64,000 bases of DNA, taken from contig CP136052.1 of assembly GCA_032620915.1 (NCBI GenBank), positions 3,356,001 through 3,420,000 of the forward strand. The letters are read 5' to 3'. The first letter of the stretch is position 1. Each line of letters starts with the position of its first letter. Positions 1 through 64,000 of the stretch are shown in pieces. The translations under genes were made by a program, and so were the position numbers. The stretch comes from Oscillospiraceae bacterium NTUH-002-81 (lineage in GTDB: Bacteria > Bacillota > Clostridia > Lachnospirales > Lachnospiraceae). The notes under the pieces are model-generated. The model saw only the letters and a list, made by a program, of their open reading frames with translations. It made no database searches and was not told where the DNA came from.

Positions 1-748
1 CCACCCGGTCGAAGGTTCTCTCCTTCATCTCCCGCAGAAATGCACCCGGCCCTTCCGCTGCCGCCAGCATCGTCGCACAGCTGCACAGGCCATCCGCCCG
101 GTCCGCCGGAAAATCCTGGAACCGCAGATCCTTCTTTATATTAATGATGGCATCGATGCGAAAACCGGCCAGCCCCTTGTCCAGCCACCAGTTCATCATT
201 TTGTAAATCTCTTCCCGCAGCTTCGGATTCTCCCAGTTCAGATCCGGCTGCTCCTTCGCAAACAGATGCAAATAATATTTGTTCGTTCCCGGAATCGGCT
301 CCCAGGCACTGCCGCCAAAATAAGAGCGCCAGTTGCAGGGCGGCTGCCCGTTTTTTCCTTCTCGGATGTAGAAATACTGCCCATACTCCCCGTCCGAGTC
401 TGCCAGCGCCTTTTGGAACCATTCATGTTCGTTGGAACAGTGGTTCACCACCAAATCCATCAGCACCGCCATGTCCCGCTTCTTCGCCTCCACCAGCAGC
501 TCATCCATGTCCGCCATCGTGCCAAAGCACGGATCGATATTGTAATAATCTGAAATATCGTATCCCTGATCCACAAAGGGGGAACAGTATACCGGCGAAA
601 TCCACACGATATCCACACCCAGATCCTTCAGATAATCCAGTTTGCTGATAATCCCCCGCAGATCACCGATGCCGTCCCCGTTCGTATCCAGAAAGCTCTT
701 CGGGTATACCTGATAGGCCACCTTCCCATGCCACCATTTTCTTTCCAT
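1..748 (-). CDS. GH13 alpha-glucosidase (oligo-1,6-glucosidase / dextran glucosidase type), 3' end outside window
   Basis: The first 249 residues of a glycoside hydrolase family 13 enzyme, cut by the window edge; family members are about 550 residues. It starts MERKWWHGKVAYQVYPKSF at an ATG at 748, after AGGAGAAGG. Visible family signatures are DTNGDGIGDLRGI (about 21-33), the region I block LMDLVVNH (His103), QPDLNWENP (about 168-175) and region II GFRIDAI, whose Asp199 is the catalytic nucleophile. QPDLNW followed by GFRIDAI is typical of intracellular exo-acting enzymes that cleave alpha-1,6-linked glucose from isomalto-oligosaccharides or trehalose-6-phosphate. No signal peptide is seen, so it is cytoplasmic. 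The acid/base Glu lies beyond the window, so the exact substrate cannot be decided. Confidence 0.88.
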   Translation of the reverse strand, partial: MERKWWHGKVAYQVYPKSFLDTNGDGIGDLRGIISKLDYLKDLGVDIVWISPVYCSPFVDQGYDISDYYNIDPCFGTMADMDELLVEAKKRDMAVLMDLVVNHCSNEHEWFQKALADSDGEYGQYFYIREGKNGQPPCNWRSYFGGSAWEPIPGTNKYYLHLFAKEQPDLNWENPKLREEIYKMMNWWLDKGLAGFRIDAIINIKKDLRFQDFPADRADGLCSCATMLAAAEGPGAFLREMKERTFDRV

Positions 749-892
749 ACCTTCTCCTTCCTTTCCCTTTTTCTTCAAAAATACGCAAAAAGTTCACATT
801 TATTTAAAGGGAACATCACAGTTTCTTCATAATCTTCCTCTATGATAAATCATGTAAAAGAAATAACTTTTTCATAACATACCTCTCTCTTA

Positions 893-920
893 CGGAGCCC
901 TGCCGAAAGGCAGCGCTCCG
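893..920. terminator. GC-rich hairpin between GH13 and toxin gene
   Basis: CGGAGCCCTGCC and GGCAGCGCTCCG form a stem around a GAAA tetraloop, with ATTTTT following on the plus strand. The T-run is on the side opposite to transcription of the neighbouring minus-strand genes, so it may stop antisense transcription or act in both directions. Confidence 0.45.
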
Positions 921-952
921 ATTTTTCTTTATTCCTCTTGTAACTAAAAGTT

Positions 953-1360
953 TTATTGAATAATCGCAAGCAACTCATTCGGTGTAACGATAAAAGGCTT
1001 TTGAGGAAAATGTTTCCCATTCCCTGTAACCAGATACGCATTATCCTCCTTCTTTGCCATAACGACTTCATAAAACACAAGATCCTTCGGGTCTGGAAGT
1101 CGCTCATTTGTAATAAGCCGCTCTGCAAATATCCCATTTGCTTTCATTACATTTAACAATAATTCAATAACACCATTATCAAATTTAAATTTTGGCCTGC
1201 GAAGCACCTGTGAATACTCCTCAAGAATTTCGTCATTGAAAACAGGAATAATCGTTCCATCAAAAACCGCCTCCAGCACTCGAACAGTTGCCGCATCTCT
1301 ATGCTTGGACAACAATGCCGATATCAAAACATTCGTATCAATGACAACCAAATAATTCAT
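953..1360 (-). CDS. PIN-domain ribonuclease toxin (putative TA toxin, PIN family)
   Basis: Protein of 135 residues beginning MNYLVVIDTNVLISALLS. The PIN-fold first acidic residue sits in VIDTNVL (Asp8), followed by the FNDEILEEY helix and the later acidic YEVVMAKKEDNAYLVTGN segment, the usual metal-binding layout of these endoribonucleases. A GTG 15 bases upstream overlaps the antitoxin stop codon, but the ATG at 1360 is preferred: GAGGAAGG lies 5-7 bases before it and the PIN core begins immediately. It is the second gene of a two-gene operon with the RelB/DinJ-type antitoxin. The antitoxin presumably neutralises it by direct binding and autorepresses the pair. Confidence 0.85.
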   Translation of the reverse strand: MNYLVVIDTNVLISALLSKHRDAATVRVLEAVFDGTIIPVFNDEILEEYSQVLRRPKFKFDNGVIELLLNVMKANGIFAERLITNERLPDPKDLVFYEVVMAKKEDNAYLVTGNGKHFPQKPFIVTPNELLAIIQ

Positions 1361-1371
1361 AGGCGCCTTCC

Positions 1372-1665
1372 TCACTCCTTACTGTCACGGGCCAATCGGA
1401 TTTCCTTATTAATCTCATCCAGCGACATATCCTGCAGATGATTATCTTTAGCTGCTAAACGTAATGCGTGAAATGCAGCACGTCCATCTTCTAAAGAATT
1501 TCTTATCGGCGCAGAAATTTCAAAAGGAATTTTCCTCTCCCGAACAACTGCACGGGCAAAAATATTAAAAGCGGTCGATGCATTCATCCCAAACTCTTTG
1601 CATAAATTATCAAACTGATTCTTTAAAGATTCATCCATCCGAACACTAAATGTAGTCTGTCCCAT
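1372..1665 (-). CDS. RelB/DinJ family antitoxin
   Basis: A 97-residue protein starting MGQTTFSVRMDESLKNQFD. The N-terminal ribbon-helix-helix (about 2-45, with TTFSVRMDESLK as the DNA-binding strand) is typical of RelB/DinJ antitoxins. The rest would wrap the toxin. The stop codon lies just before the toxin start, so the two are translationally coupled. DinJ usually pairs with a YafQ/RelE-fold toxin; here the partner is a PIN protein. It probably binds the promoter region upstream as an autorepressor. Confidence 0.85.
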   Translation of the reverse strand: MGQTTFSVRMDESLKNQFDNLCKEFGMNASTAFNIFARAVVRERKIPFEISAPIRNSLEDGRAAFHALRLAAKDNHLQDMSLDEINKEIRLARDSKE

Positions 1666-1695
1666 AAATCAATCCCTCTTTTCTCAAAATCAACA

Positions 1696-1741
1696 ATAGT
1701 TATCTCTATATATTATACGAAAAAATTCATCAAAAAGTCAA
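1696..1741 (-). promoter_or_regulatory. Promoter and possible operator of the toxin-antitoxin operon
   Basis: On the minus strand TTGACT (1736-1741) and TATAAT (1712-1717) are spaced by 18 bases. Just downstream, ATAG-N6-CTAT (1696-1709) is a small inverted repeat where the ribbon-helix-helix antitoxin could bind. The operator assignment is inference. Confidence 0.6.
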
Positions 1742-1860
1742 TAAATAGAACCTAAATAATCATATTTAGAACTTGTTGAGTTCGAATTATAGGATTTTAA
1801 TTAAAATAAGTTGTCAGAAAACATCAGCGTGACTAAAAGTTCTTCGAATTATCATTACGC

Positions 1861-1898
1861 AAAAAAGAGCCAAAATCCTTTTAAAAGAATTCTGACTC
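1861..1898 (-). terminator. Intrinsic terminator of tRNA-Pro
   Basis: On the minus strand directly after the tRNA: arms GAGTC and GGCTC with an A/T-rich inner stem (1867-1898) followed by six U residues (1861-1866). Confidence 0.75.
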
Positions 1899-1906
1899 TC
1901 TCAAAG

Positions 1907-1980
1907 TCGAAGTGACGTGATTCGAACACGCGACCTCTGCGTCCCGAACGCAGCGCTCTACCAAGCTGAGCCACACTTCG
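1907..1980 (-). tRNA. tRNA-Pro (anticodon CGG)
   Basis: The minus strand folds as a 74-nt cloverleaf without encoded CCA. The acceptor stem is CGAAGTG/CACTTCG, D stem GCTC/GAGC, and anticodon stem CTGCG/CGCAG around loop TTCGGGA, so anticodon CGG reads CCG (Pro). The T arm is GCGTG-TTCGAAT-CACGT and the discriminator base is A. A terminator follows. Confidence 0.93.
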
Positions 1981-2145
1981 ATTTGGATCATCCGTTCAGA
2001 AGATGTACTCCCTTGCCGAACGTCCAAGTGATATTATATATAAGCAAGTGCAGTTTGTCAACCGGTTTTTGAAACTTTTTTAACAAATTTTTTTACCAAT
2101 AAAATTGGAGGAAATTTACCTTTCCGAGAAAATCCAATCTCTTTA

Positions 2146-2865
2146 TTATCGTTTTAAAGTCATTGTAAGCATGTACCTGCTCGAAACATAAGAACTCTCT
2201 GAATATTCAAAACACTCCCCACTTTTTGTGTATGCTGTTCTATTAACCTTTAACATACATGTCTGTTCCGCCAGTTCCAAAAGTGCCGCAATTCGATAGG
2301 TTGCCATTACTGCCTGTATGCTTTGTGTCGCTGTATCAATCTCTACTCCTAATTTATGCTCCAATAACTCATACAACGAAGATGTTGACAATTCTTTTGT
2401 ATCCAGATTCTCACATAATTTATAATTTAAGTATAATAACTGATAGCAAAGTGGCTTCCCATTCGCATATCGCAGCCGTTCTATTACCCATACCTTATCC
2501 TGACTATCAATCCCCATATAACCGGCTATTTCTTTCGGCGCTTCAATTATTTTAGCTTCAAGAATAAAAGAAGAACATTTGATACCCGCCTTTTCCAATT
2601 CCTCATGCAGGCCTCCCAGACGATTTAAGCTTCTGGGAACATTATCACCTTTTACGGTAGCTGTCTTTCCAAATCCACGTTCCAGAACATTTTCGGTAAT
2701 CAGTTCATTAATAGCCCTTCTTATTGTAACTCTGCTGGCCTTATACTCTTCACATAATTGATTTTCTGTTGGGAGCACTTCTCCGGGTTTTAATTCTTCA
2801 TTCTCTATCTTTCTTTTCAAATCTTCTTTAATGATATAGTAAAGGGGTCCTGTTTTTTTCTCCAT
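2146..2865 (-). CDS. GntR family regulator, HutC/UTRA subfamily
   Basis: About 239 residues. The N-terminal winged helix (about 5-72) carries the typical LKPGEVLPTENQL turn and SRVTIRRAINELITENVLER recognition segment. The remaining about 165 residues form a UTRA ligand-binding domain (ends YMLTMTLKR). Two in-frame ATGs lie six bases apart; the one at 2865 is better placed after GTGAGGA. It is the last minus-strand gene beside the CoA-transferase cluster and has its own promoter. It is the obvious candidate repressor of the 2.9-16.5 kb catabolic genes, sensing a pathway metabolite; this role is inferred from position. Confidence 0.85.
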   Translation of the reverse strand: MEKKTGPLYYIIKEDLKRKIENEELKPGEVLPTENQLCEEYKASRVTIRRAINELITENVLERGFGKTATVKGDNVPRSLNRLGGLHEELEKAGIKCSSFILEAKIIEAPKEIAGYMGIDSQDKVWVIERLRYANGKPLCYQLLYLNYKLCENLDTKELSTSSLYELLEHKLGVEIDTATQSIQAVMATYRIAALLELAEQTCMLKVNRTAYTKSGECFEYSESSYVSSRYMLTMTLKR

Positions 2866-2904
2866 ACCCATTCCTCACTTTGTATTGCTATTGTATTTAT
2901 TTTT

Positions 2905-2933
2905 ATAATAATAATTTCATCTGTTTCTGTCAA
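2905..2933 (-). promoter_or_regulatory. Promoter of the GntR regulator
   Basis: Minus strand TTGACA (2928-2933) and TATTAT (2905-2910) with a 17-base spacer. The A/T-rich stretch downstream repeats TTGTATTGC/TATTGTATT and may hold an autoregulatory site. Confidence 0.6.
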
Positions 2934-2959
2934 TAGCATACCAAAAACACTTTAAATTT

Positions 2960-3724
2960 TTATTTTCCAATATATTGGTGATTCATATCCAGATTTTTTA
3001 TCAATTGATGAATTCTTTCACTTTTCTGCTTTGTAACTGGAATTTCCTCATCCATTCCAAGAATTTCAAATTGCGTATTATCAATGATCTCCTGCTTATC
3101 AACTCCCGGATGAATCGATAAGATTTTCATTCGTTTTGTCTTTTCATCAAACCCGAACACACCCAAATCTGTCAAAACTCTTACAGGGCCTTCTCCATTT
3201 AATCCATATCGTTCGCGATCGCCCGGTCCATTTATAAATCCCGGTGTCGTGATAAAAGAGACTCGTTCCGGGAATTTTCTTCGAATGTGTTTCGAAACAA
3301 CAACTATTTTTTTCGCGCCAGACCCCATATCATTAGCGCCACCGCTTCCCGGTAAGCGACAAATCGGGTGCAAATAATCTCCCACAACTGTCGCATTCAA
3401 ATTCCCATATTGATCTATTTCCGCAGCTGCCAGAAAGGCAATATCTACCTTTCCGCGTTGCACATACCCTAATGCATCAAACAATGACGTGTTCATTACG
3501 GATGTGCGTAATAACGGAAAATCTCCAGGTCCCTGAGGTAAATTCTCCGGTGAAGCGTCTATTGCACCCGATTCATATACCAGTTTTAAATTCGGTGCAT
3601 GTGTCTGTTTTGCCAACATAGCAGCAAGATTAGGAAGACCAATTCCAACCAATGCAATATCGTGATCTTTTATAACATCAGCCGCTGCAGCGATCATAAG
3701 TTCTTCTTTCGTCCAGCACATCAT
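2960..3724 (-). CDS. Family I CoA-transferase, beta subunit (glutaconate CoA-transferase B-like), copy 1
   Basis: A 254-residue homologue of the beta subunit of glutaconate/3-oxoacid CoA-transferases, which move CoA between acyl-CoA and a free carboxylate through a glutamyl-CoA thioester. The expected nucleophile is present in LVYESGAIDA (Glu51). Other family blocks are DALGYVQRGKVDIAFLAAAEID (about 83-104) and the C-terminal ILSIHPGV. It overlaps the upstream alpha gene by four bases (ATGA), so the two are translationally coupled and should form a heteromeric enzyme. Presence of the Glu supports true transferase activity, unlike copy 2 at 7.5 kb. Which acids it uses is unknown. Confidence 0.85.
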   Translation of the reverse strand: MMCWTKEELMIAAAADVIKDHDIALVGIGLPNLAAMLAKQTHAPNLKLVYESGAIDASPENLPQGPGDFPLLRTSVMNTSLFDALGYVQRGKVDIAFLAAAEIDQYGNLNATVVGDYLHPICRLPGSGGANDMGSGAKKIVVVSKHIRRKFPERVSFITTPGFINGPGDRERYGLNGEGPVRVLTDLGVFGFDEKTKRMKILSIHPGVDKQEIIDNTQFEILGMDEEIPVTKQKSERIHQLIKNLDMNHQYIGK

Positions 3725-4650
3725 ATCTTCCCCCTGTTCTTTAGACTGATTCCATAGTATGGATCAGCTCTGAGTTCCATCAAGCGCTTCAATCCCACTT
3801 TATTCAAAAACGCATGCTCGTCTTTTGTTCCATAAATCCATTCCTCATAATATTCCTTCATTCCTTTTTCCGTTTTTCCACTACGGGTAATCATGGTTGT
3901 ATGTTCAAGATCATAATCATAATATGTGTATACCCCTCCTGGATACGCCCCGTATGGTGCATGTACCACATAATCAACAAAAAAGGAGGGTAAAATTGTA
4001 TGCTCATTTGTTTCTCTTATGCTTTCTGTACTAACAATTTCCTCCGCTGAAACAATTACTTTTTTTGCTGCACGTGCAATAATTTCAATTGAAGAGGTAA
4101 TTCCATATAATTGACAATTTCCTTCCTGATCTGCACGGGCCACATGAATCAACGCAAAATCTGGTTCTAATTTTGGCACAATTCCGCATTTTTCACCACT
4201 AAAAGGGTCCTCCACTTCCATAATTTTATTGCCCCTGTCAATGTTCTGGATTGTCTGCATATCAGAACCCAACATAACTTTTACCGGCATAAATGGAACA
4301 CCGATCGCTGCTGCGTAAAAACGATTTGTAATGGCAAAATGGCTATAGTCTTCCACCGCAATCTTTCCCTGTTCGACCATTCTTGAGAAATTAGGACACC
4401 TTCCATCTTTAGCCATATAATTGGAAAAACGAATTTTGTCAACGCATCCCGCTCCGCACAAAAGTTCTGCTGATTGTGCATCCCCCATTCCGGATAATTC
4501 CAAGTGTCTTTTTCTCATTCGAATCAATTGCCGTACAATACTCATCGGATTATTGGTCTCTGCAAAGCCACCAATTGCAAGATTACTGCCATCTGGAATT
4601 ATTTCTGCAGCTTCTTCTATCGTAATTATTTTATTCTGAATTTCCGACAT
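3721..4650 (-). CDS. Family I CoA-transferase, alpha subunit (glutaconate CoA-transferase A-like), copy 1
   Basis: A 309-residue GctA/IpdA-type alpha subunit. It opens with the family pattern IPDGSNLAIGGFAETNNPMSI and has the central PDFALIHVARADQEGN and SAEEIV segments. ATG at 4650 follows GAGGAG by seven bases. It overlaps the beta gene by four bases. A third alpha-like gene sits three bases upstream, so the three genes form one transcript from a promoter near 5.48 kb. No membrane segment or signal is seen; cytoplasmic. Confidence 0.85.
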   Translation of the reverse strand: MSEIQNKIITIEEAAEIIPDGSNLAIGGFAETNNPMSIVRQLIRMRKRHLELSGMGDAQSAELLCGAGCVDKIRFSNYMAKDGRCPNFSRMVEQGKIAVEDYSHFAITNRFYAAAIGVPFMPVKVMLGSDMQTIQNIDRGNKIMEVEDPFSGEKCGIVPKLEPDFALIHVARADQEGNCQLYGITSSIEIIARAAKKVIVSAEEIVSTESIRETNEHTILPSFFVDYVVHAPYGAYPGGVYTYYDYDLEHTTMITRSGKTEKGMKEYYEEWIYGTKDEHAFLNKVGLKRLMELRADPYYGISLKNRGKI

Positions 4651-4652
4651 AT

Positions 4653-5429
4653 CTATTCTCCTCTTCGATTCGTCGTCAGGTACAACAGTTTCATGACATC
4701 TATATCATTAATCCACTTTTCCCAGTCCTTATATTCCTCTATAGCCTTCAACAGCTGCACATCATCCATTTCATCGGCCCTATATCTTCCTTCTTCACAG
4801 GTAGGAAAACTCCCGTATGGTGTTTCCATCACAAAATCAATTTTATCGCTTTCCATTACCATATTGCGCTGATTCATTTGTATTGCTTTAGATGTAACAA
4901 TCTGTTCCGCTGTAACTATAATGTGAGAAGCACACAAAGCCAGTCTAAGATTTTCCATTTCTTCTATCTTGTCTGTTGGATCGACCTGGATATTTCCATA
5001 TATATCACAACGAGGGACATGTATGATCGCTACTTCTGGACGAATTGCCTTTCCTACAGTAATCATTTCCTGCGTAAAAGGAGATTTTATTTTTTTATAA
5101 ATATTGGGATATTTATTTATCAAATCATCCGAAACATTACACGGTATATATTCCATGTTGTTTATACCTGCATACATTTGCTTTTTCATAACATCATCAT
5201 TTATCTCTTCCGAAAATATTCTTTCACCATATCCCGCCCTTACAGCAACTTTCGCTGACAATGATTGGCCGTAGTCATATATTTTAAGACCATTTATATG
5301 TAATCTCTGCAATTCAAACAGCATTCGTATGGATTCATGTTTTCCAATAAATAAAATACTGCTTCCATGAAATACTCGTTTTTTCAAATCCGGTGTTGTT
5401 TTTTCTAATTTTACCTTTTCTGATCTCAT
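4653..5429 (-). CDS. Divergent CoA-transferase alpha-like protein without its own beta partner
   Basis: A 258-residue protein related to the alpha subunits next to it: PEVAIIHVPRCDIYGNIQVDP, TAEQIVTSKAI and ETPYGSFPT correspond to conserved blocks of the neighbours. The N-terminal GSSILFIGKHES region lacks the glycine-rich G(G/F)AE-type loop of ordinary alpha subunits, and the protein is about 50 residues shorter. A GTG at 5441 is possible, but ATG 5429 with AAAGGTG upstream is more likely. It could be a third subunit, a replacement alpha that shares the beta subunit, or a catalytically altered paralogue. The assignment to the fold is clear, the function is not. Confidence 0.7.
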   Translation of the reverse strand: MRSEKVKLEKTTPDLKKRVFHGSSILFIGKHESIRMLFELQRLHINGLKIYDYGQSLSAKVAVRAGYGERIFSEEINDDVMKKQMYAGINNMEYIPCNVSDDLINKYPNIYKKIKSPFTQEMITVGKAIRPEVAIIHVPRCDIYGNIQVDPTDKIEEMENLRLALCASHIIVTAEQIVTSKAIQMNQRNMVMESDKIDFVMETPYGSFPTCEEGRYRADEMDDVQLLKAIEEYKDWEKWINDIDVMKLLYLTTNRRGE

Positions 5430-5467
5430 ATTTTTCCACACCTTTATGTTATTTATATTTTATTTTA

Positions 5468-5496
5468 ATGTTATCAGTTTTTGTCAATATTGTCAA
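5468..5496 (-). promoter_or_regulatory. Promoter of the first CoA-transferase operon
   Basis: Minus strand TTGACA (5491-5496) and TAACAT (5468-5473), 17-base spacer. A second TTGACA overlaps the spacer (5482-5487), giving a repeated motif in the divergent region shared with the MaoC gene; this may be a regulator site. Confidence 0.6.
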
Positions 5497-5624
5497 TAAA
5501 ACGTATTTTTATTGTGGTGTTTTTTTTATATTTTTCACTTGATATATTGATTTTTTTGTCTTTATATTATACAATAATAATACAAATTTATCTTTACATC
5601 TTATATTCATTGGAGGGAATAAAC

Positions 5625-6647
5625 ATGAAAAAAACTTTTTCTGACACTTACGTGTGGCGTGACATTTCAGATCCACGAAGAGCGCAAACTGTAGACGATC
5701 TTGAAGCCGGATTAAAATCTCCCGATTTTGAAAATCTAAGCATTCCCGAAACATTTGGACCCGTAAAAGAGATTATCGATGATCATAAAATCAAACGCTA
5801 TGCTTTTGCACTTAACGATTATCTTCCCTGGGCAATGCAAGGAAACAGCCCCTTTGATAACACTCGTATCGCCCAGGCGGGATTACTTACAAATGACCTG
5901 TTGCAAATGTTCACTTTGGGATATCGCGGCAGTCAGGTTGTCGGTCTTCATACCGAAGAACAGATATGGTTTGATTCTCCCGCAAAGCTGGACGAAATCG
6001 TAACATTGGAGGGGACTTATGTAGACGCATATGAACACAGAGGACAAGGTTGCGTAGTACTGGAAGCCAATGCAAAAGGTGCTGATGGGAGAAGTATTAT
6101 CCGTCACAGAGGAGTCGAAATTCTAAGAACCATCCCTGGAAATATCGTCGGCCGCGGCAGCGCTGCTCCTGAAAAAAGAGTGACCGGCAATCTGCCTCCC
6201 AATCCCCATTATATAGATACCATAACTTCTTCAAGTAAAATTGGAGACTGCTTAACTCCCTTATCTAAGAATATTACTGCCGAACAAGCTGCTGTATTTT
6301 CCCGTGTTGGTGAATTTGTCACCAATATTCATAATAATCTTTCAACTGCGCGAGCAGGCGGCCTACGCATGCCGATCGTGCAGGGAATGCAATCGTTTTG
6401 CACCTTTACAGAGTTACTTACACGCGCATTTGGAAAGGATTTCTTTACCGGAGGCTGGATCAAAGCTAAATTTATTGCCCCCATCACTGTATTTGAAGAC
6501 TTTAATGTATACGGCATGATTACAAACATTGAGAAAGTGTCCGATACGCAGGAAAAAGTTTATTTAGATGTTTGGATCCGGCGCCAGGATGATCGCCTTG
6601 CAGTTGCCGGCTGGGCCAGCTGTCTCCGAAACACATCGGATGATTAA
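5625..6647 (+). CDS. MaoC-like (double hot-dog) hydratase/dehydratase
   Basis: A 340-residue protein with two hot-dog domains. The C-terminal domain has the MaoC pattern FSRVGEFVTNIHNN...IVQGM, with the catalytic His in NIH. The usual catalytic Asp of the G-D-x-N-P-I-H motif is replaced by Glu (GEFVTNIH). The N-terminal half (about 55-165, ALNDYLPW...HRGVEI) resembles the non-catalytic first hot-dog. Such enzymes hydrate enoyl-CoA to (R)-3-hydroxyacyl-CoA. The start at 5625 is fixed by TGGAGGG nine bases upstream; an in-frame extension further upstream is A/T-rich and not a real protein. It is transcribed away from the CoA-transferase genes from a shared region. Confidence 0.8.
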   Translation: MKKTFSDTYVWRDISDPRRAQTVDDLEAGLKSPDFENLSIPETFGPVKEIIDDHKIKRYAFALNDYLPWAMQGNSPFDNTRIAQAGLLTNDLLQMFTLGYRGSQVVGLHTEEQIWFDSPAKLDEIVTLEGTYVDAYEHRGQGCVVLEANAKGADGRSIIRHRGVEILRTIPGNIVGRGSAAPEKRVTGNLPPNPHYIDTITSSSKIGDCLTPLSKNITAEQAAVFSRVGEFVTNIHNNLSTARAGGLRMPIVQGMQSFCTFTELLTRAFGKDFFTGGWIKAKFIAPITVFEDFNVYGMITNIEKVSDTQEKVYLDVWIRRQDDRLAVAGWASCLRNTSDD

Positions 6648-6663
6648 ATAGAATACATTCACG

Positions 6664-6706
6664 GACTGAAAAACTGTGGTTAAATAGAAACCACAGTTTT
6701 TCAGTC
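6664..6706. terminator. Bidirectional terminator between MaoC and LUD genes
   Basis: A perfect 16-bp inverted repeat (GACTGAAAAACTGTGG and its complement) around an 11-base loop, between two convergent genes; runs of A and T in the stem suit termination in both directions. Confidence 0.8.
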
Positions 6707-6733
6707 TGTCTTACTCATTTTCTCTGTTACTAT

Positions 6734-7366
6734 TCAAAATCCCAGTTCTTCTCCCACAAGTATCACTTTTATCCGATTTTTATAAGCAGAACGGCGCGTA
6801 ATAAGAATCTGAGAACAAATACATTCCGGGCTCAAACAAGCCGTACATTCCCCGCTATCCCTGCAAGGAACCTTTCTTTCTAATTTCATTGCATTTTTCG
6901 GTGCTGCGACATTTTGACTCCTTTTAATTCCACTCTCCACATCAGGCACTACTTTATTCATTCCCGCAACTATCAATACATTTTCCGGGCCAAAACATAA
7001 AAAAGAAATTCGATCAGATCTTCCATCAATATTTATCATTTCTCCGTTCATTGTAATTGCATTTGTGCTCATTAAAAACCAGTCTGCCTGGAGAATATGT
7101 GCATACATTTCCATCTTTTCCTGTTTATTGCTATATTTTTTCCTGTCATATACAACATAAGGTCCATTTTGAATAACCTCCATTAATCCAATATCTTTTA
7201 TTGTCTGAGAGCCTCCCCATCCAACAGAATTTCCCTCTGTAATTAATTCCAGTGCCTTTTTGCGCGCATCTTCTTTTGAATCGCAATAATAGCCCTGTAT
7301 TTGCCTTGATTTTAGTCGTGCAATTATCGTTTGCGCAATTTTGCTATAATATTCATTCTTATTCAT
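6734..7366 (-). CDS. LUD domain (LutC/YkgG-like) protein
   Basis: A 210-residue single-domain LUD protein. Characteristic segments are NSVGWGGSQTIKDIGLMEVI (about 46-65), LMSTNAITMNGEMINIDG and CFGPENVLIVAGMNKVV. The C-terminus has a cysteine-rich stretch CRDSGECTACLSPECIC that could bind metal or an Fe-S cluster. LUD proteins are known from the LutABC lactate oxidation complex, but stand-alone members like this one are common and uncharacterised. Being inside the catabolic cluster suggests a redox role on a hydroxy-acid intermediate; that is inference. Confidence 0.8.
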   Translation of the reverse strand: MNKNEYYSKIAQTIIARLKSRQIQGYYCDSKEDARKKALELITEGNSVGWGGSQTIKDIGLMEVIQNGPYVVYDRKKYSNKQEKMEMYAHILQADWFLMSTNAITMNGEMINIDGRSDRISFLCFGPENVLIVAGMNKVVPDVESGIKRSQNVAAPKNAMKLERKVPCRDSGECTACLSPECICSQILITRRSAYKNRIKVILVGEELGF

Positions 7367-7460
7367 TTTCCCTCCAAAATATTTTAACCTTTATTTTCCT
7401 GTAAATAGCACAGAGGGCTGTGCAAATACAGCCCTCTGTAATTCAGGAGAATTTAAGCTA

Positions 7461-8282
7461 TCACTCTTCAATCGAAGCAGGCTCACCTGTTAAATATGCA
7501 TTAAGAAATTTCTTTCCCGGATCAATCTCTTCTCTAATCAGTCTCAGATCTTCTTCTGACGGAATCGGCGTAACAGGTACATTTTCCGGTATTTCAATAT
7601 CAAATCCCGTATTCTCACGAACTTGTTCTACCGTTATTCCCGGATGTATGCTTTTCACACGCATCTGATGTGTCTCTGGATTAAAATCCATAATTGCCAG
7701 GTTTGTCATTACTCTGACCGGACCACCTCCGGGAAGTCCATCCCGATTCTCATGGCCTGCCGCTGTAATGAAATCAACATGGTCCACAAGAACACGTTTC
7801 GTATGCGGAACAATAATGCACACTCTCTTTGCATAGCACCCCAGCTCGCTCTGTGCCAGGCAGCCTGGTAAACGTACTTTCGGGTGCTTTATATCCTTTC
7901 CAATCATAGCAATATTCAAATTTCCCCACTTATCAACCTGTGCACCTGACGCAAAAGCCAATCCTACTTTTCCAAGCCGGAACAAACCTAACGCATCTTC
8001 CAGTGGGATCTGACTACGGCAGGGCCATTTGATGAGATCGTATTCCTGATTTGTCGGCGGAATGGATTGCTGATCCAGCAAAGGATCCAGTACCGGGCCC
8101 ATCATACACAATGCATTTGGCGCATGTCTTTCCTGTGCAAGCCGAATACCGACCAGCGGAATGCCACAGGCACGAATGTACGCTTTGCCGCCTGTCCCAA
8201 TTCCTGTAAAATTCATTTCATCATCCCGAACCAGTTTTGATACCTCAACAGCCAAAAGTTCTTCCAGTGTAAATCCATTCAT
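7461..8282 (-). CDS. Family I CoA-transferase-fold beta subunit, copy 2, lacking the catalytic Glu (IpdB-like)
   Basis: About 273 residues from ATG 8282, which follows AGGAGG by nine bases; a GTG at 8291 is less likely. The fold is clear from HAPN, DALGLFRLGKVGLAFASGAQVDKWGN, HVDFITAAGH and KSIHPGIT. Aligned with copy 1, the catalytic Glu of YESG becomes a Met (LCMMGPVLDP), so the glutamyl-CoA mechanism is not available. The C-terminal block PSEEDLRLIREEIDP resembles IpdB, the beta subunit of the actinobacterial ring-cleaving hydrolase IpdAB, which has this fold and is not a transferase (from memory). The start overlaps the partner's stop as TAATG. A C-C hydrolase role is possible but unproven. 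Confidence 0.78.
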   Translation of the reverse strand: MNGFTLEELLAVEVSKLVRDDEMNFTGIGTGGKAYIRACGIPLVGIRLAQERHAPNALCMMGPVLDPLLDQQSIPPTNQEYDLIKWPCRSQIPLEDALGLFRLGKVGLAFASGAQVDKWGNLNIAMIGKDIKHPKVRLPGCLAQSELGCYAKRVCIIVPHTKRVLVDHVDFITAAGHENRDGLPGGGPVRVMTNLAIMDFNPETHQMRVKSIHPGITVEQVRENTGFDIEIPENVPVTPIPSEEDLRLIREEIDPGKKFLNAYLTGEPASIEE

Positions 8283-9181
8283 TAGTTCCACCCTCCTCTC
8301 CCTAATTTCTTTTCTAACGCTTCAACGCCGCCAACTTTGTTGATGTACTCTTCCTCTGTAATTCCATACACATATTTGTTCAAATATTTCTGAAAACCTT
8401 CTTTTGTTTTGGAACACTCCTGGTAATATTCCCCATGTTCGTAATCCATATCATAGCGGCAGTCACATGAACTTGGATGTGCCCCAAAAGGAGCATGTAC
8501 TACATAATCAACATAAAGTTTCGGAAGAAGCGTCTGATGTGGTGTTCTGATAATTTCCTCTTCCGGAACAATTTCCTCTACACTGACGATGCAGAGTTTT
8601 GCAGATCTTGCAATAAGAACGTCCATTTCATTATCCATCATTCGAATAGGATCGAACTGAACATTTCCATATTTATCCGCACGATGTGCGTGTACAATGG
8701 CAACATCTGGATGAAAAGCTTCCATTGCCGCATAACGCTCACCGGTAAACGGGCATATGATTTCTTTGAATTCAGGATTTTTCATAATATCCGTATTTAA
8801 CGGCACTTTAGAAATAACAAAACTTCTGTTGAATACACCCGCCCGAAATTTATCTTTACAACAAGTCTCACTGAGATCTACGTATCGGCATCCACCTTCT
8901 TCGACCGTTCTTCTGAAATTCTGTGCAATTCCCAGCTGGAATAATCCACAATATGAAGACCATGCTTCTTTCGCGCATCCAGCGCCAATCAACATATCAT
9001 AATTCATACCTGAACTCCAGGAATATAACGTTAAATCCTTTTTCTTTTGCCGGACAATTTCCCGAACCAAGGCCATGGGCGTTTTTCTCATAAGTGACCC
9101 ACCGCTTGCTACTTTTGCGCCATCCGGAATATGAGATATCGCTTCACTAATCGATACTAACTTTGTTCTTCTCTCCTGCAT
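8282..9181 (-). CDS. Family I CoA-transferase-fold alpha subunit, copy 2 (GctA/IpdA-like)
   Basis: A 299-residue alpha subunit partnered with the gene just downstream. It opens with ISHIPDGAKVASGGSLMRKTPMALV, the alpha-subunit glycine loop, and has PDVAIVHAHRADKYGNVQFDP and SVEEIVPEEEII. ATG 9181 follows AAGGGA. The proteins at 3.7 and 4.7 kb are paralogues, so this locus carries three alpha-type and two beta-type genes. Because its beta partner lacks the transferase Glu, this pair may act on a CoA thioester by another chemistry, as IpdAB does. Confidence 0.8.
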   Translation of the reverse strand: MQERRTKLVSISEAISHIPDGAKVASGGSLMRKTPMALVREIVRQKKKDLTLYSWSSGMNYDMLIGAGCAKEAWSSYCGLFQLGIAQNFRRTVEEGGCRYVDLSETCCKDKFRAGVFNRSFVISKVPLNTDIMKNPEFKEIICPFTGERYAAMEAFHPDVAIVHAHRADKYGNVQFDPIRMMDNEMDVLIARSAKLCIVSVEEIVPEEEIIRTPHQTLLPKLYVDYVVHAPFGAHPSSCDCRYDMDYEHGEYYQECSKTKEGFQKYLNKYVYGITEEEYINKVGGVEALEKKLGRGGWN

Positions 9182-9213
9182 AACTATCCCTTCTTTCTAT
9201 AAAATGAATCTTC

Positions 9214-10874
9214 TTATATTGCTTCTGGCCACACAGTAAAACTTCCATCCAGCTTAACTTCAATCATAAAAGGTTTGTTTGCAGATCTTGCAAGTGCAAA
9301 TGCTTCGGGAATTTCTGAAGCTTTCCGCACAATGCAGCCTCCTAATCCAAGTTCTTTTGCTACATTTACATAATCTATATTCGGAAAATCTACGCCAATA
9401 TATCTTCCGTCTCCCATCTTAAAAAGCTCTTCCTGACGAATATTTCCAAAAGCAGAGTCATTAACTACCAAAACGATAATCGGGAGCCCTTCTCTTCCAA
9501 TCGTTTCCAGATCCCCTAACGTCATGCCGAGAGATCCATCTCCAAGAAGCGCCACAACCTCTCTATCCGGGCAGGCTTCTTTACAACCAAGAGAAGCCCC
9601 CCAAAGCAAATCCCATATTTCCATAGTTGACTGGCTTCATGTAAGTCGTTCCTTTAGGGAATTTTGTAATATGCGTCCATGCACCAGGGTTACCAGCATC
9701 AACAACAAAAATGCCGTTTTCTCTTAATACTTTCTGCAATTCTATATGTAATGCAATAGGTGGAACAGGTGTTGCTTCCGTATCGACAATTGCGCCCTGG
9801 AACAGATTCTTTGCCCATTCTTCTTTCTTTGCAAAAATATAGTTTTTATAAGAAGCATCTGCCACATAGGATTCTGCTTTTAACTTTTTATTTAACTTAT
9901 CCACAGAAGCTTTCGCATCTCCCACAACGCCGACAGCAACAGGATAGTGTCTTCCAATATTTTCCGGCACAATGTCAAACTGAATGATATTTTTCGCTTT
10001 AATCTCCCAACGGTTTGTGCTGATTGCAGTAAGTGTGGATCCTATCAGAATAACACAATCTGCTTCCTCAATTGTTGCCTTTGTAACAGCACTTCCATGT
10101 CTCGATCTTGGCCCAACCAAATTTTCAAAGTCTGTATCAATCGCACAGATACCATTATATGTACACACAATCGGCGCATCCAACAATCTGGATAATGCTT
10201 TCACCTCTTCCTGTGCATGAGCAAGTTTTACTCCATTGCCGATCCACAACGCGATCTTTTTATTTGCTTTGATCACATCAAAAGCTGCATCAATTGCTTC
10301 ATCATTCGCAATACTCTCCGGCATTACACAGTAGTTCTTGGGATCAACATATTCATAGGAAGCCGTCTGATTTTCCACAACATCTCTGTACAGATCTACC
10401 ACTACCGGTCCCGGCCTTCCTGTCTTTGCCACACGATAAGCCTCTCGCATTGCCCATACAACTGTACTAGCATCTCTTACCGGAATATATTTCTTACAAA
10501 TACTTTCAAATAATAATTCATGATCGCTTTCTTGCGCATCTCCCTTTCCGGCATCTGGCAGTTTGTTCTGAAACACCAGGGCGATTACTGGGCTGGAATC
10601 TCTCAATGCTCCACCTAAACCTGTAATTAAATTTGTCGCTCCCGGTCCCGTCGTTGCCAGACAAATTCCCGGTTCCCCCTGTCAGTCTTCCCCATCCATC
10701 TGCCGCACATGCCGCGCCATTTTCATGACGCGTATGTACAAAGCGAATATCCGTATCATTCAACGGATCTGTTACATACAAGGTCTGTCCTCCGGGTACT
10801 CCAAATACTCTCTTTGCACCAAATTCCTGAAGCACCTTAACGACCAGTTCTCCTCCTCTATATACTTTGTTCAT
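9214..10874 (-). pseudogene. TPP-dependent acetolactate-synthase-like lyase/decarboxylase, split by two frameshifts
   Basis: Three pieces in two reading frames add up to one enzyme of about 550 residues with the usual Pyr, central and PP domains. The N-terminus has FGVPGGQ and RHENGAACAADGWGR, with the TPP-activating Glu51. The C-terminal part has GDGSLGM...VVNDSAFG, the Mg-TPP motif. The breaks are at C5 (10675-10679) and C6 (9597-9602): removing one base from each restores a perfect family sequence (LTGEPGICLATTGPG and FALGASLGCKEA). Either it is a recent pseudogene or both runs were over-called. The family includes acetolactate synthase, oxalyl-CoA decarboxylase and 2-hydroxyacyl-CoA lyase; the CoA-transferase context favours a CoA substrate, but this is inference. 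Confidence 0.85.
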
Positions 10875-10888
10875 AAGTATCCTCCATT

Positions 10889-12322
10889 CTAAATTATATT
10901 CTTTACTTGTTCATGAAGCTGCATATACGCCCGATAAAGCTGACCGTATATTTGATTTACATTTGCATCTGGAATAAACTCTTTTTCTATCGGTATATCA
11001 GGGAATGTCTCCACCGGTATTCCTGTTGCAAGCATAGCCAGTTTACATGCTCCCGCCATAGTAGCCTCTTCTATGGAAGTTCTTTTCATACTTTTTCCAA
11101 TAATATCTGCCTTTATTTTCAGCCATATGTCGCTCTTTGAACCCCCACCAAGTGCTATTACGTAATCACAGGCAACACCGGAAACTATTCCAAGTTCCAT
11201 AATTTTTTTTACTGCATACCCGTTCGCCTCCAACATTGCTCTGTATATATGCTTTGATTTATGGAAAGGCTTTATGCCCCATATAATTCCACTCATATGT
11301 GGATTCCAGAAAGGAGTTCTCTCTCCCGAAAGACTGGGAAAAACATTCACGCCCTCACTTCCAGGTGTTACCTGTTCAGCCTCTTTATTCAATTCCTCCA
11401 ACGATTTGCTTTTCTCTAACACATGATTTGTATACCACTCCAACGTCCCACCAAACATTCCCATCGGTCCACCCACAAGCCACAATCCTGGAACGACATG
11501 TGGATTTATAACCAGATTTTGACTTTTATCCTCCACAGGTGTCTGTGTCACAATAAAAAACACATCCGTCGTTCCCATTACAGAAACAGCTTTCCTTGCG
11601 GAGGTTCCTCCGCCTCCCAGTATACCTGTAGAGCCATCCACACTTCCGGCAACAACCGGAATTGTTTCCTGCAATCCGATTTCCTGACATGCTTTCTCCG
11701 TAACAAAATCAACAATTTCATATGGCCTGATCAATTCAGGAAGCAGTTTCTTATCCACACCAGCCCTAGCAATCAAAGCTTCACTCCATTGTGCTTTTCT
11801 GATATCATAAAGCATGGTGTAACAGGCACTGGTATGATCTATCGCCAGCTTTCCGCATAATTTTGCATTAATAAAATCTTTTAACGATATAAATTTGTAT
11901 ATTTGTTTGTATTTCTCCGGATATTTTTTTCTCAAATACTGTATCTTAAATACACCTAGTTCTGCGCTAACTCTTCTTCCATTTACATGGAACACCTGCT
12001 CATTTATATTTTTCCTCAAAAACTCTTCATATTCATCTGTACATTGATGCGCGTATGAATAACAAGGTGTTACCGCATTCCCTTCCTCATCTACACCTAC
12101 CCATCCAACCAATGCGGATGCAATAATTGCTTCATACTTTTCATCTTTACTTATCAGCTTTTTTAGCATTGACCTGATCGTCTTCCATTCATCTTCAGGG
12201 TCAAAAACAGGCTCTGCTATTCGCTTAAAAATTTCAATTTTTTCAATTTCCAAATTTTCATTTTCTACCGCGACACGCAATGAGCTGGTCCCAATATCAA
12301 TAATCAGATATTTCTTCAGCAT
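10889..12322 (-). CDS. FGGY-family carbohydrate kinase (xylulokinase/gluconokinase-like)
   Basis: A 477-residue ASKHA-fold kinase. The N-terminal phosphate loop is IIDIGTSSLR (Asp9), the second domain carries GSVDGSTGILGGGG and SVMGTTDVFF, and the FGGY signature region includes IYRAMLEANGYAVKKIMELG and VIALGGGSKSDIWLKIKADI. These enzymes phosphorylate sugars or sugar acids with ATP. ATG 12322 lies nine bases after AAGGAG. The gene lies between the TRAP transporter and the TPP enzyme, spaced by 14 and 65 bases, and so is part of the operon. It implies that a polyhydroxylated compound enters the pathway. The substrate cannot be deduced. Confidence 0.85.
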   Translation of the reverse strand: MLKKYLIIDIGTSSLRVAVENENLEIEKIEIFKRIAEPVFDPEDEWKTIRSMLKKLISKDEKYEAIIASALVGWVGVDEEGNAVTPCYSYAHQCTDEYEEFLRKNINEQVFHVNGRRVSAELGVFKIQYLRKKYPEKYKQIYKFISLKDFINAKLCGKLAIDHTSACYTMLYDIRKAQWSEALIARAGVDKKLLPELIRPYEIVDFVTEKACQEIGLQETIPVVAGSVDGSTGILGGGGTSARKAVSVMGTTDVFFIVTQTPVEDKSQNLVINPHVVPGLWLVGGPMGMFGGTLEWYTNHVLEKSKSLEELNKEAEQVTPGSEGVNVFPSLSGERTPFWNPHMSGIIWGIKPFHKSKHIYRAMLEANGYAVKKIMELGIVSGVACDYVIALGGGSKSDIWLKIKADIIGKSMKRTSIEEATMAGACKLAMLATGIPVETFPDIPIEKEFIPDANVNQIYGQLYRAYMQLHEQVKNII

Positions 12323-12387
12323 CTTCTCACGCTCCTTTTATTCATTCCATGGAGGCTACACCAGCAGCCCCCATGGACATCAGGAAC

Positions 12388-13461
12388 CTACTTATTCTGG
12401 ATATCCTGAATAACTGAATAGATTTTCTGTCCAAGTTCACCATTTTCCTTCGCATATGCTGCAGAAGTTTCTTTTACTGCTTCAATCCACTTATCCCGGT
12501 CTGTCAGTTCCATGATTTTCAGTCCCGCATCCTCACACGCAGTATACTCTTCTTCTAATGCAGTGTCATGAAGAGAAAGCTGCAGTTTTTCTGCATCACT
12601 TACACATTCCAGAATCAAATTTTGGGTATCTGCAGACAATGCATTCCAAGCATCCAGATTATACGTTACAAATAACGGCTGGAACACATGAGAATCCATG
12701 ATAATATATTTTCCCTGCTCATAAAATTTCTGCTGTGTAATGGTATCCATCGTTCCTTCCATTGCGTCAATCGCCCCCGTCTGAAGCGATGTATAAACAT
12801 CTCCCAGAGGCATAGAAATTGCCTGCGCTCCCAATGCCGAAATGCTATTTACATAAATATTACTTCCCGGTGCTCTCAGCTTTAATCCTTTCAGATCCTC
12901 AATATTTGTAATCTCTTTGTTAGAAAGGATCTGTCTTGGTCCATCAAAAAAGCATCCTAAAAGTTTAAAGCCTTCTGCCTGGCAGGCCGCATCCAAATCA
13001 TCATATAAGGTATCTACTGCCTCCTGAATCTGAGAAATGTCTTCAAATGCATAAAAGCATTCAAATACTGCTGTTGCCGGAACATACAGACCAATCCCCG
13101 CGGTGCCGGAAAAAATTAGTTCTACAGAACCTTCTTTCTGCGCCTGAATATGATCCTGCTCGCTGCCAAGACTTCCTCCGTGATACATATCAACGGTAAT
13201 TGCTCCACCTGATTTTTCTTCAATCTCCTGCTGGAACAAATCCAATGCCTGCCCATGGGTCGTTGATTCATTATAAATATTACCTACGCGCATTGTGATC
13301 TTATCATAGTCACCGGCACTTTCCACTCCTTCATTTTTCTGAGAAACAGCTTCCTCTGTTTCCTTAGACGCGTTCTCATTCCCTGTATCAGACGCGCCGC
13401 ATGCTGCCAGTGAAAACACCATAGCTGCTGCAAGAAGTGTGCATAAAATTTTTTTCTTCAT
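12388..13461 (-). CDS. TRAP transporter substrate-binding lipoprotein (DctP family)
   Basis: Mature protein of about 337 residues after a lipoprotein signal (MKKKILCTLLAAAMVFSLAAC, lipobox Cys21). An in-frame extension upstream is rejected because GGGAGG lies eight bases before ATG 13461. DctP features are MRVGNIYNESTTHGQALDLFQ, GGSLGSEQDHIQAQKEGSVEL, LKGLKLRAPGSNIYVNSI and MPLGDVYTSLQTGAIDAMEG. The Arg in LKLRAPG is the residue that in this family usually pairs with the substrate carboxylate, so the ligand is probably a carboxylic acid. It captures substrate outside the membrane for the M and Q subunits encoded upstream. Confidence 0.9.
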   Translation of the reverse strand: MKKKILCTLLAAAMVFSLAACGASDTGNENASKETEEAVSQKNEGVESAGDYDKITMRVGNIYNESTTHGQALDLFQQEIEEKSGGAITVDMYHGGSLGSEQDHIQAQKEGSVELIFSGTAGIGLYVPATAVFECFYAFEDISQIQEAVDTLYDDLDAACQAEGFKLLGCFFDGPRQILSNKEITNIEDLKGLKLRAPGSNIYVNSISALGAQAISMPLGDVYTSLQTGAIDAMEGTMDTITQQKFYEQGKYIIMDSHVFQPLFVTYNLDAWNALSADTQNLILECVSDAEKLQLSLHDTALEEEYTACEDAGLKIMELTDRDKWIEAVKETSAAYAKENGELGQKIYSVIQDIQNK

Positions 13462-13524
13462 TTGTAAATCCTCCCTTTTCTTTTTTACAAACCCCTCTTC
13501 GGGATATTGTTTCATAAAATCACA

Positions 13525-14816
13525 TCACCCAAATAACAACGTCGGAATAAATGTAACCATCCCCGGAAATGCAATCAGCAACACTGTCACAACCAACAAT
13601 ACACATATAAACGGAATCAACATCGGCGTAATCTTTGTCATTGATATATTTCCAATTGTCGTTGTGACAAATAAAATACCTCCTACCGGCGGAGTCACAG
13701 CTCCGATCATACAAATCAGAGTAAATAAAACGCCAAAATGTACAGCGCCAATTCCGACACTCGCAGCAATACCGGCGAATGTCGCAGCAAACATAATAAC
13801 CATCGGTGTCACATCAACAAACATGCCTAGAATGAAGATAAAAATAATAATTGCAAGCAAAATTGTGGTTGGTGTATGCGCAATTGAAAACAGGATTTCC
13901 TCGATTACCTCCTGGAAATGTGCCCGAACCAGAACATTGGCAAAAATTCCGGAGAGTGCTAAAAGAGTAAAAATGGTACATGTGGAATGTGCAGCACTTT
14001 TTGTAACCTCCATAATGTCTTTCCACGAACGAATACTTTTATAACAAATACCCAGTACCAGTGAAACAACACAGGTAAGTGCACCAGCTTCCGATGCTGT
14101 CGTCCAGCCAAATACAATTGCCACAAAAATAAATACCGGAATACAAAGGGCTGCCCAGCCTCTGTATAAGGCTCCTCCCAGTTTTCTTAATGAAAACGGC
14201 TCCACTTCCTGTCTGTAGCCTTTGGCTTTACACACAAACCGTCCCATAATCATCAAACCAATGCCAATCACTATTCCGGGGATCACACCTCCCATGAATA
14301 AGTTTGCTACCGATGTATTCGTGTAATATCCATATAAGATAAATAAGGTACTCGGTGGAATAATCGGTCCTACAACATTGGCGCAGGATGTCAGTGCCAC
14401 TGCATACTCTTTTGAATATCCTCTCTCCTCCATATCAGGAATCAATGTTTTTCCAAGCATTGCCGCGCAGGCAGTTCCTGATCCTGAAATACTGGCCATC
14501 ATCATTGCAGCCAGGACATTGACATAGGTGAGGCCACCTTTCAGAGAACCAACCAGAGCTTCTGCTATATCCAAAATTCTTTTTGTAATTCCTGCTTTAT
14601 TCATAAGCTCACCAGCAAGAACAAAAAAAAAGGAATTGCCATTAATGAAAAGGAATCCACACCAGAAAAGGTTTTTGCCGCCACCATTGTAAGCGGAACT
14701 CCCAGTTTAAAAATATAAATCGTTGCAATGCTGGCCAATCCTATACAGCCAGCAACCGGTACGCCGATGATGATAAGCACAAGTAAAATAACAAAGATTG
14801 CCAAAGATACATACAT
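13525..14816 (-). pseudogene. TRAP transporter large permease (DctM family), one frameshift
   Basis: Two adjacent frames make one DctM protein of about 430 residues. The first piece runs MYVSLAIFVILLVLIIIGVP to SLMAIPFFLF, the second continues with NKAGITKRILDIAEALVG and many membrane spans. The break is at A9 (14623-14631): one extra A (T on the coding strand) would give FFFVLAGELMNKAG, the usual sequence. DctM is the 11-13-span channel that couples uptake to an ion gradient. Since the neighbours P and Q look intact, a sequencing error is as likely as a real mutation. It ends 64 bases before the DctP gene. Confidence 0.85.
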
Positions 14817-14819
14817 AAA

Positions 14820-15296
14820 TTACGCCTCCTTCCCGGTGATAATTTCATACAGTTTAAAAATAACTTCTATTACCACAAAAAATGATCCCACCGGTATTGC
14901 CAAATATGGCCAGAACATACTAACCCGAAGGACTACCGAAAGCTGTGTACTGTTAATTATCGCTGATTTCATTCCATATATCATAAGAATTCCAAACATC
15001 AGAATAACCATTAACCAGACAACAATTTCCATAACTTTTCTCGTAGTTCCATGCAGACGATCAGACAGCAGTGTAAGCTTTGTCTGTGTGCCCTTTCTGA
15101 AACCGATTCCCATCAATAACATTGCTGCCCAGATGATCGTATATCTTGTTACCTCTTCCGCCCACACAGCCTTCAAATTCAGCCCACATGTTCTGTCAAT
15201 TACTCCTATCGCTGTTGCCAATACACCAATCATAAAAAATAGTGCAGATAGCGTTGGCAGAACTTTGTCAAATATTCCCCTTATCTTTTCAATCAC
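14820..15296 (-). CDS. TRAP transporter small permease (DctQ family)
   Basis: A 158-residue protein with four predicted membrane spans (starting near LPTLSALFFMIGVLATAIG, VTRYTIIWAAMLLMGIGF, VMEIVVWLMVILMFGILMI and FWPYLAIPVGSFFVVIEVIF). WAEEVTRY and the GIGFRKGT loop are typical of DctQ. The start is GTG at 15296, nine bases after AGGAGG. It lies between the CaiB gene and DctM and completes the P-M-Q transporter. Confidence 0.85.
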   Translation of the reverse strand: MIEKIRGIFDKVLPTLSALFFMIGVLATAIGVIDRTCGLNLKAVWAEEVTRYTIIWAAMLLMGIGFRKGTQTKLTLLSDRLHGTTRKVMEIVVWLMVILMFGILMIYGMKSAIINSTQLSVVLRVSMFWPYLAIPVGSFFVVIEVIFKLYEIITGKEA

Positions 15297-15313
15297 AAAT
15301 ATCCACCTCCTGT

Positions 15314-16513
15314 TTAAATGATTTTCCGCGCATATAATTCCTTTATTTCATCATCCGAAAGGTTCAGATACTCTTTCAGAATTTCTTCATTATGTTCTCC
15401 CAACAACGGCGGACGATACCTGATTTCACCAGGTGTCCCTGACATTTTCACACATATTCCTGGAACTGCAATTTCACCAACTCCCGGATATTCTACATAT
15501 CCAATCGCCTTTCTGTGCTGGAGCATGGGATTATTTACAATATCCGATACATCAGCAATTTTCGTAACCGGTACCCCCACTTCTACCAGCGCTGTCTCAG
15601 CTTCGTTTGTTGTAAGATTTCCAATCCATTGCTGAACAATAGCTTCCACTTCTTTAATACATTTCATTCTTTTTTCTACAATATTGTATCTATCATCCTC
15701 AGCAATTTCCGGTTTCCCCATCGCTTTGCATAATCTCTTAAAGAGCGGATCCGTCCCTGCATGTAAATAAATATTTCCATCTTTACATTTGAACAGATTT
15801 GCCGGACCCGTCACATCATCCCGGTTTCCTCGCCTTGGCTGTATTACACCATTTGCAACATAATTAGGAATCGCAGTTGCAAGAATGGTACTGGTACATT
15901 CAACCAATGATAAATCCAAATGCTGTCCTTCTCCGGTTTTTTCTTTGTGAAGCAACGCAGATACCGTTCCATATGCCGCATAAATTGCTGTCGTAAAGTC
16001 ACCGGCCCAGGTTCCAACCAACAAGGGATCGCCACCATTTTCCCCGGTAACTCCCATAAGACCTCCCATCGCCTGACCGATACAATCAAATGCTGCACGG
16101 TCCTTATACGGGCCATCCTGGCCAAAGCCTGAAATATGTGTGACTATCAGCGATGGATTTATTTCTTTCAATGCCTCTTTTGATAAACCCATCTTGTCCA
16201 TGGTACCTGCCCGAAAATTCTCAACAAGCACGTCCGCTTTTGCAATCAGCTTTTTTAAAAGTTCTATACTTTCTGGATTTCTAAAATCAACCGTAAGACT
16301 ACGTTTGTTTTTGTTGTATTGTGTAAAGTAAAGACTTACAGAATCATCTCCCACTTTTTTAAAGGGAAGAAGGCCTCTTGAATCCTCTCCTACTGCTCGT
16401 CTCTCAACTTTTATCACATTTGCGCCCAAATCCCCCAAAAGCATTGAACAATATGGTCCTGCAATATACCTGGACATATCAATAACGGTATAACCTGTCA
16501 ACGGTCCTGACAT
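15314..16513 (-). CDS. CaiB/BaiF family (class III) CoA-transferase
   Basis: A 399-residue class III CoA-transferase. Signatures are GYTVIDMSRYIAGPYCSMLLGDLGA at the N-terminus, the DVLVENFRAGTMDKMGL block and the catalytic aspartate in GTWAGDFTTAIYAAYG (Asp172, equivalent to Asp169 of formyl-CoA transferase). These enzymes transfer CoA between carboxylates through an aspartyl-CoA anhydride/thioester. As first gene of the long operon, next to the TRAP transporter, it is the likely step that activates the imported acid. The start at 16513 follows GGAGGG. The acid is unknown. Confidence 0.9.
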   Translation of the reverse strand: MSGPLTGYTVIDMSRYIAGPYCSMLLGDLGANVIKVERRAVGEDSRGLLPFKKVGDDSVSLYFTQYNKNKRSLTVDFRNPESIELLKKLIAKADVLVENFRAGTMDKMGLSKEALKEINPSLIVTHISGFGQDGPYKDRAAFDCIGQAMGGLMGVTGENGGDPLLVGTWAGDFTTAIYAAYGTVSALLHKEKTGEGQHLDLSLVECTSTILATAIPNYVANGVIQPRRGNRDDVTGPANLFKCKDGNIYLHAGTDPLFKRLCKAMGKPEIAEDDRYNIVEKRMKCIKEVEAIVQQWIGNLTTNEAETALVEVGVPVTKIADVSDIVNNPMLQHRKAIGYVEYPGVGEIAVPGICVKMSGTPGEIRYRPPLLGEHNEEILKEYLNLSDDEIKELYARKII

Positions 16514-16586
16514 AAAACGCCCTCCTGCCTATGTTTTCGCAACACCTTGTTTGCATTTTATATTTCTATATTGTCTTGTTATTGTT

Positions 16587-16615
16587 ATAATACATTGTCG
16601 TTTGTTTGTTGTCAA
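16587..16615 (-). promoter_or_regulatory. Promoter of the CaiB-TRAP-kinase operon
   Basis: Minus strand TTGACA (16610-16615), 17-base spacer, TATTAT (16587-16592). The -10 lies in GTATTATAAC, a GT-N6-AC partial palindrome like known GntR operators, so the GntR regulator at 2.1 kb could bind here; the regulator link is inference. Confidence 0.65.
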
Positions 16616-16927
16616 TTCTTATTTTGTATATTTTTATCTTCTATAATTTGTGCATTTTGCCAATATTTGTTTTTAATTGTCTTTTTAAGACAAGTAAACG
16701 GAGATGATTTGCCGACGTCCTCTCAGCCGAGTATGTAAGAGGACTTTTCCTCAAAAGTTCATGTAGCAAATATCGTTGTGAGTATGCTATAGTATTCATG
16801 ATGATGAAGTTTTTATTATTGACACAAAATTGGAAACTGAGTTTCATAAGATACAGGATGTAAAAGAGGACATGATGAGTGAATTGCACACACAGACCGA
16901 ATCAGACTTTTATAAGGAGGCAGTAAC
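16616..16927. other. Intergenic stretch with one hairpin and a short open C-terminal remnant
   Basis: No complete gene is seen. GTCCTCT and AGAGGAC (16717-16744) form a hairpin followed by TTTTCC, a possible weak terminator on the plus strand. From about 16780 an open plus frame without a convincing start runs into the next gene (ending SDFYKEAVTWKI), which may be the tail of a lost gene. Confidence 0.4.
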
Positions 16928-18375
16928 GTGGAAAATTTAGATAAACTGGTAAATGAGCTGCGAAAGCTGCCCAATAAAACGCAGTGGCTGGAGTTCAAAC
17001 ACAACAACTATGAGCCAGATATGATTGGGCAGCACATCAGTGCGTTGGCAAACAGTGCCGCTATGTATGAAAAAAGCTGCGCCTATATGTTATGGGGCAT
17101 TGATGACAAAACCCACGAAATTGTTGGCACAGACTACAATTTACAGACTCTAAAAAAGGCAACCAGGAACTGGAGAACTGGCTGCGCTCCCTGCTCTCCC
17201 GCAATGCGGATTTTGAATTTCATACAGTCCCGATGAATGAAAAAAACATAGGTGTGCTCATAATATATAGAGCAACTAATCAGACCGTGATGTTTGAGAA
17301 AGTTGACTATATCCGAGTAGGGAGTTACACGAAAAAATTGAACGAATATCCCGCTTTGCAAGCCCAAGTGTGGGACAAAATCCGCAACACAAAATTTGAA
17401 GAGCGTTATGCAAAGCAAGACCTGGAACTTGCCAACGCTTTGCGCCTGTTAGACTTTTCCGTATATTTTGATATCCGGAACATTCCGCAACCATCCAACA
17501 ATGACGGTATTGCTCATTATATGGCAGAAGAAGGTATTATCGTCAAACAGGACAATGGTCTCTATGCCATTACGAATCTTGGTGCAATTCTCTTTGCTAA
17601 ACGGCTGGTCGATTTTCCCCGCATTTCCCGCAAAGCCATCCGTGTTGTGCAGTACCATGAGAATAATCGTCTGAATATGCTGAAAGAAGATGTTGTCGAA
17701 AAAGGCTATGTGGTTGGTTTTGAGTGGCTAATCAAGTTTATCGAAGCGCTTCTCCCGACGCAGGAAATAATCGCCAGCGCATTACGGGAAAAGAAAACCG
17801 CCTATCCAAGCATTGCGGTCAGAGAGGCGGTTGCAAACGCATTGATCCATCAGGACTTTTCTGTGACAGGCACTGGCCCGGTAGTCGAAATTTTTGAAAA
17901 ACGTATTGAGATCACGAATTCTGGAACACCACTCGTGGATGTACGACGCATTATCGATAACCCGCCAAAATCCAGGAATGAGAAATTGGCGTCTTTGATG
18001 CGGCGTCTCAGAATGTGTGAAGAATTAGGCACCGGATGGGATAAAATCGTTATTACTTGTGAGCTATATCAACTTCCGGCTCCGAAAATCGAATTATTTG
18101 AGGATAGTACCAGAGTTACTTTATTTTCTGAAATGCCCTTCTCCAACATTTCTATGGAGGATAAGTTGTGGGCCTGCTATTTGCATGCCTGTATTAAGCA
18201 TGTGCAGGGCGAACAGCTGACAAACAGTTCGCTGAGGGAACGATTCGGATTAAAAGATTCCGCGGCGGGTACGGTATCACGACTGATCAAAGAAGCGGTT
18301 GCATCGGAGTTTATCAAACCCCTTGATCCAACAACCGCTCCGAGATACATGAAATACATTCCTATCTGGGCGTGA
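16928..18375 (+). pseudogene. AlbA_2 (Schlafen-type) and HATPase domain protein, one frameshift
   Basis: About 480 residues in two frames. The start is GTG 16928, seven bases after AAGGAGG. The N-terminal AlbA_2 domain shows WLEFKHNNYEPDMIGQHISA and YMLWGIDDKTHEIVGTDYN. The C-terminal half has a GHKL-like ATP-binding domain (AVREAVANALIHQDFS and GTGWDKIV) and a winged helix. The frame breaks at A6 (17152-17157): one more A gives TLKKGNQELENWL and joins both halves. The family is often annotated as an ATP-dependent DNA helicase-like or transcriptional regulator, and function is poorly defined. It sits alone between two operons. Confidence 0.8.
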
Positions 18376-18378
18376 TTT

Positions 18379-18505
18379 AACTTGCCGGCAACTTGCTCAC
18401 AGGAAAAGTTTGACGTGATCTCCAGACCAAAAATGCAAGATATAGTATAAAATTGGGATTAAATAGGCTAAATGTAGTGTTCGATTAACTTGCTGGTAAC
18501 TTGCT
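18379..18505 (+). repeat. Pair of 19-bp direct repeats after the AlbA_2 gene
   Basis: AACTTGCCGGCAACTTGCT (18379-18397) and AACTTGCTGGTAACTTGCT (18487-18505) differ at two positions. Each holds two AACTTGC half-units. They may be tandem remnants of the gene's 3' coding end or a protein-binding site. Confidence 0.55.
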
Positions 18506-18567
18506 GAAAATCTTCGATCATACAGTAAATAGTTCACATTCAACCGAACCCTATGTTGGCAGGAGCG

Positions 18568-19362
18568 TCAGACAAAGCGTGATGCTTTTTTTTCCTTTTC
18601 CCGCTGGGCAACAAACACATAGGTATTCTCATCCGACTCAGCCTCGTCAAACCGATACCCCAATCCTGTAAAGCCCCTCATCTGTCTAGGATCTTCCACC
18701 TGGTGCTCCGCCAGGAAGCGTACCATCTCTCCCCGGGCCATTTTGGCAAAGGTGCCCTTCTGCTTCAGTTTGCCGTCCACCTGCTCACAGAATTCCACCG
18801 TGATAAAGTAATCCGCCGGGGCGATGTATTTCTCCACCGCTTTGGCATATTCTTTCGAAGCCAGGTTGATGAAAACACCGTCCGCATCCCGGGTGCCCTG
18901 ATACAAAAGGTCGCCCCAGTACGCATAGAGATCTTTCTCCTGTAAATCAACCATCTGCCGCGCATCGGAAAGCTTCGCCTGCATTTCCAGCCGGTAGGGC
19001 ACCACCCCGTCGAAGGGTCGCAGCACGCCATAAAAGCCGGAGAGGATCCGCAGATGCTCCTGTAAATAAGAAAGCATACCCTCCGTCATGACGCCGGGCG
19101 CCATATACTGATAGGCCAGCCCCTCATAGGCGAGCACCGCCGGGGTCAGCTGCCGCTCCAGATCCATATGGGCAAACCGCTCATAATTCAGCTCTGCCAG
19201 CTGATCGTTGCATTTCCACAGGGCTTTCGCCTCCGCCAGAGAAAGGCTCTGCACAGCATGCATCAGCTCACGGGCCTGTTCCAGGTATACCGGCAGGCCC
19301 AGCGGTGCCAGAGAATCAGTATCTACCCTCATTTTCTTGGCAGGTGACAGTAAGATCCTCAT
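18568..19362 (-). CDS. yaaA: Peroxide stress protein YaaA (DUF328 family)
   Basis: A 264-residue YaaA/DUF328 protein, opening MRILLSPAKKMRVDTDSL with the diagnostic LLSPAKKM. Further family blocks are YEGLAYQYM, LRILSGFYGVLRPFDGVVPYRLEM and IINLASKEYAK-like FINLASKEYAKAV. YaaA in E. coli lowers free iron and protects against hydrogen peroxide and DNA damage. The gene overlaps the end of bcp by four bases (ATGA), so the two are co-translated, which fits a shared oxidative-stress role. Cytoplasmic. Confidence 0.92.
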   Translation of the reverse strand: MRILLSPAKKMRVDTDSLAPLGLPVYLEQARELMHAVQSLSLAEAKALWKCNDQLAELNYERFAHMDLERQLTPAVLAYEGLAYQYMAPGVMTEGMLSYLQEHLRILSGFYGVLRPFDGVVPYRLEMQAKLSDARQMVDLQEKDLYAYWGDLLYQGTRDADGVFINLASKEYAKAVEKYIAPADYFITVEFCEQVDGKLKQKGTFAKMARGEMVRFLAEHQVEDPRQMRGFTGLGYRFDEAESDENTYVFVAQREKEKKASRFV

Positions 19363-19814
19363 GCCAGTTCTCCCAGCATCTGTGCCGGATTATCCGCTGC
19401 CTTCACCTTGTCGTGAGCTTTTTCAATGATGCCATTCTCATCGATGAGATAGGTCGTCCGCACCACGCCCATGCTGACTTTTCCATACATCTTCTTTTCC
19501 TTCCACACATCGTATGCCTGGATGCAGGAAAGTTCCGTGTCTGACAGCAGCGTAAACGGCAGGCCATATTTTTCCTCGAACCGTTTATGAGATGCCACGC
19601 TGTCCTTGCTGACGCCCAGCACCACTGCACCCTTTTCTACAAACTGGGGATATAACTCGCCAAAGCCACAGGCCTGTTTGGAGCAACCCGGGGTATTGTC
19701 CTTGGGGTAAAAATACAGGATCACCTTTTTCCCGCGATACTCCTCCAGTGTATGGACGTTTCCGTTCTGATCCGGCAGGGAAAACTCCGGTGCCTTCGTT
19801 CCAACTTCTAACAT
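19359..19814 (-). CDS. bcp: Thioredoxin-dependent thiol peroxidase (BCP/PrxQ)
   Basis: About 151 residues, peroxiredoxin fold. MLEVGTKAPEFSLPDQNG is the usual N-terminus; two ATGs six bases apart exist and 19814 has the better distance to AGGAGG. The motif FYPKDNTPGCSKQACGF contains the peroxidatic Cys44 and the resolving Cys49 of the PrxQ type. It reduces hydrogen peroxide and organic peroxides using thioredoxin. It is the first gene of a two-gene operon with yaaA. Confidence 0.92.
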   Translation of the reverse strand: MLEVGTKAPEFSLPDQNGNVHTLEEYRGKKVILYFYPKDNTPGCSKQACGFGELYPQFVEKGAVVLGVSKDSVASHKRFEEKYGLPFTLLSDTELSCIQAYDVWKEKKMYGKVSMGVVRTTYLIDENGIIEKAHDKVKAADNPAQMLGELA

Positions 19815-19902
19815 TTTCATTCCTCCTCCATGTCTTTTTCTCATTCTACCTTATTTACAGCCGTTTGCCCACCAAAAATTTCACCCCGCTATAGAACGCA
19901 AA

Positions 19903-19943
19903 ATCGGCAGAGCGATGCCGTTATCCTGCACCTCTCTGCCGAT
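19903..19943 (-). terminator. Terminator of the TetR-RND operon
   Basis: ATCGGCAGAG/CTCTGCCGAT perfect 10-bp arms; on the minus strand followed by TTT. It lies just after the TetR stop codon. Confidence 0.7.
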
Positions 19944-19963
19944 CATTTTCTGCGTGGTTCTCT

Positions 19964-20605
19964 TTATTTTACCGTTTTTAAAAATCCTTCACAGAGAAAT
20001 TCCCGCATTTTCCCGCATTTCTGCGCATCTACGCCTTTTTCCTGTCCTATATACATGAACAGGGAGCACAGATTGCCCAGCAGGATATAAGCGGCATCCT
20101 CCGGCGAAATTTCTTCCCGGATATACCCCTCTGCCTGTCCCTGTCCGCACAGGTCACTGAGAATCTCCACCGGCTCCAGCACGCAGCCGGATTTGTTTTC
20201 CTCATAGATCTGCTTCATCTTTACCACCACCTCATCCGGGACGCCGCCGGGATGGTGGGTGAAGAACAACAGCTTTCCGAAAGCCTTCTGTTCCCGCACG
20301 CATTCCTCCACCCAGTGGAAGCAATACCGGATGCGGGCCTGAAAATCAGGTAACTCCCGCAGTTTTTCCCGTGTTTCCATCCCCTGCCTTCTTGCGTCAT
20401 ACATGACCGCGCAGGCGATGATCTCTTCCTTACTTTTGAAATAATCATACGCGGTTCCCTTGCCAATGCCGGCCCGGGAAGTGATATCAGACACCTTCAT
20501 GGTACTGATATCCGCATTTTCATTCAACAGTTCCAGGACAGCCTCATAAAGAGCTCTGACCTTCGGTTTCAGTTCGTTTTCCGTTTCCGGCTTCTGTGGC
20601 TCCAT
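19964..20605 (-). CDS. TetR/AcrR family transcriptional regulator
   Basis: A 213-residue TetR protein. The N-terminal helix-turn-helix (about 15-62) has VSDITSRAGIGKGTAYDYFKSKEEII, and the rest is an all-helical ligand domain. ATG 20605 has GGAGG ten bases upstream; the gene overlaps the 3' end of the RND pump gene by 62 bases. It is the last gene of the efflux operon and probably binds the perfect inverted repeat at 25461-25484 that overlaps the operon's transcription start, being released by a pump substrate. Confidence 0.9.
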   Translation of the reverse strand: MEPQKPETENELKPKVRALYEAVLELLNENADISTMKVSDITSRAGIGKGTAYDYFKSKEEIIACAVMYDARRQGMETREKLRELPDFQARIRYCFHWVEECVREQKAFGKLLFFTHHPGGVPDEVVVKMKQIYEENKSGCVLEPVEILSDLCGQGQAEGYIREEISPEDAAYILLGNLCSLFMYIGQEKGVDAQKCGKMREFLCEGFLKTVK

Positions 20606-23600
20606 TCTTTGGCTTCCTCCTTTTTCCGATTCTTTTGCGTTTTTCCTTCTTCTCTTTCCCGTATACCATGCGGTAGAACACCGGCAGAAGGATCAGGATC
20701 AGCAGAGTAGAAGCGATCAGGCCGCCGATGATAATGATGCCCATGCCCTGCATCATTTCCGTGCCGGTACCGATGCCCAGCGACATGGGCACCATGGAAA
20801 TCACGGTAGTCAGGGTGGTGATCAGAATCGGGCGCAATCTCGTCTTGGCACTCTCGATGAGGGCATCGTCCAGCGACAGGCCATCCTCATTGATCAGGGC
20901 ATTGACGCCATCCACATACAGAATACCATTGTTTACCACGATACCTACCAGCATCATGATACCCATAAGGGAGGTCATGGTCAGTGACTGTCCCGACAGG
21001 AACAGTAACCCAAAGGAGCCGATCAGGCTGAACGGGATGCTGAGCATGACCATCAGGGAATATTTCGGGGATTCAAACTGCATAGCCATCACAAGGAAAA
21101 CGAGGAAAATTGCTGCCGCAATGGCTTTGCCAAGAGCGGTAAAGTTTTCCCGCATCATCTGATCCATGGTGTCCTCTGCCTGCTCCACCGCATCCGGCAG
21201 CTGCAGCCCGGTCACCAGCGCGTCCAGTTTTTCCTCCACCGCATCGGTATTGCCCGATACGCAGGCCGCGGTGATCGTTGTCTGATATTTTCCATCGGAT
21301 TTCATGACCGTCTGCTGAGAATCCGTGTACTGCAGCGTTGCCATCTCCGACAGCGGTACGCCGCCCACGGACGCGTCTAAAAGCGTGCTTGCATTGGTAT
21401 AAGTCCCCTCGGGATATTCCAGCATGACGCTGTATTCGTCGCCGTTGGATGTGATTTTCATGGCCTCGGTTCCGCTGATCATGCTGTAAAGACCGCCAGC
21501 TGCCTGTACCGGTGTCATGCCGTGGGCCATGGCCTGCAGAGGATCGATGAGCACTTTGATCTGGGTAGCACTCTCACCCGCATCAGAGGACACGTTCAGC
21601 ACACCGGGGATATCCCAGGCATTTTCCTCCACAAGAGCTACCGCCTCTTTCAGATCGTCCAGGTTCGTTGAGGACAGCGTCACGGAAGCGCCCGAACCGG
21701 TGGCCATCATGGAAGACATCTGACTGCTGACGCTAATATCCAGCTGGATACCGGTCATATCCTTTGTCTCCTCCATCCACTGGTCTGCCACCTCCTGGCT
21801 GGACATTTTCCGCTTATCCTTCAGATTGACGGAAATACTGCCGGAGCCCTTGGAGGATGTCAGGGTGTAGCTCTCCACATCCGGGTGGGCGGCCACCATC
21901 GCTTCCAGCTCCTGCATCCGGGCATCCACCTCAGATACTTTTGTACCGGAACGGAAGGTTGCCTCCACAGAGACCATCCCTTCATCTATGGAAGGCATCA
22001 GTTCCACCTTCATGAGTCCTACCAGGGCAAAGGCTGCCACCAGAAGAAATACCGCCACTGCCATACTCAGCTTTTTCCGGTACAGCAGTTTTCGCTCCAT
22101 TTTTTCATATTTTCCCTTGATCCGATCCAAAAGACTGTTGATTTTCAGTTCTTTCTTTTCCCTCGGCTGGAATATCCAGAAGAACAGCGGCACCAGAGTA
22201 AGTGCGGACACCAGGGATGCCAGCATGGCAATGATGATCGTGTAGCCCAGCTGTCCGAAAATCTGTCCTGCCAGACCGTCCTGCAGACAAAGGGGCAGGT
22301 ACACAACTACCGTGGTGATGGTAGATGCCACGATGGAGCTGGCAACGCCCTGGGCGCCCACCAGCGCCGCATCCTTGAAATGCAGCTTTTTATCCTTCGA
22401 CCGGAAGCAGTTTTCCAGCACCACACTGGAGCTGTCTACCATCATACCAATGGCAATAACCAGTGCCCCCAGGGTAATGATGTTCAACGAAAAGCCTGCC
22501 ACTGCCATGACGATAACCGTCACCAGCAGAGAAATGGGCATGGCGCTTCCGACAATGAGGCTGGCTTTCCAGTCGCCGAAGAAAATGAACAGTACGATCA
22601 TGGACAGGATCACACCCATGAGCAGCGTACTCCCCACGGAGCTTGCCGACTGTAAAATCATGTCGGATGCGTCATAGGAAGCAGTGGCCACCAGACCGGG
22701 GTGACTGTCCTCCATCTGCCGCATCACGTTTTTCACATCCCGCACCATGCCTAACGTGCTGGCGCTCTGGTTCTTGGTAATGCTGACGGTCAGTGTCTCT
22801 TCTCCGTTGTACCTGCTGATACTGTCGGGATCTTTTTCCGCCCACTGCACCTCTGCCACATCAGACAAATGTACCAGACTGCCGGTGGAGGTAAACAGCG
22901 GGATGTTTTTCAGATCCTCCACATTCTCCACATCTGCTGAACTGATGGCACTGATAGACTGACTGCCCTGCTCCAGAGAGCCGATGGGGATGGTAAAATC
23001 TGTCGTCGCAATATACTGGGCAATGCTGCTCATGGTCAGGCCATACTGGTTCATTGCATCCTCATCCAGCAGCACCTGCACATAATTTTCCCGGCCACCG
23101 CTGACCTCCACGCTGGCAACAGAACCGATGGCTTCCAGCTCCGGCACGATATCCTCATTGGCCAGGGAAACCACATCACTGCCGTCCGTGGTACTCAGAG
23201 AGTACATGATGCTGGGCATGGCATTGACATCCATTTTCATGACGACAGGTGTCTGGCAGTCATCCGGCAGCGATGTCTCTATGGAATCCAGAGCCGCCCG
23301 CAGATCCAGATACGCGTCGTTGGTATCGGTGCTGTAATCATACTGTAACAAAACCATGGAGCTGTTTTCCTGGGAATAGGTTGTCACGGAATCCACACCA
23401 CTCAACGATCCCACTTTTCCCTCAATCTGGGAGCTGACCAGCTCCTCCACCGACTCCGGATCCGCTCCCGGATAAATGGTCATTACAAGCATCATCGGCA
23501 TATCCATGTCCGGCATCAGCTCCAGCCGAAGTCCCATCAGGGAGGAAATACCGAATACGGCCAGCGCCAGCACCACCAGAAGCGTTGTGACAGGCCGTTT

Positions 23601-23624
23601 TAAGGAAAATTTTGTCAAATCCAT
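20544..23624 (-). CDS. RND efflux permease (AcrB/HAE1 family)
   Basis: A 1026-residue RND pump subunit with the two-fold repeat: TM1 (TLLVVLALAVFGISSLMGL), a large extracellular loop, TM2-6, then a second half (about 520-1000) with TM7-12 ending LLILILLPVFYRMVYG. ALVIAIGMMVDSSSVVLENCFR contains the TM4 proton-relay aspartate pair position. The C-terminus is basic. It exports amphipathic compounds using the proton gradient, together with the adaptor lipoprotein encoded just upstream (2-base gap). In Gram-positive cells the complex has no outer-membrane channel; substrates are unknown. Confidence 0.9.
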   Translation of the reverse strand: MDLTKFSLKRPVTTLLVVLALAVFGISSLMGLRLELMPDMDMPMMLVMTIYPGADPESVEELVSSQIEGKVGSLSGVDSVTTYSQENSSMVLLQYDYSTDTNDAYLDLRAALDSIETSLPDDCQTPVVMKMDVNAMPSIMYSLSTTDGSDVVSLANEDIVPELEAIGSVASVEVSGGRENYVQVLLDEDAMNQYGLTMSSIAQYIATTDFTIPIGSLEQGSQSISAISSADVENVEDLKNIPLFTSTGSLVHLSDVAEVQWAEKDPDSISRYNGEETLTVSITKNQSASTLGMVRDVKNVMRQMEDSHPGLVATASYDASDMILQSASSVGSTLLMGVILSMIVLFIFFGDWKASLIVGSAMPISLLVTVIVMAVAGFSLNIITLGALVIAIGMMVDSSSVVLENCFRSKDKKLHFKDAALVGAQGVASSIVASTITTVVVYLPLCLQDGLAGQIFGQLGYTIIIAMLASLVSALTLVPLFFWIFQPREKKELKINSLLDRIKGKYEKMERKLLYRKKLSMAVAVFLLVAAFALVGLMKVELMPSIDEGMVSVEATFRSGTKVSEVDARMQELEAMVAAHPDVESYTLTSSKGSGSISVNLKDKRKMSSQEVADQWMEETKDMTGIQLDISVSSQMSSMMATGSGASVTLSSTNLDDLKEAVALVEENAWDIPGVLNVSSDAGESATQIKVLIDPLQAMAHGMTPVQAAGGLYSMISGTEAMKITSNGDEYSVMLEYPEGTYTNASTLLDASVGGVPLSEMATLQYTDSQQTVMKSDGKYQTTITAACVSGNTDAVEEKLDALVTGLQLPDAVEQAEDTMDQMMRENFTALGKAIAAAIFLVFLVMAMQFESPKYSLMVMLSIPFSLIGSFGLLFLSGQSLTMTSLMGIMMLVGIVVNNGILYVDGVNALINEDGLSLDDALIESAKTRLRPILITTLTTVISMVPMSLGIGTGTEMMQGMGIIIIGGLIASTLLILILLPVFYRMVYGKEKKEKRKRIGKRRKPKNGATEAGNGKRTETEGQSSL

Positions 23625-23626
23625 AC

Positions 23627-25348
23627 TTACTCCCCTGCCTCCGCATCTTTCCGGTCACTGTTGCTGTCATCTGTACCTGTCCCGGCTGCGGCGTTACTGT
23701 TGTCAGTATCGCCGGTTGCAGCGTCACCGGCTGCGTTGTCTGCTGTGGTGTCTCTGTCTGTGGTAGCTGCGTTGCTGCTATCTGCGCTGTCTGTAGATGC
23801 AGTATTGCTGCCGTCTGTGCTGTCTGCACCGGATACAATGGTGACTTCCGCGCCGTCACGCAGCTTGGAAGACCAGGTGGTAACCACCTGACTGTCCGCT
23901 GTCAGCCCATCTGCAATAGACACCTGGGTGTCGTTCATCAGCCCTACCGTTACCGGGGTCTTCACCAGCTTGCCGTCCTCCACGCAGTACACATACGCAT
24001 CTCCCGCAGAAAAATAAACCGCATCGTAAGGGATGATCAGATCTCCCTCTTCCCGCTGGGTTGTGGCATGTACCTTTACGGATACGCCGCTGGGCAGCTT
24101 GTCGCTGACCCCGGGAATGGTCGCTTTGATCTGGAACAGCCTGGTCTGGGCCCCGGCCATGGTGCCCACCTCTGTGATGGTGCCGCCAAAGGTCTCATCA
24201 CCCCGCTCTACAGTAATAGCATCTCCTACCTGCAGCTGATCCTTCACTTTTTCAGCTACCTGAAAGGTCACCGTCATGGAATTCTTATTGGAAATAACAA
24301 AGGCAACGTTACCGGCTGCCGCCATGGCATCCTTTTCCACGGAAACCGTCTCTACCTGGCCGGAAATGGGTGCCGTCACGGTGTAAAAATCCAGCTGATA
24401 CCGGGCGGATTTCACCCCAACGCCCGCCTGTGCAAGCTGTGCTGCATAGGTGGCATCAGTCTGGGGATACACCTCATCCTGCGTGATGTCGTAGGTCTCC
24501 TGCGCAGTTTTCAGGTTGTCTTTTAAGGTCTCCTTCTGGGACTTGGCTGTCTCCAGGGCAGATTCCAGCTGGGATTTGCCGGAGGTCACCTGAGAAAGAC
24601 CCGACTGGGCATCGGAAAGAGCGCCTTTTGCCTGTTGTAATGCCAAATCCGCTTTTGAAACCGTATTTGCCTGAGTTTCGATTGCCAATCTTGTTGCATC
24701 ATCAAGCGTTTTTAACACATCCTGATCATCTGATCCGTCTGCCTTCAATACGCCAGCTTCCTCTTTTATTCTCTGTAACTCTGCTTTTGCATCAATCAGT
24801 GCCGTTTCCTGTGTGCTGACCGCACCCTGCGCACCCTGCACAGCCGCTGTCAGCTGCTCCTGCTGCTGTCCCAGCGTATCGATCTGCCCCTGCATATCCG
24901 AAATGCTGCTGCGCACCTTATCCAGACTGTCCTCCAGCGTATCAATGCTCTGCTCGGTCTGGTAATTTTGCAGATGCCGGGATCCACCGGTGGCCGCAGT
25001 TACCCCTGCAGCGGCCTGACTGTAAGCGGCTTTCGCACTGCTCATCTGCAGCTGTGCCGCCTCATCGTCAATCTTAAACAGGACATCGCCTTCCTGCACG
25101 GTATCTCCCACAGCATAGTTCACCTGCGTCACCGTTCCCGATACGAGGGGTGTCACATACACCTGCTGCTCGGGAGAGACCGTTCCTATATAGTCCGTAT
25201 CCAGTGCCACTTCACCGGATCCCGGGGGCTGTACCTCTACATTTACCTTCTCTGCTGTCTCTTCGGTCTGTTTCTTGCTGCTGCATCCCGTGATGGATAC
25301 CCCCAGCACGATCACCAGCCCCAGTGCCAATACACGTCTGTTTTTCAT
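23627..25348 (-). CDS. RND efflux periplasmic-adaptor-type lipoprotein (membrane fusion protein)
   Basis: About 573 residues. The start at 25348 (MKNRRVLALGLVIVLGVSITGC, lipobox Cys22) is set by GGAGG six bases upstream; a longer frame upstream is rejected. The adaptor shows the biotinyl-lipoyl half TPLVSGTVTQVNYAVGDTVQEGDVLF, a long coiled coil of about 200 residues rich in Gln, Ala and Leu, the second lipoyl half TVTAPISGQVETVSVEKDAM, beta-barrel domains, and an Ala/Thr/Asp-rich low-complexity C-tail. It links the pump to the cell exterior. First gene of the operon, with promoter and operator in front. Confidence 0.9.
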   Translation of the reverse strand: MKNRRVLALGLVIVLGVSITGCSSKKQTEETAEKVNVEVQPPGSGEVALDTDYIGTVSPEQQVYVTPLVSGTVTQVNYAVGDTVQEGDVLFKIDDEAAQLQMSSAKAAYSQAAAGVTAATGGSRHLQNYQTEQSIDTLEDSLDKVRSSISDMQGQIDTLGQQQEQLTAAVQGAQGAVSTQETALIDAKAELQRIKEEAGVLKADGSDDQDVLKTLDDATRLAIETQANTVSKADLALQQAKGALSDAQSGLSQVTSGKSQLESALETAKSQKETLKDNLKTAQETYDITQDEVYPQTDATYAAQLAQAGVGVKSARYQLDFYTVTAPISGQVETVSVEKDAMAAAGNVAFVISNKNSMTVTFQVAEKVKDQLQVGDAITVERGDETFGGTITEVGTMAGAQTRLFQIKATIPGVSDKLPSGVSVKVHATTQREEGDLIIPYDAVYFSAGDAYVYCVEDGKLVKTPVTVGLMNDTQVSIADGLTADSQVVTTWSSKLRDGAEVTIVSGADSTDGSNTASTDSADSSNAATTDRDTTADNAAGDAATGDTDNSNAAAGTGTDDSNSDRKDAEAGE

Positions 25349-25460
25349 ATTGGACCTCCTCTTTTTCATAAAGCACACGCAACCGTTTTCCCCGTTATGC
25401 GTTATTTTCTGACATCTCCTGTGAGTCTGGATTTTCTCCCCTTCCCACAGAAACAAGAAT

Positions 25461-25484
25461 CCGACCGACCAGTCGGTCGGTCGG
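25461..25484. promoter_or_regulatory. TetR operator of the RND operon
   Basis: A perfect inverted repeat with arms CCGACCGACC and GGTCGGTCGG and centre AGTC, lying 12 bases downstream of the -10 box. Its GACCGACC/GGTCGGTC form is typical of TetR/AcrR sites. A bound repressor would block the start of transcription. Confidence 0.85.
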
Positions 25485-25496
25485 AAACTGTCTCCT

Positions 25497-25525
25497 ATTA
25501 TAGGGTTCCAAAAACATTCCGTCAA
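25497..25525 (-). promoter_or_regulatory. Promoter of the RND operon
   Basis: Minus strand TTGACG (25520-25525), 17-base spacer, TATAAT (25497-25502), directly before the TetR operator. Confidence 0.85.
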
Positions 25526-25567
25526 GCAAAAGCACCTGTAAATTTTATAAATATTTCGTTAAGAAAT

Positions 25568-26686
25568 TTATTTTTCAATCCCCTTCGTCTTCAAAAAATC
25601 CACCCAAAGTCCGTAATTGCCGCCATACAAATGCAGCTGATCAAAGGATTCCTCAGCACTTAAATTGCCCTCCTCATCACACACCACTTCATTCATATCT
25701 ATGTAAAAAATTTTCTGCCCGTCCGCCAGCTGAGCGATCCGGTCATTGCGCTCGGTGATCCCGGCATTATTGAAAATCGGATCTGTCTCTGATTTTTCTT
25801 TTCCAACCTTCATGATGGCCTCCACGTAGATAATTGCATCCGGCTGCAATTCCCCGATCCGCTGCACCGCCTCTTCATATTTCTTCATAAAGGTATCCAC
25901 TGTACCCGTGCCCATCTCGTTGATACCGATCTGGAGATAAATCTTGCCAAAATGCCGGGTGGTCAGCACCTCCTCCAATGTCATCTGCTCCACGACCGGT
26001 TCCGTTGCTACCTGGGCTTCTCCAGACTGCTCTGCTCCGTCCAACGCTGCCTGCGCTTCCTCCGACTGATCTGTTCCATCCGACACTATCTGATCTTCTC
26101 CGCTGCCGTCTCCTGCGGCTTCACTGTCTGCCGTACCGTCACTTTCTGTTACCAGATTCCCCGGCGCCAGCTTCGCCGTGATGGTCTTATCCCACATGTC
26201 GTACACAGTCAGCCCCACCGATGCAAAGAAAGAGGCATTGTCCATATGCCCGTAATCCCGCAGGCCCACCGTTCGGGAATCCCCGATAAACAGGGCGTCC
26301 GCAAAATAATCGTCGCCCACCTCCACGAATTCCTTCGGTTTCGGCGGTTCTTCTGCTGTGCCCGCCGCATCTCCGTTTCCGCCTTCGCCAGGCTGCCCGG
26401 CTGCCTCCACCGTCTGATCCGAAGCGCTGCCGGGCTGTGCGCCCTGCCCCGCCGTTTCTGCCTCGCTTGCCACCGTCTGCTTCTGGGGTGCACTCCAGGG
26501 GTAGATACCGTCGTGAAGCCCGGCAAATACCAGTTCAAAATACGGTGTCGTCCGGGTATCCACCGTGTACCCGGCATACACATCATCTTTTTCCATATAT
26601 CCCACCGCCGACAACACCAGCCAGCCGACGGCCAGAAGGATGCATACCTTACACCCTTTCCATCGTTTCATCCATTTCATCCCCAT
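25568..26686 (-). CDS. Membrane-anchored SGNH/GDSL-type esterase or acyltransferase
   Basis: A 372-residue protein with an N-terminal membrane anchor (CKVCILLAVGWLVLSAVGY), a low-complexity Ala/Glu/Gln linker (about 65-115) and an SGNH domain. Block I is ALFIGDSRTVGL with the nucleophile Ser, block III is LQIGINEMGTG with Asn, and block V is FDQLHLYGGNYG with the Asp/His pair. A second acidic, repetitive insert (about 190-235) separates the blocks. It lies 18 bases after an MBOAT gene, and such pairs typically O-acetylate exported polysaccharides: the MBOAT protein carries acyl groups across the membrane and the SGNH protein transfers them. The polymer is unknown. Confidence 0.85.
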   Translation of the reverse strand: MGMKWMKRWKGCKVCILLAVGWLVLSAVGYMEKDDVYAGYTVDTRTTPYFELVFAGLHDGIYPWSAPQKQTVASEAETAGQGAQPGSASDQTVEAAGQPGEGGNGDAAGTAEEPPKPKEFVEVGDDYFADALFIGDSRTVGLRDYGHMDNASFFASVGLTVYDMWDKTITAKLAPGNLVTESDGTADSEAAGDGSGEDQIVSDGTDQSEEAQAALDGAEQSGEAQVATEPVVEQMTLEEVLTTRHFGKIYLQIGINEMGTGTVDTFMKKYEEAVQRIGELQPDAIIYVEAIMKVGKEKSETDPIFNNAGITERNDRIAQLADGQKIFYIDMNEVVCDEEGNLSAEESFDQLHLYGGNYGLWVDFLKTKGIEK

Positions 26687-26704
26687 TATCCAATCTAATG
26701 CACT

Positions 26705-28042
26705 TTAAAAGCTAAAATACAGGAACGGATTATTGGCCGACACGGTCATATAGTAAACCGACGCCGCCAGCACCGCCACGATGCACACCGCACCTGTCCA
26801 TTTTTCCCGGATTTTCTCAAACAGCCGGGCCGGAAGCGGCGTGGAAAACAACACGCCCACCACAAACAACGGCCAGTAGGACTGCCATTTCTGCACGTAA
26901 TCCAATGGCTGCGCCCCCGCAGCACCCGCCCCGAAAAACGGAAACAGCCGCGTAATATACACGCCCAGCTGCTGCACATCCGTGATGGCAAAAGCCACCC
27001 ACGTCAGCGGCAGGAAAAAGAGCACATACAGGTGCCCGATGACCTTACTTTTATCCAGGAACCGGAACAAAAACAGCTTTTCCACCAGCATCAGTGCCAG
27101 CAGCGCACCGCCCCAGATGAGAAAATTCAGCTTCGAGCCGTGCCACAGCGCCGTCAGGCTCCATACCACGATCAGATTCAGGAACGTCCGCGCCTTCCCT
27201 TTCCGGTTACCCCCCAGGGGGATATATACATACTCCCGGAACCAGCGGCCCAGGGTAATGTGCCACCGCCGCCAGAATTCTGTAACGGATTTGGACATAT
27301 ACGGGAAATGAAAGTTCTCCGGGATGGCAAACCCCAGCATTTTGCCGATGCCTATGGCCATCATGGAATAACCCGCGAAATCAAAATACAGCTCCAGCGA
27401 GTAGCCAAACGCCCCCATCCACGCCAGCGGTGTGGAAATGCTGGCAAAGCCGATGGTCTGGATGTCGTTCCACAAAAGGCCGATCCGGTCTGCCACCAGC
27501 ACCTTCGCTCCCAGTCCCAGGATCAGCATGCGCAAGCCCTCTTCCAGCCCCTCCGCCGACAGCTCCCGTTTCCCCAGCGCCTCCCGGACTTCCCCGTAAT
27601 TCACGATGGGGCCGGAGGCCAGCTGCGAAAACATGGTCAGATACGTGCCCAGCTTTAACAGCGACTGCTCCGCCGGGAACTTTTTCCGGTAGACATCGAT
27701 CATATAGCCGGTGATCTGAAACGTATAAAAGCTGATACCCAGCGGCAGCGCCCCGGCCAGCCCTGTATATTTGAAGAAGATCAGCACACTGAAATCATAA
27801 GTAAGTGCAGCCCATAACCACAACTTCCTGCCCTTCTCCTGTTTCTCCATCCGGCGAGCACACCAGAAATTCACCAGCACGCACACCGCCAGCAGCGCCG
27901 CATGCTCCACCCGCCCTGAAGCGTAGAACACGAAGCTGCCCACCAGCAGCAGCGCGTTCCGGTATCTGGGCTGCGCGAGATAATATATCATGAAAAAAAC
28001 CGGTAAAAACCGGAATAAAAATTCAAAACTGTCAAATGCCAT
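26705..28042 (-). CDS. MBOAT family O-acyltransferase (AlgI/DltB-like)
   Basis: A 445-residue multi-span membrane protein. Family landmarks are FFKYTGLAGALPLGISFYTFQ, the SKSVTEFWRRWHITLGRWFREYVYIPLGGNR block and the catalytic His in ALWHGSKLNFLIWGG. It starts MAFDSFEFLFRFLPVFFMIYYL. MBOAT proteins of this type pass acyl groups, usually acetyl, to an extracellular polysaccharide acceptor with an SGNH partner, which is encoded just downstream. About ten membrane segments are expected. Confidence 0.9.
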   Translation of the reverse strand: MAFDSFEFLFRFLPVFFMIYYLAQPRYRNALLLVGSFVFYASGRVEHAALLAVCVLVNFWCARRMEKQEKGRKLWLWAALTYDFSVLIFFKYTGLAGALPLGISFYTFQITGYMIDVYRKKFPAEQSLLKLGTYLTMFSQLASGPIVNYGEVREALGKRELSAEGLEEGLRMLILGLGAKVLVADRIGLLWNDIQTIGFASISTPLAWMGAFGYSLELYFDFAGYSMMAIGIGKMLGFAIPENFHFPYMSKSVTEFWRRWHITLGRWFREYVYIPLGGNRKGKARTFLNLIVVWSLTALWHGSKLNFLIWGGALLALMLVEKLFLFRFLDKSKVIGHLYVLFFLPLTWVAFAITDVQQLGVYITRLFPFFGAGAAGAQPLDYVQKWQSYWPLFVVGVLFSTPLPARLFEKIREKWTGAVCIVAVLAASVYYMTVSANNPFLYFSF

Positions 28043-28164
28043 TTTCTCTTTCCGTTTCCTGTCCCTGTTTCTCTACAGTGTATTCACACCAACCATATTA
28101 TATATGAAAAAAACCGTTGTGGGGAACGATTTCCAAAATTTTAGAATATTGTAATATTTTTGAC

Positions 28165-28235
28165 GAGCAAAAGTGAGCTGCATCGCAGCGGAAAGCATCG
28201 CAGATGCGGTTTTGCGAATGACGCGGGTGAACTGT
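28165..28235 (-). repeat. Dispersed intergenic repeat, copy A
   Basis: Read on the minus strand it begins ACAGTTCACCCGCGTCATTC and continues with GCATCTGCGATGC and CCGCTGCG. It matches copies at 41238-41310 and 51218-51276 over about 70 bases with few differences. This copy lies between divergent MBOAT and csoR genes and lacks the right end seen in copy B. Confidence 0.75.
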
Positions 28236-28270
28236 TTTTCAATAAATGCGTAAAATGATAAAATTCTGTA

Positions 28271-28329
28271 TTGACAAATACCCCCTACAGGTATATATTC
28301 ATACCGTAGTAAATACCCTCTCAGGGTAT
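28271..28329 (+). promoter_or_regulatory. csoR-copA promoter with two CsoR operators
   Basis: TTGACA (28271-28276), 17-base spacer, TATATT (28294-28299). Operator 1 lies between the boxes: ATACC-N7-GGTAT (28278-28294). Operator 2 is ATACCC-N5-GGGTAT (28313-28329), downstream of -10. Both match the G/C-tract palindromes bound by CsoR; copper would release the repressor. Confidence 0.85.
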
Positions 28330-28365
28330 ATTGATCATAAAATATCAATAAGGAGCCATCATACT

Positions 28366-28713
28366 ATGAGTGAACAAATACAATCCCCGGCAACACCGCA
28401 GGAAAAAGTCTGTTGCTGCTGCGGTGACACACACGCAAAGACAAAGGAGCGCACCGACAAGGAACGGCGCGACCTGATGAACCGCCTGAAACGCATCGAG
28501 GGCCAGGTGCGCGGCATTCAGAACATGCTGGAAAATGACGCCTACTGCGCTGACATCCTCGTGCAGGTGGCCGCCGTCAACGCAGCGCTGAACAGCTTCA
28601 ACAAGGTGCTCCTTGCCAATCATGTGCGCACCTGCGTGGCTGATAATATCCGCCAGGGCAACGATGAAGTCATCGAAGAGCTGGTGACACTTCTGCAAAA
28701 ACTGATGCGCTAA
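28366..28713 (+). CDS. csoR: CsoR family copper-sensing repressor
   Basis: A 115-residue protein starting at ATG 28366 ten bases after AAGGAG; the open frame upstream is A/T-rich and covers the promoter. The DUF156 four-helix core begins [20 protein letters not shown]. The Cu(I) ligand set of CsoR is present: Cys61 (AYCADI), His86 and Cys90 (NHVRTC). An extra N-terminal CCCCGDTH cluster (residues 16-23) is unusual and could also bind metal. It controls its own gene and copA downstream through the two operators upstream. Confidence 0.9.
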
Positions 28714-28811
28714 AATCCATCCGCAATGCAGAAAACAGCATCCCTTCCCGGCTACATGCGAGCACAAAAGGGTATGTAGATTTACGACATTTCAAGAAAG
28801 GACTGAGACAA

Positions 28812-31418
28812 ATGGAACAATATAACGTTACAGGCATGAGCTGTGCCGCCTGCAGCACCCGGGTCGAGAAGGCCGTCCAGAAGGTGCCCGGCGTCACCTC
28901 CTGCTCGGTCAGCCTGCTGACCAACTCCATGGGCGTGGAAGGCACTGCTTCCTCCCAGGCCATCATCGAGGCGGTAGTAAATGCCGGATATGGCGCTTCC
29001 CTGAAAGGCGCCGCCAAAAATGCGGGCAGCGGTGCCTCTGACTATGAAGACATGCTGAAAGATAAAGAAACCCCGCTGTTAAAAAAGAGGCTCATCGTTT
29101 CCCTCTGCCTGCTGATCCCTCTCATGTATTTTTCCATGGGACATATGATGTGGGGCTGGCCGCTGCCGCACTTCTTTGACGGCAACCACATCGCCATGGG
29201 TCTGGTACAGCTTTTGTTCACCGTGGCTGTCATGGTGGTGAACCAGAAGTTTTTTATCAACGGTTTTAAGAGCCTGGCTCACCGGGCGCCCAACATGGAC
29301 ACTCTCGTTGCCCTGGGTTCCACCGCCGCTTTCGTTTACAGCGTGTATGCCCTGTTCGCCATGACCAGCGCCCAGGTACAGGGAGATGCCGAGGCAGTCA
29401 TGTCCTATATGCATGAGTTTTATTTTGAGTCCGCAGCCATGATCCTGACGCTGATCACTGTGGGTAAAATGCTGGAGGCCCGCTCCAAGGGAAAAACAAC
29501 CGACGCACTGAAGAGCCTCATGAAGCTGGCTCCCAAGACCGCCGTTGTTTTAAAGGATGGCGTGGAGACCGAGATTCCCATTGAACAGGTACACATCGGC
29601 GACCGTTTTGTGGTACGCCCAGGTGAAAATATCCCTGTAGACGGCGTGGTTGCCGAGGGCACCAGTGCCGTCAACGAATCCGCCCTCACCGGCGAGAGCA
29701 TCCCCGTGGACAAGGCCCCGGGAGATACCGTTTCTGCCGCAACTCTGAATCAGTCCGGCCATTTGATCTGCGAAGCCACCCGTGTGGGTGAGGACACCAC
29801 TCTGTCCCAGATCATCCAGATGGTCAGCGACGCCGCTGCCACCAAAGCCCCCATCGCCAAAGTGGCTGACCGGGTATCCGGCGTTTTCGTTCCTACCGTA
29901 ATTACCATTGCCATCATTACCACCATCGTGTGGCTGCTAGCCGGACAAACCATTGGTTTCGCCCTGGCAAGAGGCATTTCCGTTCTCGTCATCAGCTGCC
30001 CCTGCGCCCTGGGTCTTGCCACCCCGGTTGCCATCATGGTAGGCAACGGCATGGGCGCCAAGCACGGCACCATGTTCAAAACCGCCGTTTCTCTGGAAGA
30101 GACCGGCAAGATCCAGATCGTTGCCCTGGATAAAACAGGCACCATCACCAGCGGTGAACCCCGGGTAACCGACATTCTTCCCGCTGGCGGCTATACCGAA
30201 AAAACCCTTCTCGCCAAAGCCTGCGCACTGGAAAAGAAAAGTGAACACCCGCTGTCCCGGGCTGTCCTGGCCCTGGCACAGGAGCGGGGCATTGACGGCG
30301 GAGACACCGAGCAGTTTACAGCTGTTCCCGGCAACGGCCTCACCGGTGTGTTAAACGGCCATACCCTGGCAGGCGGTAATCTTTCCTTCATCGAGAAAAA
30401 TGCTGCCGTGCCGGAAGACCTGAAAGCACAGGCCAGCGCCCTGGCAGAAAAAGGCAAGACACCGCTGTTTTTCAGTGAGGATGGGCAGCTCATCGGTATC
30501 ATTGCCGTGGCTGACGTGATCAAAGAGGACAGCCCCCGGGCCGTGAAAGAATTACAGAACATGGGCATCCATGTGGTAATGCTCACAGGCGATAACGAGC
30601 GCACCGCCAAAGCCATCGGCGCGGAGGCCGGTGTAGATGAAGTCATCGCCGGGGTACTGCCGGACGGCAAAGAGGCGGTCATCAGCCGTCTGAAAAAGAA
30701 GGGCAAGGTTGCCATGGTAGGCGACGGCATCAACGATGCACCTGCCCTGACCTCCGCTGACATCGGTATCGCCATCGGCGCCGGAACCGACATCGCCATC
30801 GATGCCGCTGACATCGTGCTCATGAAGAGCCGCCTGTCCGACGTGCCCGCTGCTATCCGGCTGAGCCGCGCTACCTTACGCAACATCCATGAGAACCTGT
30901 TCTGGGCCTTTATTTACAATATCATCGGTATCCCGCTGGCTGCCGGTGTGTGGATTCCGCTGTTCCACCTGACCCTGAACCCCATGTTCGGTGCCGCAGC
31001 CATGAGCCTTTCCAGCTTCTGCGTGGTTACCAACGCCCTGCGCCTGAATTTCTTCAAGATGCATGACGCCAGCCACGACAAGCCCCATAAAAACGCCCTG
31101 GGAAGCGCCCCGTTACTCAGCGGTTCATCCGATACCAGTGCCGATACAGGCGCAGTTGCTGCAAATACCAAAACATCACAGACTGCAACAGACAACAGCA
31201 ACGACACCGTCATTACCCTGAAAATCAAAGGAATGATGTGCGGCCACTGCGAAGCCCATGTGAAATCCGCCCTGGAGGCATTGGACGGTGTAACAGAAGC
31301 TACTGCCAGCCACGAGGCAGGCACCGCCGTTGTGCACCTGTCCGGGGAAGTCTCCGACCAGACACTGAAAGCGACCATCAAAGAAGCTGGATATGATTTA
31401 AAGAAAGTGTTACGATAA
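28812..31418 (+). CDS. copA: Copper-exporting P1B-type ATPase with N- and C-terminal HMA domains
   Basis: An 868-residue Cu(I) P-type ATPase. An N-terminal HMA domain has [11 protein letters not shown] (Cys11/Cys14). Then come the membrane helices, the actuator TGES loop ([10 protein letters not shown]), the transport site CPC (Cys396-Pro-Cys398), the phosphorylated Asp440 in DKTGT, HP (SEHPLSRAV), and [11 protein letters not shown] Ser/Thr/Asp-rich linker (about 765-800) leads to a second HMA domain at the very C-terminus, [11 protein letters not shown] (Cys810/Cys813). A C-terminal HMA is uncommon; it closely matches the free chaperone encoded downstream. It exports Cu(I) from the cytoplasm and is regulated by CsoR. 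Confidence 0.93.
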
Positions 31419-31439
31419 TCCTACAGGATTTTCCATCGA

Positions 31440-31584
31440 CAACAGATTTCGAAGAAAGACAAATCAATCGATATCTGTTGAAAAAACAATTCCTGAATAC
31501 ATTTTAATATCCGTGTGAACATAAAACACGTTCTTCACACGAGATAAAAACAGGAATGATTTGAAACAATCAAAACCATTGTTT
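31440..31584 (+). other. Structured copA-copZ intergenic region with a series of hairpins
   Basis: Four inverted repeats occur in about 145 bases: CAACAGAT/ATCTGTTG (31440-31480), ATTCCTG/CAGGAAT (31489-31557) enclosing CGTGTGAA/TTCACACG (31512-31541), and AAACAAT/ATTGTTT (31564-31584). No U-run terminator follows any of them. This may be an RNA-processing or stability element that sets the copZ to copA ratio. Confidence 0.5.
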
Positions 31585-31619
31585 ATCATAATAAAAAAGA
31601 AGTATAGGAGGAAAAGAAA

Positions 31620-31877
31620 ATGACAGAAATTACAGTTGGTGTAGAAGGTATGATGTGTGGACATTGCGAGGCGCACGTAAACGATACGGTGAGAGCCGCA
31701 TTCCCGTCCGTGAAGAAGGTAACCTCTTCCCACAGCAAGGGACAGACCGTGATCCTCACCGAGGAGGATATCCCGGAGGACAAGCTGCGCGAAACCATTG
31801 ACAAGACCGGGTACACCGTAACCTCTGTTTCCGCCAAGCCCTATGAGAAAAAAGGGCTGTTCGGATTCCGCAAGTAA
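31620..31877 (+). CDS. copZ: Copper chaperone, HMA domain
   Basis: An 85-residue protein with a single HMA (ferredoxin-like) domain. The Cu(I) site is [11 protein letters not shown] (Cys13, Cys16), nearly the same as the C-terminal HMA of CopA. The sequence ends with a basic tail KPYEKKGLFGFRK. It starts after AGGAGG with ideal spacing. CopZ delivers Cu(I) to CopA; here it follows copA after a structured 200-base gap and precedes a terminator. Confidence 0.9.
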   Translation: MTEITVGVEGMMCGHCEAHVNDTVRAAFPSVKKVTSSHSKGQTVILTEEDIPEDKLRETIDKTGYTVTSVSAKPYEKKGLFGFRK

Positions 31878-31961
31878 TCGCAGCCACTCTGGTAAAATCA
31901 TCTGCCGCGCGCACATGGAGCATCCCGACAGATGATTTCCCACAGAATGCAGCACAGTCCA

Positions 31962-32017
31962 AAAAGGCAGCCCCTCACACCTTTCAAAGTGATCACGGGA
32001 CTGCCTTTCTTGTTTTT
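31962..32017 (+). terminator. Terminator of the copper operon
   Basis: AAAGGCAG-CCCC-TCAC pairs with GTGA-GGG-CTGCCTTT, followed by a T-rich stretch. Upstream, AAATCATCTG/CAGATGATTT (31895-31938) forms another hairpin without a T-run. Confidence 0.7.
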
Positions 32018-32141
32018 ATTTCATTTCTATTTCCCAGAGTCCTCTCCTGCTTTCAGCTATCCCTATATACGCTCCGCATAACCGAATACTTTCCTGAACA
32101 AAACTCTGTGAATTAAACCATTTTTCTGCACACTCGCGCCG

Positions 32142-33143
32142 TTATCTTTCCTCGCGGAAGTACGCCAGACCGAGACTTGCCGGAGGCTGATTTTCCCGCT
32201 TGCTGCGCATGCTGGTCACCACCAGAACGACCAGAGTTACCACGTAGGGGATCATTTTATACAGCTCCTGGTATTCCATATGATCCATGCCGGTGGGCAG
32301 ATACAGGTACAGGATGTACAGGCCGCCGAACAGGAAGGATGCCAGAACGCTCAAGTTCGGACGCCAGATGGTGAAGATCACAAGGGCAATGGCAAGCCAG
32401 CCTCTGTCACCAAAAGCATCGTTGGACCAAACGCCGCAGGCGTAGTCCATCACATAGTACAGGCCACCAAGACCTGCGATCATGCAGCCGATACAGGTGG
32501 CAAAGTATTTGTACTTCGTTACATTGATACCCGCCGCATCCGCAGTGTTGGGATTCTCTCCCACAGCCCGCAGGTGAAGCCCCGTCCGGGTATGATTGAG
32601 AATATAAGATGCCGCCAGGGCAATGATGACTGCCAGATATGCCAGAAAACCGTAGGACAGGAACAGCTTGCCGAATCCACCCAGTTTTCCTGCAAAGGGC
32701 AGGGATTTACTGAAAAAATTACTCGTTGCGGTCAGGGCGATAGACGGCACATCACTGTCCACCAGCTTGATCAGGGAACCGCCGAAGAAGTTACCGAAGC
32801 CAACACCAAAGGTAGTCATGGCCAGACCGGTTACGTTCTGGTTCGCCCGCAGAGTAACAGTGAGAAAGCAGTACAAAAGCCCCATGAGCAGTGCCCCCAA
32901 AAGGCAGCACAGCACCGGAATGAGCACGGCCAGCACCGGATTCATGGCTGACGCATCACCCACGGAATGCTCATAGAAAAAGGAACCGATGACACCGCTG
33001 ATGGCCCCCACATACATGACACCCGGGATCCCCAGGTTCAGGTTGCCGGATTTTTCGGTGATGATTTCCCCGGTACTACCGTACAGCAGCGGGATACCCT
33101 GCACGATCGCTCTCGGAATAAATGCAAGCAAAAAACTCAACAT
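32142..33143 (-). CDS. ABC transporter permease, BMP/nucleoside type, subunit 2
   Basis: A 333-residue permease of the BPD_transp_2 family with about nine spans. It opens with FIPRAIVQGIPLLYGSTGEIITEKSGNLNLGIPG, the characteristic loop of nucleoside-type permeases, and includes LRAVGENPNTADAAGINV, the coupling region that touches the ATPase. It lies two bases after the first permease gene. With the neighbouring permease, ATPase and BMP lipoprotein it imports purine nucleosides or a similar ligand. Confidence 0.88.
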   Translation of the reverse strand: MLSFLLAFIPRAIVQGIPLLYGSTGEIITEKSGNLNLGIPGVMYVGAISGVIGSFFYEHSVGDASAMNPVLAVLIPVLCCLLGALLMGLLYCFLTVTLRANQNVTGLAMTTFGVGFGNFFGGSLIKLVDSDVPSIALTATSNFFSKSLPFAGKLGGFGKLFLSYGFLAYLAVIIALAASYILNHTRTGLHLRAVGENPNTADAAGINVTKYKYFATCIGCMIAGLGGLYYVMDYACGVWSNDAFGDRGWLAIALVIFTIWRPNLSVLASFLFGGLYILYLYLPTGMDHMEYQELYKMIPYVVTLVVLVVTSMRSKRENQPPASLGLAYFREER

Positions 33144-33145
33144 GA

Positions 33146-34249
33146 TTACTGTTCCTCCTTTTCTGCTTTTTTACGGAACTGCAGCCGGTAAGTGATGAAA
33201 AACTCACAGCCGATGATGAAAAACAGGATGATACCTGTCAGGATATCGGAATACGCATGGTTCAGGCCAAACGCTGTGGAAATCTCGCTGGCGCCCCGAT
33301 CCATGAAAATAATAAGGAAGGTGGCAAATACCATGGTCAGCGGATTGAATTTGGACATCCAGGAAACAAGCACGGCGGTGAAGCCCTGGCCTCCCGCGAT
33401 GGTCGTCGTGATGGTGTGGTTGATGCTTCCCACAAGAAGCAGACCCACCAGGCCGCACAGTGCGCCGGACAGCACCACCGTACGGATGATGACCTTTTCT
33501 ACTTTGATGCCCACGTATTTCGCGGTATTTTCACTCTCGCCCACAACAGAAATGGCATAGCCCTGTTTGCTGTAATTCAGGTAAATATACATAAATACGG
33601 TGACGATGACAGCCACAAAAATGCTCAGCAGATATTTGGAACCGAACAGCTGGGGCAGCCAGCCCGCGTTGGAATTCTGGTTGATGATGCCGATCTTACC
33701 GGAGCCCTTGGGCACCTCCCACAGGATGGTGAAAAAAGCCACCAGCTGGGTTGCAATGTAGTTCATCATCAGGGTAGACAGCGTCTCGTTGGTGTTCCAT
33801 TTTGCCTTGAAAAATGCCGGGATAAAGCCCCAGATGGCGCCGGCAGCCACACTGGAAATCACCATACAGATGATCACAACCACGTTAGGAACTTTTTCTC
33901 CCAGACAGATCATGCAGGCTGCAGCCGCCAGTCCGCCGATGAGTACCTGTCCCTCGCCGCCGATGTTCCAGAACTTCATCTTGAACGCCGGTGTCAGCGC
34001 CAGCGCGATCAACAGCAGCACGGACATATTTTGCAGAGTGATCCATGTTTTTCTCGCAGTACCGAATGCACCGGCAAAAACAGACTGATACACCTCTACC
34101 GGGTTAATGCCGGTGGTCAGTGTCGTGACGATGCCGCACACGATCAGTGCCAGAATGATGGCCACTGCCCGGATGCCCACCGACTGATACCAGGGAAGCA
34201 CATCCCGCTTCACCACATGAAAAAACGGTTCTTTCTTTTTCTCATTCAT
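33146..34249 (-). CDS. ABC transporter permease, BMP/nucleoside type, subunit 1
   Basis: A 367-residue permease with a longer cytoplasmic N-terminus (MNEKKKEPFFHVVKRDVLPW) followed by about nine spans. FKMKFWNIGGEGQVLIGGLAAAA and ISVVGESENTAKYVGIKV are the two family blocks matching those of the partner permease. It overlaps the ATPase gene by eight bases. It forms a heterodimeric channel with the product of the next gene. Confidence 0.88.
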   Translation of the reverse strand: MNEKKKEPFFHVVKRDVLPWYQSVGIRAVAIILALIVCGIVTTLTTGINPVEVYQSVFAGAFGTARKTWITLQNMSVLLLIALALTPAFKMKFWNIGGEGQVLIGGLAAAACMICLGEKVPNVVVIICMVISSVAAGAIWGFIPAFFKAKWNTNETLSTLMMNYIATQLVAFFTILWEVPKGSGKIGIINQNSNAGWLPQLFGSKYLLSIFVAVIVTVFMYIYLNYSKQGYAISVVGESENTAKYVGIKVEKVIIRTVVLSGALCGLVGLLLVGSINHTITTTIAGGQGFTAVLVSWMSKFNPLTMVFATFLIIFMDRGASEISTAFGLNHAYSDILTGIILFFIIGCEFFITYRLQFRKKAEKEEQ

Positions 34250-35777
34250 CGCTTTCTCTTCCTCCTACCGAAGTCATCATCATTCCCACCTGATTTTTGT
34301 CGGTTGTCCGCGCATCCACGATGCCGCTGACCTGGCCGCCGCACAGCACCAGGATCCGGTCAGACAGCTCCATGAGCACGTCCAGATCCTCTCCGACGAA
34401 AATCACGGCCACACCGTTTTTCTTCTGCTCATTGATGAGCTTGTAAATCGTATAGGAAGAATTGATATCCAGGCCGCGCACGGCGTAAGCCGTCAGAAGC
34501 ACGGTCGGCGCAGAGGCGATCTCACGGCCTACCAGCACCTTCTGTACATTACCGCCGGACAGTCTGCGCACCGGTGTGGTAATGCCCGGGGTCACCACCT
34601 CCAGGTTCTCCACCACGTTCTCCGCCAGCTCCTTGGACGGCTTGCGGTTGGTGAAAGGCGTATGTCCTCTGCGGAAGGAACGCAGCATCATGTTGTCGGT
34701 CAGATCCATGTTGCCCACCAGACCCATGCCCAGCCGATCCTCCGGCACGAAGGAAAGGGACACGCCCATCTGGGCGATCTTCAGCGGATCCTTTCCGATG
34801 AGCTCTTCCTTGCTGCCATCATCCTCCACGTAACGGATCGTGCCCGCTTCCGTGGGCTGCAGACCGGCAATGGCCTCCAGCAGTTCCTTCTGGCCGCAGC
34901 CGGAAATGCCTGCGATACCGAGGATCTCTCCGCTGTTGGCGGTGAAGGATACATCCTGTAATTTCAAAATGCCGTCCTCGCTTCGCACGGTCAGCCCCTG
35001 CACCTCGATCCGGGGCTTGGGATCCACCGGATCGGGCCGCTCAATGTTCAGTGTCACCGCGTGGCCCACCATCATGTTGGTCATCTCGGTTACGTTGGTA
35101 TCCTTTGTCATCATGCTGCCGATATACTTTCCGGCCCGCAGCACAGCCACCCGGTCAGACAGGGATTCTACCTCATGCATCTTGTGAGTGATGATGATAA
35201 TGGCTTTGCCGTCGTCCCGCATTTTCCGCAGCACCCGGAACAGCTTCTCTGTCTCCTGGGGCGTCAGCACAGCCGTGGGCTCATCCAGGATCAGAATATC
35301 CGCTCCGCGGTACAGCACTTTTACGATCTCTACCGTCTGTTTCTGGGACACGGACATATCGTATATCTTCTGCTTCGGATCCACCTCGAAGCCGTATTTT
35401 TCACAGATCTCCTCGATTTTCCGGGAAGCCTCTTTGATGTTCAGCTTCCCCTCCAGGCCGAGGATGATGTTTTCCGCAGCGGAAAGCACATCGATCAGCT
35501 TGAAATGCTGGTGCACCATGCCTATCCCTAAATCAAAGGCTGCCCTGGGGGAGCGGATGACCTCCTCCTTGCCATTGATAAAAATCTGTCCCTCATCCGG
35601 GAAATAAATGCCCGAAAGCATGTTCATCAGCGTCGTTTTTCCGCTTCCGTTCTCGCCCAGCAGTGCCAGAATCTCTCCCTTATAGATGTCCAGACTAACT
35701 TTATCATTGGCGATTACGGAGCCGAAGGTTTTTGTAACATTTTTCATTGAAACTGCGGCTATCTTGGTTTCCATCAT
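34242..35777 (-). CDS. ABC transporter ATP-binding protein with two nucleotide-binding domains (BMP/nucleoside type)
   Basis: A 511-residue fused double ATPase. NBD1 has Walker A LLGENGSGKTTLMN, a changed signature (SVSQKQTVEI in place of LSGGQ) and Walker B ILILDEPTAVLTPQE. NBD2 has a degenerate Walker A (GISGCGQKELLEA), a normal LSGGNVQK signature and a poor Walker B (LLTAYAVRGLD). This asymmetry is usual in the sugar/nucleoside importer family, leaving one active site. Two ATGs start the gene; 35774 has better spacing to AGGGG. It energises the two permeases encoded next to it. Confidence 0.88.
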   Translation of the reverse strand: MMETKIAAVSMKNVTKTFGSVIANDKVSLDIYKGEILALLGENGSGKTTLMNMLSGIYFPDEGQIFINGKEEVIRSPRAAFDLGIGMVHQHFKLIDVLSAAENIILGLEGKLNIKEASRKIEEICEKYGFEVDPKQKIYDMSVSQKQTVEIVKVLYRGADILILDEPTAVLTPQETEKLFRVLRKMRDDGKAIIIITHKMHEVESLSDRVAVLRAGKYIGSMMTKDTNVTEMTNMMVGHAVTLNIERPDPVDPKPRIEVQGLTVRSEDGILKLQDVSFTANSGEILGIAGISGCGQKELLEAIAGLQPTEAGTIRYVEDDGSKEELIGKDPLKIAQMGVSLSFVPEDRLGMGLVGNMDLTDNMMLRSFRRGHTPFTNRKPSKELAENVVENLEVVTPGITTPVRRLSGGNVQKVLVGREIASAPTVLLTAYAVRGLDINSSYTIYKLINEQKKNGVAVIFVGEDLDVLMELSDRILVLCGGQVSGIVDARTTDKNQVGMMMTSVGGRESDE

Positions 35778-35870
35778 TTGTCCCCTTTCGAGTTAGTGGC
35801 TGATCCGCCCCTTTTTCTGCCGGTCCGGGAAAGCCTTTTCCTGTCGGAATCGGTTGCCCCGGGCTGATAG

Positions 35871-35906
35871 AAAAAGGGCGGCGCGGCGATATACGCTGTG
35901 CCGCCC
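35871..35906 (-). terminator. Hairpin terminator/attenuator between the BMP gene and the ABC genes
   Basis: GGGCGGC and GCCGCCC arms with TTTTT on the minus strand. It lies inside the operon and would reduce read-through, so more binding protein than transporter is made. Confidence 0.75.
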
Positions 35907-35947
35907 TGTGCAATCTTTTATACGGTCAGATATTGCACGGTTCGCTA

Positions 35948-37213
35948 TTAAAATGCGGTATCCAAAAGGTTGATGTCATCAATCTTCACATCGAAGTACG
36001 GAGCAGAACGGTACTCGGACTCATGGAAGTAACCATCGCTTACTACCTCGTGATCCGGTGTGTAATCAGCATCGGTATCGATATCTGCCTCGTAGCTGTC
36101 CAGAGTCTTGCCCTCTACAGTAAATTTGGAAGTATCGAATACATGCACATTGCCAGCCTCGATGTCAGCCTTTGCTGCATCTACAGCTTCCTGTGTGCCC
36201 TCTGCTACAGCTGTGCCAAGCTCGCTGAGTTCAACAGAGCCGGTTGCCAGAGTTCCTGTCCAGTCGGTGTCGATGGCCTTGCCCTCTTCTACACACTGGA
36301 TGGCATACTCAAAGTAAGGCTCCCAGTTGATTCTGGAAGATACCAGGAAGGTGTTCGGGCAAGCACTTGCTGTGCTTCCATTGTAGGAAACGTTCGGCAC
36401 GCCTGCGGTCTCACATGCGGTCGGTGCACCCATGGAGTCAGCATGCTGGCTGATCAGTACGCATCCGTTCTCGATCAGTTTATTTGCGCCCTCTTTTTCT
36501 GCGGTCTCATCATACCAGGATCCTGTGAAGGTTACGTCCATGGTAACAGTCGGGCAAACAGAGCGTGCGCCAAGGAAGAAAGAGGTGTAACCGGAGATAA
36601 CCTCAGCATAAGTATAAGCGCCGACATAACCCATCTTTGCCTGATCCTCTGTGATCTCGCCATTTGCGATCATCTCATTTAACTTGGTTCCTGCAACAAC
36701 GCCTGCCAGGTAACGGCCGTCATAGATGGATGCAAATGCATTGTGGTAGTTGTCCAGATTCTCTGTGTGTGCTTTTGTTCCGGTAGCGTGGCTGAACTGT
36801 ACTTCCGGGAACTCCTTTGCAGCTTCGATGATGTAATCCTCATGTCCGAAGCTATCTGCGAAGATGTAGTTACATCCTGCATCAGCAAGCTCGCAGGCTG
36901 CCTCATAGCACTCCTGTCCCTCAGGGATGTTTGTCTTGGTCATGTACTCAATGCCGAGTTTCTCACATGCTTCCTTCGCTGCGTTTAAGAAGTTCAGGTC
37001 GTAGGTAGAATTCTCGTCATGCAGGAAAATAAAACCTGCCTTTACGGTGGTTGCAGATGTGGTTCCCTCTGCGGAATCTGCAGTGTCCTCTGCACTCTCA
37101 TCTGCTGCGGCATCCTTCGTATCAGCGCTGCTGTCGGAAGAAGATCCGCATCCTGCCAGCATTCCCACGGTCAGTGCCATGACTGCAAGTAAGCTTACAA
37201 CTCTCTTTTTCAT
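35948..37213 (-). CDS. BMP family substrate-binding lipoprotein (nucleoside-type ABC importer)
   Basis: About 421 residues. Start ATG 37213 lies seven bases after GGAGG; the preceding GTG is too close. A lipoprotein signal ends MALTVGMLAGC (Cys22), followed by a Ser/Asp/Ala-rich linker. BMP features are KAGFIFLHDENSTYDLNF, CNYIFADSFGHEDYIIEAAKEFPEV, GRYLAGVVAGTKL and GAYTYAEVISGYTSFFLGA. BMP proteins such as PnrA bind purine nucleosides. It is followed by a terminator-like hairpin and then the ATPase and permease genes. Confidence 0.9.
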   Translation of the reverse strand: MKKRVVSLLAVMALTVGMLAGCGSSSDSSADTKDAAADESAEDTADSAEGTTSATTVKAGFIFLHDENSTYDLNFLNAAKEACEKLGIEYMTKTNIPEGQECYEAACELADAGCNYIFADSFGHEDYIIEAAKEFPEVQFSHATGTKAHTENLDNYHNAFASIYDGRYLAGVVAGTKLNEMIANGEITEDQAKMGYVGAYTYAEVISGYTSFFLGARSVCPTVTMDVTFTGSWYDETAEKEGANKLIENGCVLISQHADSMGAPTACETAGVPNVSYNGSTASACPNTFLVSSRINWEPYFEYAIQCVEEGKAIDTDWTGTLATGSVELSELGTAVAEGTQEAVDAAKADIEAGNVHVFDTSKFTVEGKTLDSYEADIDTDADYTPDHEVVSDGYFHESEYRSAPYFDVKIDDINLLDTAF

Positions 37214-37259
37214 CACTTTTCCTCCTGTTTAGATCTATTATCAGTTCTCAACACTTGTC

Positions 37260-37289
37260 AGTATAGGCATTTTCAGACAATATTGTCAA
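37260..37289 (-). promoter_or_regulatory. Promoter of the BMP-ABC operon
   Basis: Minus strand TTGACA (37284-37289), 18-base spacer, TATACT (37260-37265). Confidence 0.75.
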
Positions 37290-37423
37290 GAGGACGTGAA
37301 AAAATTATTAATTTTCCATAAAAACGACGGCATTCTTCTTCCTTCTATTTTATATTTTATGGTAAAGTAGGGATATATTTCTTGTTTTTCACTTTTTATT
37401 TTAGGAAATGAGGGAAACTGACT

Positions 37424-39088
37424 TTGAATATGTATGACCTGACACAGACCAATCTGCACCTGCCGGACAGCTACGGCGGCAATCTGGGAAAACAGCGGCT
37501 TCTGCGGCTGCGGATTTTCCGCATACTCACCGGCCTGCTGGCGCTGTTTGTCCTAGCACTGATCTTTACCACCGCCGGATGGGACGACGATCCCGGCCCC
37601 CGCATACGAAGCTGTGTCCTTCTCTATCTCTGCGTCCTGGCTTCCATGGGGCTGCTCCTTTTTGCCAAGACACGTACCGAGATCCGCCGCCTTCACCGGG
37701 AAAGCTTTCAGGACTGCCACGACTACAACTATGTGCTTTACCGCACTACTTATAAAAATAACCGGGCAATGCAGATGACCCTGCTCCTGTCCATGGCAAA
37801 ATATCAGCTGCTCATGCACTGCCCCGACCAAGCCAGTCAGGCTCTGCGGCAGCTCTCTCCCGAGAAACTGAACAAATCGCAGCTGAAAAGCTACTATCTT
37901 TACCGAGCAGCGGCAGAATTTCTTCTTCAGGACAGCATCTGGCGGGATGATCTGGATGCCTGTCATCTGGTACCGGTGGAAAAGGCGGCCATGAATGCGC
38001 AGGAGCTGGAGGAAGCCTTCGTGGAAGAAAATTCCGACGTCTGGGAAGGTTCGCCACTGTGGAATGTTCTGCGAAACTGGGATCAAGCGCCGCAGCCCAA
38101 GGCACCTGTGCTGATCATTTTTACCGGTATTTTGCTGCTGTACACCGGCGTCTTCGGTACTGTACCGAATCTGCTGCCTGACGGCGTGACTTATCGCCCT
38201 CTTTTTGAAACGGCATCGGTATCTCTGCTGTTCCTGCTCTGGTGTGCCCTGTCTATCTACTGGGTATACCGGCTGTTTGGGGCCATGCGCCACAAAACTG
38301 GCCTGCCCGCCATCAGTAAAGTGCTTCTTGGCATCGTACTCATCTGTCTGGAGGGTATGTTCCTGCTCTATGGCACCGGGTGTATGCTGCTGGTCTTTCT
38401 CCATGCGCCTACAGAGGAAAGTGTCACCGCAGACGGACTGATCTATATGCGGGAAGACACCTTCATGGACGGGTCCATTTATTACTATCAGCAGGCCATG
38501 GGGCCGCTGCTCTGCCGACGGCTGACTGAGGAAGAGCGGGAAAAATACCATATTGATACGTATGAGAACAAAATTACGGATGACCGCTCATTCGACGCTG
38601 ATGGCAATGGTTCACCCAATGCGTCCGAAACCGGCATCCATGCTCCTGACAATGATGGAACATCAGAGTTTGGCACTAACAGTTCCAGCTCTTCTGCGTC
38701 TGCTGACTCTGAATCCGACACGGCTCTCCTCTCGGAATTCCAGGCGGTGTACCAGCTGCTGGCCGATGAGGGGCAGCTTCCCGCCAACGACATTGACACT
38801 TTAACGGTATCTTACACTGCCAAGGGTACCCCTTATGTCGTTTTCCAGGAAACGCAGTCCGGCACAGACACGATCCAGAACCGGCTCGTCTACGACCGGG
38901 TATCAAAAAACGGCGCCTGTGACCTGTTCGTATATTATCAGGACACAACGCCGTCTGATGGAGAAACCCAAACTTCGATTATGGAATTTTATGCGGTAAA
39001 TCCCCGGACACTGGCCGTCACGCCGGGGGAAAAACACGCCTGGGCAGAGGTACCGTCTGAAGCGTACCGGGAAGCCACCGGAGAATAA
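37424..39088 (+). CDS. Membrane protein of unknown function
   Basis: A 554-residue protein I do not recognise. Two N-terminal spans (about 31-50 and 65-82) are followed by a soluble region of about 145 residues (84-228) that looks helical and TPR-like (CPDQASQALRQLSPEKLNKS). Then come three spans (about 229-247, 263-285, 301-325), a Ser/Asp/Asn-rich linker (about 390-425) and a soluble C-terminal domain (425-554). It starts at TTG 37424 (AGGG nine bases before) or ATG 37430. It is a single gene between the BMP promoter and a convergent ArsC-like gene. Topology places the C-terminal domain outside if five spans are correct. Confidence 0.65.
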   Translation: MNMYDLTQTNLHLPDSYGGNLGKQRLLRLRIFRILTGLLALFVLALIFTTAGWDDDPGPRIRSCVLLYLCVLASMGLLLFAKTRTEIRRLHRESFQDCHDYNYVLYRTTYKNNRAMQMTLLLSMAKYQLLMHCPDQASQALRQLSPEKLNKSQLKSYYLYRAAAEFLLQDSIWRDDLDACHLVPVEKAAMNAQELEEAFVEENSDVWEGSPLWNVLRNWDQAPQPKAPVLIIFTGILLLYTGVFGTVPNLLPDGVTYRPLFETASVSLLFLLWCALSIYWVYRLFGAMRHKTGLPAISKVLLGIVLICLEGMFLLYGTGCMLLVFLHAPTEESVTADGLIYMREDTFMDGSIYYYQQAMGPLLCRRLTEEEREKYHIDTYENKITDDRSFDADGNGSPNASETGIHAPDNDGTSEFGTNSSSSSASADSESDTALLSEFQAVYQLLADEGQLPANDIDTLTVSYTAKGTPYVVFQETQSGTDTIQNRLVYDRVSKNGACDLFVYYQDTTPSDGETQTSIMEFYAVNPRTLAVTPGEKHAWAEVPSEAYREATGE

Positions 39089-39092
39089 AAAG

Positions 39093-39443
39093 CTAAAGAA
39101 GTTTGTCCTCCCAATCAGCTTCCTTGAAGCCCACCAGTATCTGATCTCCATTCACCACCAATGGCCGCTTCACCAGCATGCCATTGGTGGACAGAAGCTG
39201 CAGCTGCTCCTCCTCTGACATGTCTGCCAGCTTTTCTTTCAGATGCATTTCCTTGTAAAGCATCCCGCTGGTATTGAAAAATTTCCGCACCGGCAGTCCG
39301 CTGGCCGCCTGCCATGCTTTCAGCTCTTCCACCGTGGGATTTTCCTCCACAATATGGCGGTCGGTGTAAGCGATCTGGTGCTCATCCAGCCACTTCTTTG
39401 CCTTGCGGCAGGTGGAACATTTCGGATATTCGATCAATAACAT
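39093..39443 (-). CDS. ArsC/Spx family thioredoxin-fold protein
   Basis: A 116-residue protein of the arsenate reductase-like family. The N-terminal motif YPKCSTCRKAKKWL has a CxxC (Cys9, Cys12), and LVKRPLVVNGDQILVGFKEADW is the cis-proline/substrate region typical of ArsC and YffB. True arsenate reductases have a single N-terminal Cys in CxxS contexts, while Spx has CxxC but regulates RNA polymerase. This protein is closer to the ArsC-like oxidoreductases of unknown substrate. It lies downstream of the sensor-kinase gene. Confidence 0.8.
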   Translation of the reverse strand: MLLIEYPKCSTCRKAKKWLDEHQIAYTDRHIVEENPTVEELKAWQAASGLPVRKFFNTSGMLYKEMHLKEKLADMSEEEQLQLLSTNGMLVKRPLVVNGDQILVGFKEADWEDKLL

Positions 39444-39474
39444 TGCGCATCTCTCCTTTCACAACATTTCTCCA

Positions 39475-41207
39475 TCATTTCTTTGATTGCAAATATTTCT
39501 GCAATACAGGGATCAGCGTATTCATATCAATGGGCTTTGCCACATAGTCGTTCATGCCCACGGACAGTGCCTTCTGCCTGTCTTCCGCAAACGCATTGGC
39601 CGTCATGGCAATGATGGGGATCTGCGCTTTGGACTTGTCCTGCAGCTTTCGGATTTTACCTGTCGCCTCGTATCCGTTCATCACCGGCATCTGCACGTCC
39701 ATCAGGATCAGGTCGTAGTATCCGGCCGGTGCTTTTTCCAGCAGCTCTACACAGGCCACACCGTTGTCCGCCCGTTCCACAACCAGTCCTTCTTCTCCCA
39801 GCACACTGTGAATCTCGATCGTTCCGCCCATGAGATCCACCAGCTTTTTCACAATGCCCATTCCCAGTCCGGTGCCGTCCACGCCGCTGATGGTGGAAGA
39901 ACGCTCCCGGGTAAAGGATTCAAAAATATGCTGCTGGAACTCCTCTGACATCCCGATGCCACTGTCCGCAATGGCAATGGTCATCATGCACCAGCCGTCC
40001 TTTTCCATGGGCTTCTGGCTGAGGGCACAGCGGATAGAACCGCCCTCTCCGGTATATTTATTGGCATTGCTGATGATATTGAGAATGATCTCTGACACAT
40101 GGGAACTGTCCATATACACATACGGGTAACGGATATCCTTCACCATAGATAGCACCTGATGCCGTGCTTCCAGCGATACATGGAACATGAGCAGGCAGGA
40201 ATCCAGCATATCCTCCACATTTGTCGCGCTTTCCTCCAGCATTGTCTCGTTGTTCTCGATCCGCGCCAGCTCCAGCACATTGTCAATGATGGACAGCAGC
40301 TTTTTGCCGCAGATGCGGATATTTTCCATGTATCCATGCAAGACCTCCGGTTCCTCCAGATGATTGCCTGCCAGCTCGGCGTATCCGATGATGGCATTCA
40401 TGGGCGTCCGGATGTCATGGGACATGTTGAAAAGGAAGGTGGATTTTGCCTGATTGGCAGCCTCCGCCGCAGCCGCACTCTCCTCCAGCAGCCGCTGTTG
40501 CTCCCGCTCCTTTTTCTTCTGGGCCCGGGTATACCTGGATATCCAGGCAATGAGCAACACTGCCACCAGAACGGCCATCACTGCAAACCCCAGCGCCCGG
40601 CGGTTGCTGGTCTCGATCCATGCATAGGAAGATTCCATGTCCATCTCCACGCAGAGCGCGCCGATGATCTCATGGGAACCGTCGGTGGCACGCACCGGAT
40701 AACAGGCCGTGAAAATATGTCCCCAGGTCGTATCCATGATCTCCTGGGAATAGATTGTCTCCCCGTCCAGCGCCGCGCTGATATACAGGATCATCTCCTC
40801 CTCAATGTAGGTTCCCGGATAGGCAAAATCCTCCGCCAGCAGATCCAGACCATCCACCAGATAGATGAGCCTGCCGTCCGCATCCCGTTTGGCAGTATAC
40901 AGGTAGCGGGTAGAATTGAGGCTGCGCAGCTCGTTCAGGCTCTTCTGCAGCTCCTGGTACCGTTCCAGCTTCATATCCGCCCTGTCGTTGATCTCCGCAT
41001 AATCTTCCCGTGTAAACTTGTTGGAGATCACCTGATGCATACCGTCGGAGCAGGAAATATTTCGTTCTACAGCCGCCTCCAGTGTGTTGTGTGCATAGCT
41101 TTTCTGCAAAATAAACGTATAAACAGCGATAGCATCACCACAACCAAAAACAAAAACACGAAATTGCCTGCGTGGCTGTATCTTTTCTTCCTTTTCCCCT
41201 GCTCCAT
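39475..41207 (-). pseudogene. Hybrid sensor histidine kinase with frameshift near the N-terminus and shortened receiver domain
   Basis: ATG 41207 opens MEQGKRKKRYSHAGNFVFLF, a first membrane span. One missing T at T4 (plus strand AAAA 41108-41111) puts the rest in another frame (LQKSYAHNTL...). There follow an extracellular sensor region of about 160 residues, TM2 (GFAVMAVLVAVLLIAWI), the HisKA box FNMSHDIRTPMNAIIGY, and the N and G1 boxes (NIISNANKYT, DSGIGM, GTGLGMGIVK). The end of the ATPase domain runs directly from SVLGEE into GLVVERADNG of a receiver domain. The receiver keeps the phospho-acceptor Asp in LILMDVQMP but has lost its first strand with the acidic pair. The loss of about 60 residues is in frame. 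Confidence 0.8.
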
Positions 41208-41237
41208 AAATTACCCCCCACCGGATACCCGCTCGTC

Positions 41238-41405
41238 ACAGTTCACACGCGCCATTCGCAAAATCGCATCTGCGATGCTCTCCGCTGCGTCGCAACTCCT
41301 TTTTGCTCATATGCTGGCGCTCCCTTCGAATATTCCTGCAGGCAGGCTCTCATGCAAGCATGCCGCCTGCCCACAAAAATATTCGAGTGAACTGTTATGT
41401 ATATT
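41238..41405 (+). repeat. Dispersed repeat copy B, MITE-like with 9-bp terminal inverted repeats
   Basis: A 168-base element bounded by ACAGTTCAC (41238-41246) and GTGAACTGT (41397-41405). The first about 72 bases match copies A and C. The right half holds a long hairpin around GCAGGCAGGC and GCCGCCTGC, flanked by CGAATATT and AATATTCG. No coding capacity. It sits between divergent genes. Confidence 0.75.
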
Positions 41406-41497
41406 ATACAAAATATCCGAAGAAATGCATAGACATTATTTTCAGGGAGTGTATAATGGAGGTGCAGAACTATTTCTATCAAAGGGGAGTTTAAAGT

Positions 41498-42085
41498 ATG
41501 GAAGAGGAGATTCTCAAGATATACGACAACTTATATAATGTCATTGGCGTTGCACCCCGTTCTGAGGTACACAAGAAAGGCCTGCTGCATCAGGTCGTCC
41601 ATCTGTGGATGATGGAAGTAAAAAACGGCGAGAAATGGCTGTATTTCCGGCAGCGTTCCATGCACCGGAAGGATTTTCCCGGTCTGTATGACCTGATTTC
41701 CAGCGGTCACATCGATCCGGAGGAGACGTTTGAGGACGCCATCATTGAAAACACGGCAAACAAACTGGGCGTTGTACTGACCCGCGACGACATCCGCCAC
41801 ATCGGCAACATCCGTCAGGTGGTGGACAAGGGCGATTACCACGACAATGCTTTCTGCCAGATTTATTTCTGCCAGGTTTCCAACCCGGAATTCCATCTGC
41901 ATTACGTGGAAAATGTGGTAAAAATGCGCTACGAGGACTTCCGCTCCTGGCTGCTGGGCCTGACCGACCGGGCGCCGCTGTACAGGGTAGACGGCACGCT
42001 GCTGTGCAACACCTCCAAGAAAGACTGGTGGCTCCGGGAGAAAGAATTCCTGGGCGTAGTCAGCCCCTATATTGAAACTTTATAA
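41498..42085 (+). CDS. Nudix-fold protein (IPP-isomerase-like) with degenerate Nudix box
   Basis: A 195-residue protein of the Nudix superfamily, similar in layout to type I isopentenyl-diphosphate isomerase-like proteins: VHLWMMEVKNGEKWLYFRQRS, LYDLISSGHIDPEETFEDAI. The Nudix consensus GX5EX7REUXEEXGU is only half kept. The first Gly and Glu are present (GHIDPEE), but the REUXEE part reads ENTANK, so the metal-binding glutamates are missing. Hydrolase activity by the usual mechanism is doubtful. A terminator follows, then the sigma-54 activator gene. Confidence 0.75.
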   Translation: MEEEILKIYDNLYNVIGVAPRSEVHKKGLLHQVVHLWMMEVKNGEKWLYFRQRSMHRKDFPGLYDLISSGHIDPEETFEDAIIENTANKLGVVLTRDDIRHIGNIRQVVDKGDYHDNAFCQIYFCQVSNPEFHLHYVENVVKMRYEDFRSWLLGLTDRAPLYRVDGTLLCNTSKKDWWLREKEFLGVVSPYIETL

Positions 42086-42112
42086 AAAACTTTATAAACA
42101 GCGTACATTTTC

Positions 42113-42147
42113 AGCGCTTCGAGGCTTTGGTTTCGGAGCGCTTTTTC
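42113..42147 (+). terminator. Terminator after the Nudix gene
   Basis: AGCGCTTCGA pairs with TCGGAGCGCT (one mismatch), followed by TTTTT. Confidence 0.8.
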
Positions 42148-42223
42148 AAAAGGAGAGAGACTTCTGGATACCCTGCACCGCTACGATACATCGATTTTAA
42201 AAACAGATACGGAAATAGAAACC

Positions 42224-43648
42224 ATGGACCGAGAGGCGCTGCTTCTGGAACTGCAGAAAACGCGGCGGCTCTGCCACTGTTTTGAGGATATCATTGAAAA
42301 CCTTCCCGATACCATCTATGTCACCGACGCCCAGGCCCGCACCATGCGGGTGAACAAGGCCTACGAGGAGCTGTCGGGGCTGAAACGGGAGGAGATCCTG
42401 GGCCTGCACATGGGTGATATGGAAAAACAGTACATTTCCCAGTCCGGTTCCCTCCAGGTGCTGAAAACCGGCCAGGAGGCTAATATCGAGCTGGTTTTCC
42501 AGCGCACCAACCGGCACGCCTTCATCTGCAGCAAACCCATTTATGATGAAAACGGCAACCTGGAAATGATCATCAGCAACAGCCGGAATTTTGAAGAGAT
42601 CCAGCGGCTGGAAGAACGGCTGGCCGCTGCCGAACAGCTGGCAGACAAATACCAGGCGGAGATCCGTGCCCTGAAGGAACAGTTCCTGCCCCCTGCCATA
42701 GACATGGTGGCCGAGGACAAGAAAATGCTGGATGTACTCACCCGGGCTTACAAGGTGGCAAAAGTGGATTCCACCACGCTGATCCTGGGCGAGACCGGCG
42801 TCGGCAAGGAAGAGGTGGCCAAATATATCCACGAAAACAGCCCCCGGGCCAAACAGCGCTTCGTCAAGGTCAACTGCGGCGCCCTGTCGGAAAATCTCAT
42901 CGAAAGTGAACTGTTCGGCTACGAAAAGGGCGCCTTCACCGGTGCCAGTAAGACGGGCAAGATGGGCCTGTTTGAGGTTGCCAATCACGGCACGATCTTT
43001 CTGGATGAGATCGGCGAACTGCCGCTGGACATGCAGGTGAAGCTGCTGCGGGTGCTGCAGGATCAGCAGGTAACACGCATCGGCGGCACCGAGCCCGTGA
43101 AGATCGACGTCCGCATCCTTGCCGCCACCAACCGGGATCTGCTGGATATGGTGGAGCACAAGCAGTTCCGGCAGGATCTCTATTACCGGCTGAACATCGT
43201 TCCCATCCACATTCCGCCGCTGCGGGAGCGGCGGAACGATATTATCCCGCTGGCGAAACGGTTCCTGGATGGTCTGAACCAGAAATATCATTTTGAGAAA
43301 AAGCTGTCCAATCTGGCCTACCAGTTTCTGACCGAATACAGCTGGCCCGGCAACGTCCGGGAGCTGAAAAATGTTATTGAACAGGCCGTCATCATGAGCG
43401 AGGACAACCTCATCTCCCTGGATGACCTGCCCCTCATCGGCTATGGCAAGACTCGCACGTTCCAGCCCGATGAAAATGTGAACTTAAAAGAGGTACTGGA
43501 GCAGATCGAATACGAATATATCAGCCGGGCCTATAACCACCACAACAGTGTACGGCAGGCCGCCCGCTCCCTGCATATGAATTACTCCACATTTGAACGA
43601 AAACGCATGTATTACGCAGAAAAATATCCCGGGGCAGCTTCACGCTAA
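42224..43648 (+). CDS. Sigma-54-dependent transcriptional activator (PAS, AAA+, Fis HTH)
   Basis: A 474-residue enhancer-binding protein. The N-terminal PAS domain (about 18-125) has NLPDTIYVTDAQARTMRVN. The central AAA+ domain has Walker A LGETGVGKEEVAKYIHE, the sigma-54 contact loop GAFTGA (YEKGAFTGASKTGKMG), Walker B IFLDEIGEL and the R-finger region. The C-terminal Fis-type helix-turn-helix is SVRQAARSLHMNYSTFERKR. The ATG at 42224 has only a weak ribosome site. An in-frame CTG at 42164 lies eight bases after AGGAG and may be the true start (20 extra residues). Which sigma-54 promoter it serves is not visible in the window. Confidence 0.88.
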   Translation: MDREALLLELQKTRRLCHCFEDIIENLPDTIYVTDAQARTMRVNKAYEELSGLKREEILGLHMGDMEKQYISQSGSLQVLKTGQEANIELVFQRTNRHAFICSKPIYDENGNLEMIISNSRNFEEIQRLEERLAAAEQLADKYQAEIRALKEQFLPPAIDMVAEDKKMLDVLTRAYKVAKVDSTTLILGETGVGKEEVAKYIHENSPRAKQRFVKVNCGALSENLIESELFGYEKGAFTGASKTGKMGLFEVANHGTIFLDEIGELPLDMQVKLLRVLQDQQVTRIGGTEPVKIDVRILAATNRDLLDMVEHKQFRQDLYYRLNIVPIHIPPLRERRNDIIPLAKRFLDGLNQKYHFEKKLSNLAYQFLTEYSWPGNVRELKNVIEQAVIMSEDNLISLDDLPLIGYGKTRTFQPDENVNLKEVLEQIEYEYISRAYNHHNSVRQAARSLHMNYSTFERKRMYYAEKYPGAASR

Positions 43649-43690
43649 AAAGGAACCTCGTAATACAGGGTTCCTCAGACTGCAGGTGCC

Positions 43691-43731
43691 TGCGGCGGGT
43701 CGCTTTTGCGATACCTTTCTATCCCGCCGCA
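43691..43731. terminator. Inverted repeat between convergent activator and oxidoreductase genes
   Basis: TGCGGCGGG/CCCGCCGCA perfect 9-bp arms, 23-base loop. A smaller hairpin AGGAACC/GGTTCCT precedes it near 43650-43675. Both lie between convergent genes and may end transcription in both directions. Confidence 0.55.
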
Positions 43732-43754
43732 GTGCATCTACGTTCCATTTCCAT

Positions 43755-44684
43755 TTACTGACACTTATCTTTTAATTTTTCCCATTCCTGATCCACGTGC
43801 TCCTGGGCAGCTTCCAGCATCCATTCATTGCCGGGCTTGAAGCAGTGACGGAATCGTCCCTGTAATTTCATAAACTCTGTCACAGGGAGCTTTTTCTTCG
43901 GCTCATAATTCAGATACCATTTTCCCTCAATATATTCGTAAAGCGGCCATACACACGTCTCCACCGCCATCTTGCAGACCAGTGCCAGATCCTCCGCCGG
44001 ATACTGCCAGCCTCTGGGGCAGGGGGACATGACATTGACGAAGGCCGGGCCGGGGGTGTAGATGGCCCGGTGGGCTTTTTCATGCAGATCTTTCATGTTA
44101 CCAATGAACGTTGTCTGGGCCGCATAAGGGATCTCATGGGCTGCCAGGATCTCCGTCAGATTTTTCTTGTTCTGCTTTTTACCAAAGGATTCCGTGCCGA
44201 TGGGCGTCGTTGTGGCATTGGCAAACCGGGGCGTAGAGGAAGAACGCTGGATGCCGGTGTTCATGTACGCTTCATTGTCGTAACAGAAGTACACCATGTC
44301 GTGACCACGCTCCATGGCACCGGACAGGGACTGGAAACCGATGTCATAGGTACCGCCGTCACCGCCCAGCACGAGGAACTTGTACGTGTCGTCAATTTTT
44401 CCTCTGCGTTTCAGCGCCAGATAAGCAGCTTCCACGCCGCTGCACGTTGCTGCCGCATTTTCAAAGGCAGAATGGATATAGGAATCCTCCCAGGCGGTAA
44501 ACGGATACAAGAAGGAAGAAACCTCCAGACATCCGGTGGCGTTGCAGATGACTGCCTTGTCCTTCTCATCCAGGGCACGGGTCACCGCACGGGAAAGAAT
44601 GCCCGCGCCGCAGCCGGAACACAGACGGTGCCCGCCCACAAACCGCTCGGGCTTGCTCAGCTCTACTTTATGATTATATGCCAT
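43755..44684 (-). CDS. 2-oxoacid:ferredoxin oxidoreductase, beta subunit (TPP-binding)
   Basis: A 309-residue beta subunit starting MAYNHKVELSKPERFVGGHR at ATG 44684; a longer frame upstream overlaps the alpha gene and is rejected because AGGAGG lies just before 44684. The metal/cluster-binding HRLCSGCGAGI and the TPP motif LGGDGGTYDIG with YDNEAYMNTG are present. The subunit binds TPP and, in the POR/VOR family, one Fe-S cluster. Only one base separates it from the alpha gene. With alpha, gamma and delta it oxidises a 2-oxoacid to acyl-CoA and CO2 with ferredoxin, or runs in reverse. Substrate choice between pyruvate and branched-chain oxoacids cannot be read directly. Confidence 0.9.
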   Translation of the reverse strand: MAYNHKVELSKPERFVGGHRLCSGCGAGILSRAVTRALDEKDKAVICNATGCLEVSSFLYPFTAWEDSYIHSAFENAAATCSGVEAAYLALKRRGKIDDTYKFLVLGGDGGTYDIGFQSLSGAMERGHDMVYFCYDNEAYMNTGIQRSSSTPRFANATTTPIGTESFGKKQNKKNLTEILAAHEIPYAAQTTFIGNMKDLHEKAHRAIYTPGPAFVNVMSPCPRGWQYPAEDLALVCKMAVETCVWPLYEYIEGKWYLNYEPKKKLPVTEFMKLQGRFRHCFKPGNEWMLEAAQEHVDQEWEKLKDKCQ

Positions 44685-44685
44685 A

Positions 44686-45885
44686 TCAGAGCACCTCCTT
44701 TTCTGTGCTTCGCTGTCCCATGTGCAGATACCGTTCGCCGACCTGCCCGGTCTCGATGATACGGAACAGATGGTTGAATACGTTTTCCACATGGCTCACG
44801 GTGCAGTCTCTGCCGCCCAGACCATATACCACATTGATGAGCTTCGGCCGGTTTTCCAGATCATAGCAGGCCGCTGCCGTCTCCGCGTAAACCGGGCCGC
44901 CGGTGCCGGAAAAGCCTTCGCTCTTGTCCATCACTGCCACAGCTTTGACATGGGCCAGCGCTGCTGCCAGCTCCTCCGCCGGGAAGGGACGGAACACCCG
45001 CAGCTTGATCATGCCCACCTTTTTCCCGGCGGCACGCATCTGATCCACGCACGCTCTGGCCGTTCCTGCCGTACTGCCGATGAGTACGATGGCTGCCTCC
45101 GCATCCTCCATCCGGTACTCTTCGAAGAAACCGTAATGGCGTCCGAAGGTTTTTTCAAAATCCGCAGCCACGGCAAGCACTGCTTTTTTCGCATTTTTCA
45201 TGGCCACTGCCTGCTGCATTTTGTGCTCCATATAATACGGGCACGTATCATATGGGCCCACCGCCAGCGGATTGTCATGCTTTAACAGATAATTTTCCGG
45301 CTGGTACTCTCCTACGAAAGCCTTTACCTTCTCATCCTCTTCCAGCAGAATATTCTCCACTGCGTGGGAGGTGATGAAACCATCCTGACAGATCATAATA
45401 GGCAGACGCACGTCCGGCGTCTCCGCGATCCGCATGGCCTGGAGATAATTGTCATAGGCCTCCTGGTTATTTTCCGCATAAATCTGGATCCATCCCGCAT
45501 CCCGGGCTCCCATGGAATCGGAATGGTCGTTGTTGATGTTGATGGGGCCGGTGAGCGCACGGTTCACACAGGCCAGGGTGATGGGCAGGCGGGAGGAAGC
45601 CGCCACATACAAAAGCTCATACATAAATGCCAGACCGCAGGAAGAAGTGGCCGTCACCGCCCGGGCACCTGCCGCCTCCGCGCCGATGCAGGCAGACATG
45701 GAAGAATGCTCCGATTCCACCGTTACGAACTCGGTGTTCACTTTGCCATCCGCTACATACTGGGCAAAATACTGGGGGATCTCCGTGGAAGGAGTGATGG
45801 GAAATGCTGCAAACACATCCGGATCAATCTGGCGCATGGCATAGGCAACCGCCTCATTGCCGGACATTCTCTCTCGAATACTCAT
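44686..45885 (-). CDS. 2-oxoacid:ferredoxin oxidoreductase, alpha subunit
   Basis: A 399-residue alpha subunit. The N-terminal pyrimidine-domain motif is AAFPITPSTEIPQYF, followed by TVESEHSSMSACIGAEAAGARAVTATSS, GPININNDHSD and the C-terminal transketolase-like region (LIGSTAGTAR, LRVFRPFPAEEL). In this family, alpha and beta together hold TPP at their interface. It overlaps the delta gene by four bases (ATGA). Gene order gamma-delta-alpha-beta is that of archaeal-type four-subunit POR and VOR enzymes. Confidence 0.9.
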   Translation of the reverse strand: MSIRERMSGNEAVAYAMRQIDPDVFAAFPITPSTEIPQYFAQYVADGKVNTEFVTVESEHSSMSACIGAEAAGARAVTATSSCGLAFMYELLYVAASSRLPITLACVNRALTGPININNDHSDSMGARDAGWIQIYAENNQEAYDNYLQAMRIAETPDVRLPIMICQDGFITSHAVENILLEEDEKVKAFVGEYQPENYLLKHDNPLAVGPYDTCPYYMEHKMQQAVAMKNAKKAVLAVAADFEKTFGRHYGFFEEYRMEDAEAAIVLIGSTAGTARACVDQMRAAGKKVGMIKLRVFRPFPAEELAAALAHVKAVAVMDKSEGFSGTGGPVYAETAAACYDLENRPKLINVVYGLGGRDCTVSHVENVFNHLFRIIETGQVGERYLHMGQRSTEKEVL

Positions 45886-46190
45886 TTTTCTTCCTCCTTC
45901 ACAAAATCAATGGCTTCAAAGGGACATACCTTCCAGCAGATGCCGCAGCCCTTACAATGGTCGTAGTCAAATTCACACCGTTTTCCGGCGGTTACCGGAA
46001 TGGAAGAGTCCGGGCAGAAGGGGGCACACAGCAGACACTGCTTGCATTTCTCCTCGATCCATACCGGCCGGTTGGAACGCCACTCTCCCGTGATGGTCGC
46101 GCGGGCGGTTCCGCCCTCATATACCTCGCCGCCCACGGTCATCTCCTGCCAGGGTGACTGCTCATTAATGTCAGATGCTTTGATTCCCAT
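45882..46190 (-). CDS. 2-oxoacid:ferredoxin oxidoreductase, delta subunit (2[4Fe-4S] ferredoxin)
   Basis: A 102-residue ferredoxin-like subunit. Two [4Fe-4S] motifs are seen: CKQCLLCAPFCP and CKGCGICWKVCP. ATG 46190 overlaps the gamma stop as TAATG, with AAGGAGG about ten bases before; an earlier in-frame start is unlikely. It carries electrons from the catalytic core to free ferredoxin. Confidence 0.9.
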   Translation of the reverse strand: MGIKASDINEQSPWQEMTVGGEVYEGGTARATITGEWRSNRPVWIEEKCKQCLLCAPFCPDSSIPVTAGKRCEFDYDHCKGCGICWKVCPFEAIDFVKEEEK

Positions 46191-46768
46191 TACGCCCGTA
46201 CCTCCTTCATTGCCCGCTTCAGGCACTGCATATTTCCTTCCACCACCTGTGGTTTCGTCGCAAATTTGTGCCGGAAAGATGCTTCCATATCAGCGATAAA
46301 CTGCTCCGGCTCCAGCACCCGGCTCACTTCCACGATAGCCGCCAGCATAGGCGTGTTGGGGAAATATTTTCCAAGACATTCCTCAGAAACCTTTCTCGCA
46401 TCAATGGTATAGACCCTTCCCTCATAGCCTCGCAGCATGGGCCGCAGTTCCGCCGCGCTGCGCTCGGAATTGATGACGATGGCCCCCTCCGGGTTCAGTC
46501 CCTTCGTCACGTCCACCGATTCCAGCAGCGTCTCGTCCACGACCACCACGTAATCCGGCTCATAAATGTTGGAATGGATGGAACAGCGCTCCTCACTGAT
46601 CCGATTGTAAGCCGTGATCGGCGCACCCATACGCTCCGGGCCGTATTCGGGAAAGCCCTGTACATATTTTCCGGCAGTAAATGCCGCATCTGCCAGCAGC
46701 AGACATGCCGTCTTGGCACCCTGTCCGCCCCGGCCATGCCAGCGGATCTCTGTCATATCTTTCATCAT
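46190..46768 (-). CDS. 2-oxoacid:ferredoxin oxidoreductase, gamma subunit
   Basis: A 192-residue gamma subunit from ATG 46768, nine bases after GAGGAGG. The family opening IRWHGRGGQGAKTACLLLADAA and FPEYGPERMGAPITAYNRIS are clear, with YFPNTPMLAAIVEV near the end. First gene of the operon, immediately downstream of a T-box leader, so the complete four-subunit enzyme is under T-box control. Confidence 0.9.
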   Translation of the reverse strand: MMKDMTEIRWHGRGGQGAKTACLLLADAAFTAGKYVQGFPEYGPERMGAPITAYNRISEERCSIHSNIYEPDYVVVVDETLLESVDVTKGLNPEGAIVINSERSAAELRPMLRGYEGRVYTIDARKVSEECLGKYFPNTPMLAAIVEVSRVLEPEQFIADMEASFRHKFATKPQVVEGNMQCLKRAMKEVRA

Positions 46769-46821
46769 CTGTGCGTTCCTCCTCAACTAAAATAGAATAT
46801 GGGATTCTGTAATACAGGATT

Positions 46822-47115
46822 AAAAAAGGCTCCCGTCCCGTAAAAGGACGAAAACCTGTGCAATCGTTATACCACCTGTTACCTGCATACCATCATATGC
46901 GCTTCTGATAACGGGGAATACCGTCAGAACCTACTGTACCGCGGCATCCGCGCTCCCGGGCACCTGCAATCTGGCAGTGCCGCATGGATCCTTTCGGACA
47001 CCATTCCTGTATTTCGGCCTGAAACTCCGGAGTGATTTTCAAAAAAGACTTACTGGTACCGACTTCCACCGTGCGTCGGCTCTCTGAAACGTTCAGTCAG
47101 CTTCTACTCTCTCCA
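46822..47115 (-). promoter_or_regulatory. T-box leader, specifier probably AUC (isoleucine)
   Basis: On the minus strand stem I shows GAGAGAGTAG (AGUA loop), CAGAGAGCC and GGTGGAAGTCGG. The 3' side of the specifier loop reads GAAAATCACTCC, giving ATC-A at 47034-47036 (isoleucine codon plus the conserved A). A stem III-like hairpin (TTCTGACGG...CCGTTATCAGAA) follows, then the T-box AGGTGGTATAACG, whose TGGT fits a tRNA with discriminator A, as tRNA-Ile has. AGG/CCT and ACG/CGT form the antiterminator; CGTCC-TTTTAC-GGGACG with TTTTTT (46822-46827) is the terminator. Uncharged tRNA-Ile should switch the oxidoreductase operon on. Confidence 0.85.
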
Positions 47116-47146
47116 TCTTCATTGTTCTCATCTGAAATTAAAACCT

Positions 47147-47175
47147 ATGATAATCAAAAAAGCAGTATCTGTCAA
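47147..47175 (-). promoter_or_regulatory. Promoter of the T-box/oxidoreductase operon
   Basis: Minus strand TTGACA (47170-47175), 17-base spacer, TATCAT (47147-47152), about 30 bases before the T-box stem I. Confidence 0.75.
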
Positions 47176-47183
47176 GAAAAATT

Positions 47184-48083
47184 TCAGGCATGCCCGGACA
47201 CGATCCACGGTGCCGGTTCTGTCTGGAACGTATTTCTGGACGTCAGCTTGGACACCGATACCTGAATCACCTCGGTCTCTCCGATGCCGTACTGTTCAAA
47301 CAGTGCCGGAAGAGAGGCGGCACACCGGAAATCCAGCGTGTATACCACAAACTCCATATGCGGGTTCAGCCGAAGCATGCACTGGATCTCCTGCTCCATG
47401 CTGGCAGACGCCACCAAGAAGGTCAGCGTCGGCACCGGCAGATCCTTCACTGTCTCATCGGTCACATGATCAATGATCGTAATGTTGTTCAAGCCAAACT
47501 GATGGATATTCTCCTCCATCGTCCTGCGGTCATTCTGGTTGTACTCCACCGCAATGATATTTCCCTCGCTGGCCAGAATCGCAGCCTCCACCGCGATACT
47601 CTCCCCGCTGATGATACAGACATTATCCCCGTAAGAAACGTGCATCTTATTCAGGATCACAGAACGGATCTCGCTGCCCACATAATGAATCGAGCCCTTG
47701 GAAAAGCTGCTGTTGCGCATGCCGATCTTGTATGTGCTGCGCGCATTGGGATTCAGGATCAGCATTGCCGCTGACGCGTTGATGCCCCGGTCGATCATCT
47801 CTTTTACTTTGTTGTGACAGATCGGGCCCTCCGGCTCAGATCCCACATTGTACCACACGTCACACTCACCGAGGCCCACATCCCACATCCGGTAAAAAAT
47901 ATCCGGGTGGCCTGCCTCCGTGAACACAAGCACTGCGTCATTGGATTCCACCGTCGGAATCAGATTCTTATTCCTGCGGGTGATATCCAGGATCTTCACC
48001 TTCTCCAGATCCACCTGCGTATTATCCGCGTAATATTGAAGCCATGTTAAAATATGTGTATTGCCAAACAAACGGTTATCCAT
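47184..48083 (-). CDS. CobL/CbiT-like methyltransferase-fold protein with degenerate SAM motif
   Basis: About 299 residues. ATG 48083 with AGGGG eight bases before is preferred to a GTG 18 bases upstream. The C-terminal half resembles the precorrin methylase CbiT/CobL: IRSVILNKMHVSYGD, then IISGESIAVEAAILASEGNIIAVEYN and MEENIHQFGLNNITIID. The glycine-rich SAM loop (normally DIGAGTGSVSIEAA) is reduced to CIISGESIAVEAA. The N-terminal half (AVLVFTEAGHPDIFYRMWDVGLGE) is only weakly CbiE-like. No other cobalamin gene is nearby. It may be a decayed or repurposed corrinoid methylase; function unknown. Confidence 0.6.
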   Translation of the reverse strand: MDNRLFGNTHILTWLQYYADNTQVDLEKVKILDITRRNKNLIPTVESNDAVLVFTEAGHPDIFYRMWDVGLGECDVWYNVGSEPEGPICHNKVKEMIDRGINASAAMLILNPNARSTYKIGMRNSSFSKGSIHYVGSEIRSVILNKMHVSYGDNVCIISGESIAVEAAILASEGNIIAVEYNQNDRRTMEENIHQFGLNNITIIDHVTDETVKDLPVPTLTFLVASASMEQEIQCMLRLNPHMEFVVYTLDFRCAASLPALFEQYGIGETEVIQVSVSKLTSRNTFQTEPAPWIVSGHA

Positions 48084-48157
48084 ATGGCCGCCCCTTTCCA
48101 CAAAGCGTAATCTTATGGTTATTATAATCTATTTTGGATGGGGCTGCAAGACATCAG

Positions 48158-48997
48158 TTACAGCGGGGATTTGTCCTTCTGAATCGAATCCGCAATTTCC
48201 TGTATCTTCTCCTCGCTTTCTTCCAGTGCATCCGCGATCTGCGAGATCGTCTGTCCTTTTTTCAGCTTTTTCTCCACCAGTTCAAGCATCTTTTTCTCGG
48301 CGCCCTGCTGCATTCCTTTTTCAATGCCAATTTCCAGAATGTTCATCTTCACAGCCTCCCATTCTTCTGAATCCTTTACTTCTTCCACAATATCATTCAG
48401 TTCCACGATCCGTTTATCTTTTACCAAAATATCCGGATTATTCAGCCTTGTATCTTTCATATATGATAACATACTTATCAGCTCCGGTGCGCCATTTTTG
48501 CTCTCCATATTAAAAAATATTTTCTTTGTCCCGTCATCCAGTTTTAAATCCGGTACCTCTTCACACTGCTCTGTAAACGTATATTTCGCCCGATCTCTTC
48601 CAAAAATATCTTCCTGCGTGATAAAGATGATCACGGTGGATGGCAGCATCCGATAACGAGTCTCTTTTCCGGATTTCAGGATCGGCGTGTCCAGCATTCC
48701 CTGGTAAAAACGCGAACGCTTCCGCAGATCATCCTGTCTGACATCGTTTTGCATTTCCATGTTGAACTGACGATTATCCACGGACTTCGCCCAGGCATCC
48801 AGCCGAATGGCACGCTTTCCGCTTTTATTCAACACCACCTGCTCCACCTTCACATCCTGCAGCTCAATGTCCGGCTCGTCCATAAACACACTTAACACGC
48901 AGCGATATGCCCGCGGATCTTTCATCACCGACAAAAACAAGGCGAAATCGCTTAGGTTAAACTGATAGCCCTCTAATAATTCGAAATTTTCTTCCAT
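48158..48997 (-). CDS. Rpn/PD-(D/E)XK nuclease family transposase-like protein
   Basis: A 279-residue PDDEXK_2 family protein, starting MEENFELLEGYQFNLSDFAL at ATG 48997 (GGAGG seven bases upstream). The nuclease core is IRLDAWAKSVDNRQFNMEMQ: an Asp, then the E-x-Q form of the E-x-K motif, followed by KRSRFYQGML. The C-terminal part is helical and charged (IGIEKGMQQGAEKKMLEL), as in Rpn proteins. These proteins are widespread in Clostridia, often in many copies, and linked to recombination-promoting endonuclease activity. Usually a single gene. Confidence 0.82.
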   Translation of the reverse strand: MEENFELLEGYQFNLSDFALFLSVMKDPRAYRCVLSVFMDEPDIELQDVKVEQVVLNKSGKRAIRLDAWAKSVDNRQFNMEMQNDVRQDDLRKRSRFYQGMLDTPILKSGKETRYRMLPSTVIIFITQEDIFGRDRAKYTFTEQCEEVPDLKLDDGTKKIFFNMESKNGAPELISMLSYMKDTRLNNPDILVKDKRIVELNDIVEEVKDSEEWEAVKMNILEIGIEKGMQQGAEKKMLELVEKKLKKGQTISQIADALEESEEKIQEIADSIQKDKSPL

Positions 48998-49162
48998 TCC
49001 ATATCCTCCCATGATGTTTGATCTTTTTCTTTCTTCATGAAATCTCGCGGCAGAACTGCCAGATGACTTGCAGAATTTGATTTTAATATAGAAATTAAAT
49101 GTTTTTCAGATAGGATAATTTTACAATAACAGGAAGCAATCGTACAAGGAATTCTTTTCGAC

Positions 49163-49214
49163 AAAAAACGACGGCAACAGCCGCCCGCAGGAGAGAACTC
49201 CCACAGGCGGCTGT
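49163..49214 (-). terminator. Terminator after the PH-like membrane protein
   Basis: ACAGCCGCC/GGCGGCTGT arms (49177-49214); on the minus strand T6 follows within about 15 bases. Confidence 0.6.
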
Positions 49215-49231
49215 CTTGCAGCGTTTCTATG

Positions 49232-49804
49232 TTATTTTGCAAATGCGGCGTATTTGCTGCACACATCTGCAGCGTCCTTCACGCCGTAAAATACCAGTCC
49301 GGTTATTTTGCTCGGATCTTCCTTGTCCTTGCGCACGCCCAGCACGGTATTAGCTCTGCTGGCAGAAGCCTTGGTCTTGCAGGCATCGCCGATGTAGATG
49401 ATCTCCGTTCCATCCTCCTGGATCTCGGTTCGGTAATCGGTGTTTTTGTCAATGCGCATCATATTGGCCCGCTCGTCTCCGATGACAAATGCCCGGTAAT
49501 TGGTCAGCACGTAAGTGAGATCGTTCTTGATCATCTTCGGATCAGAAAAAGAATGGGCACAGAGGCTCACCGGAACGATGCATGCCAGTACACAGGCAAA
49601 GATGAGCTGGATCGGGTCTGTCTGGGTGCGGAATGCAAAAGGCAGATAAGCCACTGCAAATACCACGATATAAATGGCGCACACGATCCACAGCACCGGC
49701 AGCTTCTGTTTATACGCACCGGACAAAACAGCAAACGGTTCACTTTTGCCTTCCCATAATACGGTTTCTCCGTCTAAAAGCTCTTCTCTAAACTTGTTTC
49801 CCAT
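49232..49804 (-). CDS. Small membrane protein, PH-like, unknown function
   Basis: A 190-residue protein starting MGNKFREELLDGETVLWEGKSEP at ATG 49804, eight bases after AAAGGAG. The opening L-x-x-GE-x-x-x-WEG resembles bacterial PH-domain membrane proteins. Two spans follow (about 34-56 and 65-85), then a soluble beta-rich part with YVLTNYRAFVIG, typical of the PH-like fold. The C-terminus (LGVRKDKEDPSKITGLVFYGVKDA) is cytoplasmic. Function is unknown. Confidence 0.65.
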   Translation of the reverse strand: MGNKFREELLDGETVLWEGKSEPFAVLSGAYKQKLPVLWIVCAIYIVVFAVAYLPFAFRTQTDPIQLIFACVLACIVPVSLCAHSFSDPKMIKNDLTYVLTNYRAFVIGDERANMMRIDKNTDYRTEIQEDGTEIIYIGDACKTKASASRANTVLGVRKDKEDPSKITGLVFYGVKDAADVCSKYAAFAK

Positions 49805-49904
49805 AAAAAGCACTCCTTTAAATAAATGTTATTGTTTTTATGGGTTTAGAATACCAAGCTTCTGATTAAAATTGTGTTAAAAACAAATACAATTCCGTAA
49901 AGAT

Positions 49905-51113
49905 TTAATAAAAAACATGGTTGCCGATGACAATGCCACTGATGTCCCCGGTGTTGCGCCGGAAGCTTAAGCAGCCGCCCACATTGGAGCTTCCGCCCAC
50001 CGCCGCCTGAGCCGCCTGCCGACAGCTGGACGTGGCACTGCCCTGAGAAAGCGCCAGGATAAACCGACCGCTGGCCACCGGGCTGAACTGGCCGCTCTGA
50101 TAAATCACGCCCATGATACTGTTGGGATAGCTGCTGCTCCGTACGCGGTTCATGACCACCGCGCCCACCGCCAGCTGTCCATCATACCCCTCCGAACCGG
50201 CCTCACAGTAAATGATCGCCGCCAGCATGTCCAGGTCACTGGCCTGCACATTGCTTGCCGCCCCGTTGTTGGTCGTCCCGGTGCTGGTGGTGGTCTGTAC
50301 ATTGCTGTTTTTGCTGGCTGCCGCTGCGGCTTTCTTCTTCTCTGCCTCGTCCTCTTCCTTCTTGGCCTTGGCAATGAGGGAATCCAGCGCATTCTGCTGG
50401 CTCTCCAGCTTTCCTTCATACTGATCCACCAGCTTCTGCGCCTGGGCGATCTCATTCGTGTATTCGTTGATCTTCGTTCCGGTGGACTGCACCAGATCGT
50501 TTACCTCCTGCTGCTTTTCCGTCACCTGGGCCTGCAGCGTCTCCAGCTCTTCCTTCTCCTGCTGGAGTCGGGCCTCGGTGGCCTCGATCTGCTCCTTGGT
50601 TTCCCGGAATTCCGTCAGCATCCGCCGGTCATAGGCCACCAGCTCCGACGCATAATCCGCCTGGTTTAAAAAGTCATTGATGCTTCCCGCCTGTAAAAAC
50701 AGGGTCAGGTAGTCCATATTTCCATTCTCATACATGAACTGGATACGTTTTTTCATATCCGCATACTGCTGCTCTTCTTTTGCCTTCGCCTCCTCCAGAT
50801 CCTGCTCCGTGATATTCAGTTCTTCCTGTTTATCTGTAAGCTGGGTCTCCAGATCATCCAACTCCGCACTCAGCTGGGCAAACTGGTTGTTCAGCTCCAG
50901 CAGATAATTCTCCAGCTTTGTTTTCGCCGCTTCCAGCTTCTTCTTCTCCGATTCCGCATCGTCCAGCTTGTCCTGCGTCTCCTGCTGCTGCTTTTTCAGG
51001 CTGTCGATCTGCTGCTGGGTCTTGGTGCTGGTGGCCTCTCCCACCATGCCTGTCTGCAAAAACAGCGCCACTGCCAGCACACACGCGGTCACAATTTTTC
51101 CCGTATCTCTCAT
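49905..51113 (-). CDS. Secreted coiled-coil cell wall hydrolase (SleB-type domain)
   Basis: About 402 residues from ATG 51113, seven bases after AAAGGA. A signal peptide (MRDTGKIVTACVLAVALFLQ) is followed by a long coiled coil (about 30-265) rich in Glu, Gln and Lys like those of PcsB and CwlO. A Ala/Asn/Thr-rich linker leads to a C-terminal SleB/Hydrolase_2 domain (about 290-402): LDMLAAIIYCEAGSEGYDGQ with the catalytic Glu, AVGAVVMNRV, and FRRNTGDISG. It should cut the glycan strand of peptidoglycan as a lytic transglycosylase or amidase. The coiled coil may regulate it, as in PcsB, via a FtsEX-type complex. Confidence 0.85.
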   Translation of the reverse strand: MRDTGKIVTACVLAVALFLQTGMVGEATSTKTQQQIDSLKKQQQETQDKLDDAESEKKKLEAAKTKLENYLLELNNQFAQLSAELDDLETQLTDKQEELNITEQDLEEAKAKEEQQYADMKKRIQFMYENGNMDYLTLFLQAGSINDFLNQADYASELVAYDRRMLTEFRETKEQIEATEARLQQEKEELETLQAQVTEKQQEVNDLVQSTGTKINEYTNEIAQAQKLVDQYEGKLESQQNALDSLIAKAKKEEDEAEKKKAAAAASKNSNVQTTTSTGTTNNGAASNVQASDLDMLAAIIYCEAGSEGYDGQLAVGAVVMNRVRSSSYPNSIMGVIYQSGQFSPVASGRFILALSQGSATSSCRQAAQAAVGGSSNVGGCLSFRRNTGDISGIVIGNHVFY

Positions 51114-51217
51114 AAATCCATCCTTTGTTGTCACTTTGGGGTCAACAGGTATATTCTCTATCATACTATATTTCCCCGTTTCCCGCCAGACTGATTTTTA
51201 TAAGGACAGACAAGTTA

Positions 51218-51276
51218 CCGTTCACACATATCATTCGAAAAATCGTATTTTCATGCTCTCCGCTGCTTTGCAGATC
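51218..51276 (+). repeat. Dispersed repeat copy C, partial
   Basis: CCGTTCACACATATCATTCG followed by ATGCTCTCCGCTGC matches the left part of copies A and B, with more differences. Its end overlaps the stop codon of the HAD gene, so the element supplies the gene's last bases. Confidence 0.65.
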
Positions 51277-51919
51277 ATAAAAGTTCCGTGAAGTTGTAAA
51301 TATAGCGATCGGCCAGCTTGCGGAGCGCCGGTTCGTCCTCCACCGTGTACCGGTCAGAAATAGCAACCACCGTGCAGCCTGCCTGTACCGCCGTCTCCAC
51401 CGCGTGCAGGGAATCCTCGAAAATGGTCAGATCTTCCACGGGCACACCGATCTTGGATGCCACCAGCGCCCAGTAACCGTCCTGACTCTTGCCGCAGCCC
51501 AGCTCTGAGCTGGTAAACAGCTGCTCCACCATGGGCCACATGCCCACCCGTGCCAGCGCATGTTCAATTGGATCCCGCTCGGAAGCCGTTGCCACAAAGA
51601 TCCTTGTTCCCTGGTCGTAAAGCTTCTTCATGTACGCTCTGGCATCCTGCTTGTCCTCGGCCTGATAATAATAGAAATCCTTCACCGTATCCTCGATCTC
51701 CCGGGTGATCTCCTCCGCCGTTTCCGGCATGTGGTACGTCTCCTTCATATAGGCGGCCGTCAGCGGCACAGTCATCACCTTTACCTTCTCCGCCAGCTCC
51801 GGGTCAGGCTCATAGCCCTTTTTTCGCAGATAAATATCTCCAATATTGATCCACACCCCCATGGAATCCAGCAGTGTTCCATCCACATCAAAAATTGCAC
51901 AGCTTATTTTTTTATCCAT
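51275..51919 (-). CDS. HAD hydrolase, beta-phosphoglucomutase/phosphatase-like
   Basis: About 214 residues from ATG 51919. Motif I is FDVDGTLLDSMGVW (nucleophile Asp11, acid/base Asp13), motif II the Thr/Ser in IFVATASERD, motif III the Lys in LGCGKSQDGYW, and motif IV FEDSLHAVETAVQAG. The helical cap after motif I is of the C1 type, as in phosphatases and phosphoglucomutases. The exact substrate cannot be assigned. The gene stands alone; its 3' end overlaps a dispersed repeat. Confidence 0.85.
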   Translation of the reverse strand: MDKKISCAIFDVDGTLLDSMGVWINIGDIYLRKKGYEPDPELAEKVKVMTVPLTAAYMKETYHMPETAEEITREIEDTVKDFYYYQAEDKQDARAYMKKLYDQGTRIFVATASERDPIEHALARVGMWPMVEQLFTSSELGCGKSQDGYWALVASKIGVPVEDLTIFEDSLHAVETAVQAGCTVVAISDRYTVEDEPALRKLADRYIYNFTELL

Positions 51920-52072
51920 TGTATCCTGATCCTCCATTTTGCGCAAAAAATCCCTCCCCGGAAAATCCCGGAGAGGGGAAGTTTTATTTTACTTCATCAT
52001 ACTGTAGTTGCCTTGTTTCGTCAAACACATTTCCTGCAAGGCACCCCACATTTATTGTCAGGATACCCTAAA

Positions 52073-52994
52073 TCATTCTCCTGCCTGCCACTCCACCGTC
52101 GTATCCTGCGCGCCCATGAGCCCGTTTTCCATGGCATAAAAGGTAATCAGCTGCTCCTTATCCGACGGATCATAAAGCTGCCGCTCCATATAGGAATTGC
52201 CGTCGCCGTCTGTCTTCTCGATCTCCACCAGAAGATAGGCCGCACCGCTTTCTGTCCGGAGCGTCTCCGGCAAGGTGCCGGGGTCGTAGGTCTCCCGGGA
52301 AAGCGCCTCGTTATTTTTATCCATCTGCACAACAGTGATGCTCACCGGCCGGTTCATCCATGCATAGGTAAGAGAAACGCTGCCGGAAGATTCCGGATCC
52401 CCCAGTCCCATCTGAAAGCTGCCGCCCTCCGCAGCGCCGCCTTCATTGGCAAATCCGTTGCCTGCCTGCACATACAGTTCTCCGTCCGCTGTCTCATACA
52501 CCGGATTCGCATAGTAGGTGCCGCTGGCATCGTTGGAAGAAACCACGTAAATCGTCCCGCTGATGCTGATCTTGGTGCCATCGTCGGTCTCTGTCACGTT
52601 TAATCGAACGTCCTGCACCGCCGGATCACAGAGACTAAACCAGCAGTCGCCGCCATCCACCAGCGGCCAGCAGGAGCTCATCATTTTTACACCGGGAATA
52701 TCTTGGAAAGAAACTTCCCAGTCGCCTGGATCGTCGCTGTCCTTCTTGTCAATGATGGCATATTTCCGCTCCCGCTCTTCCAAGGGGCGGTCATCCCCCC
52801 TCCTCAGCCGCCGGAAACACCAGATACGTATCAGTAATGAAAGCCCCCACCAGCCGGTCATCCCCGCTGGTTTTTACCGTGCTTTCTGCACTTGTCCCAC
52901 CGGCTCCCGCTGTCTGGCCACAGCCGCCAGCCAGCAGGGCGGTACAAAGGCCCACCCCAAAGGCAGCCTGTATCCACTTCCTTCGTTTTTCCAT
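52073..52994 (-). pseudogene. Lipoprotein of unknown function, one frameshift
   Basis: Two frames give one protein of about 306 residues. MEKRRKWIQAAFGVGLC to ALLAGGC is a lipoprotein signal (Cys25), followed by DRLVGAFITDTYLVFPAAEEG, then in the next frame DDRPLEERERKYAIIDKKD. The break is at C6 (52795-52800); one base fewer restores the frame. The protein is beta-rich with no recognised domain and has FYAMENGLMGAQDTTVEWQAGE at the end. The gene precedes thrH by none on this strand; it follows it by 17 bases and may be in the same transcript. Confidence 0.65.
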
Positions 52995-53010
52995 CGTCTG
53001 TCTCCGTGAA

Positions 53011-53613
53011 TTATTTCATTGCATTCTTAATTGCCGCCAGAAGATCCTCATATTTCTCATAAGCGGGCAGTTCCGGGTGATCTGCCTTGATCTTATCCGT
53101 GCTTCGGAACAGGAACCCTGCCTTGCTGGCCTGGATCATGCCCAGATCGTTGTAGGAATCGCCGCTGGCAATGGTCTCAAAGCCGATGGACTGCAGCGCT
53201 TTCACCGTGCTCAGTTTGGACTGCTCTGTCCGCATCTTGAAACCGGTGATCTCTCCATTCTCTGCCACCTCCAGGCTGTTGCAGAACAGTGTCGGCCAGC
53301 CCAGCTTCTTCATCAGCGGGGTGGCAAACTGGGTAAAGGTATCGCTGATCAAGATCACCTGGGTAAAAGAACGAAGCTCATCCAGAAATTCCTTTGCACC
53401 CGGCAGCGGATCGATCTTCTCGATGGTTGCCTGAATCTCCTTCAATCCCAGGCCATGCTCCTTCAGGATACCCAGCCGCCAGTTCATCAGCTTATTGTAA
53501 TCCGGCTCATCGCGGGTCGTCCGTTTCAACTCCGGGATACCGCTTGCCTCTGCAAAAGCAATCCAGATCTCAGGTACCAGTACGCCTTCCACATCAAGAC
53601 AGGTAATATACAT
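53011..53613 (-). CDS. thrH: Phosphoserine phosphatase / homoserine phosphotransferase
   Basis: A 200-residue HAD protein of the ThrH type. Motif I is LDVEGVLVPEIW (Asp7; Glu9 in place of the usual second Asp), the hallmark of ThrH. Further blocks are WRLGILKEHGLGLKEIQ, VILISDTFTQFATPLMKKLGWPTLFCN and SGDSYNDLGMI. ThrH dephosphorylates phosphoserine and can transfer the phosphate to homoserine, linking serine and threonine synthesis. ATG 53613 follows GGAGG. A small gene lies 44 bases upstream in the same direction. Confidence 0.9.
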   Translation of the reverse strand: MYITCLDVEGVLVPEIWIAFAEASGIPELKRTTRDEPDYNKLMNWRLGILKEHGLGLKEIQATIEKIDPLPGAKEFLDELRSFTQVILISDTFTQFATPLMKKLGWPTLFCNSLEVAENGEITGFKMRTEQSKLSTVKALQSIGFETIASGDSYNDLGMIQASKAGFLFRSTDKIKADHPELPAYEKYEDLLAAIKNAMK

Positions 53614-53656
53614 ATGTCATTCCTCCATCGCACAGTTTTTTGATGCACCCATCTTA

Positions 53657-53851
53657 TCACAGAAGGGCCGTCTCTGTCCAGACACTCCCTTCGTCGATTT
53701 CGTGTGCATACAGCCACTCATCCGCCACCAGCAGTGTTTTCTGCTCTCCTGCGGGATTTTCCAGCGTCACCAGCACCTGCAAAGGCTCACCGGCAGGGCG
53801 CTCCTCACATCCATAGTCCGCTTCCTGGATCCGTCTGACCTTCCATTCCAT
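53657..53851 (-). CDS. Small conserved-looking protein, unknown
   Basis: A 64-residue protein starting MEWKVRRIQEADYGCEERP, with a beta-strand-like pattern (LQVLVTLENPAGEQKTLLVADEWLY). It has no signal or membrane segment. A weak GGTGG site lies upstream. Position directly before thrH suggests co-transcription. Confidence 0.6.
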   Translation of the reverse strand: MEWKVRRIQEADYGCEERPAGEPLQVLVTLENPAGEQKTLLVADEWLYAHEIDEGSVWTETALL

Positions 53852-54015
53852 AGGATTCCACCTGTCCTTCCTCGTTCCTTCATCCGGCTCGTTGTATTTT
53901 CCATTTCATCACATGCACATCCCCATTTTCCGACAAACGCACAGGCTGCGCCCAGCCGCTTCTGCGATCCGGGCGCGGGGTTTTCTCCATGCAATTCTAC
54001 GGATTTTCACTCCTG

Positions 54016-55485
54016 CTATGCGTCTGACCGGGCGTAGCAGTTTTTCATCTGATTGCTCAGTTCAAACAGCACCTGATCCAGCGTGGTGGCTGCATCCTTT
54101 TTCAGCAGCTGTGCCATTTCCTCATTGGCCTGCTGCCGCAGCCGGGTCTGTGCCTTGGGATCGCTCTCCTTCGCCAGAAGATCGTCGTAGCGGTTGATGA
54201 TGGCATGCCCCTCGGACATGACCTTCTCCTGATAGCGCTCCAGATGGAAAATGGAACCCTTATAGGACGCGTCGGCCATGGCCGCGATGAGGCGGCTCAC
54301 CCAGTAAAAATTATCCGTGGAAACGTCCGCCGCCGTGTTGGATACATAGGCAGGTGTCTCCTCCACATCGGTGTAAAACGGCACCAGCACGTTGAACGCA
54401 TTGGAAGCAAAAGCGATCCACTCCACCGGATTTTCGGAACGCATCTGGATCACCGACAGGAAATCGTTCCGGTTGATGCCGATGGAACGGTAAGCGCCAC
54501 GCATAGAATCGTCTCCGTAAGCGGCATACGGGTCATAGGGTGTTCCCTGAAAATGGGCAGAAAGAGCATACTTTACGTCCTCTATCGTGATCTTTTTCTC
54601 CGGCACCATACACCAGGGCAGATCATCGGACTCCGGCGTATAATCTGCCAGCGGACCATCCCATTTTTTCGTGCGGGGGTTAAAATACCGCAGCAGGAAC
54701 CAGGCCCGGGGCGTGTTGTATACATGATCCGCATCATCGTGGCTGCCAAACGCCGCTCTGGCGTTAAACTTTCCATCCACAGACAGATCCAGGTGGTACT
54801 TTTTAATAAATTCCCCCAGGTCGGCGGAGCACATGTGTTCCTTCTGCGCCGTCAGCGCATCCTCCAGATCAAAATCCACAATGCCCTGCTGGTTAGGCAT
54901 CACCACATAGTGATCGTCCGGTACCCGCTTTGCCATCCAGTGATGACCGCCGATGGTTTCCAGCCACCAGATCTCGTCCTTATCCTGAAATGCGATGCCG
55001 TTCATCTCGTAAGTGCCATACTGTTCCAGCAGGCTGCCCAGACGCGCCACACCCTCTCTGGCGGTGTGGATATACGGAAGCACCAGATAAACGATGTCCT
55101 CCTCGCCGATGCCGCCGGGCACCTCTTCCCTGCCATCCGCGGCAGGCTGATACTCCACCAGCGGATCTGCCCCCAGCACCCGGGGATTGGAGGTGATCGT
55201 CTCCGTCGCCGTCATGCCCACATGGGCTGCGTTCACGCCGCTGGCCGCCCACACGCCCTTTCCTTCCAGCACATTGGGCATGGAGGTATAGCGCATGGGA
55301 TCCTCCGGCAGATCGATCTCCACATGAGAAATCACAGATTTATATTTTCGCGGCTGCTCCTCCGGGTGCACCACCACGAATTTCTTTGGGGTAAAATGAC
55401 CGGCGCCGGAGTCATCATTGCGGGCAATGATGGTGGAGCCGTCATAAGATGCTTTTTTGCCGACCAGTATTGTTGTACAGGGCAT
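54016..55485 (-). CDS. C69 family dipeptidase (Ntn hydrolase)
   Basis: A 489-residue C69 peptidase. The N-terminal MPCTTILVGKKAS supplies the nucleophile Cys3, exposed after loss of the first residues. RNDDSGAGHFTPKKFVVV, GVNAAHVGMTATETITSN and IGGHHWMAKRVPDDHYVV are family blocks. These Ntn hydrolases cleave dipeptides in the cytoplasm. ATG 55485 is well placed after GGAGGAG. It stands next to a convergent-free PAP2 gene on the same strand with 25 bases between. Confidence 0.88.
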   Translation of the reverse strand: MPCTTILVGKKASYDGSTIIARNDDSGAGHFTPKKFVVVHPEEQPRKYKSVISHVEIDLPEDPMRYTSMPNVLEGKGVWAASGVNAAHVGMTATETITSNPRVLGADPLVEYQPAADGREEVPGGIGEEDIVYLVLPYIHTAREGVARLGSLLEQYGTYEMNGIAFQDKDEIWWLETIGGHHWMAKRVPDDHYVVMPNQQGIVDFDLEDALTAQKEHMCSADLGEFIKKYHLDLSVDGKFNARAAFGSHDDADHVYNTPRAWFLLRYFNPRTKKWDGPLADYTPESDDLPWCMVPEKKITIEDVKYALSAHFQGTPYDPYAAYGDDSMRGAYRSIGINRNDFLSVIQMRSENPVEWIAFASNAFNVLVPFYTDVEETPAYVSNTAADVSTDNFYWVSRLIAAMADASYKGSIFHLERYQEKVMSEGHAIINRYDDLLAKESDPKAQTRLRQQANEEMAQLLKKDAATTLDQVLFELSNQMKNCYARSDA

Positions 55486-55510
55486 TTTGTTCTCCTCCTA
55501 TTTTTTTCAT

Positions 55511-56038
55511 TTATCTGTTCTGTATTGTACCACATCTGTTCACCACAATATAGCCTATATAACCGGCCACAATTCCAACCAAAATTCCACCCAGTATATC
55601 CGTCGGATAATGTACATATAAATACAGTCTGGAAAATGCGATCAGACACGCAAGGATCAACGCCATTTTCCACAGTTTCTTTTCTCCTGAAAAATATAAT
55701 GCCGCCACTGCTGTAAAGGATGCTGCTGTATGACCTGAGGGAAAAGAAAAATCATCCGGTCTTGCAATGAGCAGCTGAACCTGTGTATTTATATCGCATG
55801 GACGTATTCTGGCAAACAAATTTTTTAATATCCCATTGCATAATATAAGATCTGCACATAACGCTGCCAGCAATACAACACCGCTTTTCCTCGTCTTTGG
55901 AATTGTCAGCAGTATGACCGTCAACAAAATCCAGATCATCCCCGCATCGCCCAGCATGGTGACAAAACACATCGCTGCATCGCCCACAGAAGTCCGTATA
56001 TTTTGCAGGTAATCCAACATCTTAAATTCCATTCCCAT
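55511..56038 (-). CDS. PAP2 superfamily membrane phosphatase
   Basis: About 175 residues from ATG 56038 (MGMEFKMLDYLQ); a longer start at 56119 is possible. Membrane spans flank the three phosphatase motifs: KNLFARIRP, PSGHTAAS and SRLYLYVHYPTDILGG. These hydrolyse lipid phosphates such as undecaprenyl pyrophosphate or phosphatidic acid at the outer face of the membrane. The gene shares its direction with DUF554 upstream and the C69 gene downstream. Confidence 0.85.
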   Translation of the reverse strand: MGMEFKMLDYLQNIRTSVGDAAMCFVTMLGDAGMIWILLTVILLTIPKTRKSGVVLLAALCADLILCNGILKNLFARIRPCDINTQVQLLIARPDDFSFPSGHTAASFTAVAALYFSGEKKLWKMALILACLIAFSRLYLYVHYPTDILGGILVGIVAGYIGYIVVNRCGTIQNR

Positions 56039-56133
56039 ATTTCCACATTCTTTCCTTTCCCCACTTTCTTCTTTCATCAGCTGCATTCCCACTGCCAAAG
56101 CAAACATCCGCATGCACATGCGTATTCACAGGG

Positions 56134-56853
56134 TCAGCCCCCATACGCCATAGCCACTGCGATCAGCAGAGACGGCAGCAGATTTGCCACCTTGATGGTT
56201 TTAGGCCACACCAGATTGATTCCCACACAAAAAATCAGGATATTACCCACCAGTGAGAGATTGTTCAGAACTGCACCCGTCATAAAGCCGGAGAGCACCA
56301 CGGCAAGGGCAGTCATGGTGCCTTGCAGCACCGCCACCGGAATAAATGAGAACACACAGCCCTTTCCCATAGACGATGCCATAATGAGAACGATGATAAA
56401 ATCCAGAATTGCCTTTGCCACCAGTGTGGAATGATCGCCGTAAATGCCATCCTGAACGGAACCGATGACAGCCATGGCTCCGATACTTACCGTCAGGGAG
56501 GCCGCCACAAAACCGCGGACAAATTGATTGTCACCATCGCTGCGGGTCTTATGCTTGAGCCACTCGCCGAAACGCTCAAACTGCGCATCCAGATCAATGA
56601 GTTCTCCCAGCAGTGCCCCCAGTGCCAGTGACAGAATCATCACCATAGATCCTCTGGTGCTCAAAGTCCCATCCGACCCGATGGACAGCATTTTGGAGAG
56701 CGTTCCTGCCGCTCCCAGAAACATCACAGAAAAACCTGTGGCTTTAATGATGGTATCCTGATAACGTTCCTTCAGAAAGCGTTTGAACAGGATGCCCAGC
56801 ACGCCGCCCACCAGAATGGCCAGCGCATTGATGATCGTTCCCAAACCTCGCAT
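56134..56853 (-). CDS. DUF554 family membrane protein
   Basis: A 239-residue DUF554 protein from ATG 56853 (GAGAGG nine bases upstream). It opens MRGLGTIINALAILVGGVLG, with GSMVMILSLALGALLGELIDLDAQFERFGEWL and FVAASLTVSIGAMAVIGSVQDG as family blocks, and about seven membrane spans. It is a predicted transporter of unknown substrate. The 56.85-57.09 kb gap upstream holds no gene that I can see. Confidence 0.85.
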   Translation of the reverse strand: MRGLGTIINALAILVGGVLGILFKRFLKERYQDTIIKATGFSVMFLGAAGTLSKMLSIGSDGTLSTRGSMVMILSLALGALLGELIDLDAQFERFGEWLKHKTRSDGDNQFVRGFVAASLTVSIGAMAVIGSVQDGIYGDHSTLVAKAILDFIIVLIMASSMGKGCVFSFIPVAVLQGTMTALAVVLSGFMTGAVLNNLSLVGNILIFCVGINLVWPKTIKVANLLPSLLIAVAMAYGG

Positions 56854-57094
56854 TTTTATTTTCCTCTCTATGATCGTTGTTCCCCTGACCCGCATCTATC
56901 TTCCTGATAATTTCTTCAGTCTTAGCAGCTGAAAGCTTTTCCCGAAAAAAAGTAATGTATCAAATGAAAATATCCTGTAGTCTGGCAATCGATGCCAGCA
57001 GTTCCATATCCGTCGTTCGTCCTGTGAAAATTTGAGCTATTTCGATAAATGATGTCATCACAAATACTGCTGTCTTTCGGTATGCTACTTCACC

Positions 57095-57847
57095 TTATAA
57101 GAACACTTCGTTTTTGTTTCTGACGCTCTTTAAGGCGCCAAGCATCTGTTCCGTTTCCTGCTGTAATGGAAGCGGACGAATTCTCGCCTGTTCCGTACAG
57201 ACATGAGTACAGGCCATACAAAGAATACATTTCTCTGCATCCGTAATCACTGCTCCATCTGAAACTGAAATAGCGTTTGTCGGACAGACCGTTACGCATT
57301 TTCCACACATCGTACAGGATGGTATAGAAATTGGTGTAACCGGCATATTCATCTCTGGTTTGTATGGACGATTGCCTGGAACATGAACATTCTCTGTAGC
57401 AGTGCTATTCTTGACAGATTCTGCAAATTTATGGATTTCTTTCTCATCTTCTCCATCTGGTCTTCCCGCTCCTACTTCAGGTGCCATGGAATGCTGCGCT
57501 ACAAATGCACCTGAAGCAATTACTGTAAATCCACATTTCATCAAAATGTCATTCATTTCCAACAGAGCATCTTCATATGCCCGATTTCCATAGACCGCTA
57601 TCGTTACTGCCTTTTTTCCGGTTCCTGAGAGTTTTTCTATTTTCTCACGTACAACCGAAGGAATACGGCCTCCAAAAACAGGAGCTGCAACAACAATCAT
57701 TTTGCCTTCCGGCTTCTCCATCATAGGTTCCTTACTTCCCAGATCATGCCAAATTACTTCTTTTTCCATCGCATCCGCAAAAATACTACTCACTTTTTTC
57801 GTCCCTCCTGTGGGACTGAAATAGTATACCTCCATTTTATCTGACAT
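57095..57847 (-). CDS. EFR1 family ferredoxin (flavodoxin plus 2[4Fe-4S])
   Basis: A 250-residue fusion. The N-terminal flavodoxin part has YYFSPTGGTKKV (FMN phosphate loop) and VVAAPVFGGRIPS. The C-terminus has two [4Fe-4S] clusters, CTMCGKCVTVCP and CILCMACTHVCT. EFR1 proteins are electron carriers in anaerobes whose partners are mostly unknown. It may share a transcript with the GNAT gene 30 bases upstream. Confidence 0.88.
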   Translation of the reverse strand: MSDKMEVYYFSPTGGTKKVSSIFADAMEKEVIWHDLGSKEPMMEKPEGKMIVVAAPVFGGRIPSVVREKIEKLSGTGKKAVTIAVYGNRAYEDALLEMNDILMKCGFTVIASGAFVAQHSMAPEVGAGRPDGEDEKEIHKFAESVKNSTATENVHVPGNRPYKPEMNMPVTPISIPSCTMCGKCVTVCPTNAISVSDGAVITDAEKCILCMACTHVCTEQARIRPLPLQQETEQMLGALKSVRNKNEVFL

Positions 57848-57877
57848 TTTTTACCTCCTACAAAACAATTAGAATTT

Positions 57878-58303
57878 CTATTTCTGCTGCCATGCCATTA
57901 CATAATCTTTTTCCCCGGTAGCTTCATCCAGGCCGCTATACTGAATCTCAAATCCTTCTCTCTGATAAAAAGATATGGCCGGTATATTTTTTTGATATAC
58001 ATTTAAAAGCAGTTTGCTCCTTGTATCCTTTACATAATTCAGCAGAATTTTGCCAATGCCCTGCGACTGCATTGCCTCAGAAACAAAAATGCCTTCTATA
58101 TATTCACCATTCATTCCGATAAAGCCCTGTATCTCATAATTATCTTCATAGACATAGACGGTTGCCTGCAACAGCAGTTCTTTCACAAGCTCCAAATTTC
58201 TTTTCCAATATTGAGCAGAGATAAAATAATGGGCCTTTATATTGGTATCCAACCATATATCTGCAACTATATTGATATCTGCTTTTCGTAATTCTCTGAT
58301 CAT
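57878..58303 (-). CDS. GNAT N-acetyltransferase
   Basis: A 141-residue acetyltransferase starting MIRELRKADINIVADIWLDTN at ATG 58303 (AAGGAG upstream). The acetyl-CoA loop is in SEAMQSQGIGKILLNYV, followed by LLNVYQKNIPAISFYQREGFEI, typical of the YjaB/YncA-like group. It transfers an acetyl group from acetyl-CoA to an amine; the acceptor is unknown. The region upstream has a C9 run (58370-58378). Confidence 0.85.
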   Translation of the reverse strand: MIRELRKADINIVADIWLDTNIKAHYFISAQYWKRNLELVKELLLQATVYVYEDNYEIQGFIGMNGEYIEGIFVSEAMQSQGIGKILLNYVKDTRSKLLLNVYQKNIPAISFYQREGFEIQYSGLDEATGEKDYVMAWQQK

Positions 58304-58444
58304 AGCGAGAGACTCTCCTTCTACTTCTGATCTAATCAATTCTCCTTCACATCTATTCCACCGCCTGCACCCCCCCCCAAATGGTTGAGTTGCCAGATTG
58401 GTTGTCAGCCCTTTTCGTTTTCCAAAAATCGTCCCAATATGCCT

Positions 58445-58484
58445 GACATCTAATCCACCGTCTCAAATCGTGACATCTAATCCG
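58445..58484. repeat. Two direct copies of TGACATCTAATCC, possible IS end remnant
   Basis: TGACATCTAATCC occurs at 58445-58457 and 58472-58484, 27 bases apart. Repeated units like this are found at the ends of IS21-family elements, but no transposase is present. The rest of the 58304-58792 gap has no intact gene. Confidence 0.45.
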
Positions 58485-58629
58485 AGGTTACAACCTGACA
58501 CACATTTTGCAGTAGATATGTTTCCACATAAAATAACCGCGCCTTTTCAGAAGTCAGGCTTCTAATCCCAACTCCCGAAAAAGCCCGGAATCTATGTTTT
58601 TTAATTTGTCTTACGCCACGCTGAATGCG

Positions 58630-58760
58630 CTACAGAAGCAAAGCTACCGTCTCGACATGCGTTGAGACGTCTGAACTGCTCTCTTTTTTTACCTCATCGG
58701 TTTGTGGAAACATGTCCAGTGCCTCATCGGTTTGCAGGAACTTATCAATAGTTACCGCCT
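58630..58760 (-). pseudogene. Remnant of a methyltransferase C-terminus (RlmD-like)
   Basis: The minus-strand frame reads AEAVTIDKFLQTDEALDMFPQTDE and ends THVETVALLL, followed by a stop. MFP-T-HVETVALL is the ending of 23S rRNA uracil methyltransferases of the RlmD type. Nothing of the catalytic part remains. The two FLQTDEA/MFPQTDE units are near repeats. Confidence 0.4.
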
Positions 58761-58792
58761 CTGCTTTGCATCAACAAACTGGAATTTTCAAA

Positions 58793-59395
58793 TTAGTCTT
58801 TGCAAATAACCTTTGAACCTTCACCATCAATTACAATTCCCTGGCGGTTGTTAATTGGGGATAGATTCAAATCCGAAAATTCAGTCATTATTTTCTCGGT
58901 AACTTTCTTAAATGGTGCTGTAAGATAATGCGGAAGAACATAGAAATCAATCAAATCAAGCCCTGCATCATCTTCTTGTGAGTAGTCCTCCGGCTTTTCA
59001 TCCATTTGTTCAATATATTGGATAGTTGGAGCGCATATAATCGCACCTGCCGATTCACCGATCATCAGTTTTCCCTTTTCCAATTCCTTCTTCAATAGCT
59101 CATCCGTTCCCGTTTTACGGAGCTGGTCCATAAGGAAGAAAGAATTTCCACCAGTAAAATATATCACATCCGCATCTTCAAAAACAGACTGTATCGTTAA
59201 ATAAGCCTCCGTTGAAATATCAATTTCAGTTACGGCTGCTCCCAGTTTATTGAATAGCTTTCGAGCCGAGCCGACATAACCGGTATAGCCTTCACGCAGC
59301 GAAGCTGTGGGAATAAATGCGACTTTCTTGTTATCAATTTCTTCTTTTATCAAACTTCCTACACTTGAAAAGTGCGAACATAAAAACAGTTTCAT
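58793..59395 (-). CDS. Peptidase S51 family (type 1 glutamine amidotransferase-like)
   Basis: A 200-residue peptidase E/S51-type protein. The nucleophile Ser lies in MIGESAGAII, and DVIYFTGGNSFFLMDQLR and DLIDFYVLPHYLTAP are family blocks. Family enzymes are serine dipeptidases for Asp-X peptides or cyanophycinase-like. ATG 59395 follows AAGGAGG. No signal peptide; cytoplasmic. Confidence 0.87.
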   Translation of the reverse strand: MKLFLCSHFSSVGSLIKEEIDNKKVAFIPTASLREGYTGYVGSARKLFNKLGAAVTEIDISTEAYLTIQSVFEDADVIYFTGGNSFFLMDQLRKTGTDELLKKELEKGKLMIGESAGAIICAPTIQYIEQMDEKPEDYSQEDDAGLDLIDFYVLPHYLTAPFKKVTEKIMTEFSDLNLSPINNRQGIVIDGEGSKVICKD

Positions 59396-59588
59396 CCATA
59401 TCCTCCTTAATAAATTCCGATTGAGATTTCACCTGTTTTAAGAGATTTAATAACTGTTATATTTTGTTATTAAATTCTCCGCAAACCCTTGAAAACACTG
59501 GATTTGTCGCAGGTGAGCTTTCCCTTATTTTTTCCCTTGTGTTATATCGTCCCATCAGTGTTTATGAACTCTGATAAGGGCACAAGAT

Positions 59589-59657
59589 GTCCGGTGGACC
59601 TCTGCTCTGTGCCGCCCGGTTCACAACGTCCAGTGGACGTTGGCTCTGAACCGACCG
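59589..59657 (+). repeat. Imperfect tandem repeat of about 30 bases
   Basis: Two units begin GTCCGGTGGAC (59589) and GTCCAGTGGAC (59628) and both end CGCCCG/CGACCG, separated by GTTCACAAC. The 59396-59800 gap around it holds no convincing gene. Confidence 0.5.
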
Positions 59658-59800
59658 TAGTGGAACGAAGAGCGGCAGCGGAGACAAAAAAATTATATAA
59701 AACAGTATAACATAAAATAAAAGTGACATGGTGGACTAATTGAAATGCTTCTTAATTTTTGCTACTAATGATTGATTAAATGATAAGGAGATGGGATACG

Positions 59801-59989
59801 ATGAGAACAATATTTGCAGAATACAATCCACAACGAAACAGCATTTACATTTATACAAATGTTGGCTATATGCTTCGAGACTGTGCATTGACTTCACTTG
59901 CAGTCGATGAACCACTTGAATATGCGAGATTATATCTTGAGGGCAATTTACAGATGTGGGTAGATGCAGAAGATTCATTAGAGTTATAA
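59801..59989 (+). CDS. Small protein, DUF6061-like
   Basis: A 62-residue protein starting MRTIFAEYNPQRNSIYIYTNVG at ATG 59801, ten bases after AAGGAG, ending VDAEDSLEL. It matches my memory of the small DUF6061-type proteins of Clostridia mobile regions. Function unknown. A perfect terminator follows. Confidence 0.65.
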   Translation: MRTIFAEYNPQRNSIYIYTNVGYMLRDCALTSLAVDEPLEYARLYLEGNLQMWVDAEDSLEL

Positions 59990-59994
59990 AATGC

Positions 59995-60030
59995 AAGCAG
60001 CCTGTATGCTTCATTACACACAGGCTGCTT
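59995..60030 (+). terminator. Terminator after the small DUF6061-like gene
   Basis: AAGCAGCCTGT/ACAGGCTGCTT, perfect 11-bp arms, 14-base loop, followed by an A/T-rich stretch. Confidence 0.75.
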
Positions 60031-60148
60031 AATCAAATTTATTATAATTGATGAAAAATCGGTTGCATTTTGTCAAAAGTACAAAACTTTTTGAAGCCAA
60101 GTGCTTTTAATTCCTGTTATGATACTGAGGATATCCCAGCAATACTTG

Positions 60149-60430
60149 CTATCCCTGATACCTTATTCTTTCTACCAGCGTTTCCTTTTTCAGATTACTG
60201 CTTAAAACACAGGAAAGCACAATTTGTAGAATACCAACCAAAAGAATCATAACAAGAATCGGGATAAGAGGAACGTGATAAACGTTCATTCCAAAAATCC
60301 CATTATGCTTCGCATAGGAAAACAGTGCATAGCCAAGGGGCAGACCGGCAGCAAGTGCGACGCAGATGGTGCCAACCGTAAAAATCAAGCCCTGTATTTG
60401 TAAGCTCAGATTCAACTGCTTATTGGTCAT
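60149..60430 (-). pseudogene. C-terminal fragment of an FtsX-type ABC permease
   Basis: Ninety-odd residues with two membrane spans (LIFTVGTICVALAAGLPLGYAL and IPILVMILLVGILQIVLS) and the tail LKKETLVERIRYQG. This is the last part of a BceB/FtsX-like permease; the rest of the gene is missing. The 5' side meets a transposase fragment at 60430, so an insertion or deletion removed it. Confidence 0.6.
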
Positions 60431-60731
60431 GCCTACTAAATATCATCAGATCACTTTAAAAGATACCTTTTCAGACTGCCAGGACATATTCCTGGAAGAT
60501 ACCCCTTTCTTTTTCCAGCTTCTCAATAACACTCTTGACATTTCCGAGTTCATCCCTGCTGATTTTTACCATGCCTTTCACCTGACTCTGGGGCGGAAAC
60601 GGACTTATCCCCTGGAGGGATTCCGCGCCGCCCTTCAGAAACAATTATCTATGTGTCTATTACCAATACAAGATTCATTATCTTATAAGAATAGGTACTC
60701 TATCCTTCTACAGAACTATTATCAAAAGTAA
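60429..60731 (+). pseudogene. N-terminal fragment of an IS1182-type transposase
   Basis: MPTKYHQITLKDTFSDCQDI followed by DISEFIPADFYHAFHLTLGRKRTYPLEGF is the start of IS1182/DUF772-type transposases found in Lachnospiraceae. The rest is missing; the frame drifts and ends at 60731, over the end of the aconitase-X small-subunit gene. The element is dead. Confidence 0.6.
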
Positions 60732-61131
60732 TAATTCCATCCTGCGAGATATTTAATACGGTTTTATCTTTTATTGCATTAAATTCTTCTTCCTTCAATG
60801 TAAAGATTGGTACTCCCCGTTGATACAATTCATATCCCATAATTGACCCTAATGATATGATTGGTTCTGCCTCTATACTGATCAATGCGGCAGGCGCTGT
60901 CTGCTGCCGAATCATTTCAAGCATAATTCCTGAACCCGAACATGAGCCACGCCCAGCTGGAATTAACAGAACTTTTCCTGTCATGCATTGCCCATTTAAA
61001 TCATGGTGCACATCTATCACCTCTCCTGTATGTGGATCAACGCCACCCCAAAAACTAAGAGGAACTTTAGAACAAAGTGCAGGCGCACAAACACTCCCTG
61101 CAACGACAATAGTTGCCTTTAATTCTGTCAT
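60700..61131 (-). CDS. Aconitase X small (swivelling, DUF126) subunit
   Basis: A 143-residue protein of the DUF126 family. The block FWGGVDPHTGEVIDVHHDLNGQ with GKVLLIPAGRGSCSGSG is diagnostic. The second Ser of that motif is thought to be a catalytic residue in aconitase-X dehydratases. Its ATG overlaps the large-subunit stop by four bases. Known enzymes of this type dehydrate cis-3-hydroxy-L-proline or mevalonate-5-phosphate. Confidence 0.87.
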   Translation of the reverse strand: MTELKATIVVAGSVCAPALCSKVPLSFWGGVDPHTGEVIDVHHDLNGQCMTGKVLLIPAGRGSCSGSGIMLEMIRQQTAPAALISIEAEPIISLGSIMGYELYQRGVPIFTLKEEEFNAIKDKTVLNISQDGIITFDNSSVEG

Positions 61132-62372
61132 AACTCTACTCTCCCTTCTGTTGCAGCACTAATACATTGTATAAGGCTGCCAAAAACAATCGCTGCTCCA
61201 GTTGTTCCCGGTGCATAATGTGCCATTTTACCAGAATTTGTTACAATTGTTTTGAATCCCTGGTTTTTCATTGGGAAATTATTAATACAGCTATCCTGCA
61301 TAATAAAAATCCCCAAATCTTCCAATTCTTTTAAGAGTCCACTTCGCTGTGCCAAATCTTTTTCTGCCTGACCAGTCTGAAGCCAGAATTGTGTTCCTCC
61401 TTTAACTTTCCTGCCATTCATTAGATGAAGAATCTGCTGCATTTCTGAATAGGAAGCATGTGGACAACCTACTACAACAAGATCTACATGTTCATTAACC
61501 GCATTAGTTAATTCCCGTTTTGTTGCTGCAATATCCTCCGGACGAATAACTTTTGTAATTTCCGGGTTTTTTCCTTGAAGAGCTTCCTCAAGAGAAGATG
61601 CCTCTGGCGTAATTCCTACTGCATGGAATAGACCGACTGAACCACCTGCGGCAGATGCTGCTGACAAAGCTTTTAAATTATCGTGTGTAGTATGCTTGGG
61701 CAGCCCTTCGATTACAGGTATTTTAGTACCGCATGTTTTTCCAACCAAATAACCAAGCAATGCATAATCTGAACTATCCGTGAAGTCATTTCCTGAAAAT
61801 CCTTCCAGCCTATACAGATACTGAGCTGCGCGATTTTCCGTTAAGTGCAATCCAAATTCAGGGACATATCCTACAATTGCACAACAAAGATCTACCAAAT
61901 CAGGATACCGATTGGTGCGGGCGCCAACTACTGAGTTAATGTAATTGACTGCATTTGATTCCGACCATGCAATATTCTCACCAAAATGTGGTGTATTGGC
62001 GCATTGGTATGGCGCACACGACCAAGTTGGTATGCATCCTAACTTCACATATGCCTCTTCAATTCTTCGGCTTTTATCCGAAAAATCTGCTGGTGTTTTC
62101 AATAGCTGCCACGCTTTTGTATCACGTGCAGTAATGTTCGTAGTGGATGGCACTTCCACTTTTGTGCCAATTTTCACCAAGTATTCGACAAAATCCAAGC
62201 CTGCATCCCAGATTGTTGTGTAACAACATCCGTCCATATGTGCACTATGCACTGGAAGTAAACGCTTTGCTCCATAAAGCTCACCCATACGGGCTACTAT
62301 TCGCATCGCAATTTTCTTTCCTTCCCCTTCTTTGCCTTCCAGCATTTCTTGCTGCCTTGTTGTTAATTCCAT
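61128..62372 (-). CDS. Aconitase X large (catalytic, DUF521) subunit
   Basis: A 414-residue DUF521 protein with RLLPVHSAHMDGCCYTTIWDAGLDFVEYL, PYQCANTPHFGENIAWSESNAVNYINSVVGARTNRYPD and PHASYSEMQ as family blocks. Its cysteines (including the SAPYQC-like CAPYQCAN and DSCINN region) are expected to bind an Fe-S cluster. Together with the small subunit it should dehydrate a hydroxy acid. Located 15 bases after the transporter gene, it probably acts on the compound that is imported. Candidate substrates are hydroxyproline-type or isoprenoid-type acids; the choice is open. Confidence 0.87.
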   Translation of the reverse strand: MELTTRQQEMLEGKEGEGKKIAMRIVARMGELYGAKRLLPVHSAHMDGCCYTTIWDAGLDFVEYLVKIGTKVEVPSTTNITARDTKAWQLLKTPADFSDKSRRIEEAYVKLGCIPTWSCAPYQCANTPHFGENIAWSESNAVNYINSVVGARTNRYPDLVDLCCAIVGYVPEFGLHLTENRAAQYLYRLEGFSGNDFTDSSDYALLGYLVGKTCGTKIPVIEGLPKHTTHDNLKALSAASAAGGSVGLFHAVGITPEASSLEEALQGKNPEITKVIRPEDIAATKRELTNAVNEHVDLVVVGCPHASYSEMQQILHLMNGRKVKGGTQFWLQTGQAEKDLAQRSGLLKELEDLGIFIMQDSCINNFPMKNQGFKTIVTNSGKMAHYAPGTTGAAIVFGSLIQCISAATEGRVEL

Positions 62373-62387
62373 ATTATTCCTCCGAAC

Positions 62388-63602
62388 TTATACATTTTCC
62401 GTAGCGCTTACGGGTATTTCTTCTGATTTTGTACTTCTTTTTTCTTTCGCATTTTTAGCCAAAGCAATAAATACCAGAACAATAAGCAGGATTCCTATCG
62501 CGCCTCTAATAGGCATGAGGACATTGAGCATATTTGAAAAAGGAAGCACACCACCTAAACAAATTCCAATCAAAATCAATACTATCTGAAAAATCCTGCT
62601 GTTTCTTGATGTCACATTTTCTTTAAAAACCATTTCATCTACTGCAAATAAATACCCCGATATAGTTGTAAATATCCCAAGGAAACAGAGAATTGCATAT
62701 GTCCATGCCAATGCTGGTACTAATTTTGTTACTGCTGCTAAAGTCGGAAACGGATTCATCTCATACGTATTCGGATCCATAATACAATCAAAATTAAACA
62801 TAAGCACAATCAAGGATACACAAACGCAGAACATATAGCCTAAATTTCCAGAAAACGCACATACTACAGCTTCCTTCTTCGACTTACACCTCTGTGCCAG
62901 CATAAGCAAAAACGGGAATGATGTAAAATTGAACTCTGCCCCATAAACCACGCCGTTTATAAATGCATTATTATGTTCTGCTAATCCAGGTATCCAGCTA
63001 AACGGCGGAAGCGCAAACAAATTTATCTGCATAATCTCACCAGCTGCAACTGCTTCTTTTGCACCATATATATTATCAAGATCCGGCGTTGTTGTAGCAA
63101 GAGCTATAACTCCAAATACCACCAGATAAATTATGATAAAAACTCCAATAGACCCTAAAACCTTTTCAAGCGATTTCAATCCACCAAGAAGAGAAACGAA
63201 TGTAACAATTCCCACAAGCACTGATCCTACCCAATTTGGCAGACCATATTGCTGATTAATAAGGCTTCCTGCTCCGGCAAACATCGTTAAAAAATTTAAT
63301 AATAGCATAATACCCGTAAATATTTGTACGAATTTGCCAAATCCTTTTCCCCCCCACAACCCTGTAGCCTTCTTCACTTCCTCTCAGCTGCAGCTCATAA
63401 CTTAAAAGATAAATTCCTATTCCACCCAAGGCAAGCACTATTGCAGCGCCTAGTACAGCCCAACCGACATCCTCCCCCATGATCCAAAAATCTGAATACA
63501 TTCATTTCCCGAAGCAAAGCCAGCACCGACACCATAGGATATTACCGCACCAGTAATCGTAACGACTGTCGCAAAGCTGACACTGTTTTTTCTTGCACCC
63601 AT
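62388..63602 (-). pseudogene. YkvI-like transporter, two frameshifts
   Basis: The start ATG 63602 (AGGAGGAAG upstream) reads MGARKNSVSFATVVTITGAV and GAGFASGNECIQIFGSWG. The next frame gives EDVGWAVLGAAIVLALGG to YELQLR, and a third VKKATGLWGGKGFGKF onward, with about ten spans. Breaks are at C5 (63474-63478, one base short) and near 63380 (one G extra). With both repaired the protein has about 400 residues and matches the YkvI/LeuT-fold-like family. It precedes the aconitase-X genes and probably imports their substrate. Confidence 0.7.
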
Positions 63603-63734
63603 TTTCTTTTCTTCCTCCTTTGAATTAAATATTTTTTGTCATCTTCTCACCTTTTTCATGAATTCATTGAATTTTTTAATCGCGATTCTTTGTTTTTTAT
63701 ATAATATCACCAAACCAGCGGAAAGCCGATTAAA

Positions 63735-64000
63735 ATACTTGCCTCTGACACTACATTTACAGTCAAATGACCACCCGTCAAACGGGCGGTTTGCTCTGAG
63801 GCTATAAGCCTCTGTTACCGGACAGCGCCTAAAGACGCTGGCTTTCACTTTATTCAAGCCGTATTCCCTTTGACTCGCCGCTGTCCTTGAAAGGGTCTTC
63901 GTATTCTTTCACACTAAGTTTATCCATTGCAATATCATGTTATTTGCGTGTTTATCGAATATCATTAATGAACTTTTTCCTTTGAGGTATCCCATAAACT
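63735..64000 (-). mobile_element. IS200/IS605 remnant: damaged TnpA 3' end and right-end hairpins
   Basis: Minus strand from the window edge reads FMGYLKGKSSLMIFDKHAN, the middle of IS200 TnpA, then loses frame. Later IAMDKLSVKEYEDPFKDS and a stop at 63850-63852 match its C-terminus; about 35 residues with the catalytic Tyr are missing. Beyond the stop CCCGT/ACGGG, GAGGC/GCCTC and AGCG/CGCT hairpins look like the element's subterminal ends. Confidence 0.7.

Follow-up and report, generated by a model that had tools for sequence, protein, structure and literature searches.

An isoleucine-type T-box leader precedes a 2-oxoacid:ferredoxin oxidoreductase operon in clostridia

Introduction

Ferredoxin oxidoreductases of the pyruvate/2-ketoisovalerate group (POR/VOR) are hard to assign, as their sequences reveal neither the substrate nor the direction of the reaction. 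A codon-specific switch in front of such an operon names the amino acid that the cell wants from the enzyme. An operon of this kind, preceded by a T-box leader, is found in Oscillospiraceae bacterium NTUH-002-81, within a 64,000 nt stretch of contig CP136052.1 (positions 3,356,001 to 3,420,000, called the window below). Which amino acid does the leader sense, and what does that say about the enzyme?

The oxidoreductase operon and its neighbours

The operon lies on the minus strand and is made up of the following features (window coordinates), shown with the gene upstream of it.

46774..46784, minus strand: probable ribosome binding site, GAGGAGGAACG
46190..46768, minus strand: gamma subunit (PorC/KorC type), predicted start at the first ATG, 46768; TIGR02175, 212.1 bits (cut-off 81.1), and PF01558
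45882..46190, minus strand: delta subunit, ferredoxin-like with 4Fe-4S domains, start predicted; TIGR02179, 97.3 bits (cut-off 60.05)
44686..45885, minus strand: alpha subunit, POR_N and PFOR_II domains; NF040682 (PorA_Arch), 486.1 (below the cut-off of 550), and PF01855, 238.1 bits
43755..44684, minus strand: beta subunit, TPP-binding, start predicted; NF008819 (PorB), 346.1 (below the cut-off of 405), and PF02775
47184..48101, minus strand: CbiT-like protein (about 300 aa, no Pfam family), named from a predicted-structure match

Judged from its predicted proteins, the operon is a 2-oxoacid:ferredoxin oxidoreductase of the POR/VOR group, with all four subunits and their domains present (PF17147 was also matched). 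The profile matches confirm the order gamma-delta-alpha-beta directly after the leader, as read previously from the sequence. The gamma and delta subunits exceed the subfamily cut-offs of pyruvate/2-ketoisovalerate oxidoreductases. The best NCBIfam scores of alpha and beta are to pyruvate synthase models, with both equivalog cut-offs unreached, and the archaeal 2-ketoisovalerate oxidoreductase (VOR) alpha model scores 340.4 against a cut-off of 646. Among solved structures, that of POR 9bt4 is nearest to alpha and beta in sequence. The tryptophan in its PINIWNDH motif is replaced in all 54 T-box-bearing loci described below (N in 37, H in 8, C in 6 and A in 3), and likewise in the 121 loci without a T-box (C in 67, H in 23, A in 15 and N in 13), except for three distant homologues in which the motif is absent. 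By these alignments the whole clade departs from POR at this position, switch or no switch.

The genome also encodes two single-chain pyruvate:ferredoxin oxidoreductases (PFORs), with reading frames of 1223 and 1193 residues; the parts scored exceed the cut-off of 911, with 1269 and 1132 bits. Given these two, the gamma-delta-alpha-beta operon need not be the one that handles pyruvate catabolism.

The CbiT-like gene lies upstream of the promoter of the leader and is therefore probably outside the control of this switch. About 180 residues of its structural model (pLDDT 83) match CbiT, the precorrin-6Y methyltransferase (3e05, E 1.1e-13). Such a gene is a conserved neighbour of the oxidoreductase, found on one side or the other of it in 44 of 81 loci, whether or not these have a T-box. 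A sigma-54-dependent PAS activator (window 42224-43648, plus strand) faces the 3′ end of the operon, and members of the same protein cluster adjoin the enzyme in three loci that have no T-box (L092, L093 and L125).

The leader RNA

The elements of the leader, from the promoter to the terminator, are as follows.

47147..47175, minus strand: predicted sigma-70-type promoter, TTGACA (47175-47170), 17 nt, TATCAT (47152-47147), 11/12 matches
46822..47128, minus strand: T-box leader RNA, stem I to terminator (RF00230 and R1)
47080..47086, minus strand: stem I CAGAGAG motif (RF00230 and sequence)
47040-47038, minus strand: GAA of stem I (sequence)
47034..47036, minus strand: specifier codon ATC (Ile) in the stem I specifier loop, GAA-A-ATC-A-CTCC-GGAG (spacing rule and conservation)
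46865..46877, minus strand: T-box sequence, AGGTGGTATAACG (RF00230 and sequence)
46827..46857, minus strand: intrinsic terminator hairpin of 13 pairs, T run to 46822 (terminator prediction)

A covariance search with RF00230 gave a full-length match on the minus strand at 46841-47128 (74.1 bits, E 3.1e-16, model positions 1-219 of 219; E 4.8e-16 over the whole genome). This bears out the sequence-only reading of a T-box leader in front of the operon; the leader given there (46822-47115) falls 13 nt short of the Rfam match at the 5′ end. The score lies under the Rfam gathering score of 93, a curation threshold and not a biological feature, and the leader is consequently absent from a gathering-threshold scan of the window. 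Two sister leaders (L022, 82; L040, 68.1) also score below it, which could be taken to mean that the RNA is not a T-box. Against this stand the E value of 3.1e-16 and the sister leaders that pass the threshold (L024, 93.6; L036, 104.5; L045, 113.6). Nine of the 15 T-boxes of the genome, this one among them, score below 93, and six of those nine precede aminoacyl-tRNA synthetase genes, including tyrS, ileS, cysS, metS and thrS. A covariance model built from 39 motif-found leaders of related operons (R1) gives 213.5 bits, the leader being itself one of the 39 used for training.

Two promoter-like sites occur in the region, against 0.5 in shuffled sequences; the second is on the plus strand (9/12 matches). 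In an alignment of the 39 leaders (A2), the A-G-x-G-A of the CAGAGAG motif is invariant, as is GGTGGTA in the T-box sequence, the leaders having been selected by the motif GTGGTA. The T-box core of the leader reads TATAACG, compared with TACCGCG in the Rfam consensus. The UGGU of AGGTGGTATAACG would pair with the tRNA end ACCA, and would fit a discriminator A; a search for the tRNA-Ile of this genome did not locate it. Both a UGGN sequence and a competing antiterminator and terminator are present. The Rfam alignment has one stretch (TCGTCC, 46851-46846) serving both as 3′ arm of the antiterminator and as 5′ arm of the terminator, an overlap that had been noticed in the sequence and is upheld here.

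Structure prediction with RNAalifold on the 39 aligned leaders found changes on both sides in 21 of 38 pairs, including 9 of the 12 predicted terminator pairs and 5 of the 6 pairs of the upper stem I helix. It also paired the specifier region with the T-box core by six pairs, none of which had changed on both sides, and these were given no weight. Folding of the single leader barely beats shuffled sequences (z -1.42, 9/100 as good). The distance from the start of stem I to the T-box core is 242 nt, compared with 167-199 nt in 39 others (two duplicates), and the extra sequence lies between stem I and stem III (window 46878-47024).

The specifier codon

The specifier was placed by a spacing rule, in which the codon is followed by 5 nt and then by the motif that closes the specifier stem, GGAG or one of its variants TGAG and GAAG. 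The rule was read by eye and was formed on the same 14 other T-boxes of the genome on which its fit is counted; it agrees with the placement given in the available TBDB text (positions 2-4 from the end of the specifier bulge). It fits all 13 of the other T-boxes whose gene reveals the amino acid: TTC for pheS, CTC for leuA, TGG for trpE, CCG for proS, GTA for valS, GCA for an aminotransferase nearest alanine aminotransferase, TGG for a TrpX-like binding protein, TAC for tyrS, ATC for ileS, TGC for cysS, AAC for aspartate--tRNA(Asn) ligase, ATG for metS and ACC for thrS. The fourteenth, with ATC, precedes a CstA-like carrier that reveals no amino acid, and was excluded from the 13. The matches naming the alanine aminotransferase, TrpX, CstA, trpE and ileS are below curated cut-offs, and the last two and CstA are cut by the end of the locus.

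The codon ATC occupies the specifier slot in 54 of 54 distinct T-box-bearing loci, this one included, and Val or Leu specifiers on this operon were found in none of the 54. The base preceding ATC varies (T in 22, A in 21, G in 7 and C in 4). A pattern that leaves the codon free found ATC at the leader in 52 of the 54, the remaining two (L180 and L188) being read by eye; in L053 and L109 it had a second match further upstream. It also matched five loci in which all other tests showed no T-box (L085, GCA; L202, AAA; L212, ATC; L213, GTC; L249, AAA), which were counted as chance.

The codon in the neighbouring frame, AAT (Asn), was ruled out because its first base takes A, C, G and T in the relatives, while ATC stays. 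It is very improbable that the leader is not a T-box or that its specifier is AAT. The previous reading of ATC followed by A is thus upheld by the spacing rule and by the relatives, and in the covariance check against RF00230 the specifier did not move off ATC.

Distribution among related operons

A survey of 397 genomes of the family, together with 80 named-genome loci among the matches listed, gave 110 loci, and 80 further regions brought these to 190 with an alpha gene. The gamma gene was present in 184, of which 180 had 300 nt or more of sequence ahead of it, and removal of five duplicates left 175 distinct assessable loci, three of them distant homologues (40-45% identity). Among the matches listed, 54 of the 175 carry a T-box on the operon, this one included, and 121 carry the same enzyme with no T-box, showing that isoleucine control is not universal. 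Detection was by motif in 39 cases (41 before removal of two duplicates) and by R1 in 15 (11 + 4). An R1 match of 30.1 bits in L117, a Thr-type T-box far upstream, was left out of the count.

Fourteen of the 54 came from the family survey and 40 from named genomes. The titles of the named genomes assign these to Lachnospiraceae, Oscillospiraceae, Butyricicoccaceae, Anaerovoracaceae, Clostridiaceae, Peptococcaceae, Desulfallaceae and Syntrophomonadaceae. Named carriers include Agathobaculum desmolans ATCC 43058 (L053), Butyricicoccus pullicaecorum (L057) and Clostridium aminobutyricum DSM 2634 (L096).

The presence of a T-box is clustered on the tree of the enzyme, with several gains or losses. 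A FastTree reconstruction from 185 alpha rows needs a minimum of 14 changes of the label (8 of them forced by starred branches), compared with a mean of 46.5 after shuffling. Five leaders (L036, L041, L044, L045 and L182) group with leaders of SBF/BASS carriers; the grouping is starred in the quick tree and has 90/91, unstarred, in the careful tree. An AU test on 53 enzyme leaders and 8 others, from which the long-branched L188 was omitted, did not reject one clade of all enzyme leaders (p 0.431), and no claim is therefore made that the enzyme acquired its Ile T-boxes more than once.

The isoleucine pathway in T-box-bearing genomes

The isoleucine pathway was searched for in 49 genome handles, 48 of them distinct (G413 repeats G116), of which 35 bear the T-box; many are metagenome bins, making absences weak. 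IlvA scores above its cut-off in 27 of the 35 and CimA in five others, leaving three (G216, G411 and G424) with neither at the thresholds used; the threonine dehydratase search covered the IlvA family. IlvC scores above cut-off in 30 of the 35 and IlvD in 31.

The genome of NTUH-002-81 itself encodes IlvA and IlvC. The ilvD gene, lying between leuB and ilvB (both named by eye), is split over two overlapping frames (G000:C1:1873134-1874751, L176), and the split is either a real frameshift or a sequencing error. A second IlvD-like gene scores 607 against a cut-off of 618. The canonical isoleucine route thus looks present or nearly so, which means that the oxidoreductase is not obviously needed and would be a second entrance. 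Loss of IlvA and CimA was considered as a general reason for the switch and rejected, since only three of the 35 genomes lack both and NTUH-002-81 has IlvA and IlvC.

Other T-boxes with a matching logic

An R1 search of 12 T-box-bearing relatives returned this operon as the best match in each, and 40 of the 71 further matches in those relatives were examined. In a Desulfoscipio relative (G430), ATC T-boxes precede ileS, an ilvE-ilvB-ilvN-ilvC operon and this enzyme. Two relatives of the same family as NTUH-002-81 (G191 and G202) have an ATC T-box before an SBF/BASS-family carrier (L274 and L278), and NTUH-002-81 has one before its CstA-like carrier (G000:C1:2910329-2910585; L007, L175; 236 bits, cut-off 1188). 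Members of the SBF/BASS and CstA families can transport oxo acids, pyruvate among them, and the Ile-switched ones may be suited to the uptake of acids for isoleucine. No acyl-CoA ligase was found behind the ATC T-boxes of the NTUH-002-81 genome or of the 40 (of 71) non-operon matches.

In three clostridial genomes (G428, G430 and G418; L171, L173 and L149), genes for phenylacetate-CoA ligase lie behind Phe (TTC) T-boxes, the ligases scoring 564-589 bits, below the cut-off of 646. In anaerobes, phenylacetate-CoA ligase catalyses the first step from aryl acids to aromatic amino acids, and this gives a second example of a T-box on acid salvage.

Proposed role of the enzyme

T-boxes open when the cognate tRNA is uncharged (as described in the available TBDB text). 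Uncharged tRNA-Ile would pair with AUC and with UGGU, the antiterminator would then form, and the gamma-delta-alpha-beta operon would be transcribed. Enzymes related to this one are able to add CO2 to small acids. A switch that opens on isoleucine shortage suggests that the enzyme should supply isoleucine, and hence that it would act as a carboxylase with reduced ferredoxin. By the logic of the switch, an acyl-CoA, CO2 and reduced ferredoxin would give a 2-oxo acid used for isoleucine. With a probability of roughly 70%, the operon is turned on at isoleucine shortage and its enzyme works as a carboxylase that provides a precursor of isoleucine. The proposal of a biosynthetic, carboxylating enzyme made from the sequence is kept as far as isoleucine supply is concerned, given the Ile T-box, and is narrowed in that a set of leaders without Val or Leu specifiers points to a precursor of isoleucine alone, more than to branched-chain amino acid synthesis in general.

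Two readings of the enzyme do without a dedicated isoleucine role. Related gamma-delta-alpha-beta enzymes of peptide fermenters are oxidative, and this one may likewise be catabolic, decarboxylating 2-oxo acids for ATP and reduced ferredoxin with the T-box incidental, as the 121 loci without a T-box might suggest. Switching on the degradation of 2-oxo acids at isoleucine shortage would, however, be self-defeating, and the association with the T-box recurs in 54 loci from several families, making a catabolic role distinctly improbable. The enzyme could instead be a pyruvate synthase (acetyl-CoA to pyruvate), with the Ile T-box as a general signal of amino acid starvation. The top NCBIfam matches of alpha and beta agree with this, but pyruvate also feeds Ala, Val and Leu while the specifiers are only Ile, the genome has two PFORs, and the equivalog cut-offs are unreached; we regard it as unlikely.

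For an enzyme that supplies isoleucine by carboxylation, two substrates are predicted as alternatives, close in weight. Propionyl-CoA is our tentative choice, placed slightly above 2-methylbutyryl-CoA because the specifier is Ile only and the protein scores nearer POR than VOR; the three of 35 genomes with neither IlvA nor CimA were also counted in its favour. Propionyl-CoA would give 2-oxobutyrate, followed by the IlvBN, IlvC, IlvD and transaminase steps.

The other substrate, 2-methylbutyryl-CoA, had been named in the sequence-only reading; the link to isoleucine stands, and the Ile-only specifiers and an alpha subunit nearer POR weigh slightly against the substrate itself. Its carboxylation to 3-methyl-2-oxopentanoate, transaminated to isoleucine, would be a salvage bypassing the whole ilv pathway, and is a possible, somewhat less favoured reading. 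The route has long been known in rumen bacteria (Robinson and Allison 1969, as cited in the accessible text of PMC2812497), it would explain a second route beside intact IlvA and IlvC, and the N, H, C or A that replaces the PINIW tryptophan in 172 of the 175 loci may widen the pocket. Conversely, isobutyryl- and isovaleryl-CoA would be expected as substrates too, yet no leader has a Val or Leu specifier; the NCBIfam scores are nearer POR than VOR; and the ATC T-boxes examined have no CoA ligase behind them.

In the broadest reading, to which we give a little less than even odds, this is a widespread clostridial isoleucine-starvation switch on ferredoxin-driven CO2 fixation, and the operon is the missing gene set for turning propionate or 2-methylbutyrate into isoleucine. 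The same reading takes in importers of acids or oxo acids under the same Ile switch, mirrored by the Phe switches on phenylacetate-CoA ligase. The operon offers candidate genes for the step by which anaerobes build propionate or 2-methylbutyrate into isoleucine and, if the reading is true, fills a gene gap for an isoleucine route known from measurements in anaerobes of the gut and rumen. The named relatives that carry the switch (L053, L057 and L096) open this to RNA, enzyme and labelling work.

Comparison with known systems

Searches of the open literature found no report of a T-box on a ferredoxin oxidoreductase, and none of one on phenylacetate-CoA ligase. The main text of the T-box papers PMC2494555, PMC3766115, PMC7778990 and PMC7583486 gave no match for ferredoxin or for oxidoreductase.

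Two enzymes of the same class invite comparison. The archaeal-type pyruvate synthase PorGDAB (NF040682, NF008819; 9bt4) has the same subunit types, but here the equivalog cut-offs are unreached, the PINIW tryptophan is replaced, the genome has two PFORs as well and an Ile T-box stands in front of the operon. VOR (2-ketoisovalerate:ferredoxin oxidoreductase) is also of the same class and subunit types, but the score to it is lower here and there are no Val or Leu specifiers.

The predicted reaction and its purpose are the same as in published carboxylation routes. The conversion of propionyl-CoA to 2-oxobutyrate for isoleucine in anaerobes is described in the accessible text of PMC7476758, which also cautions that a formate-lyase route may explain the data in some organisms, and that of 2-methylbutyrate to isoleucine in the accessible text of PMC2812497. 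As far as those texts go, the published routes rest on older biochemistry, whereas the prediction here rests on a regulatory RNA.

The Phe T-boxes on phenylacetate-CoA ligase (G418, G428 and G430) likewise place a T-box on an acid-salvage enzyme for the matching amino acid. That enzyme, however, activates the acid, and no carboxylating enzyme lies behind it in the two loci examined.

The nearest relatives of the RNA itself are the Ile (AUC) T-boxes before ileS (RF00230), which have the same stem I, specifier loop, CAGAGAG, UGGU, and competing antiterminator and terminator. With R1, the ileS leader of NTUH-002-81 scores 128.6 bits, the top score among the other 14 T-boxes of the genome. The target here is an oxidoreductase operon instead of a synthetase, transporter or ilv/leu gene. 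The RNA is an ordinary T-box, and its target is, provisionally, new.
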